A program made the position numbers and the translations under genes. DNA of 32,336 nt. Source: Candidatus Rokuibacteriota bacterium (GTDB lineage Bacteria > Methylomirabilota > Methylomirabilia > Rokubacteriales > CSP1-6). Under the pieces are notes generated by a model. It worked only from the letters and a program-made list of their open reading frames with translations. It was not told the origin of the DNA and ran no database searches. Where the stretch lies: positions 1 to 32,336 of the forward strand of contig JACQWB010000190.1 of NCBI GenBank assembly GCA_016209385.1, written 5' to 3'. Shown piece by piece: positions 1 through 32,336 of this stretch (its first letter is position 1; every line of letters starts with the position of its first letter).

Positions 1-173
1 GCGTGCTTCAGCGCTCTCCGCAGGAGGCTGGCGCTGTCAGTCTCGGCTCCTAAGTCTTGGGCCAGGTTCAGGAAGGCCGACAGTTCGGCGCTGCACGCCT
101 GGGGCTTGATTTCGCAGGAGGAGGACAGGCCGTCCGGGCTTGGGTCCGTGCTGGAGCGAGTCTCTGTCGCCAC
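1..173 (-). CDS. N-terminal fragment of a protein of apparent GAF/sensor type (runs off left edge)
   Basis: An open frame starts at a GTG (171-173) and stays open for 57 codons to the window edge. An AGGAG ribosome-binding site sits 5 nt upstream of the GTG, overlapping the region of the nnr stop codon, so the gene is the next member of the nnr operon (8-nt gap). After a low-complexity Ser/Pro-rich start, residues about 30-58 (AELSAFLNLAQDLGAETD then SLLRRALKHA) resemble the helix that precedes GAF domains in bacterial sensor and diguanylate-cyclase proteins. The diagnostic domain itself lies outside the window, so the function is only a guess. That it is a real gene is better supported than its identity. 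Confidence 0.5.
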   Translation of the reverse strand, partial: MATETRSSTDPSPDGLSSSCEIKPQACSAELSAFLNLAQDLGAETDSASLLRRALKH

Positions 174-181
174 GTCGACTC

Positions 182-907
182 CTAGTCCACTGGAACGACA
201 GGAGCCCGATGGAAGAGCGAGCTCACGCGGAGGCCGACTCGCTCATAAACTGCCGGCGGGACGCCGATATCGCCCACCCAGAGTCGGCCCACATATGGCT
301 TCGCGGTTGGCGCCAGAAGTCCGCGCTTGGGCAAGCCCAACGTCAGGGTGGTGTGGGCCCGGATACAGGGATTGGAGGTCTCGCCGGTGTCCGGGTGAAG
401 CCCCGACGGAAGATCCAGCGCCAGGATCGGACGACAGCTCCCGTTGGCCTGGCGAATGAGCGTGGCGATCGCCCCCCGTGGCGGACCGTTCAGGCTGTAC
501 CCCAGGAGCGCATCGATCACGAGGGCACTCGGCCCCAGGCAGGCGGCCAACGCTTCGGCATCCCCGGAGTCGAAGACAACGATCCGCACCCCCATCCGGA
601 GGAGGGTCGCGTGCTGCTGCGCCGCGATTTCTTTCAGGCGGACCGCGGCCTGGCCCAGGACCACCACGACCGAGGCGCCGGCGTTCGCGAGGTGTCTGGC
701 GGCGACCATCCCTCCGCCCCCATTGTTCCCCGGCCCGACCAGCACCACGATCTTCTTGCGCTCGAGCTCGCCTCCGAGGAGGGTTCGGGCCACCTCGGTG
801 AGATTCCGTCCCGCGTGCTCCATCATCTGAGGGAGCCCGATCCCCAACTCCTCCACCATGAGACGATCGATCTCCGTCATCTCCTTGACTGTGACGCTGG
901 GAAGCAC
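182..907 (-). CDS. nnr: NAD(P)H-hydrate epimerase (YjeF_N domain only)
   Basis: This cytosolic repair enzyme epimerises damaged NAD(P)H hydrate (R-NADHX to S-NADHX) so the partner dehydratase can restore it. The protein is 241 aa and contains only the YjeF_N epimerase domain; the ADP/ATP-dependent dehydratase half of bifunctional Nnr is absent. Visible signatures are VGPGNN near residue 57, the DALLGYSLNGPPRG segment and the conserved LDLPSG with its catalytic-region Asp. The chosen start is GTG 905-907, preceded by GGAGGT at about 6 nt; a longer frame reaches GTG 946 with no comparable site. It sits between a membrane protein and the next gene with gaps of 35 and 8 nt. Oddly, the family motif GNNGGDG reads GNNGGGG, so the Asp at residue 65 is replaced by Gly. 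Confidence 0.85.
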   Translation of the reverse strand: MLPSVTVKEMTEIDRLMVEELGIGLPQMMEHAGRNLTEVARTLLGGELERKKIVVLVGPGNNGGGGMVAARHLANAGASVVVVLGQAAVRLKEIAAQQHATLLRMGVRIVVFDSGDAEALAACLGPSALVIDALLGYSLNGPPRGAIATLIRQANGSCRPILALDLPSGLHPDTGETSNPCIRAHTTLTLGLPKRGLLAPTAKPYVGRLWVGDIGVPPAVYERVGLRVSSLFHRAPVVPVD

Positions 908-942
908 GTCAGACCTCCACCCGACCAGGCGGGATCGGGACA

Positions 943-1401
943 TCACCGGGTCGCATTGGTATGTGCAGAAGTGGAGGAGCCTTCTGCCGCTCCGGCGATT
1001 CCACCGAGCAGGGCCCCGTACATGGCGTGGGCGATGAGCGAGGCCATCACGGCCATCAGTCCGCCTGCCTTCGCGCTAAACATTCCGCCCCCCATCATGG
1101 GTGTGACGAGGGCCTGCGAGAGGAACCACAAGATCAGCCCCCAGATCGTTCCCTTCAGCCATGGCTCGCCGGGCAGGACACGATACAACAGATACGCATA
1201 GATCAACGGGAACACGACACTCCCGTCGAGCAGGTGCATCAGCATGCCCATCATCCAACTGCCGCCGAGCATCCCACCGAGCATGGCCGCCACATCCATC
1301 GGCCTGCCGAGCATCATGGGAGCGACAAAGTACATCATCAGGGTCATGACCACCGTTCCCACAACTCCACCGAGGATCGCCTTCGCGGGGTTTGGGCGCA
1401 T
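943..1401 (-). CDS. small integral membrane protein (DUF6789-like)
   Basis: The 152-aa protein is almost entirely hydrophobic, with about four membrane spans: residues about 8-33, 50-75, 85-105 and 115-140. Many Met and Gly residues lie in the helices, for example MLGGMLGGSWMMGMLMHLL. This resembles the DUF6789 family of bacterial inner-membrane proteins, for which I know no function. The start ATG (1399-1401) is preceded by AAGGGAG at about 7 nt; an upstream in-frame ATG at 1449 would add 16 residues without a clear ribosome-binding site. Its TGA stop lies 35 nt before the nnr start, so the two are probably co-transcribed. Confidence 0.7.
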   Translation of the reverse strand: MRPNPAKAILGGVVGTVVMTLMMYFVAPMMLGRPMDVAAMLGGMLGGSWMMGMLMHLLDGSVVFPLIYAYLLYRVLPGEPWLKGTIWGLILWFLSQALVTPMMGGGMFSAKAGGLMAVMASLIAHAMYGALLGGIAGAAEGSSTSAHTNATR

Positions 1402-1445
1402 CGCGTGACTCCCTTCTGAAATGGGTTGCTGCACGGTCCAGTTCT

Positions 1446-1811
1446 TCATCGGCGCGCGTCGAGGCCGAGGAGGGTCCGCGTCCGGTCCGGCCGGGCTGTT
1501 GGGCGACCAATCCGCCCGGATTCGTGGCCCTTGGTTCGGTGCCGCATGGGTCGACCGCCTGAATCGTCGGCCTCCTCGCGCACCGGTTGGCTGGGTTCGG
1601 ACGACCGCCGTGGTTCGTCACTTGCCGGGCGTTGGCGGGCGGATTCTCTTCGGCCGGCAAGGGCGTTGAGGAGGCCTTCACCGCACGGATCATTCGCGCG
1701 AGGTATGTCAGCCGCCGGTCGTCCACCGAAGTAGTCGATGTACGAGTCGATCGCACGGGGACGGTCCAACTTGAAGAGCTTCCGGCGGGCGAGCGCTCTC
1801 GTCTGTGACAT
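1446..1811 (-). CDS. small hypothetical protein, possibly frameshifted
   Basis: The frame starts at an ATG preceded by AAGGAAG. Its first 30 residues (MSQTRALARRKLFKLD, then a Tyr/Asp-rich stretch) have high third-position GC and look coded. After that the frame degenerates into Arg/Pro-rich sequence typical of GC-rich noise. In the neighbouring minus-strand frame, coding-like sequence (DDRRLTYLARMIRAVKASS) begins at about 1724. This suggests one gene of about 80-90 codons broken by a frameshift near 1720-1730, or a sequencing error. I do not recognise the protein. Confidence 0.25.
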   Translation of the reverse strand: MSQTRALARRKLFKLDRPRAIDSYIDYFGGRPAADIPRANDPCGEGLLNALAGRRESARQRPASDEPRRSSEPSQPVREEADDSGGRPMRHRTKGHESGRIGRPTARPDRTRTLLGLDARR

Positions 1812-2148
1812 GGCGCGTCTTCCTTTCTGCGGGAAACTTTGCTCTTGTTCTACCTGTTACACCTGCTCCCGCTTACCCCGACACCCGGTAAGATAGAACG
1901 AGCGCCGGAGAAGATTCGCAGCCGGTCGCGTGAATCTCCCGACAGAACAGGCCCCTCTTATGGAGAAGGGGCCGGTTCCGCCAGCCCCGAACGGCCGGGC
2001 AGGCAACGGGAAAGTCGGGCCCAGCCCGCCGGACCGAGGAGGAGGAATTCTACCGTCGGGTTACCTTCTGACCCCTGTGTTGAGGATGACGCCGGCAAAG
2101 AGGTCCAATACCGGTCCTAGACGAAGAGGTCCGGGAGAGGCTGGAAGC
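1812..2148. other. intergenic region, no gene seen
   Basis: This 337-nt stretch between the small ORF and the BT1-type transporter has no convincing coding frame. It contains a GC-rich hairpin (1950-1973), listed separately, and an imperfect inverted repeat (CTTACC / GGTAAG) near 1873-1893. I compared the GC-rich part by eye with cobalamin, fluoride and ykkC riboswitch consensus sequences and found no match. Confidence 0.5.
1950..1973 (-). terminator. hairpin, candidate terminator of the gdhA-transporter operon
   Basis: GGCCCCTTCTCC with AGAGGGGCC downstream (minus strand) forms a stem of about 9-10 bp with one bulge. It is followed by the moderately U-rich TGTTCTGT. It lies 176 nt after the transporter stop codon. 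The weak U-tract keeps confidence moderate. Confidence 0.35.
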
Positions 2149-3684
2149 CTACCAAGGACTCACCGCTTGTGCTGGTTCAGGCCTTTGGGACTTTCCCCGC
2201 GCGGTGGCCGGGTGCTCCCTCCTCCCGCCTAGTGACCCCCTCTCCTCACGCCGCAGTAGCGGGAGTGCCAGAAGCGGCAAGAGGCCGACTCCACCGACCG
2301 TGATCATCAGCATGCCAAGGTTCGAATAGTCCTGCTGGCTGACGTCGAAGGCCGTGTTCAGGTAGCGAGTAAAAAGTTCGCTGGCGGAGAGGGCTAGGTT
2401 CATGAGCGATGCCATGGTTGCGAACATTGTCGCCTCGGCGCCTCGCGGCGCAGTTTTCGCAATGAGGACCAGGATCGGCACCATCGTGAGCTGGCCGAGC
2501 GGCGCCGAGATCGTGGTGTCGATGAAGGCGAACGTCCGCGCGCCGAGGCCGAACCACTCGTTGGCGCCATAGAAGAGCCCGATATTGGGCAGGTACAGCA
2601 CGCTGGCGGCCACGGTCACCCACAGGAGCGTGAAGCTTACCGGCCGCGCGATGATCGTCCGGCGGAACAGGAGCAGACCGACCAGGCTCAGCACCGAACT
2701 CACCTGCGCGAGGGCTCCGAGGAACCGCTGGTCAAAGCCGAGCCGGTCGATGGCCCAGTAGCTGTACCCCTGGCCCACGCCAGGGACCGCGCGAAAGAGA
2801 AAGACCACAAAGGCGGCTACAGCCACCGCTCGCGAGACGCCCACCCGGGCCAGCAGCAACCCGATAAGCCCGCCCGAGACCAGCAGCACGATCTCCTGCG
2901 CGAAGGGCACCTGCAAAGTCTCCAGGAGGACGCCGAGCGCTGCGTAGCTGGCACCCACCGCCATCACGAGGCGTGCCTTGCCGCCTCCGAGCGGGCCGTT
3001 GTCCGTCGCGGCCGGGCGCCCTCGCGCGCCCGTCCGAACGAATCCCGCGCTCGCGCCGACGATCAGCGGCAAGACCATCGCGACCGCGAACACGCCCTGC
3101 GCCCCGATCCTGCCAGCGAGCCAGCCGCCGAGATACCCCACGCTGATGCCGCCCAGGAGCAGCGCCATGCGGCCCAGCGCCTGGATCTGGCCCAGCTCCT
3201 CGTCGGTCCGCGCCAGCTCGACGGTCAGCGCATCGGCGACGACGTCCTGAATCATGAACCCGATCGTCACCAGCAGCATGACGAGCAGGAAGGCGCCCTT
3301 CGTCTCAATTACGGTGGCGAGCGCTCCGTAACCGCCCAGCGAGCAGACCGCGCCCAGCAGGAGGTAGGCCGCGCGGCGGCTTCCGAAGATCGGGTACACG
3401 TCGGACGCGACGCCGACAACCATCTTCATGGCCCACGGCAGTCCAAGCCAGAAGGTAATGCTCGCGACCTCGGCCGGTGTCAGCCGGAGCGTATCCTTCT
3501 CGAAGAAGACGAGGGCGACACCGGTGATGCTGCCGGCGCCATAGCAGAAGTACGTGAGGAGCGCCGGGAGATAGGCCGGCCGGAACCCGCCCAGCAGCCG
3601 GTGAACAACACTGGCTGCACGGGCGACCGATGGCGCGCCAGTCAGCAGATCTTGCATTGCGCGATCATGTGGCGTCGCCGTCAT
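2149..3684 (-). CDS. MFS transporter of the folate-biopterin (BT1/FBT) type
   Basis: The 511-aa protein has about 12 predicted membrane spans and is an inner-membrane secondary transporter. Signatures of the BT1 branch are visible. After the second span comes a lysine-containing helix ending GVASDVYPIFGSRRAAYL (about residues 90-107), and further on IQDVVADALTVELAR (about 144-158) matches the family's D-rich motif. Known BT1 members carry folates, pterins or related compounds; the substrate here cannot be read from sequence. The ATG overlaps the gdhA stop by 4 nt (ATGA), so translation is coupled to glutamate dehydrogenase. The C-terminal tail of about 35 residues is charged and cytoplasmic. 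I found no truncation. Confidence 0.8.
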   Translation of the reverse strand: MTATPHDRAMQDLLTGAPSVARAASVVHRLLGGFRPAYLPALLTYFCYGAGSITGVALVFFEKDTLRLTPAEVASITFWLGLPWAMKMVVGVASDVYPIFGSRRAAYLLLGAVCSLGGYGALATVIETKGAFLLVMLLVTIGFMIQDVVADALTVELARTDEELGQIQALGRMALLLGGISVGYLGGWLAGRIGAQGVFAVAMVLPLIVGASAGFVRTGARGRPAATDNGPLGGGKARLVMAVGASYAALGVLLETLQVPFAQEIVLLVSGGLIGLLLARVGVSRAVAVAAFVVFLFRAVPGVGQGYSYWAIDRLGFDQRFLGALAQVSSVLSLVGLLLFRRTIIARPVSFTLLWVTVAASVLYLPNIGLFYGANEWFGLGARTFAFIDTTISAPLGQLTMVPILVLIAKTAPRGAEATMFATMASLMNLALSASELFTRYLNTAFDVSQQDYSNLGMLMITVGGVGLLPLLALPLLRREERGSLGGRREHPATARGKSQRPEPAQAVSPW

Positions 3685-5036
3685 TTCCCCGAAGCCGCGG
3701 TTGATCCATTGGCCGATTCCGTAACGGAAGGGTCACCCTCGTGGGGCGTCAGCGCGCCAACGTAGTAATGTTTCGTACCCTTCGCGTTCATCGCGTCCCC
3801 AATCCTGGTGAGGGCGTGAACGTACGCTGCAGTTCGCAGGGACATCGAGTGCTGTTTGGCTAAAGCCCAGATTTTCTCGCCCGCCTCAACCATCTTGCGC
3901 TTCAGCCTGGCGTTCACTTCGTCTAACGTCCAGTAGAGCCCCGTCCGATTCTGCACCCACTCGAAATAACTCACCGTGACCCCGCCCGCGTTGGTCAGAA
4001 TATCGGGGAACACACGAATTCCATTCCGCTCGAGGGTGTCATCTGCGGCAGGGGTGATCGGCCCATTAGCCACCTCAAAGATGAGAGTGGCTTTTATGTC
4101 GTCGGCGTTGGCTTCCGTGATCTGATTTTCGAGGGCGGCCGGGATGAGGATATCGACGTCCAGCATCAAGAGCTCTGCATTGGTAAGCCTGTCGTGGTCG
4201 ACGCTGTGACAGACGGAACCTTTGCAGTAAACCGCTTTGAGTTCACGAGTCGATTCCTTGAATTGCTTCACGCTGGGGATGTCTAACCCGTCTTTGGAAT
4301 AGATCGCTCCGCTGGAATCGCTGACGGCGACAACCTTGTAACCGGCCTTAAACAGAATCTCCGCCAAGATGGAGCCGGCGTTCCCGAACCCCTGAATGGC
4401 GACGGCGGGCTCGTTCGGCAGATGGGAAAACTCGGGCCGCACGGCTTCCATGAGAAAAAAGGTCCCCATCGCCGTCGCTGTCTCACGGCCGAGACTGCCT
4501 CCCATCGTCAGTGGTTTTCCCGTGATCACCGCAGGGGTGATGTGCCGGCGGATAATGCTGTACTGATCCATCATCCACCCCATGATCATCTGGTTCGTGT
4601 AGACGTCGGGGGCAGGAATGTCGCTGTCGGGACCGATAAAATCCGCGACCGCGTCAATGTATCCCCGGCTCAGCCGCTCGAGTTCAAACCTGGATAGGGC
4701 CTTCGGATCAACCGTGATTCCGCCCTTGGCTCCGCCGAACGGGAGGTCCAGGGCGGCGCATTTGAAGGTCATCCAGAACGCCAGCGTTTCGACTTCGTCG
4801 AGCGTGACGGCCGCGTGGTATCGGATCCCTCCCTTTGTGGGTCCTCGAGTATCGTCGTAGTGAACCCGATAGCCAGGGAACACCTTGAGGTCGCCGTTGT
4901 CCATGCGGACCGGGATGGCCACCGTCACGCTCAGCTTCGGACGCTTCAGGCGTTCAACGGCGTCGGTCGATAGGACGACGTAGGGCAATGCGGCTTCGAG
5001 TCTTTGCTGTGCAGCCGAAAGCAACGATCCTGGCAT
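3681..5036 (-). CDS. gdhA: Glu/Leu/Phe/Val-type dehydrogenase, probably glutamate dehydrogenase
   Basis: This cytosolic enzyme interconverts glutamate and 2-oxoglutarate plus ammonia with NAD(P). At 451 aa it has the length of small hexameric bacterial and archaeal GDHs. Residues 65-70 (GPTKGG) and 99-106 (PFGGAKGG, catalytic Lys104) are the substrate and catalytic motifs. The Rossmann glycine motif GFGNAG lies at 216-221, and the conserved ILTNAGGVTVSYFEWVQN segment follows. AAGGAG lies 7-8 nt before the ATG. The C-terminus has an extra tail of about 20 polar residues. The gene is the first of two overlapping genes with the BT1-type transporter. Coenzyme preference and exact amino acid are not certain, since leucine and phenylalanine dehydrogenases share the fold, but length and motifs favour glutamate. 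Confidence 0.9.
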   Translation of the reverse strand: MPGSLLSAAQQRLEAALPYVVLSTDAVERLKRPKLSVTVAIPVRMDNGDLKVFPGYRVHYDDTRGPTKGGIRYHAAVTLDEVETLAFWMTFKCAALDLPFGGAKGGITVDPKALSRFELERLSRGYIDAVADFIGPDSDIPAPDVYTNQMIMGWMMDQYSIIRRHITPAVITGKPLTMGGSLGRETATAMGTFFLMEAVRPEFSHLPNEPAVAIQGFGNAGSILAEILFKAGYKVVAVSDSSGAIYSKDGLDIPSVKQFKESTRELKAVYCKGSVCHSVDHDRLTNAELLMLDVDILIPAALENQITEANADDIKATLIFEVANGPITPAADDTLERNGIRVFPDILTNAGGVTVSYFEWVQNRTGLYWTLDEVNARLKRKMVEAGEKIWALAKQHSMSLRTAAYVHALTRIGDAMNAKGTKHYYVGALTPHEGDPSVTESANGSTAASGK

Positions 5037-5087
5037 GTGCCTTTCTCCTTTTGCCCGGGCAGGGTGTGTTTGCCTATCGGGTTTGTT

Positions 5088-5113
5088 CCCCGAGTTCGTG
5101 TGGGAACTCGGGG
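5088..5113 (-). terminator. 10-bp perfect hairpin between the VWA operon and gdhA
   Basis: CCCCGAGTTC and GAACTCGGGG form a perfect 10-bp stem with a 6-nt loop. It lies 27 nt after the last gene of the minus-strand VWA operon and 51 nt before the gdhA ATG. The downstream sequence on the minus strand (AACAAACC) is not a U-tract, so it may be a weak terminator or an operator-like element upstream of gdhA. Confidence 0.4.
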
Positions 5114-5140
5114 TAGACTATGGGTTTATAAATCTCCCGC

Positions 5141-6187
5141 TCAGTGTGAGGCCGCAACAGCCGTCTTCCTTCTGAACGCGCTGGAGAACCTCCAACCTGT
5201 CAGCCCCGCGCTGACCCGCTCCACGAAGAGGAGAACAAGGGCGGCGCCGAGTGGCCACTGGAAGAGGTTCCTGGCCTCGGCTGGGGAGTGCGCGCGGATC
5301 TTCAGCCGTGTGAGCGTCTCTTGCAGCTCTCGGCCGGAGATGACTCTGGAATAGGCTCCCTTGGTCCCGGCCGCGATCTCTTTCATCATGCCCTCATCGA
5401 GCCTCGTCGTGACGACCTCGCCGTTCAACGTCAGCCACCCCGAAAACCCGGCGTTGCTGTCGTATTGCGGTATCTTCGATGCCACAGGACCTCCCAAGCC
5501 GAAGGCGAAGATCCTGATCCCCTTCGAGCGGGCCTCCCCCACAGCCAAGCGAAGATCCTCCGGATGGTCGTGTCCTCCGTCGGAGAACAGGAGGACAACC
5601 CGTTCTCCCTGCCGACTCTCGAAGAATCGGACGGCGCTCCTGATCCCTTGAGCAATGTCCGACCCTCCCGGCGGAGCCGATTCGAGGAAGACCCAGTTGG
5701 TCAGGATGAATTTCAAGGCCGTATGGTCCGCCGTCAGGGGAGCCTGCTGGAACGCCGCCCCCGCGAAGGTGACGATGCCCACCCTCGTTCCAGCCAGACC
5801 GGGGAGCGCCTCGAAGATCATCGCCTTCGCCTTGCCGAGACGGGAGATCTTCGGTGCGTAGTCCTCTGCGCCCATGCTCCGCGACACATCGAGGAGCAGC
5901 ACGATGTCCGGGAGCCTTCGGTCGTTTTCCCCCGATTTGGTCGCCGATACCGGCCTGGCGAGAGCTGCGGCAACCCCGATGAGTGCTAGGGAAAGGAAGA
6001 GAGGCCGGAGCCGTCGGGGCCACTCGGGCCCGAGACCGGAAAACTGGCTCACCAGAGGCAGTTCGCCGAAGGCCTTCAAAAAGGCCTGCCGTCTCCGCAT
6101 CTCTACGAGCGCCAGTCCCAAGAGGAGGAGGAGCAGCGGAATCAACCACATCGCCGATGGATTAGAGAAGCTGAGATCCTTGATCAT
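5141..6187 (-). CDS. VWA-domain membrane protein, BatB-like
   Basis: The 348-aa protein has N-terminal membrane spans at about residues 12-30 and 62-80, then a von Willebrand A domain. The MIDAS motif reads DVSRSM (DxSxS) near residue 98, with downstream metal-site residues in the GGSD and LLFSDGG segments. A further span near 310-330 gives the usual BatA/BatB topology with the VWA domain exposed to the periplasm. In Bat (Bacteroides aerotolerance) clusters such proteins work with a MoxR AAA+ ATPase; the cellular target is unknown. It is the last gene of the seven-gene operon, beginning 1 nt after the TPR gene stop. Confidence 0.85.
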   Translation of the reverse strand: MIKDLSFSNPSAMWLIPLLLLLLGLALVEMRRRQAFLKAFGELPLVSQFSGLGPEWPRRLRPLFLSLALIGVAAALARPVSATKSGENDRRLPDIVLLLDVSRSMGAEDYAPKISRLGKAKAMIFEALPGLAGTRVGIVTFAGAAFQQAPLTADHTALKFILTNWVFLESAPPGGSDIAQGIRSAVRFFESRQGERVVLLFSDGGHDHPEDLRLAVGEARSKGIRIFAFGLGGPVASKIPQYDSNAGFSGWLTLNGEVVTTRLDEGMMKEIAAGTKGAYSRVISGRELQETLTRLKIRAHSPAEARNLFQWPLGAALVLLFVERVSAGLTGWRFSSAFRRKTAVAASH

Positions 6188-6188
6188 C

Positions 6189-6749
6189 CTAGATGCCGGC
6201 CTTTCCGGACACAGAGCTGCCCTGACCCATCTCGTCTCCGGCTCTCCCCAGGTCTTGAGCCTGTTTCAGAGAGGCATTGGTTCCCTCTTCCTCCGAGATC
6301 TGGACTCGGGTGTAAAGCGTCTCGAGGTTCGATTTGGCGTCCCAGTCCGACGGGTCAAGGCGGAGCGCCTCCCGGAACATCTCCGCTGCCTCTCGGACTT
6401 TCCCTTGCACGGCAAACACATTGCCCAGGTTGTAGTGAGCTTTTGCCCGGAGAGCCGGGGATCGGCTCCGGGAAATAGCTTCCTGGAAATAACGCGCTGC
6501 CACTGCAAACTGCCCGGCCGCGGAGGCTCTCACCCCTCGGTTATAGGCGATGAGGTCCCTGGAGGCGAGGAGGTTTCCCCCCGCACGCTCGAAGTCGCGG
6601 TTGTCGAATTTCGCTTCCTCGGTCGCCCTCGCGCCAGCGGCCACCAGATCGACATATCCGCGTTTCTGATACCAACCGAGAAAGACCGAGGTTGTTCCGG
6701 CCGCGAGCAGGCCCACCGCGATGGCGGTCCGAAGCCGAAGCCAGTTCAT
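6189..6749 (-). CDS. TPR protein, BatC/BatE-like
   Basis: The 186-aa protein has an N-terminal membrane anchor or signal (residues about 7-25) and at least two tetratricopeptide repeats. The clearest contain AHYNLGNVFAVQGKVREAAE and MFREALRLDPSDWDAKSNLE. TPR genes commonly lie between the two VWA genes of Bat operons and are thought to scaffold the complex. ATG 6747-6749 was chosen because GGAGGG lies about 7 nt upstream; an in-frame upstream start at 6800 would overlap the preceding gene. The gene is 19 nt after the first VWA gene and 1 nt before the second. Confidence 0.8.
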   Translation of the reverse strand: MNWLRLRTAIAVGLLAAGTTSVFLGWYQKRGYVDLVAAGARATEEAKFDNRDFERAGGNLLASRDLIAYNRGVRASAAGQFAVAARYFQEAISRSRSPALRAKAHYNLGNVFAVQGKVREAAEMFREALRLDPSDWDAKSNLETLYTRVQISEEEGTNASLKQAQDLGRAGDEMGQGSSVSGKAGI

Positions 6750-6768
6750 GCGTCTTCCCTCCAATGGC

Positions 6769-7674
6769 TCAGGGAATTCGTGGAGCCAGTGTTGCTCCAA
6801 CGATGGCCAATGTCAGGCACGCCAGCCCTCCGAGCGTGAACCCGGCGTAGAGGTCCCGATGGATGAGCCGCTTCTCGACCACCACGAGGGATGGCTCGAG
6901 CCGGTCAATCTCCTGGAACCGGCTCCAAAACTCTGCAGCCCTGTTGACATTCCAGACGCGCCCGCCGCTACGGCTCACGAGATCGAGGATGTCAGCGGAC
7001 TCTCCGAGATCAATCCCCAGGAGATAGAGATGGATTCCTATGGCGGTCAACTTCGCCTGGATCTCCTGCCGGAGGGGGGTGGGAACGGGAGCTTCGCCAT
7101 CCGTCACGAGGATGATCGCCTTGGCGTTGGACTGGCCGAGTTGCTGGAAATGTGTCAACGCGTGCTCTAACGGTTTGGCCAGATCGGTCCCACCCAGGTC
7201 TGGGCGCAGCTCGCGGATCTTCTCCCGAATGATCTCGAGGTCGCTGCTCAGGGGCCAGCTTCCGTACGTCTCGTTACCAAAGACCAACAGGCCAATCCGA
7301 TCTCCCCGCCGCCGTTCGACAAACGCTAGCGCGGCCTCTTTAGCGAGGTCGATCTTCCTGCCGCCTCCGGCCCGGAGGTCGTCCGCCATGCTGCCGGAGA
7401 GGTCGATGGCCAGGATGATGTCCCGCGCCTGGAATCGTTCCTTCTCGACGGCTTGGCCCCACTGGGGGCGCGCGAGGGCCACCAGCAGGAGGCAGATCCC
7501 AAGTCCCATGGTCCAATGCGGTACCCGCACCCACAAGGGGGCACGAGGGACGTCGCCGAAGAGACCGAGGGTTGAGTACCCCAGGTGTGGTCTCGCTCTC
7601 GCCAGGAGGACTGGGAGGAAGAGAAGCCCCAGAAGAAGGAGGAACGGGTCAGCGAGACGCACCGTTGCCCCCAT
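6769..7674 (-). CDS. VWA-domain membrane protein, BatA-like
   Basis: This protein of about 300 aa has two N-terminal membrane spans, a VWA domain with MIDAS motif DLSGSM, and a C-terminal span. It is the counterpart of the BatB-like protein and shows the same topology. The start is ambiguous. ATG 7672-7674 has no Shine-Dalgarno, whereas GTG 7660-7662 follows GGGGG and gives VRLADPFLLL, the typical BatA N-terminus. A TTG at 7698 is also in frame. All options overlap or abut the BatD-like gene, whose stop is at 7649, which implies coupled translation. Confidence 0.8.
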   Translation of the reverse strand: MGATVRLADPFLLLLGLLFLPVLLARARPHLGYSTLGLFGDVPRAPLWVRVPHWTMGLGICLLLVALARPQWGQAVEKERFQARDIILAIDLSGSMADDLRAGGGRKIDLAKEAALAFVERRRGDRIGLLVFGNETYGSWPLSSDLEIIREKIRELRPDLGGTDLAKPLEHALTHFQQLGQSNAKAIILVTDGEAPVPTPLRQEIQAKLTAIGIHLYLLGIDLGESADILDLVSRSGGRVWNVNRAAEFWSRFQEIDRLEPSLVVVEKRLIHRDLYAGFTLGGLACLTLAIVGATLAPRIP

Positions 7675-8635
7675 GAGTCGGGCAGCCGACCCGTTCAAGA
7701 CGATCGATCAGAGCCGCCACCTCTCGGATGATGTTCTCTTTTTCCGCTGGGGCCGGATGATGTCCGTCGTAGATAACTTCGCTGTACCGCTCTAAAATCG
7801 CGGTGAGCTCCTTCTCCAGCGGATGTCCCCTGAAGCGCTCCCTGATCTGATGGATCGTTTGCGCACGCGCGGGGATTCCACACTCCTCTCTCAGGAAACG
7901 ACGCAGCACGGCGCCGACCTTGAGGAACATGTCGGGCGTCTTCTCCTCACAGGCCAGGTACCGCCCCCGAAGCACTCTGAGCCTGCCGAGGGCGCGCCTG
8001 CCGGCCGGCGAGAGTTCCTCCCTGGAGCGGCGCTTCCACCACCGAGCGGCATTCCACGCCAGCATCAGCAGCGCGGGCGTCAGGAGTACGCCGCCCAGGC
8101 TCACAGCGCCCCAGAAGAACCACGCCGTGGGCGGAAGCACTGATCCTTTATTGGCTCTCAGGACTCGCCGGCCGACCGCGGTGGGAGAGAGGAAGAAGAC
8201 GTGAGGGGGAAGGGTGACAGTGCGGTAAACGTACCCGCCGTCCGCCGATCGGTCCCCCGGCAGCGCGAAGCGAAGCTCGATCGGGGGAAAGACCACGCCC
8301 ACGGCTGACATGGCCGGGACAAAGGTCTGGAGGGTGAACTCGATGCGATAGGCCGAGCCCGAGGCGGTCCTGGAATGGCCGATCCGAACGTCCCGGACTT
8401 CAAACGCCCCGACCGTGTCTCCCCCATGGGGCAGGTTCTCCAGATCGATTACCACGCTGGTCTCCGCCTCGATCAGCAGGGTAAGCGAGATCAGATCGCC
8501 GATGTGGTAGCCGAAGTCCCGCGGGGTCTCGAAGCGGGCGGAGATTGAAGGCTTCTCCAGCGCGGCCTGGGCCAGGGGTGTCAATGGCCAGGCAAGGAGG
8601 GCTAACGTGCAGGCTGAGATCAGCCACTTCCGCAT
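7649..8635 (-). CDS. BatD-like periplasmic/membrane protein
   Basis: The 328-aa protein has a signal peptide (residues 1-24, ending AQA), a periplasmic beta-rich region of about 140 residues, one membrane span near 175-195, and a basic cytosolic helical region. The cytosolic part includes an R-rich stretch and a block resembling the C-terminal region of DUF4381/BatD proteins. GGAGG lies 8 nt before the ATG. The start overlaps the DUF58 gene end by 16 nt. Function in Bat operons is unknown; the position between DUF58 and the first VWA gene is canonical. Confidence 0.7.
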   Translation of the reverse strand: MRKWLISACTLALLAWPLTPLAQAALEKPSISARFETPRDFGYHIGDLISLTLLIEAETSVVIDLENLPHGGDTVGAFEVRDVRIGHSRTASGSAYRIEFTLQTFVPAMSAVGVVFPPIELRFALPGDRSADGGYVYRTVTLPPHVFFLSPTAVGRRVLRANKGSVLPPTAWFFWGAVSLGGVLLTPALLMLAWNAARWWKRRSREELSPAGRRALGRLRVLRGRYLACEEKTPDMFLKVGAVLRRFLREECGIPARAQTIHQIRERFRGHPLEKELTAILERYSEVIYDGHHPAPAEKENIIREVAALIDRLERVGCPTHGGNGASR

Positions 8636-9510
8636 GGAGCCATCCTCCGCCGACGGAGGAAGAGCCTGGCGATCTCGTTCAGCGGATCGATGGTGGGGTT
8701 CACTCGCATGGCATCGACTCCCGCCCGCCGGAAGACGGCGGTCAGCTCCTCATCGCGTCTGCTCAGCCGCTCCATCCAGGCCTCGCGGCTCTTTCGATTC
8801 AGCCAGATGCTCCGATGGGCTCCTGTCTCGAGGTCCCGCATCTGAATGAACCCGGTTCCCTCAGGGAGCGATCGCTCTCGCGGGTCGTCGATGATGACCG
8901 GAACGAGATCATGGTAGCGGGCCGCCGTCCTCACCGCAGGCTCAAGCACGGCGAGATCCTCCTGGAAATCGGAGAGCGCGAAGAGAAGTGACCGCTTTCT
9001 GGGCAACCGCTCGAGCACCGTGGAAAAACTGGCGCTTCCACTGGAGCCGGCCGCACTTCCTAAAATGGCGGCCGGGATCAGGAGTCGGTACTCCGGCGAG
9101 TGCCGAGGCGGCCAGTAATCCTCCACCTTCGAGGCATGGCCGAGGTAGCCAACCGAATCGCCCATGCGCCAGGCGACGTGAGCCAGCGCTGCCGCAATTT
9201 CGGCCGCCACCCTCCGCTTCGGAGCTCGCTCCGTCCCGAAGTCCATGGAGCCGCTGAGGTCGACAACAAGGAAAACCTGGAGCTGCCGCTCTTCGATCAG
9301 GGTGTTCTTGAGGACTCGCATCGCGCCGGTCCGGGCGGTGGCCTTCCAGTTGATCCAGCGCGGATCTTCCCCCAGGTCATAGCGGGTGATCTTCTCAAAC
9401 TCGAGGCCGGCGCCTCGAAAGCGGCTCGGCCGTCTCCCCGCGCCGACCTGGGACACGTACCAGCGGATATAGAAATCCACACGGGCGAGCTTTCTCAGAA
9501 GGTCGTTCAT
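8620..9510 (-). CDS. DUF58 domain protein
   Basis: The 296-aa, largely soluble protein carries the DUF58 signature. A G-x-E block leads into YDLGEDPRWINWKATARTG (about residues 44-62), and a VWA-like MIDAS motif DLSGSM lies near 84-89. DUF58 proteins almost always accompany MoxR ATPases and are treated as adaptors or substrates. The ATG overlaps the moxR stop by 4 nt (ATGA), and the 3' end overlaps the BatD-like gene by 16 nt. No truncation is seen. Confidence 0.9.
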   Translation of the reverse strand: MNDLLRKLARVDFYIRWYVSQVGAGRRPSRFRGAGLEFEKITRYDLGEDPRWINWKATARTGAMRVLKNTLIEERQLQVFLVVDLSGSMDFGTERAPKRRVAAEIAAALAHVAWRMGDSVGYLGHASKVEDYWPPRHSPEYRLLIPAAILGSAAGSSGSASFSTVLERLPRKRSLLFALSDFQEDLAVLEPAVRTAARYHDLVPVIIDDPRERSLPEGTGFIQMRDLETGAHRSIWLNRKSREAWMERLSRRDEELTAVFRRAGVDAMRVNPTIDPLNEIARLFLRRRRMAPCGSG

Positions 9511-10478
9511 GGCACTCGGACGTGGGCGAGGATCTGCCGGATCGCCTCCTCGGCGGTGAACCTCTCTGCCTCCGCCCCGTACTCCAGGATGATCCGGTGC
9601 CGGAGCACTTCCATGGCGATCTCCTGGATGTCCTCCGGGTGGACCGAGTAGCGGCCGTTGAAGAAGGCCTGGACCCTGGCGGCGTCCCGCAAGGCCAGCA
9701 TGGCCCGGGGTGATGCCCCCATCTTGATCTTCCCCTCCAGCTCCTTGAGCCGGTACCCGCGGGGGTCTCGGGTGGCCCGGCAGAGGTCCGTGATGTAGAA
9801 CTGGGCCGGCCTCTCGACCTTCACCGATTTCTTGATCTCTTCCCTGAGGTCGACAAGATCTCCTGGCTTGAGAACGGCGCGGATCCCCTCGAGGCGGTCC
9901 CGTTGATCGAGATAGGCGTTCTCGAGGATTCGCAGCTCCGCCTCCCGGGTGGGGTATGAGACCAGGAGCTTGAAGAGAAAGCGATCGAGCTGGGCCTCGG
10001 GAAGCGGATACGTCCCTTCCTGTTCGACGGGGTTCTGGGTCGCCAGGACGATGAACGGGTCTCCCAGCCCGAAGGTTTCCTTTCCCATGATCGTCACCTG
10101 CCGCTCCTGCATCGCCTGGAGCAGCGCGGCCTGGGTCTTGGCAGGCGCACGATTGATTTCGTCCACGAGGACCAGGGTTGGGCCGATGATCGGTCCTTTC
10201 TCGACTTCAAACCGGCCGTTGACGTAGAGGTAGGTCCCGACAATGTCGCTCGGCATCATGTCTGGGACCATCTGGATCCTCCGGAATGTCCCTCCGATGG
10301 CTTGCCCTACGGCGGACGCGAGAAGCGTCTTGGCCAAGCCAGGGGCGCCTTCGAGCAGCACGTGTCCGTCCGAGAGCAGCGCGACGAACACCTGTCGGAT
10401 CAGGCCCCGCTGGCCGACGACGACCTTTTCGACCTCGTCGATCGCCTGATGGACCCGCTCCAGGGCATCCGGTTTCAT
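9507..10478 (-). CDS. MoxR-family AAA+ ATPase
   Basis: The 323-aa cytosolic AAA+ ATPase of the MoxR/RavA branch has Walker A GAPGLAKT (residues 44-51) and Walker B LVLVDE (102-107). Sensor 1 lies in the TQNP segment (about 147-150), followed by the family's EGTYPLPEAQLDRF signature. MoxR proteins act as chaperone-like motors that assemble or activate complexes together with VWA proteins, in line with the three MIDAS-bearing proteins encoded downstream. The gene begins 9 nt after the 61-aa coiled-coil gene. Confidence 0.93.
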   Translation of the reverse strand: MKPDALERVHQAIDEVEKVVVGQRGLIRQVFVALLSDGHVLLEGAPGLAKTLLASAVGQAIGGTFRRIQMVPDMMPSDIVGTYLYVNGRFEVEKGPIIGPTLVLVDEINRAPAKTQAALLQAMQERQVTIMGKETFGLGDPFIVLATQNPVEQEGTYPLPEAQLDRFLFKLLVSYPTREAELRILENAYLDQRDRLEGIRAVLKPGDLVDLREEIKKSVKVERPAQFYITDLCRATRDPRGYRLKELEGKIKMGASPRAMLALRDAARVQAFFNGRYSVHPEDIQEIAMEVLRHRIILEYGAEAERFTAEEAIRQILAHVRVP

Positions 10479-10487
10479 GGGAGAAGC

Positions 10488-10673
10488 TCATCCCTCCTCG
10501 CGCGGCGCGTCGAGCGATTTCCTGAAGGTCTCGAGGTCCGCGCGCATCTGGCCCAGGTCAGCTTCCACCTTGTGGAGTCCGGTTTCGAGCTTCGCCAAAG
10601 ACGCGAAGATGTCGCCCCAATGTCGGTGGCGGATCATCGAATCCTCCGCCAAGGTAACTAAACCCTGCCTCAT
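10488..10673 (-). CDS. 61-aa coiled-coil protein leading the MoxR/VWA operon
   Basis: This is the first gene of the operon. ATG 10671-10673 has GGGAG at about 6 nt; a longer frame from GTG 10703 lacks a good site. The C-terminal two thirds form a heptad-like helix with Leu/Ile spacing (LAKLETGLHKVEADLGQMRA). No signal peptide, membrane span or metal motif is seen. I do not recognise a family. Its co-operonic position 9 nt before moxR and its own promoter candidate suggest it may be a small adaptor for the ATPase, but that is inference. Confidence 0.6.
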   Translation of the reverse strand: MRQGLVTLAEDSMIRHRHWGDIFASLAKLETGLHKVEADLGQMRADLETFRKSLDAPREEG

Positions 10674-10739
10674 CGCACTCTCCCGATTTGTGGTTCCCTC
10701 CACATGCGCGTGAAACGGGCTGCCGGCTCATCCATGCAC

Positions 10740-10772
10740 CCATACGACGGAGGCGGGAGCGGGCAGGATTCG
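10740..10772 (-). promoter_or_regulatory. bipartite promoter-like motif, copy A (MoxR/VWA operon)
   Basis: On the minus strand the sequence reads CGAATC (10772-10767), 21 nt, then GTATGG (10745-10740), followed by GTGC. It ends 66 nt before the ATG of the coiled-coil gene that opens the MoxR operon. Copies B and C share both elements and exactly the same 21-nt spacing. The arrangement resembles a -35/-10 pair for a non-housekeeping sigma factor. Confidence 0.55.
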
Positions 10773-10905
10773 CGATGCGGTGCTGAATCTCCACGCCGGG
10801 AGGCGCCCTCTAATTACCGTCGGGGTGCGGTTGCCGAAGCGGAGCGGCTGTGCTGCTTTAGCGCCCCCCCGGCTAGAGGGCAACTCCGGGTCACGGGAGG
10901 AGACG

Positions 10906-11733
10906 GTGCCGTACCAAGTCAGCCGATGGCTACGACGCATGGTGACCGTAGGCGTCGCGGTGGTAATCGCCAATTTTGTCTCGGTGTCGGGTTCAAGCGG
11001 GGAGACGACCGTCGGAGACACGGACGGGGTGACGGCTCTGGAGGCTGCTCAGCTGGCGGGCTTGGAGTCCCGCTCGGGCGCCAGAGCGCGCGCGCCGGTC
11101 TCCGCCGAGATTGTGGAGGACGGATTTATCGAGGAGTACGACCCGTGGGAGCCCTTTAACGAGACCATGTTTTCCTTCAACCGGGAGCTCGACCGGGTCG
11201 TCCTGAAGCCGGTGGCAAAGGGGTGGGACAAAGTCCTCCCCGACCCCCTCCAGCTGAGCCTCGGCAGGGCCTTCGACAACCTGGGCATGCCCCGCCGTCT
11301 GGTGAATAACCTTTTCCAGGTCAAGATCACCGGGGCGGGCCGGGAGCTCGCCCGCTTTGTGCTGAACAGCACCATTGGCATTGCCGGTCTCTTCGACGTG
11401 GCCAAGGGGCTTGGTATCGAAGAGAGCGATGAAGACACCGGCCAGACCCTGGGCGTCTACGGGGTGGGCCCGGGGCCCTACCTGGTCCTGCCCTTGTTGC
11501 CCCCTCTCACGGTCCGCGACGGGATCGGGTTCGCGGCTGATGCCGCGCTCGATCCGTTCAACTACGTCGTCTTTCCCGGTGCCGCGCTGACGAGCATAGG
11601 GGTTGGGAAGCGCGTCAATGACCGGGCGCTGAACCTGGAGCTCTTCGAGACCGTCGAGGAGACCAGCCTCGACCTCTACAGCGCGGCGCGGAACGCGTAT
11701 CTCCAACGGCGCCAAAAGGCGATCGAGGAATAG
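10906..11733 (+). CDS. mlaA: MlaA/VacJ family protein, paralogue 1
   Basis: MlaA is the outer-membrane component that removes mislocalised phospholipids and passes them to MlaC. This 275-aa copy has the family core from about residue 70: EEYDPWEPFNETMFSFNREL, NLGMPRR, and the GPGPYLVLP and DPFNY blocks. The GTG start is set by GGAGG five nt upstream; an upstream in-frame ATG at 10780 has no site. The N-terminus has an arginine-flanked hydrophobic segment (residues about 10-28) but no lipobox cysteine, and the protein contains no cysteine at all, unlike the lipoprotein MlaA of E. coli. It is followed by panC 17 nt downstream and is divergent from the MoxR operon. Confidence 0.88.
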   Translation: MPYQVSRWLRRMVTVGVAVVIANFVSVSGSSGETTVGDTDGVTALEAAQLAGLESRSGARARAPVSAEIVEDGFIEEYDPWEPFNETMFSFNRELDRVVLKPVAKGWDKVLPDPLQLSLGRAFDNLGMPRRLVNNLFQVKITGAGRELARFVLNSTIGIAGLFDVAKGLGIEESDEDTGQTLGVYGVGPGPYLVLPLLPPLTVRDGIGFAADAALDPFNYVVFPGAALTSIGVGKRVNDRALNLELFETVEETSLDLYSAARNAYLQRRQKAIEE

Positions 11734-11750
11734 TTGGCGGAGGAACCCGG

Positions 11751-12602
11751 ATGGCCGAAGTTCTGTCGACCATTCCCGAGTGCCGCGCTGAGATCAGGAA
11801 GGTTCGCTCCCGAGGTCTGACCGCGGGTTTGGTGCCCACCATGGGCGCCCTTCACGAAGGGCATCTCAGCCTCGTTCGGCAATCGCAGGTCGACTGTGAC
11901 CTCACCGTCGTGAGCATCTTTGTCAATCCCCTCCAGTTCGGGCCCAACGAAGATTTCGCGGCCTATCCTCGCGATCTCCATGCGGACGTGCGGCTTTTGC
12001 GAGATATGGAGCACCGTCCGGTCCTTATCTTTGCGCCGTCGGGGACGGAGATGTACCCGCCAAAACCGCTCACCTTCGTGGTTCAGGCAGAGCTTGGCGA
12101 TCATTTGTGCGGCCCGTTTCGTCCCGGTCACTTCCGGGGGGTCCTAACGGTGGTGCTCAAGCTGTTCGAGATCGTTCAACCGGATCACGCGTATTTTGGA
12201 AAGAAGGATTATCAGCAGTGGCGCATGATCGAGCGGATGGCGTCCGATCTCAGTCTGCCCGTGGACGTGATCGGCATGCCCACCGTGCGCGAACCGGACG
12301 ATTTGGCAATGAGTTCACGGAACCGGTACCTTTCAGCTGAAGAGCGGAAGAAAGCGCTTTGCCTCTATCACGCGCTCGTGGCCGGCCGAGACTCTGTCCG
12401 GAATGGGGAGACGAAGGCGGCGCGGATCTCCGAGGTGATGATGCAGACAGTAGGGAGGACCGAAGGGGTGCGGGTCGATTACTTGTCCGTAGTGGACCCT
12501 CAGACCCTCCAACCGGTTGAGAACATCGAGGGACGAGTCCTGCTCGCCGGCGCCGTTCGATTGGGTCGCAGTCGGCTCATCGATAATTTGGAGGTTGAGT
12601 AG
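11751..12602 (+). CDS. panC: pantothenate synthetase
   Basis: PanC joins pantoate and beta-alanine with ATP to make pantothenate, the coenzyme A precursor. The 283-aa protein has the usual family length. It shows the ATP-binding HxGH motif (PTMGALHEGHLSL, H35 and H38), the FVNPLQFGPNEDF block, FGKKDYQQ and the C-terminal KMSKS-like MSSRN. GGAGG precedes the ATG by 7 nt. It probably shares a transcript with mlaA paralogue 1; panB and panD are not in the window. Confidence 0.95.
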   Translation: MAEVLSTIPECRAEIRKVRSRGLTAGLVPTMGALHEGHLSLVRQSQVDCDLTVVSIFVNPLQFGPNEDFAAYPRDLHADVRLLRDMEHRPVLIFAPSGTEMYPPKPLTFVVQAELGDHLCGPFRPGHFRGVLTVVLKLFEIVQPDHAYFGKKDYQQWRMIERMASDLSLPVDVIGMPTVREPDDLAMSSRNRYLSAEERKKALCLYHALVAGRDSVRNGETKAARISEVMMQTVGRTEGVRVDYLSVVDPQTLQPVENIEGRVLLAGAVRLGRSRLIDNLEVE

Positions 12603-12651
12603 AGATCGCTGAGGCCAGTAGAAGACCCCGACCTTCAGGGGACGGGTGGTC

Positions 12652-12712
12652 GTTCGAGCCGAGGGGCTTCGGACGAGCCGCAGGCGTGGCAGTTCGAGCC
12701 GAGGCGCTTCGG
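12652..12712. repeat. 21-bp direct repeat pair downstream of panC
   Basis: 12652-12672 and 12692-12712 differ at one base (GTTCGAGCCGAGG, then G or C, then GCTTCGG) and are offset by 40 nt. The offset is not a multiple of three, so the repeat is unlikely to reflect coding. It lies between panC and copy B of the promoter-like motif. Confidence 0.6.
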
Positions 12713-12801
12713 CAGAGGCAGCCTCATCGCCTGCGCCAGCGCCGAGGCGAGGCCCGAGTAGATGAGCCACGAGGCGAGGACCGATAGGAGGGTGATGTTC
12801 T

Positions 12802-12834
12802 CGAATCTTCCCGGGCGCCTCCGACGTCGTATGG
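12802..12834 (+). promoter_or_regulatory. bipartite promoter-like motif, copy B (His-rich protein)
   Basis: CGAATC (12802-12807), 21 nt, GTATGG (12829-12834) followed by GTGC. It ends 48 nt before the ATG of the His-rich exported protein. The CGCCTCCG stretch in the spacer is also present in copy A. Confidence 0.55.
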
Positions 12835-12882
12835 GTGCGTCGGAGAGCATCCGGAGCGATAGACGACGGAAGGAGGATCCTG

Positions 12883-13215
12883 ATGAAACGAGCCAGCATC
12901 GGTCTCGCGCTCATCCTTGCGGTCGCACTCGGCTCCTTGGCCCTGCCAGGAGCGGCCTGGGCATGGGGCGGCCATGCCTTTCATGGCGGTCCTCACGCGA
13001 GCGTTCACCACGGCCATGGGGGTGCCTTCATAGGGCATGGGCATCCTTTCATCCACCACAACTTCGGAATCCATCACCGTCCTCACTTCACTCACCACGG
13101 GTTCACGCACCACTCCGTGCCGGTGCACCCGGTTCCCGAGCCGCTGTGGGTCCCGGGTTTCTGGCACTGGAACGGCTTTGGGTGGGTCTGGGTGCCCGGC
13201 TACTGGATCAGGTAA
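12883..13215 (+). CDS. small His/Gly-rich exported protein with W-x-PGYW tail
   Basis: The 110-aa protein begins at ATG 12883, preceded by AGGAGG at about 6 nt. Residues 1-26 form a clear signal peptide ending AWA. The mature part is extremely rich in His, Gly and Phe (about residues 28-82), with repeated HH, HGH and HHxF units that could bind metal. The C-terminus holds a duplicated aromatic motif, WVPGFWHWNGFGWVWVPGYW, seen in many small exported bacterial proteins of unknown function. I know no defined function; periplasmic or surface metal binding is inferred from composition. It is monocistronic and preceded by copy B of the bipartite motif. Confidence 0.8.
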   Translation: MKRASIGLALILAVALGSLALPGAAWAWGGHAFHGGPHASVHHGHGGAFIGHGHPFIHHNFGIHHRPHFTHHGFTHHSVPVHPVPEPLWVPGFWHWNGFGWVWVPGYWIR

Positions 13216-13244
13216 CCCCGCCTCTGGCCGGCAGCCCGGAGGTC

Positions 13245-13997
13245 TCAGGACTGGTGAGGAGGAAGCCCGCCTGGACTGAGATCATCGCGCCACCCAACCA
13301 AGGCCAGGCGAAACGGGAAGTACCGCCGTACGCGCGGACGGGCCAACCCAGCTTGATCCGCCAGCCAGGCCATCTCCTCAGGCGTGAACCCGCGCAGGAC
13401 TGTCCGCCGCGATCCCTCCCGGAACAGGTCGCTCTTCAAGATCTTGGCGAGGATCGGGATGGCCAGGCAGGGGAACCAGTGGCGTTCGACATCGCTCACG
13501 AGGACGGCGCGGGACGCCAGCGCTCCCCACGCGCGGAGGAGGGCCACGGCCTCGTCCAACGCGAAGTAGTGGAGGAGCATGGACGAAAAGACATAATCGA
13601 AGCTGCCCGGACGGAATGGGAGCCGCACCGCGTCGGCCTGGACAATGTGGATCTCGGGAAAGCCACGGCTCGCGGCAGCCGCATGGTGGATCACCTCAGA
13701 ATCCTGGTCCACGCCGACGACGTAGAGGTCGATGCCGGTTCGCCGGGCCCACGTCACCAGGGCGCGGGGGATGTCCGCTCTCCCGCAGCCCACGTCCAAA
13801 AGGCGGAGACGCTCACCCCGGTGGCGCGCGAGTAGTTGCCGCAGCGGGCCCACGAGGCTTCGGGCGCCTCCAAAGTACCGGTTGGCGACCGCCAGACGAT
13901 CCAGGGCGGAGGCGACTTCCTCCGGGGAGCCGCCAAAGCGATGCGGGAGGCATGTCGGTTCAAGGCGCGGTGGGCGTTGAAAGTAGAGCCGTTTCAT
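13245..13997 (-). CDS. class I SAM-dependent methyltransferase
   Basis: The 250-aa cytosolic enzyme contains the glycine-rich SAM-binding motif I LLDVGCGRADIP (about residues 66-77), an acidic motif II (VVGVDQD), and FDYVFSSMLLHYF in the motif IV region. The N-terminus resembles small-molecule or lipid methyltransferases of the Methyltransf_11/25 type; the substrate is unknown. The frame extends far upstream with no stop, but the sequence beyond ATG 13997 lies opposite the lipid kinase gene and is not coding-like. The ribosome-binding site is weak. It is divergent from, and 51 nt away from, the lipid kinase, which hints at a role in lipid metabolism. Confidence 0.8.
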   Translation of the reverse strand: MKRLYFQRPPRLEPTCLPHRFGGSPEEVASALDRLAVANRYFGGARSLVGPLRQLLARHRGERLRLLDVGCGRADIPRALVTWARRTGIDLYVVGVDQDSEVIHHAAAASRGFPEIHIVQADAVRLPFRPGSFDYVFSSMLLHYFALDEAVALLRAWGALASRAVLVSDVERHWFPCLAIPILAKILKSDLFREGSRRTVLRGFTPEEMAWLADQAGLARPRVRRYFPFRLALVGWRDDLSPGGLPPHQS

Positions 13998-14048
13998 GGT
14001 GGGAATTTTAGCCCTGGTCCGCCCGTTCATCCACCAGGAGAACCATCC

Positions 14049-15008
14049 GTGAGGACGCGATCGGCGGTTCAGCTCGTTGCCAACCCTCGGGCGGGGAACG
14101 GGAAAGGGCTTGCGCTCGCGGAGCGGTTGCAGGCGAGCCTTCGAGCGAGCGGCCGTGAAGCGCGGACACTCGTGGTCCGCGACTCCCTCGAGGCTCGCGC
14201 GTGGGTCAAAGGGTGCCGGGGTGACTTCGGCTACCTGCTCTGCGTGGGCGGAGACAGCACGCTCAGCGAGATCGCCCCCCTCGCCCTCCGGCATCAGGTC
14301 CCCCTCGTTCCTGTCCCCGTAGGCTTCGGCAACATTTTCGCTCGAACCTTCGGGCATCGGGCTCGGATCCCGTCTGTCCTCGACCTCCTGGACCGCGGGG
14401 AAGTCCGCTGGGTCGATGTCGGCGTCGAGCGGGACGGTTTCTTCCTTTCCAACCGGGGCGTCGGTTTCCTCGAAGAGGTGAAGCAGGCAGTGGAGACCCG
14501 GGCGGCGCTTCCGCACTCGGGTCTCCTCCGCTACCTCGCCTATGTCCGGACCGCTCTGGAGATGATCAACTCCGCGCCGCTGCCTTCCATCCGGGTCGAA
14601 GTGGACGGAGCGCCGATCGCGGAGGAGGCGGTGATGGCGATCGTAGCTAACGTCCCCACGTACCGGGGTTTTCTCACGTTTACTCCCACGACGACGCCCT
14701 TTGACGGCCTCCTTGATGCCTTCGTGGTACCCCCGATGACAAAGCGAGCGTTGGTCTCGCTCCTCCTCGCGTTCCTGTTTCGGCTCCCGGGTCGATGGCA
14801 ACGGGTGTCCTATCGACGCGGGAAGCGGGTCTCGCTGACAGTGCGCGGCCATCGGGCCGAGGAGCTTGGCGTACTGCCCAGTAGCCTGCCGATTCTGACG
14901 CCTCCCGGTCCGCGCTTCACGCCGACACCGCGGGCTACCAAGGGCGTGGTGAATCGCCCGCTTAGGCTTTTCGCCCGGACCGTTCCGGCCGCTCTGAGCC
15001 CCCGATGA
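14049..15008 (+). CDS. diacylglycerol kinase-type lipid kinase
   Basis: The 319-aa protein has the DAGK catalytic fold: NPRAGNGKG (residues 12-20), the nucleotide loop at 67-71, PVGFGNIFAR (about 95-104) and the C-terminal FDGLLDAFVV block. Family members phosphorylate diacylglycerol, sphingoid bases or related lipids. The GTG start is supported by AGGAG 8 nt upstream. The usual GGDGT loop reads GGDST here (Gly to Ser). The last codons overlap the RND exporter start by 4 nt (ATGA), implying coupled expression and a shared envelope-lipid role. The lipid substrate cannot be read from sequence. Confidence 0.85.
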   Translation: MRTRSAVQLVANPRAGNGKGLALAERLQASLRASGREARTLVVRDSLEARAWVKGCRGDFGYLLCVGGDSTLSEIAPLALRHQVPLVPVPVGFGNIFARTFGHRARIPSVLDLLDRGEVRWVDVGVERDGFFLSNRGVGFLEEVKQAVETRAALPHSGLLRYLAYVRTALEMINSAPLPSIRVEVDGAPIAEEAVMAIVANVPTYRGFLTFTPTTTPFDGLLDAFVVPPMTKRALVSLLLAFLFRLPGRWQRVSYRRGKRVSLTVRGHRAEELGVLPSSLPILTPPGPRFTPTPRATKGVVNRPLRLFARTVPAALSPR

Positions 15009-17743
15009 GCCCGTTCTCCCGGACCGGTCGGCTCCTCCATCACCTGGTTTGCGTGTCCGCGAGGCGCCCGATCCTGACAGTTGTCTTCTCGCTGACGCTG
15101 GCCGCCGTCGCGCTCCTGTACACCGTCCACGCGCTCACATTCCAAACGTCGAACCTCCGCCTCCTCCCTCCGGGGCAGCGCTACGCCACGCTGTTCGCCG
15201 AGTACGTCCAGGATTTTGGCGAGCTGAACGACATCGTCATCGCGGTCGAGGCGCAGAGCCCCGAAGAAGCCAAGGCCTACGCCGCCCGCCTGGTGCGCGA
15301 GCTGAAGAAAAGCCCCCTGAAGTTCAAGCGGGTGACGTACCGCATCGATCCCAAGCACTTCGAGGGGCAAGCCCTCCTCTACCTGTCCGTACCCGAGCTG
15401 GCTGAGATTCGCGACAGGATCTTCGACCACCAGCAGTTCATTGAGGCCTACGCCGCCCACCCCACGCTGGACGAGCTCCTCGAGGGGATCAACCGGCAGC
15501 TCGCGGCGAGCTTCCTGTCGCACTTCTTCGACCTGGGGCTCCAAGATAGCGGGCCGGGGGACCTCCGCTTCCTCGACGAGCTGCTCGTCCAGCTCGGGAG
15601 CCGCATAGACGGCCCCGCCCCTTACCATTCCCCCTGGGGCACGATCTTCTCCTTTGGCGCGGCCGAGGAAGCCGACTCGGGCTATTTCCTCTCCGACGAC
15701 AAGCGCCTTCTGTTCATGCTCGTGGAGCAGACGAGGGAGGAGGGGAACTTTACGGACAACGGGGAGAGGATCGAGGTCATCCGAGCCGCGATCGCCCGCC
15801 TTCGCGACGAGTTTCCACGCGTCCAGGCCGGCGTCACGGGGTCGCCGGCCCTCTCGAACGACGAGATGATTACCGCCTTCCGCGACAGCAGAGTCGCCAC
15901 GCTCCTGGCCTTCGCCCTCACTCTCGGCCTGGTGCTCCTCATGTTCTGGCGGGTAGGCAAGCCGTTGCTGATGCTGGCCGCCCTGGCCGTGAGCCTGGCC
16001 TGGTCGCTCGGGATCATCACGCTGACGGTTGGCCACCTGACCATCTTCTCGGTGATGTTCATCTCCCTGATGGTGGGGATCGGGATCGACTACGGCATCT
16101 ACTTCCTGTTTCGCTACGAGGAGGAAATCCTGCTGGGGCGGAACCTCCGGGAGGCGCTCGAGCTGACTGCCGCGCGCAGCGGGCCGGGGATCCTCCTGGG
16201 CGCGCTCACCGCCGCCGGAACATTCGCCGTGCTGATGTTCACCGAGTTCCGGGGGATCCAGGAGTTCGGCTTCGTCTCCGGCACGGCCATCGTGATGGCG
16301 TTCGTGAGCATGCTGACTTTCTTCCCCGCTCTCCTGGTGCTGGTGGATCGACGCCACGCCAGCCGACCGCGGGGGAGCGTGCCCCGCCCCCACGAGCTGG
16401 AAAGGGTCCGCGTGCCGGCGCTCGAATGGCTCACGCGCTACCCCAAGACGATCCTGCTGGCAGCAGGGCTGCTGACCACCTTCGCGCTCTGGGGAGCCCG
16501 CACCGTGGGCTTTGACTATAACCTCTTGAACCTCCAGGCCAAAGGCACCGAGTCCGTACGCTGGGAGAAGAAAATTCTGGCCGATGCGGGCCGATCCGGA
16601 TTCACCGCCCTGGCCACCGCGGAGACTCTCGATGAGCTTCGCCGGAAGCACGAGGCGTTCGACCGGCTTGCTTCGGTCTCCGAGGTGGACAGCGTGCTGA
16701 GGCTGATCCCCGAGCGCCCGGTTGAGAAGATCCGGATCATCCGGGACTTCGCCCCGCTCGTGGCTCCGGTGCGGCTCGGGATCGCCACGACGCTGGACCT
16801 GAACCAGGTCCGCGAGACACTCAAGACCCTCAAACGGCGCTTCGACCTGGCGGTCGCCGAGGCGGGACCTGAAGGCCCCGGGAAACAGATCGGGTCACTG
16901 CGATCCCGGGTCGGCACTATCCTTGAGAAGCTCGACGGCGAGGATCCCGAGATCATCCGCTCGTCGCTGAACCAGTTCCAGGCTCAGCTCTACAAGGACT
17001 TCGCCAAGAAGGTCCACGACTTCCAGCGGAACCTGCAGCCGCGGCCGGTCACGATCGGGAACGTGCCCGAGGAGCTGAGGCGGAAGTTCATCGGCAAGAG
17101 TGGGCGCTTCCTGCTTCGGATCCACCCCAATGTGGATATCTGGGAGCGCGATGGCGCTGAGCGATTCGTAACGGAAGTCCGGTCGGTGGATCGCGACGTG
17201 ACCGGATCTCCCGTGATCACGTACGAGGCGATCCGGTTCATGGAGAAGGCCTACTTCCAGGGCGCCATCTACGCCTTCATCCTGGTCTCGGCCTTGGCGG
17301 CGTTGATGCTCCGGCGCCTCCGGGAGACCGCCCTGGCGCTCACGCCACTCCTGCTGGGCACCCTCTGGGCGGTGGGATTGATGCAGGTCTTCGGCCTGGA
17401 GTTCAACCTGGCCAACGTCTGGGCGCTCCCGCTCATCATCGGGACGGCGGCCGAGTACGGGCTGAACGTGGTCGTCCGCTACATGGAGGGGCGGGCCCAG
17501 GATGGCCCGCTGCTGGCTCGGAGCACGGTGATGGCGGTCACCCTCAACGGCCTGACGACCATCGGCGGGTTCGGGAGCCTCATGGTAGCCCAGCACCAGG
17601 GGATCTGGAGCCTCGGGCTCCTGCTCACCCTCGGAGCGACCACGAGTCTGGTCTCCTCCCTCATCGTGCTGCCGGCGCTGATCCGCCTCCTCGACCGGGC
17701 GGCCATCCATGAGGCCCGCGCCATCGCCGCGTCAGCAGCCTGA
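15005..17743 (+). CDS. hpnN: RND/MMPL-family lipid exporter, HpnN-like
   Basis: The 912-aa inner-membrane protein has the duplicated MMPL/RND layout: one span near residues 20-40, a periplasmic domain to about 295, five spans to about 450, then the same pattern again from about 475. The fourth-helix motifs are visible in both halves: GIGIDYGIYFLFRYEE in the first and GTAAEYGLNVVVRYMEG in the second. Length and architecture match HpnN, the exporter thought to move hopanoids towards the outer membrane. The neighbouring hpnR (convergent, about 160 nt away) supports that role. Other MMPL lipid exporters share the fold, so the hopanoid cargo is inferred. Confidence 0.8.
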   Translation: MSPFSRTGRLLHHLVCVSARRPILTVVFSLTLAAVALLYTVHALTFQTSNLRLLPPGQRYATLFAEYVQDFGELNDIVIAVEAQSPEEAKAYAARLVRELKKSPLKFKRVTYRIDPKHFEGQALLYLSVPELAEIRDRIFDHQQFIEAYAAHPTLDELLEGINRQLAASFLSHFFDLGLQDSGPGDLRFLDELLVQLGSRIDGPAPYHSPWGTIFSFGAAEEADSGYFLSDDKRLLFMLVEQTREEGNFTDNGERIEVIRAAIARLRDEFPRVQAGVTGSPALSNDEMITAFRDSRVATLLAFALTLGLVLLMFWRVGKPLLMLAALAVSLAWSLGIITLTVGHLTIFSVMFISLMVGIGIDYGIYFLFRYEEEILLGRNLREALELTAARSGPGILLGALTAAGTFAVLMFTEFRGIQEFGFVSGTAIVMAFVSMLTFFPALLVLVDRRHASRPRGSVPRPHELERVRVPALEWLTRYPKTILLAAGLLTTFALWGARTVGFDYNLLNLQAKGTESVRWEKKILADAGRSGFTALATAETLDELRRKHEAFDRLASVSEVDSVLRLIPERPVEKIRIIRDFAPLVAPVRLGIATTLDLNQVRETLKTLKRRFDLAVAEAGPEGPGKQIGSLRSRVGTILEKLDGEDPEIIRSSLNQFQAQLYKDFAKKVHDFQRNLQPRPVTIGNVPEELRRKFIGKSGRFLLRIHPNVDIWERDGAERFVTEVRSVDRDVTGSPVITYEAIRFMEKAYFQGAIYAFILVSALAALMLRRLRETALALTPLLLGTLWAVGLMQVFGLEFNLANVWALPLIIGTAAEYGLNVVVRYMEGRAQDGPLLARSTVMAVTLNGLTTIGGFGSLMVAQHQGIWSLGLLLTLGATTSLVSSLIVLPALIRLLDRAAIHEARAIAASAA

Positions 17744-17789
17744 CCTTCGTTCCGCGCCAGGCGCCCCAAGCCGCCCGAGCCTAGGACAA

Positions 17790-17818
17790 TCGGAGGGGGC
17801 CTCGACGGCCCCCTCCGA
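17790..17818. terminator. 12-bp hairpin between convergent hpnN-like gene and hpnR
   Basis: TCGGAGGGGGCC and GGCCCCCTCCGA form a perfect 12-bp stem around a 5-nt TCGAC loop, 46 nt after the RND stop and about 87 nt after the hpnR stop on the other strand. No U-tract follows on either strand. Position and strength suggest a bidirectional terminator or RNA 3'-end stabiliser. Confidence 0.5.
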
Positions 17819-17905
17819 GGCCTCCCCCAGGAATCGGCCGCGCGGGCCGGGTACCCGCGCCGAAGGCGTAGGTGCGCGCTCGAAGGGCATTACTCCGACA
17901 CGCTT

Positions 17906-19399
17906 CTAGGTGTGGGCGCCAGCCCGTTGGGCCCCGAGGGGGACGTGGACGTAAAGCTCGGCAGGCTGCGGCCTGGGCGTGGCGAGCGGAGGCGGCCGCA
18001 TCGGGTACTTGATTTCCCTGAAGTGATCCGCGTATTGCCGCTCCGGGTTATAGACGGTGCCGAACTTCCAGAGCATCCGGACGAAGTTCGTCTGGCCGTG
18101 GAGGAGAAGCCGGAGGGCGGATGTCGCTGTGCGCCGAAGCGCGGCAACGCCGAGGTGCTTGCGGTTCAGCACCGCCTGCGTCTTGACCAGCTCCTCGTAG
18201 AAGCGCCGGAGCGGCAGCCGGGTGGGCAGGACAGCGTGCTGGACGTCGAAGAGCCGGTAATCGAGCGTGGTGAGCTTCCGCGCCTCGGTGCGCCAGGTCT
18301 CGGTTCCCGGATAGGGGGTGTTCACCGTGAGGTGGACGATCTCGGGGACGCTCAGGGCCCACTCCCGGATCGCCGCGAAGCGGCGCTCGTCCCAATCCGG
18401 GTCCGCGATGATGTTGACAGCCACCGTGAGGCCGAGGGCGCGCGCCACCTCCAGGGCCTTGAAGTTCTCGCCCGGCGTGACGCGCTTTCGGTGGAGCTTG
18501 AGGCCTTCCTCGTCGAGGGCCTCGAGCCCCAGGAACATGTAGCGGAGCCCGAGCCGTTTCCAGTAGGCGAAGACCTCCCGGTTCCGGATCAGGACATCGC
18601 ACCGTGTCTCGAGGTAGTACTGCTTCCGGATCTTCCGGCGCTCGATTTCCCGCCCGATGGCGGAGCCGTGCTCGGGCTGGATGAAGGCGACATCATCCAC
18701 GAGGAAGACGTTGGGTTCCTGGATCCGCGCCAGATCCTCGGCGGCGGCCTCCGGGGACAGCTTGCGGTAGCTCCGGCCGTAAAAGGTCCAGGCACTGCAG
18801 AAGGCGCAGTCCCACGGACAGCCGCGCGTGAGCTCGATCGACGCGCACGGGTCGAGGATTCCGATGAAATACTTGCGCCGGCGCCGGGTCAGGTCCCGGG
18901 CGGGAAGATGTCGGTCGAGGCTGTCCAGCAGCGTGGGCGGCGGCCCGGTCCCGTTCAGCGCGACCACGCCCGGGAGCTTCTCGATGCCTCGCCCACCAAC
19001 CGCTTCCAGGAGCCTCGGGGTGATGGCCTCGCCCTCGCCGCGCACCACGCAGTCGAGGGCCCCGCGGGCATGCTCGAGGAGCTCCGGAGTGATGAACGAG
19101 GCGCTGTGCCCGCCCACAAAGACGAAGCAGCGCCGCAGGAGACGCTTTGTCGCTGCGGCCAGGTCGATCACCTCGGGAACGTTCGCGAGGTAGTTCAGCG
19201 AGAAGCCCACCGCGTCCGGCTTGAAGGCGTTGAGTTCGCGGTGGAAGTGATGGTGCCGGAAGATCTGGAGATCGAGCAGTCGCACGTCGTGCCCCGCCGA
19301 GCGGGCGGCCGCCGCCACCCGCTCCAGCCCGAGCGGCTCCAGCCTCAGGTACAGCTCGGAGTACATCAACGGGCTGGGATGCACCAAAAGGAGGCGAAT
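17906..19399 (-). CDS. hpnR: B12-binding radical SAM protein, hopanoid C-3 methylase
   Basis: HpnR adds a methyl group at C-3 of hopanoids using cobalamin and radical SAM chemistry. The protein (497 aa from the start chosen here) has an N-terminal B12-binding-type domain (VHPSPLMYSELYLRLEPLG, GFSLNYLANVPEVIDLA, FVGGHSASF) and a radical SAM core. The cluster motif is CPWDCAFC (Cys 194, 198, 201), after ELTRG. A conventional caller would use TTG 19387, but that lacks a ribosome-binding site and truncates the family N-terminus. ATT 19397-19399 has GGAGG five nt upstream and aligns with the expected M-R-x-L-L-V-H start. The gene follows mlaA paralogue 2 by 54 nt. Confidence 0.87.
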   Translation of the reverse strand: MRLLLVHPSPLMYSELYLRLEPLGLERVAAAARSAGHDVRLLDLQIFRHHHFHRELNAFKPDAVGFSLNYLANVPEVIDLAAATKRLLRRCFVFVGGHSASFITPELLEHARGALDCVVRGEGEAITPRLLEAVGGRGIEKLPGVVALNGTGPPPTLLDSLDRHLPARDLTRRRRKYFIGILDPCASIELTRGCPWDCAFCSAWTFYGRSYRKLSPEAAAEDLARIQEPNVFLVDDVAFIQPEHGSAIGREIERRKIRKQYYLETRCDVLIRNREVFAYWKRLGLRYMFLGLEALDEEGLKLHRKRVTPGENFKALEVARALGLTVAVNIIADPDWDERRFAAIREWALSVPEIVHLTVNTPYPGTETWRTEARKLTTLDYRLFDVQHAVLPTRLPLRRFYEELVKTQAVLNRKHLGVAALRRTATSALRLLLHGQTNFVRMLWKFGTVYNPERQYADHFREIKYPMRPPPLATPRPQPAELYVHVPLGAQRAGAHT

Positions 19400-19453
19400 C
19401 GTTTCCTCCGCGATTGTTTCGAAATCTCTCGCGTGGGAGCCCGTCCGCTCCCG

Positions 19454-20572
19454 TCAGGGCTGGCGGAACAACTGCTCCTTGACGGCGTCCCTGATGACTC
19501 TGTCCCGGCGCTGGAGGTACGCGTTCCGCACGGCGCTATAGAGGTCGAGGACGGTCTCTTCGACGGTCTCAAACAGCTCCAGGTTGAACGCCCGGTCGTT
19601 GATGCGGTCCGCTGCCGGGATAGCCAGCAGCGCCGCGGTCGGGAAGATGACGTAGTTGAACGGATCGAGCGCCCCATCAATGGCGAGGCCGATTCCGTCG
19701 CGGACCGTGAGGGGGGGCAAGAAGGGCAGGTTCAGGTACGGCCCGGGCCCCACGCCGTAGACTCCGAAGGTCTGCCCGGTGTCCGCGTCCTTCTTTTCGA
19801 TGCCCAGGGGCTTCGCGACGTCAAACAGCCCGCCGATCCCGAACGTGCTATTGACGAGAAACCGTGCCAGTTCCAGGCCGGCAGCTTCGAGTCGGAGCTG
19901 GAAGAGCTTGTTCACGAAGCGGCGCGGCATGCCGAGGTTATCGACCGCATCTTTCAGGCTCCGCTGCACGCGGTCGGGCAGGATCTTGTCCCACGCCTTT
20001 GCCACCGGCTTCACGACGAACTGATCGAGCTTCCGATTAAAAGTGAACATGGCTTCGTTGAAGGGCTCCCACGGGTCGTATTCCTCGATGAATTCTTCCC
20101 GCCGAAGCTCCAGTGAGGCCTTCATGACTCCTGCGGCGTCCGAGCCGGGGTCCGTGCTGGCAAGGCGAACAGCGTGCCGGAGCATCTCCGCGTCGGCGAC
20201 CCTGTCGGTCTCGGTGTCGAACAGGCCGCGGGTGGTGAGGCTCAACCCTTCCAGGCGGACGTCGATGGCGGGTGCGATCGAGGCGTGGGAGAGGCTTGGG
20301 AAGGACGCGTCTAAGAAGGCTTCGGCGTGGTTCGGCCGCCCGGTAGCCGGGCCACGCTCCTCGTCAGCGAAGACGGCGGTCAGGGGCCGGAGGAGGTCGG
20401 CGGTGACCGGCCCCGCCGCTGAAGCCTCGACCGCATAACCGGGCTGGGGTTTGCGGAGGACACCGTCGTCTAACTCCACGGCTGCACCGGCCACCCCGGC
20501 TATGCTCGCGACCAGAGCGGCGACAACCACTGCGACCATCCGCGCCGGTGACCCGCTGGGCGCGCGTGTCAT
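19454..20572 (-). CDS. mlaA: MlaA/VacJ family protein, paralogue 2 with N-terminal extension
   Basis: The 372-aa protein contains the full MlaA core from about residue 145 (EEYDPWEPFNEAMFTFNRKL through the GPGPYLNLP and DPFNY blocks to the C-terminus). It is closely related to paralogue 1. Between the signal-like segment (residues about 10-30, ending VAGAA) and the core lies an extra region of about 115 residues with no recognisable domain. No cysteine is present, so it cannot be a conventional lipoprotein. ATG 20570-20572 has AAGGAGGAG directly upstream. It lies between the P450 and hpnR in the same orientation, linking lipid transport with hopanoid modification. Confidence 0.87.
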   Translation of the reverse strand: MTRAPSGSPARMVAVVVAALVASIAGVAGAAVELDDGVLRKPQPGYAVEASAAGPVTADLLRPLTAVFADEERGPATGRPNHAEAFLDASFPSLSHASIAPAIDVRLEGLSLTTRGLFDTETDRVADAEMLRHAVRLASTDPGSDAAGVMKASLELRREEFIEEYDPWEPFNEAMFTFNRKLDQFVVKPVAKAWDKILPDRVQRSLKDAVDNLGMPRRFVNKLFQLRLEAAGLELARFLVNSTFGIGGLFDVAKPLGIEKKDADTGQTFGVYGVGPGPYLNLPFLPPLTVRDGIGLAIDGALDPFNYVIFPTAALLAIPAADRINDRAFNLELFETVEETVLDLYSAVRNAYLQRRDRVIRDAVKEQLFRQP

Positions 20573-20582
20573 GGTCTCCTCC

Positions 20583-20601
20583 TTTCCGTCATAGACGGAA
20601 A
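20583..20601. promoter_or_regulatory. perfect inverted repeat upstream of mlaA paralogue 2
   Basis: TTTCCGTC - ATA - GACGGAAA is a perfect 8-bp inverted repeat with a 3-nt centre. It ends 10 nt before the ATG and overlaps the approach to the ribosome-binding site. It could be a repressor operator or a small hairpin hiding the site. The protein bound, if any, is unknown. Confidence 0.35.
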
Positions 20602-20698
20602 TATCAAAGGCGTTCTCGGGCTCCATGGCCCGGCGAAGGCCAACCCCGCGCTGAGGGCAACCTCCGTCCTCGAACCCTCCCCCGGCCCCACGGTGCGT

Positions 20699-22114
20699 TC
20701 AGCGGCCGCCCCCGACCCGATCGCCCACATTCCGGTGACTCGGGGCGTTTCGATGGAGAATCGCAGGGACGCCGGGACGCGGGCGGAGCGTCAGGCCCGG
20801 ATCGAGGTCGACGCGACTACCCGGGACGAGCGTGAAGTGGTAGCGCTGCGCCACCATCGCGACGACCAGCTGCATTTCGACTAATGCGAACCCGCTGCCG
20901 ATGCAGCTGCGCGGTCCGCCACCGAACGGAAAGTAGGCGAAACGCGGACGGTCCGCTGATCGCTCGGGGGTAAAGCGCTCGGGATCGAACCTGTCCGGAT
21001 CGTCCCAGAAGCCGGGATGGCGGTGCGTCACGAAGGGGCTGAGTAGGACGATGGCGTTCGCCGCGATGCGATACCCGCCGATCTCGTCGCCGTCGAGGGG
21101 CATCCGCGCGGTCACCCAGGTAGGCGGGTAGAGCCTCAGGACTTCCTCGATCAGCATGCGCGTATACTGCAGGGCGGAGACATCCTCCGCACCCGGGGAA
21201 CGCCCGTCGAGAACCGCGCGGAGCTCTCGCTGGAGCTCCTGTCCCGCCCCCGGGTTCTCGGACAGGACGTACCAGACCCAGGCCAGGGCGCTTGCCGTGG
21301 TCGTCTGCCCGGCGACGAGGAGCGCCTTGAGCTCGTCGTGGAGTTCTGCATCGCTCATCCGTTCACCGCTGTCCGCGTCGCGCACTTCCAGCAGCCAGGA
21401 AAAGAGAGTCCCCGGAGAGGCTCCCTCGCGGCGAGCTTGGTCGATCGTGCCTGACAGGAACGCGTCGAGCGCCCGCAGCGCACGTCGGAGTCGACGGTTG
21501 CCTCGCGTGAGGACGTCGAGCCAACCGAGAGGACTCCACAACCGTCGGTTGGCGTACTCCAACGCGATGCCCAGCGCTTGGGCGACGGTTCGAGCCTCGG
21601 CGGCAGCGACATCGCCGAACAGCACCCGGAGGATGATCGCGCGCGTCAAGTCCGTCATCTCGCTCAGAAGGTCGAGCGGCTCGTTTCGCTCGGCGATGCG
21701 CTGCCAGCGGTCCAGCATCGCGGCAGTGGCCTCGGTGACGATGGGCACGGAGGCCGTGAGCCGCCTGGGCTGGAAGGCGGGCCGCATCAGCTGGCGCTGG
21801 CGGCGCCAGCGGTCGCCGTCAACGGTGGTGAGGCTGTCGCCGAAGAGCGGCCTCACGCGTGAGGCTGGCGGACTCTTGCAATAGGCGCCGTGGTTATCCT
21901 GCAGCACGTGCTTGACGTGGTCGGGATGGCTGAGGAGATACACGCGTCGGACGCCGAATCGCATCGAGACGACGTCGCCGTACCGCCGCGCGCTCTCGAG
22001 GAAAAACCGGAGCGGGTCCTTCCGGGCCGTGGGGAACACCCCGACAAGCGGATACCCGCGTGGCCCGGGCGGGGCTTTGGAGTGAAAACGAACCGGACGG
22101 AGCCCCAGAATCAC
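20699..22114 (-). CDS. cytochrome P450 monooxygenase
   Basis: The 471-aa haem enzyme resembles the soluble P450s with CYP4/CYP102-like features. It shows PPGPRGYPLVG at the N-terminus, WRRQRQLMRPAF in helix C, ExxR (E324-R327, EEVLRLYPP), and the haem loop FPFGGGPRSCIG with Cys404. The I-helix motif that normally reads AGxE/DTT is AGQTTT (268-273), so the acid is missing. The GTG start has GAGG only 2 nt upstream, so initiation is uncertain. It follows hpnA by 54 nt in the same orientation, inside a run of hopanoid and Mla genes; a hopanoid or other terpenoid/lipid substrate is inferred from that. Confidence 0.92.
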   Translation of the reverse strand: MILGLRPVRFHSKAPPGPRGYPLVGVFPTARKDPLRFFLESARRYGDVVSMRFGVRRVYLLSHPDHVKHVLQDNHGAYCKSPPASRVRPLFGDSLTTVDGDRWRRQRQLMRPAFQPRRLTASVPIVTEATAAMLDRWQRIAERNEPLDLLSEMTDLTRAIILRVLFGDVAAAEARTVAQALGIALEYANRRLWSPLGWLDVLTRGNRRLRRALRALDAFLSGTIDQARREGASPGTLFSWLLEVRDADSGERMSDAELHDELKALLVAGQTTTASALAWVWYVLSENPGAGQELQRELRAVLDGRSPGAEDVSALQYTRMLIEEVLRLYPPTWVTARMPLDGDEIGGYRIAANAIVLLSPFVTHRHPGFWDDPDRFDPERFTPERSADRPRFAYFPFGGGPRSCIGSGFALVEMQLVVAMVAQRYHFTLVPGSRVDLDPGLTLRPRPGVPAILHRNAPSHRNVGDRVGGGR

Positions 22115-22168
22115 TTCCTCACGCCCGTCCTGGAGGCCGTGCGCGCCGGCCGCGGGTCGCCCGTGCCG

Positions 22169-23206
22169 TCATCGGGCGACCGCCGCGCGGTCGTTCACAT
22201 TCTTCCTGTACGCCGGAGGTGGGGAGACGTAGCCGTGTTCGACGAACCACGCCACCGCGTCTCTGAGCGCCAGCTCGACCGGCGTCTGGGGGAGACCGAG
22301 CTCTCTTACCGCCTTTTCGGTGCTGAAGTACATGTGCTTCCGGGCCATCCGCACGCCGGTGAGCGGAACGCGCGGCGGCTTCCCGGTCACGCGGGCCATG
22401 CCTTCCATGGCGAGCGCCACGAGCCAGATCAGGGCGTACGGGACTCGAAAGCGGGGGGCGGGCAGCCCGGTGATTTGCGCGAGCAGCTCGAAGATCTCGG
22501 TCAGCGAGTAGTTCCGGTTGCCGAGAATGTACTTCTCTCCCACGCGTCCCTTCCGGGCGGCCAGGATGTGTCCTCGAGCGACGTCCGCCGCATGGACGAG
22601 GTTGAGGCCGGTGTCGAGCGTTCCGAACATTCGCCCCTTGAGGAAGTCCAAGACCATCTGGCCCGTTGGCGTGGGTTTCACGTCCCACGGCCCAATCGGG
22701 TTTGTCGGGTTCACGATCACGATGGGGAGGCCCCGAGCTGCATACTCCTCGGCCGCCCGCTCCGCCAGGAACTTCGAGCGCTTGTAATCACCGATCATGT
22801 CCTGAAGGCTGACCGGCGTGGCTTCCGTGCCGGGCCGGCCATCTTTCGGGATCCCCAGCGTGCCACAGCTCGAGGTGTAGACCACTCGCTCGACTCCGGC
22901 CCGCGCACACGCTTCCAGAACGCTGCGGGTGCCTTCGACGTTGGTGCGGTAGAGCACGCTTGGATCCGGTGCCCAGAGCCGGTAGTCGGCCGCGACGTGA
23001 AAAACCAGGCGGCAGCCGGCGACCGGCCGCCCCAGGGAGTCCGGTTCCACGAGGTCGCCGTAGACCACCTCCACAGGACATCCCGTTAACGCTTTCCGGG
23101 TGCTCGTCGGACGCACCAGGACCCGCACGCGGTACCCATCAGCGAGAAGGGCCCGTACGAGATTCGCCCCCACGAAGCCAGTAGCGCCGGTGACCAGGAC
23201 ATCCAT
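22169..23206 (-). CDS. hpnA: hopanoid-associated sugar epimerase/dehydratase-type protein
   Basis: This 345-aa short-chain dehydrogenase of the extended, NAD-dependent type acts in the cytosol. The Rossmann motif GATGFVG is at residues 7-13 and the catalytic Y141-x3-K145 (DYKRSK) is present. The ADYRLWAPDP segment and GLNLVHAADVARGHILA match the HpnA subfamily, which accompanies hopanoid biosynthesis genes. HpnA is involved in side-chain formation on hopanoids (adenosylhopane/bacteriohopanetetrol pathway context), though its exact reaction is not fully settled. The ATG is preceded by GAGGAG at 8 nt. The gene starts just after a remnant of an mlaA gene and is followed by the P450. Confidence 0.85.
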   Translation of the reverse strand: MDVLVTGATGFVGANLVRALLADGYRVRVLVRPTSTRKALTGCPVEVVYGDLVEPDSLGRPVAGCRLVFHVAADYRLWAPDPSVLYRTNVEGTRSVLEACARAGVERVVYTSSCGTLGIPKDGRPGTEATPVSLQDMIGDYKRSKFLAERAAEEYAARGLPIVIVNPTNPIGPWDVKPTPTGQMVLDFLKGRMFGTLDTGLNLVHAADVARGHILAARKGRVGEKYILGNRNYSLTEIFELLAQITGLPAPRFRVPYALIWLVALAMEGMARVTGKPPRVPLTGVRMARKHMYFSTEKAVRELGLPQTPVELALRDAVAWFVEHGYVSPPPAYRKNVNDRAAVAR

Positions 23207-23245
23207 CGCCTTTGCTCCTCGGAATGGCTCGCCCGCCTTGCTGGA

Positions 23246-23338
23246 GGGCCCGGGGCCCGCGCCATAGGCGCCAAAGGTCTGCCCGGTGTCCGCATCGGTC
23301 TTCTCGATGCCAGTCTCCTTTGCGACGTCGAAGAAGCC
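23246..23338 (-). pseudogene. remnant of a third mlaA gene
   Basis: This 93-nt stretch translates on the minus strand as GFFDVAKETGIEKTDADTGQ, then TFGAYGAGPGP. It aligns without gaps to the internal GLFDVAK...GIEKKDADTGQ...GVYGVGPGP part of paralogue 2. No MlaA-like sequence is seen on either side: upstream is the mlaC stop region and downstream is hpnA. It is therefore the relic of an mlaA gene that once followed mlaC directly, with both ends deleted. Confidence 0.75.
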
Positions 23339-23372
23339 GGGGCCGGGCTGGACAAGCTGACCGCTACAAGGC

Positions 23373-23978
23373 CTAGTTTTGCTCCGCCTTGATCTTCATC
23401 CTCAGCAGCAGCGTGTCGTACGAAGAGGTCCGGATAATCTTATCGAACTGGGCACGGAAGCTGCTGGCGAGCCGCGCTCCATCGACCACTACATCGGAAA
23501 TTGACCATCTCTGGTCGTCATACTTGAGGTGATAGTCAACAGGGAGTTCTTCTCCCTTGTTGTCAACGAGGGTTGTCTGGACGCGGGCTCGATCCTTCTC
23601 GACGGACTCCGCGCCGTAGGCGGCCTGCCTGTTGCGAAGGAACCGGAGCACAAGGCGGTCGTACGACCGCTCGAAGAAGGCGCCAAAAACCGTGACGAAC
23701 TGCTCCCTCTGCTGCGGCGTCAGCCCCGCCCAATGGGTCCTCAACGATTCCCGGCCCATCTCCGCGAAATCGAAGGTGTCGCGAATGATCCGCTGCACCC
23801 TTTGCCTCCGTTCGACCTCTTTGGCCGGCCCCTGGAGCTGCGGATCGGTCAGGACCGCGTAGACGGCATCCAGGGTCGCCCTGACCCGGTCCTGAGGTTC
23901 AGCGGCGAGGGCAGGCGACAACAGGCTGAGGTGGAAAACGATGAACACAGCAACGATTCCTACTTTTCTTCCATTCAT
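23373..23978 (-). CDS. mlaC: MlaC-family phospholipid-binding periplasmic protein
   Basis: The 201-aa protein has a signal peptide (residues 1-25, ending ALA) and the MlaC/Ttg2D fold. Recognisable blocks are the IRDTFDFAEMGRESLRTHWAG region, LTPQQREQFVTVFGAFFERSY, and DYHLKYDDQRWSISDVVVDG. MlaC shuttles phospholipids across the periplasm between the outer-membrane MlaA complex and the inner-membrane MlaFEDB transporter. The ATG has AAGGAGG at about 8 nt. It is the first gene of the minus-strand run; none of mlaB, D, E or F is in the window, and the mlaA gene that followed it survives only as a fragment. Confidence 0.9.
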   Translation of the reverse strand: MNGRKVGIVAVFIVFHLSLLSPALAAEPQDRVRATLDAVYAVLTDPQLQGPAKEVERRQRVQRIIRDTFDFAEMGRESLRTHWAGLTPQQREQFVTVFGAFFERSYDRLVLRFLRNRQAAYGAESVEKDRARVQTTLVDNKGEELPVDYHLKYDDQRWSISDVVVDGARLASSFRAQFDKIIRTSSYDTLLLRMKIKAEQN

Positions 23979-24339
23979 CGGTGCTTCCTCCTTGCCATAA
24001 GTTCCTCCCCCCCGTCGCGAAGCCCTTCGCCGGGATCATCCTAACACACTCGCCAACACTTTATGCAAGGCCCCAAGCTCTGGGAAATTTTTCACTCGCC
24101 AATCCCGAAGCGCGATCCGGCTCCACACTCGGTGAAACGGTGCTAAGCAAGGCGGTCACGGACATCAGCCGCGATGCTGCAGGTCGCCGGGACGGTCCTT
24201 AGAGGGCATCTGCGCATCGAGAGGTTCACAAAACCGTTGCGAACCCTCCCCCTCCGCTCCCGCATCGTATGGATGTCTGCAGGAGTGGGAGCCACCCACA
24301 CACTTCAAAACGAGAACTAGAGCACAGAAGGAGGAGCCC
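23979..24339. other. divergent intergenic region with promoter copy C
   Basis: This 361-nt region separates mlaC (minus) from the TIGR04073 gene (plus). It holds copy C of the bipartite motif towards the plus gene. On the minus side there is only a weak housekeeping-like candidate (TTGCAT about 19 nt before TAGGAT). No convincing small ORF is seen. Confidence 0.4.
24240..24272 (+). promoter_or_regulatory. bipartite promoter-like motif, copy C (TIGR04073 gene)
   Basis: CGAACC (24240-24245), 21 nt, GTATGG (24267-24272). It ends 67 nt before the ATG of the TIGR04073-type gene, almost the same distance as copy A from its gene. The first element differs from A and B at one base (C for T). Confidence 0.5.
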
Positions 24340-24693
24340 ATGAAACGGTTTCTAGCAACCTTGTCCGTCCTTACCCTTGTCGTTGGCGCGGTCACCCCGG
24401 TGTGGGCGGAAAACTCACTCGGATTCCGAATCGCCCAGAAGGTCTTTCGAGGCTTTGAGAACACCGCCTTTGGGTTCGTCACCGAGTGGCCCAAGACCAT
24501 CTACTACGACAGCGTTGACCACGGGATCCCCTACGGCGTCACCGTGGGCGCTCTGAGAGGCGTCGGCATGGGAGTCCTCCGGACCGGGGTCGGCGTCTAT
24601 GAGGTTGCGACCTTTCCCGTTCCCATGCCCGGGAACTACACGCCCCTGCTCTATCCTGAGTACCCCCACCAGCTCACGGAAGAGACCCGATAA
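24340..24693 (+). CDS. exported TIGR04073-family protein (exosortase-system associated)
   Basis: The 117-aa protein has a signal peptide (residues 1-23, ending VWA). The mature part matches the TIGR04073 pattern: a short amphipathic start, a T-E-W-P-K-T-I-Y segment (about 49-56), the glycine-rich hydrophobic GALRGVGMGVLRTGVGVYE and the PxPGNYTPLLYPEY tail. The family is named for its co-occurrence with exosortase systems; its function is not known. GGAGGAG lies close upstream of the ATG. It is followed 67 nt downstream by the pseudopilin and preceded by copy C. Confidence 0.8.
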   Translation: MKRFLATLSVLTLVVGAVTPVWAENSLGFRIAQKVFRGFENTAFGFVTEWPKTIYYDSVDHGIPYGVTVGALRGVGMGVLRTGVGVYEVATFPVPMPGNYTPLLYPEYPHQLTEETR

Positions 24694-24760
24694 CACAGCC
24701 CGGATCGTGAACTCCGCCGCCGGCGGGTCCACCAGGGTTCGGGCGAGGAGAGAAGTCAGC

Positions 24761-25693
24761 ATGGGACGGCTTGTAAGAGCGGTAACGCAACTGCTGAGGG
24801 TCCTTCGGGATGTTCGCGGGGTCAGCCTCTATGAGACTACGGCGGTCGTCGCGATGACGGCCATCGTCGCTGCGACGGCCATCCCGGCAGTCATGGATCG
24901 GATCGAGCAATCCAAGTCGGGCCGAGCAGCAAACGAAGCAGTCACCCTTGCCAACGCCATGATGCGCTTCTTTCAGGACACCGGCAAATGGCCGGCCGAG
25001 GTGGAGATACGCCGTGTAGGAAGTACGATCTGCTTCCTCCAGACAGGGGTGCCCGCCACGGATCCCACGCAGGGCACGCTCCTCCCGCTGGTGGGTGAGC
25101 TGGGGACCGATGCGACGACCAGGACCTCGCGACTCAGTTCAGCCACTCGAACCCTCCCTCAGGTGGGTAACCTGGGGATCGACGCGAGCCAGTTCCTCGG
25201 GCGCAGCTGCAACACCTTGACGCCGGCCGTCGTGTTGAACATCAACGAGTTTCTCGTCCGGAAGCCCAGCGAGATTGACTATCCTAACTGGGCCGGTCCC
25301 TACATGGAACCCATCGCCAGCGACCCCTGGGACCAGGCCTATCTGATCAACGTCCTCCCGCTCCTCTTCGCCACCGACATTCCTGATCCCGGCTCGGGAA
25401 GGGTGGCCGACACCGGCCAGGCGACAGTCGGCACGGTCACGGTGAGCGGGTCGGCCGGCGGCGGCAGGGTGGCCGACACCGGCCGGACGATTACAGGGGT
25501 TTCGCTCGGCTTCGGCTGGATCATCACGGCCGGACCTGACCGGGTCCTTCAGACCCCGCTAACCCGTCCACAGCTCGATGAGGGCTCTGACGATGTGGGG
25601 AAGAACATCGGCGCTCGGGTCGTGAAGTCCGCCGGCGGTCGGTCCGCCAGCGGGCTCTCGCCCTCCACGAGCACCCAAGGCGGAACCCGATAA
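24761..25693 (+). CDS. type II secretion/type IV pilus-like pseudopilin with long C-terminal region
   Basis: The 310-aa protein has a prepilin-type N-terminus: a basic leader, then G-VSLYETTAVVAMTAIVAA with the +5 Glu and a hydrophobic helix. A prepilin peptidase would cut after Gly20. The next part (MRFFQDTGKWPAE, then DPWDQAYLIN near residue 188) resembles the GspG major pseudopilin. It is about twice the length of GspG. The extra C-terminal region holds a duplicated GRVADTG unit and a Ser/Gly-rich tail. ATG 24761 has GGAGAG at about 9 nt. No other secretion genes are in the window, so it may be an orphan pseudopilin. Confidence 0.75.
   Translation: MGRLVRAVTQLLRVLRDVRGVSLYETTAVVAMTAIVAATAIPAVMDRIEQSKSGRAANEAVTLANAMMRFFQDTGKWPAEVEIRRVGSTICFLQTGVPATDPTQGTLLPLVGELGTDATTRTSRLSSATRTLPQVGNLGIDASQFLGRSCNTLTPAVVLNINEFLVRKPSEIDYPNWAGPYMEPIASDPWDQAYLINVLPLLFATDIPDPGSGRVADTGQATVGTVTVSGSAGGGRVADTGRTITGVSLGFGWIITAGPDRVLQTPLTRPQLDEGSDDVGKNIGARVVKSAGGRSASGLSPSTSTQGGTR
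25400..25484 (+). repeat. 19-bp direct repeat inside the pseudopilin gene
   Basis: AGGGTGGCCGACACCGGCC occurs exactly at 25400-25418 and 25466-25484, 66 nt apart and in frame. It encodes the repeated GRVADTG unit. The surrounding bases are also partly conserved, suggesting a recent internal duplication. Confidence 0.8.
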
Positions 25694-25739
25694 GGATTCG
25701 AAATGAGGCAAACCATGGCGCCCATCCATCTCACCGCGC

Positions 25740-26399
25740 TCACCCACGTCGTTGTCGCGAGCGGCTAGCTACGGTCCTCTGAATGAAGTGCGCAAGCCAG
25801 TAAGCGTGGGAGCCTATGACCAGGACCCAGATAAAGAGCGGCAGGAGCCAGTCGGCCTTCCAGAGCAGGACGAGAAACGCGGCCAGAATGAAGTAGACCG
25901 GGTCCCGATTGGCCAATCGGAGCGTCGCGCGCGCAACGCCGCGCCCGGCCGGCGGCGGGAAGAAGTTGGTGAAGAGCGAACACAGCGCGATGCCCGCGCC
26001 CGCCAGGGCGCTAAGGGCCACTCTCAGCGGGCCGTTTCGGGGCCCGGCGGTGACAGCCATGCCGACGACGATCAGGATGTCGGTGGCGGTGTCCACGCCC
26101 ACATCCAGCCATGCGCCGAATTTGGATACCTGCCCGGTCAGGCGGGCGAGCTCGCCATCGACGTGATCCACCACCGCCTGCAGGAAGTACAGCAGCAGTC
26201 CGAGCATGGCAGAATTCGGAGTCGCGTACCAAAATTGCGACGCTGCGATCACGCCCACGACTAGACCGGCCAGGGTGACGGCGTTGGGGGTGACCGGCAA
26301 CTGGGCCAAGAGCCGCGCCAGAGGTCCGGCGCACGGCCGATGGACGAACCTGTCCGTGAGGCCGTCCGTCGACCAGGCTTGATTTGCAGGTACCTCCAT
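25740..26399 (-). CDS. CDP-alcohol phosphatidyltransferase family membrane protein
   Basis: The enzyme transfers a phosphoalcohol from a CDP-alcohol to a second alcohol in lipid head-group synthesis. The family motif D-x2-D-G-x2-A-R-x8-G-x3-D-x3-D is complete (D78, D81, G82, A85, R86, G95, D99, D103). About six membrane spans follow the pattern of the family. The start is ambiguous: ATG 26397-26399 gives 219 aa and a family-like N-terminus, but its ribosome-binding site is weak. A longer frame runs to 26588, but its extra codons are poor in third-position GC and include a TATACT that looks like a -10 element, so I treat them as promoter region. The alcohol substrate is unknown. Confidence 0.8.
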   Translation of the reverse strand: MEVPANQAWSTDGLTDRFVHRPCAGPLARLLAQLPVTPNAVTLAGLVVGVIAASQFWYATPNSAMLGLLLYFLQAVVDHVDGELARLTGQVSKFGAWLDVGVDTATDILIVVGMAVTAGPRNGPLRVALSALAGAGIALCSLFTNFFPPPAGRGVARATLRLANRDPVYFILAAFLVLLWKADWLLPLFIWVLVIGSHAYWLAHFIQRTVASRSRQRRG

Positions 26400-26805
26400 G
26401 AACCGGCCTGGGGGCCACTCCGGCCGAGTGTCTATCGAGGATCGTTCAGCTTCCGAACCAGACTTTCGTGAGAGGTGAGTTTTCGTCAGTATAACAGCTC
26501 CCAACAGCTCCATAACCCATCGCTCCGCGCCTAACCGACCGGCTTGCGGATCACTGCACGGACGCGGGCGGTGCGGGGCGCCCGGCAAGGTGGCTGTAGA
26601 GCATAGACGGATATCGCCCAGGTGGTGAGGTATGCGCTCTCCGGCCTTAGGTGGGAGTCACAAACGGCCCCGACGAAACCCCTGGTCCGACGCCCGCGTG
26701 AACGAATGAGGGCTTCTGGTCCAGTAGCCGGAAGCCCCGTTCTGGCGGTGCTTGGCCGGGAGACGGTAAGAGCGGCGAAGCACCGCCAGGTGAGCAATCA
26801 CGGGC
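26400..26805. other. gene-poor region with tandem hairpins
   Basis: No convincing gene is seen. A minus-strand frame of 88 codons (26531-26797) covers part of it but lacks coding character. The right-hand part contains two strong hairpins, listed separately, between the phosphatidyltransferase and the truncated barrel-gene copy. Confidence 0.4.
26710..26789. other. two tandem hairpins, possible structured RNA or terminators
   Basis: 26710-26719 pairs with 26728-26737 (10 bp with one G-U pair, 8-nt loop). 26742-26753 pairs with 26778-26789 (perfect 12 bp: CTGGCGGTGCTT / AAGCACCGCCAG, 24-nt loop). They lie just after the end of the truncated barrel gene on the minus strand. Neither is followed by a U-tract. 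Confidence 0.45.
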
Positions 26806-27129
26806 TCAGAACATCGCGAAGAAATTAACGCCGCTCACGATGGCTTCCTCGTCGGCACCCCCCGCGAGCTTTCTCGCTCCAGCCCCGGGGAAGAAGATGC
26901 TGAAGAACGGCCTGATCTGGTACTGCGGCGCGGGCTTAAATACCACCATCGCGTCGATCCCACCCCCGATCTCGGAGGAGACGGAGCCGATGTTGAGGGA
27001 CCGGAACTCGGCCTCGATCGGCTCAGTCCTGTGGTAGCGCAGCCAGCGCCCGATCAGGTGGAAATCCCACTTCGGGTTCCAGGAGCCCTGGAGGCCACCG
27101 GCGAGCATCAGGTAGCGAGGCCGGACCAT
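26806..27129 (-). pseudogene. truncated C-terminal copy of the outer-membrane barrel protein
   Basis: The 107-codon frame aligns along almost its whole length with the last 105 or so residues of the 549-aa protein at 27853-29502. Shared runs include WDFHLIGRWLRYHRTEPIEA, QYQIRPFFSIFFPGAG and VSGVNFF before the terminal Phe. The homology stops abruptly at about 27120; upstream there is no related sequence, no signal peptide and no ribosome-binding site. It is therefore a 5'-deleted duplicate. Substitutions are mostly conservative (for example AFNVGSV to SLNIGSV) and the frame is intact, so the loss may be fairly recent. Confidence 0.85.
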
Positions 27130-27192
27130 GTCGTCCGGCCCCGCCGGGGGGCTCAGAAGCCGAATCAGTTACAAGACTTCTCGCCCCCAGGG

Positions 27193-27227
27193 CCGCACGG
27201 CGACCTTGGTTGAGGGCCGGCGTGCGG
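27193..27227 (-). terminator. weak inverted repeat after the small secreted protein gene
   Basis: CCGCACG and CGTGCGG (7 bp, extendable with mismatches) lie 7 nt after the stop of the 143-aa protein gene on the minus strand. There is no U-tract, so the call is tentative. Confidence 0.25.
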
Positions 27228-27234
27228 ACCTGCC

Positions 27235-27666
27235 CTACTCTCGCTCCAGAGAAACCACGGAGGCTTGTGCCTGCAGAAGCTCAATAGTCCCCTGCATGGA
27301 GCGGGCCCTTACGAGGAACTGGCAGTTCATGGTTTGAGAGCCGCCGCGGAGTTCAAAAGTCAAAATATCGCCCGTAACCCGGCCGTTTTCGATCCGTTTT
27401 TCAGTCGCAATCAGAGGCGACGCTGCCGGCGATGTCTTGGTGCTGGAAAAGGAAAAACTACCCTCTTCCAGACTGACGGTGCCCGTTACCTTCGTACCCT
27501 CTTGCTTGAGGTTAAGAACAACAACTCCCATTGCGTTCGCTCCCGGCAGGGTAACCATTGTTCCCTTCCAGACGCCGGTCACATCGATCGGTTCTTTGGA
27601 TTGGGCTGTGGCCACGAGCGCCACCAGCGCAAAACCCGCCAAAAGCATCGCAAAGATCCTTTTCAT
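27235..27666 (-). CDS. small secreted protein of unknown function
   Basis: The 143-aa protein has a signal peptide (residues 1-23, ending AQS or thereabouts). The mature domain begins DVTGVWKGTMVTLPG and continues with alternating beta-strand-like segments (VVLNLKQEGTKVTGTVSLEEG, split by turns). This layout is typical of small lipocalin-like or beta-sandwich exported proteins with a G-x-W-x-G start and K-V-x-G-T strand. One Cys is present. GAGGAGGG lies about 7 nt before the ATG; an upstream in-frame start at 27786 would remove the signal from the N-terminus. It sits between the full barrel gene and its truncated copy. No function is assigned. Confidence 0.7.
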   Translation of the reverse strand: MKRIFAMLLAGFALVALVATAQSKEPIDVTGVWKGTMVTLPGANAMGVVVLNLKQEGTKVTGTVSLEEGSFSFSSTKTSPAASPLIATEKRIENGRVTGDILTFELRGGSQTMNCQFLVRARSMQGTIELLQAQASVVSLERE

Positions 27667-27852
27667 GGAATCCCTCCTCTTGGGGAACCACTCATGAGCT
27701 GTGCCGGTCCAGCCCCGGCACCCCCCGACACTCCTGTTCCCGCGATGCGACCAGAGGCGGGCCACGACCGGACAAACGGTCGGCACGACCCACGAGGGCG
27801 TAGGAAAGTGGCCCAGAGCTCTGGCCCATGATTAGCTCAGCCCGTCGCGGGC

Positions 27853-29502
27853 TTAGAAGATCGCGAAGAAGTTGACCCCGCTCACGATGGCGTCCTCGTT
27901 ACCCCCCGAGATCTTCCTCACGCCAGCTCCGGGGAAGAAGATGCTGAAGAACGGCCTGATCTGGTACTGCGGCACAGGCTTGAAGACCACCATTACGTCG
28001 AAGGCGGCCCCGATCGTCGGGGCGACCGAGCCGACGTTGAAGGCGCGGAACTCGGCCTCGATCGGCTCGGTCCTGTGGTAGCGGAGCCAGCGGCCGATCA
28101 GGTGGAAGTCCCACTGGGGGTTGTAGGAGCCCTGGAGGCCGGTCGAGACCATCAGGTAGCCCGGGCTGTCGCCCTTGCCAAAGCGGTTATTGAAGGTAGC
28201 GGCCGAACCGAACGTCGCACCTTCAAAAATGTTGCCGATGGTGGGGCCAATCCCCCGGCCGTCCACACCGAAGCCGAAGTCGGCTGTGCCGTCACCGATG
28301 ATAGGCGAACCCAGCCCGAGCACGGTCTTCCGAATGAGCGGCAGGTCACCCGGCCGCAGGCCGTTTGGGCTCGAAGGCGACACGAACCCCTTCAAATCAT
28401 CGTCGAAGGGATCGTCATCGCCCCGGAGGAACTCCGCCGAGACGAAGGGGATCACGCCCCTGAGCGGCCACCAGCGCTCCTTCGACCAGTCGAAGTCCAG
28501 CCTCAAGTACGTCGCAAGCGAGTGGATGTCGAAGGACTCGCGGCCGAACGGGAGGGTGCCGGTCACCCGATCCCTGAGCCCTGAGATTCTTCCGACCAGG
28601 TAGACGAACTCAGCGCTCGGGCGGAGCCAGCCGATGGTCCCTGTCCCCTGGATGCCGAGGTACCCGGTGTCCTGGTTGGGCTGGATGTTGTCCAGGCTCG
28701 CCTGGAGGGGGTCAGCGGGCCGCGCCACGGCGCCCGGTCCCACCGCGTTAAGTCGGTTCTGTTCAGCCCCGCTATGCGGGGTGTTCCGCAGATAGTAGAT
28801 GCCGAACGGCTCGACCAGGAAGCGGCCGAACGGATGTGCGAAGTTGTAGCCAATCTTGGCGCTGAAGATTTCGGTGTCGTCCTCTCTCGTCTCCTGGTTG
28901 CTGACCCTGGCCGCGAATCTGAAGCCCGAATCGCCGGCCGCCCCGCCGAAGTCGGTCCGCTTGTGCCAGCCCGCCTGCCACGACCACGGCCCGGCGCCGC
29001 CCTTGAACCAGATCCCGGGGTCGTCGTCGATGTACACCAGCCCGCCGATCTGGTCCACGGCGTAGATGTCCGCACCAACCGTGAAGGTCGTGTTGACCTC
29101 GGGGATGAGCAGGGAGAGGTTCAGCCGCTCGATGTTGGGATTGTTCGCGTCGATTTCCCGTTCGTCCAGGGCGCCGTCGAGCTCGATGGCGGTGTAGAGC
29201 GAGAGCCGGCCCTTGGTGACGGTGAAGAACAGGCGGTTCTCGAAGCCGATGATAGTGTCTTCCTCGCCGAAGACCCCGAACTCGTTGATGGTCCGGAAGT
29301 TGGTCCGTCGGTTGAAATCCAGGCCCTTCACCGTCATCGGCTGGTAATCGAGGCTGATCCCGAACCTGAAGTTGGTGCCGTCCGGTGTCGTGAAGCTCGC
29401 CGATCCCGGCCCAACCGGCTTGATCTGCTGGGCCGGCGCCGGAGTTGCCGCGAGCCCTCCCAGGAGAAGGCTCGCCAGCACAATTGCCACTGATCGCTTC
29501 AT
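27853..29502 (-). CDS. outer-membrane beta-barrel (porin-like) protein
   Basis: The 549-aa protein has a signal peptide (residues 1-24, ending APA) and a mature region of alternating amphipathic strands with aromatic residues at strand ends. It ends in Phe (NFFAIF), the usual signal recognised by the outer-membrane assembly machinery. Gly/Asp-rich loops (for example DDPFDDD near 370) are typical of large porin turns. I do not recognise a named family. GGAGGGG precedes the ATG. It lies upstream of the small secreted protein on the same strand and downstream of the FG-GAP protein, so the three may form one transcript. A truncated duplicate of its C-terminus lies 0.7 kb further on. Confidence 0.75.
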   Translation of the reverse strand: MKRSVAIVLASLLLGGLAATPAPAQQIKPVGPGSASFTTPDGTNFRFGISLDYQPMTVKGLDFNRRTNFRTINEFGVFGEEDTIIGFENRLFFTVTKGRLSLYTAIELDGALDEREIDANNPNIERLNLSLLIPEVNTTFTVGADIYAVDQIGGLVYIDDDPGIWFKGGAGPWSWQAGWHKRTDFGGAAGDSGFRFAARVSNQETREDDTEIFSAKIGYNFAHPFGRFLVEPFGIYYLRNTPHSGAEQNRLNAVGPGAVARPADPLQASLDNIQPNQDTGYLGIQGTGTIGWLRPSAEFVYLVGRISGLRDRVTGTLPFGRESFDIHSLATYLRLDFDWSKERWWPLRGVIPFVSAEFLRGDDDPFDDDLKGFVSPSSPNGLRPGDLPLIRKTVLGLGSPIIGDGTADFGFGVDGRGIGPTIGNIFEGATFGSAATFNNRFGKGDSPGYLMVSTGLQGSYNPQWDFHLIGRWLRYHRTEPIEAEFRAFNVGSVAPTIGAAFDVMVVFKPVPQYQIRPFFSIFFPGAGVRKISGGNEDAIVSGVNFFAIF

Positions 29503-29575
29503 GGTCCCCTCCGCCTTGAGCGACGAGTCGCGTTAAAAGACCCTGGCGAGCGCGGCTACCCTGCCGTACGCGCGA

Positions 29576-31489
29576 TCACCTCCTCTCTGCGTCGCCCGCG
29601 GCGCGTCTGGGGTCGTACAGCGTGAAGACGTCGAGGGATCGCTTCGTGCCGGCCCCCGAGAGGACCACCAGCATGACCCCTCCGTCACCCCCCAGGTCGC
29701 CGATCGCCAGGTCCAGCGCCTGGCCGCTGACGTCAGCGGACTCCCAGCGCTTGGCGAACCGCCGGGCCTCCGCGTCCCACCCGTAGCCGAGGGCACCGCC
29801 CCTGACGCTATCGCCTTTCTTGCCGAGCGACACCCGGAGCCCGAAGACCCGGGGGTTCGCCACGGTGACAATGTCCGGCAGCGCCGCCGACCTGGGGACC
29901 GAAGCGAGGAGGATCCGCCTCGGGATGCTCCGCCAGATCGCCAGCTGCTCCGCGGTGGCGTCGAAGTTCAGACCGCGGTAGTCCGGGAACCGCGGCGTTT
30001 GGGCAAAGCCGAGCGCGTCAACCTCCCCCAGGTCGTCCTCACTTTCCCAGCGGAGCTGTCCCTCTTCGTCGTAGATCTTGAGCTGTCCGTCCGGGGCCAC
30101 GAGCGCCAGGTCCGCTCGCCCGTCGCCGTCCAGATCTCCGCTCGCGAAGGCGTAGACGGAAGGCACGACCTGCGGGAGCGGAATCTGAGCGCCGAGCTGG
30201 TACCGGCCGTCCTTCCACTCCAGCGCCTTCACCGCCCCCTCGAACGGCTCATAGAGCCCCATCCCCTGGGCCAGGAGGAGCGGGGGTTGTCCAGGTCGCC
30301 TCAGCACCCGGAGGTACCGGTGGAGGTTCGTCTGGAGAAGCTCGATTCGCCCCTTGTCCAGCTCGGCGATGGAAGACGCGAGGATGTTCTCCATCTGGTT
30401 CTGGCGCGGGGCGGTCCGGACCGCGGTCAGGATGATCTCGTCCTTCCCGTTGCCGTTGATATCGGCCGCATCCACGGAGAGGTAGGTCGTGAATGCCGGC
30501 AGCGGATCGCTGGTGGCGACGGGCGCGAGGTCGCGCCCGGTCCAGCGGTAGACGATCACCTGCTGGTCAGTGATCCCGATCACCTCCGGCCGCCCGTCGC
30601 CGTCCACGTCGCCAAGGGCGATGCCGTTGAGGGCGTGGGGGAGCGGCACCGTCTGGTGATCCGCGCTCCGCTCGACTCTCTGGATGGCCCTTGCGGGCTC
30701 GGCGGGCCGAATTGCTGCGCCATAGGGCGTTGACGGGGCCGGGGAGGTGGTCGGCGAAGCGGGCGTCGGAGCGGCCTGGGTCTGTGCCGAGACCCATGCG
30801 GCTTGACGCTGGGCGAGAGTCTGGCCCGTGAACATGGAGCGCACCCTGAGGACCACCGCGTTGCCGGCGGCCCCGGAGAGCAGCAGCGGGGCGATTGTGA
30901 GCGCGTACTCGCGCTCCTCCTGCAGCCGCTTGAGCCGCCAGCGCTCTTCGGCGGGCTGGTCGGCGCGCACGACGCGGAGGCGGCGGTCTGTGAGCAGCTC
31001 CAGCTCGAGCCAGCGGTCCAGATGCCGCTCGAGGCCGGCGAGTTCCGGAGAGTCCCCGGCCTCTGTCCGGAGGAGCACGATCGTGATCCGCGGAGGCCAA
31101 ACTACCTGGTCCCCCGGCCGGAGGTCCCCCTCGTTCCAGAGAACGGTCGCGCGGGCTGTCTGGCCTCGCGCCTCAGCGATTCGGACCGCCCCCACCATGT
31201 CCGCAAACCCACTGCCGCCTGCGGCAGGCGTTCGAACGACCAGGTACTCGGCGTCCGTCGGGGGTGCGGGACCGGGAAAATTCACGACAAGGTGACCGGA
31301 GCCCTGAACTGAGACAACGCGGCCGGCAGGCCGTTCTGTGAAGAGATCGGCGAGGAGCGCCTTTACCGCCTCCTCCATCGCCGCCCTCAGTGAGGTTGCG
31401 GGTGGAGCCGCCGAGGCTCCGATCGCCCCCGCCATGAGACAGGCCGCGATAATCGGCAGGATCGTTCGCTGGCTCCGGTTGACGACCAC
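29576..31489 (-). CDS. exported FG-GAP/VCBS repeat protein
   Basis: The protein is about 637 aa from GTG 31487-31489, after AGGAGG/AAGGG; the frame extends upstream to 31573 but that part overlaps a terminator. Residues about 10-27 form a signal segment (ending ASA). Next comes a domain with GRVVSVQGSGHLVVNFPG and GDLRPGDQVVWPP, resembling FlgT-C/SAF-like beta modules. A Pro/Thr/Ala-rich linker leads to calcium-binding-type FG-GAP repeats: GDVDGDGRPEVI, ADINGNGKDEIIL, GDLDGDGRADLAL and a degenerate GDLGGDGG. Such proteins usually form surface or periplasmic propellers. The role is unknown; proximity to the barrel protein suggests an outer-membrane or surface location. Confidence 0.75.
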   Translation of the reverse strand: MVVNRSQRTILPIIAACLMAGAIGASAAPPATSLRAAMEEAVKALLADLFTERPAGRVVSVQGSGHLVVNFPGPAPPTDAEYLVVRTPAAGGSGFADMVGAVRIAEARGQTARATVLWNEGDLRPGDQVVWPPRITIVLLRTEAGDSPELAGLERHLDRWLELELLTDRRLRVVRADQPAEERWRLKRLQEEREYALTIAPLLLSGAAGNAVVLRVRSMFTGQTLAQRQAAWVSAQTQAAPTPASPTTSPAPSTPYGAAIRPAEPARAIQRVERSADHQTVPLPHALNGIALGDVDGDGRPEVIGITDQQVIVYRWTGRDLAPVATSDPLPAFTTYLSVDAADINGNGKDEIILTAVRTAPRQNQMENILASSIAELDKGRIELLQTNLHRYLRVLRRPGQPPLLLAQGMGLYEPFEGAVKALEWKDGRYQLGAQIPLPQVVPSVYAFASGDLDGDGRADLALVAPDGQLKIYDEEGQLRWESEDDLGEVDALGFAQTPRFPDYRGLNFDATAEQLAIWRSIPRRILLASVPRSAALPDIVTVANPRVFGLRVSLGKKGDSVRGGALGYGWDAEARRFAKRWESADVSGQALDLAIGDLGGDGGVMLVVLSGAGTKRSLDVFTLYDPRRAAGDAERR

Positions 31490-31544
31490 GGTCCCTTGCC
31501 TCCTCGAACCCGATCCCTCAACCCGGCGACATACGGGCTCAGCG

Positions 31545-31593
31545 AAAACAAAAAAGGCCGCCTCGGAGCCCACAAACGCTCCTTAGACGGCCT
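31545..31593 (-). terminator. strong rho-independent terminator
   Basis: On the minus strand AGGCCG...CGGCCT and the inner GGAGC/GCTCC pairs form a long GC-rich stem, followed directly by TTTTTTGTTTT. This is the best classical terminator in the window. It ends transcription of the BamE-like gene 135 nt after its stop and separates it from the FG-GAP gene, which must therefore use its own promoter within about 55 nt or depend on read-through. Confidence 0.85.
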
Positions 31594-31728
31594 CCTGTAT
31601 GTCAGGTCAGCCTAGCGCGTAACCTACTTCAGCCCTGAACTAGCTGTCAAGAGGAATTTCCCGCGAATTCTCCGCACCAAGGCCAGCCCGGACGATCTGC
31701 GCCTCCGGGCCAACGGTCTCGGAGCTGC

Positions 31729-32268
31729 TCACCGTTTCCCCTCCGGCGCTGGAATCACAAATTGTACCCACTCGGTCACCCGGTCGTCGCGCAGATAGAC
31801 TGTCATTCCCGCGCTCGGCGGCAAGTGCCTCGCGTCATAGGGGAAATACACCCATTTCTCGGCTCCCCTCCCGAGCGCGGACCGATACCGGGGATGGCCC
31901 AACGCCATCAGCAATCCCTCTGCGCTCATGCCTCGTATGATTTGCGCCTCGAGGACTGCTTCGCGCTCCCCTGCCGGCAGGGCGGCAAGCCGTTGAGGCA
32001 GGCCGAGGGACTCTGCATACACCGTCCGCGCCTCGCGGCCGGGCTGAGAGACGTAGGCGTTTTGTTGAGCGGTGGTCATGAACGCACTGTAGACTTCAAA
32101 GAGCCGCCGCTCGTCCTGCGGAAGGCCAAAGTACCCCCAAGCCGTCGCACAGCCGGCACCGGCTAGTGTGAGGTAGAGCACACTTGGGAGCCATAGTCCC
32201 GAGGCAGAAGCGGCGGCGCTCAGGCTCCGCGTGCGGGGGCGATCCGCCCTCAGAGCTGGCGAATCCAA
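31729..32268 (-). CDS. BamE/SmpA-like envelope protein
   Basis: The C-terminal half (IIRGMSAEGLLMALGHP, then EKWVYFPYD and YLRDDRVTEWVQFV) matches the pattern of the BamE/SmpA-type fold: a helix with G-M-S, a GxP turn and beta strands ending in W-V-Q. Before it lies a hydrophobic segment (SVLYLTLAGAGC) with a cysteine, which could be a degenerate lipoprotein signal although the -3 residue is Gly rather than Leu. The start is uncertain: TTG 32266-32268 has GGGAG at 8 nt, while a GTG at 32316 is also in frame. Function is inferred only from the fold. Confidence 0.55.
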   Translation of the reverse strand: MDSPALRADRPRTRSLSAAASASGLWLPSVLYLTLAGAGCATAWGYFGLPQDERRLFEVYSAFMTTAQQNAYVSQPGREARTVYAESLGLPQRLAALPAGEREAVLEAQIIRGMSAEGLLMALGHPRYRSALGRGAEKWVYFPYDARHLPPSAGMTVYLRDDRVTEWVQFVIPAPEGKR

Positions 32269-32336
32269 TCGATACACTCCCTGCAGCGCTTCCCCCCGCA
32301 GAAGATCAGGTCCCACAGAACAAACAAGCCCATCAC
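32250..32336 (-). CDS. C-terminal gene fragment with C-x4-C-x2-C (runs off right edge)
   Basis: A 28-codon frame open to the window edge ends at TGA 32250-32252. It encodes VMGLFVLWDLIFCGGKRC and then RECIDWIRQL, with cysteines in a C-x4-C-x2-C arrangement and a hydrophobic stretch before it. It could be the end of a gene entering from the right or a tiny ORF starting at the ATG 3 nt inside. It overlaps the start region of the BamE-like gene. No identity can be given. Confidence 0.3.
   Translation of the reverse strand: MMGLFVLWDLIFCGGKRCRECIDWIRQL

Follow-up and report, generated by a model that had tools for sequence, protein, structure and literature searches.

A probable AUU start of the hopanoid C-3 methylase gene hpnR in Rokubacteria

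Known genes with AUU and other unusual starts

AUU starts outside infC are known in few genes. One of them is pcnB of Escherichia coli, which has an AUU start and is translationally limited; it resembles the reading proposed below for hpnR as an enzyme gene kept low by AUU, although it is an unrelated gene from another phylum. The gene for initiation factor IF3 itself, infC, starts with ATT under IF3 autocontrol in E. coli and with ATC in Streptomyces (PMC5472188). Like hpnR in this study, infC of these organisms has an unusual start after a strong Shine-Dalgarno; the infC start is conserved across species, and the ATT of hpnR across three species of one genus. In contrast to infC, hpnR encodes a lipid-modifying enzyme and thus offers no feedback on IF3, and IF3 control would here be deduced by analogy.

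Genes other than infC with AUU, AUA or GUC starts have also been published (PMC13009471, PMC5472188). The sigR gene of Streptomyces starts with GTC and is repressed by IF3 (PMC5472188), which makes it a precedent for a gene other than infC put under IF3 through its start codon; it differs from hpnR in having GTC rather than ATT, in encoding a sigma factor and in having been tested experimentally. In Staphylococcus aureus, cvfC1 (AUU) and ccpN (AUA) show strong Shine-Dalgarno pairing, and the start and pairing of cvfC1 are described as conserved in Staphylococci (PMC13009471). These two genes share with hpnR an AUU or AUA start with a strong Shine-Dalgarno, but they were studied by ribosome profiling and reporters, whereas the hpnR start is known from sequence and its Shine-Dalgarno, GGAGG, is not extended. 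Our literature search found no paper on the hpnR start codon, nor on hpnR in Rokubacteria. Based on the comparisons presented below, it is probable that hpnR truly starts at AUU, and that this start is weak and could be discriminated against by IF3; we infer its regulation from this.

The hpnR locus and its start region

The window, i.e. the whole stretch of DNA that was analysed (32,336 nucleotides), is contig C190 of G000, a draft genome of 4.57 Mb in 310 contigs with 95% completeness, whose named relatives belong to Rokuibacteriota/Methylomirabilota. In a profile search, hpnR matched TIGR04367 with 864.2 bits (cut-off 650) over profile positions 1-489 of 490, and position 1 of the profile falls on the ATT codon (Table 1). 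On the minus strand, the start region reads GCGGAGGAAACG followed by ATT CGC CTC CTT TTG GTG CAT CCC AGC CCG, and the frame read from ATT gives I-R-L-L-L-V-H-P-S-P. The sequence-only reading had placed the ATT, the GGAGG and the 5-nt gap between them on exactly these bases, and its N-terminus (x-R-L-L-L-V-H-P-S-P) agrees with both the translation and the profile. It had also stated that no usual start lies in frame upstream for at least 13 codons, which understated the case: there is no in-frame ATG, GTG or TTG back to the TGA at 19456-19454, 19 codons away.

Table 1. Features of the hpnR start region and its surroundings in the window
Feature	Coordinates	Strand	Description
hpnR, hopanoid C-3 methylase	17906..19399	-	497 codons counted from ATT; TIGR04367 match
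ATT, putative initiation codon of hpnR	19397..19399	-	relatives have ATG/GTG at the homologous position; ATT also in G040, G054 and G009
GGAGG, Shine-Dalgarno of hpnR	19405..19409	-	5 nt gap to ATT; best anti-SD duplex -9.5 kcal/mol
TTG, hpnR codon 5	19385..19387	-	first in-frame usual start downstream of ATT; without Shine-Dalgarno
GTG, hpnR codon 6	19382..19384	-	second in-frame usual start; without Shine-Dalgarno
TGA ending the mlaA-like gene; also the nearest in-frame stop before hpnR	19454..19456	-	
MlaA/VacJ-like lipoprotein gene, adjoining hpnR upstream	19454..20626	-	NF011672 110.8 bits, under the cut-off of 375

The neighbours of hpnR in the window are hopanoid and lipid genes (HpnN-like, MlaA-like, HpnA and HpnM-like, with the HpnN, MlaA and HpnM matches under their cut-offs), and the hopanoid pathway genes shc (C215:28745-30655) and hpnH (C215:31600-32556) were found elsewhere in the same genome. 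The radical-SAM motif CxxxCxxC is present at C194, C198 and C201 and invariant across 35 aligned HpnR sequences. The mlaA-like gene and hpnR share one frame, with 54 nt between them and the single TGA as separator (window 19397-19456). Readthrough across this TGA into an MlaA-HpnR product was considered and dropped, the upstream gene being a different one in the other genomes with ATT. As a separate observation, three otherwise full-length genes in related genomes carry one in-frame stop each: shc with TGA (G047:C84), shc with TAG (G023:C301) and argH with TAG (G039:C112).

The combination of GGAGG and ATT is by itself not significant. The window contains 178 GGAGG motifs on both strands, four of which have an ATT at a spacer of 5-9 nt, compared with about 4.1 expected (178 x 5 x 0.0046, the last being the ATT frequency). 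The case rests on homology: what exceeds chance is the position of the hpnR ATT on the homologous start column of the alignment. All relatives read have ATG or GTG there, bar three, which likewise have ATT.

Translation might instead begin at the TTG of codon 5 or the GTG of codon 6, the usual codons in frame four or five codons inside, which would give a slightly shorter protein that retains H7 and P8. The earlier description of TTG 19387 as the first conventional in-frame start, lacking a ribosome-binding site, agrees with the sequence, and neither codon has a Shine-Dalgarno. Relatives begin at the ATT column, and the other genomes with ATT do not have these two codons. The predicted HpnR structure (mean pLDDT 81, pTM 0.86) reaches a pLDDT of 94 across residues 1-10 and places strand 1 at residues 2-7, so that this strand would be cut by an internal start; a start at the TTG would halve it. 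We regard internal initiation as very improbable, and initiation at AUU as likely in G000.

Start codons in relatives and two origins of ATT

We compared the start column of hpnR across the class, in which 37 of 95 genomes gave a match (E 1e-40). Within the family of the window (f1), a match was found in 25 of 57 genomes. Leaving out G026, whose gene is cut by a contig end, and with G027 read by hand, 24 starts were readable, 20 ATG and four ATT. The four ATT genomes are G000 (genus g1) and G040, G054 and G009 (genus g9); six further g9 genomes have ATG at this position. Family f5 showed GTG in eleven genomes (two alike) and family f8 ATG in one. A comparison with 80 named hpnR loci of other genomes, 69 of which were counted after removal of 11 duplicates of class genomes, gave ATG in 64, with two of these placed one codon further upstream, GTG in five and ATT in none. 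An exact-pattern scan of 99 genomes returned exactly four ATT sites in four genomes, and the reversed control pattern returned none. Among these relatives, hpnR is broken across two frames in G019 (L121), and its N-terminal part is off frame in G008 (L122).

For G000 itself, the genome set holds no closer hpnR: the sole genome of the same genus (64% complete) gave no hpnR match. G000 is alone in its genus and draws its nearest ATT support from another genus. The true codon might be ATG, with ATT due to an error in sequencing or consensus of this one assembled genome or to the base of a minority strain. This would fit a single base in a draft of 310 contigs and the rarity of published AUG-to-AUU switches, of which a survey counted one among 61,358 ancestral AUG starts (PMC5622118). 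Nevertheless, such an error is unlikely, because G040, G054 and G009 share ATT at the same codon and form a single clade distinct from the lineage of G000, and because GGAGG stands at all four ATT sites. An error confined to G000 keeps a small probability. The sequence-only reading had named a misread ATG as its main alternative and proposed comparing the codon in relatives. That comparison, with ATT of separate origin in three further species, considerably weakens the alternative and, together with the conserved start column and the Shine-Dalgarno, lends good support to its proposal of an ATT start.

In the HpnR tree (103 rows), G040, G054 and G009 form one clade (aLRT 89), which sits within a branch that also contains Nitrospira and Methylococcaceae sequences, and G000 lies in another branch. 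The ATT label requires two changes on this tree, and the starred branches force two. According to this reconstruction, ATG-to-ATT arose twice independently in hpnR of family f1, and one origin was kept in three species. For the g9 clade, we consider AUU initiation likely, with a higher estimate than for G000. A gene that switched twice, independently, within a single family would hint at selection keeping HpnR output low or conditional.

Upkeep of the hpnR frame

Within the ATT clade of g9, hpnR is entire only in G040; the gene of G054 ends at a contig edge and that of G009 is divided between two contigs. G054 and G009 have an in-frame TAG eight codons upstream of ATT. In all three genomes the first usual start after ATT comes at codon 12, and in G054 and G009 this ATG falls beyond the conserved HPGP motif. 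Codons 2-11 of the three sequences differ only synonymously. The hpnR frames are under purifying selection: omega was 0.095-0.240 for ATT-ATT pairs (the top value coming from a 136-codon piece) and 0.033-0.187 for ATG-ATG siblings, with dS of about 0.5 in two of the three g9 pairs, and pairwise values for G000 were 0.185-0.252. The values for ATT-ATT and ATG-ATG pairs are NG86 estimates. Because of the upstream TAG, the distance to codon 12, the synonymous-only differences and the low omega, the frame including its first codons has been maintained ever since ATT arose, at least in g9; in G000, the change may be very recent or old.

This bears on the possibility that hpnR is decaying, with ATG lost and ATT the mark of a gene on its way out. 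The gene is missing from most of f1 and frame-broken in G019 and G008, and matches to both shc and hpnH are lacking in G009 and a match to hpnH in G040, as might be expected of incomplete bins or of a fading pathway. Decay is nonetheless quite unlikely, considering that in the window the frame is intact for 497 codons with the radical-SAM cysteines 194/198/201 retained, that omega is far below 1 in the g9 clade despite the dS noted above, and that shc and hpnH were both found in G000 and G054. Contig gaps would equally account for missing shc or hpnH in fragmented assemblies. Gene finders limited to ATG, GTG and TTG clip this protein by four residues in G000 and by 11 in G040, G054 and G009.

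infC, Shine-Dalgarno strength and possible IF3 sensitivity

The infC gene was found above the cut-off in 52 of 57 f1 genomes, and 53 had a match. In all 30 loci read, the start was other than ATG, GTG or TTG (ATC 19, ATA 8, CTG 3), and in 18 of the 30 the whole stretch from the upstream stop to the conserved R(I/V)N contains no ATG, GTG or TTG. Unlike the hpnR start, it was never ATT. In G000, infC (L229) starts with ATC, with GGGAGGAG upstream; a GTG lies ten codons before the ATC, beyond the Shine-Dalgarno. The N-terminus of infC is probably misannotated by gene finders in this family (L225-L254). The statement of the sequence-only reading that such starts are known in infC of enterobacteria and rare elsewhere was too narrow, in view of these infC loci and of the published AUU, AUA and GUC starts of other genes.

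Eight control genes, each sought at 30 loci of f1 (240 possible starts), gave 167 readable starts, 166 of them usual; the other 73 were missed by the motif or off the locus. The set includes highly expressed genes, which are biased to ATG. A further control, argH, yielded no loci. The single exception is hpnA of G035 (L309), which has no ATG, GTG or TTG near its start and in which CTG AAG ACC ATT CTG GTC after GAGGAT suggests that the start is perhaps CTG. A genome-wide background, drawn from unsorted ORFs on stretches of G000, G053, G004 and G054, was not used, since it contained many shadow frames and not enough orthologous starts. Neighbourhood clustering gave 22 clusters including one of hpnR, the start columns of the others often being unclear; the ATT of cluster 9 stands in an internal-looking column (ATG, GTG, GTG, ATT, GTC), with an alternative column of GTG in all five rows, and was not counted. 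As judged from these sequences, unusual starts are rare in f1, yet an infC of the IF3-target type is universal among the loci read. Given this combination, the natural guess is that IF3 also discriminates against the hpnR AUU.

According to the proposed mechanism, GGAGG five nucleotides upstream would position the 30S subunit on the AUU. The initiator tRNA, whose anticodon is CAU, would make an imperfect third-position contact, so that initiation would be inefficient and IF3 could discriminate against it, as it does at infC. HpnR would then be full-length but scarce, its level tracking IF3 activity. We infer that ribosomes begin at AUU, that the yield is low and sensitive to IF3, and that the cell may benefit. 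IF3 and third-base pairing have been studied in a test-tube system (PMC10158994). An IF3-sensitive low output of hpnR, and with it weak or conditional translation, is plausible in view of the published work on AUU and IF3 and of infC, which begins with ATC in G000. For cvfC1 of S. aureus, the AUU start was found to have no medium-dependent effect (PMC13009471), so that such a start need not be conditional. A more far-reaching idea, which we put forward tentatively and hold to be rather doubtful, is that Rokubacteria possess a start-codon regulon read by IF3 beyond infC, which hpnR would have entered twice through ATG-to-ATT changes with a strong Shine-Dalgarno, tying C-3 methylation to the balance of IF3 to ribosomes and hence to growth state. 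The products of HpnR-type lipid tailoring serve as geological biomarkers.

GGAGG at a usable distance was found at all four ATT sites and at 5 of 20 ATG sites in f1 (Fisher p 0.012, without correction for relatedness); duplex energies of ATT and ATG sites gave p 0.056. Given the relatedness of these species and just two origins of ATT, the association of a strong Shine-Dalgarno with ATT starts is suggestive. A tendency of weaker starts to have stronger Shine-Dalgarno sequences has been published (PMC5622118), and the association is in keeping with it. In predicted folds of the start regions, no mRNA hairpin common to the ATT sites was found. On the minus strand of the window (19390-19409), CCTCC of codons 2-4 is complementary to GGAGG, and their pairing would place ATT within a loop of 10 nt, with TTTT after it; this pairing was set aside, as it is not common to the other ATT sites and Leu-Leu codons make such pairing common. 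Finally, three loci with ATG starts (L026 in G018, L028 in G044 and L031 in G035) have no Shine-Dalgarno at hpnR; a TACAAT lies some 8-10 nt upstream of the ATG, as if the mRNA were leaderless.
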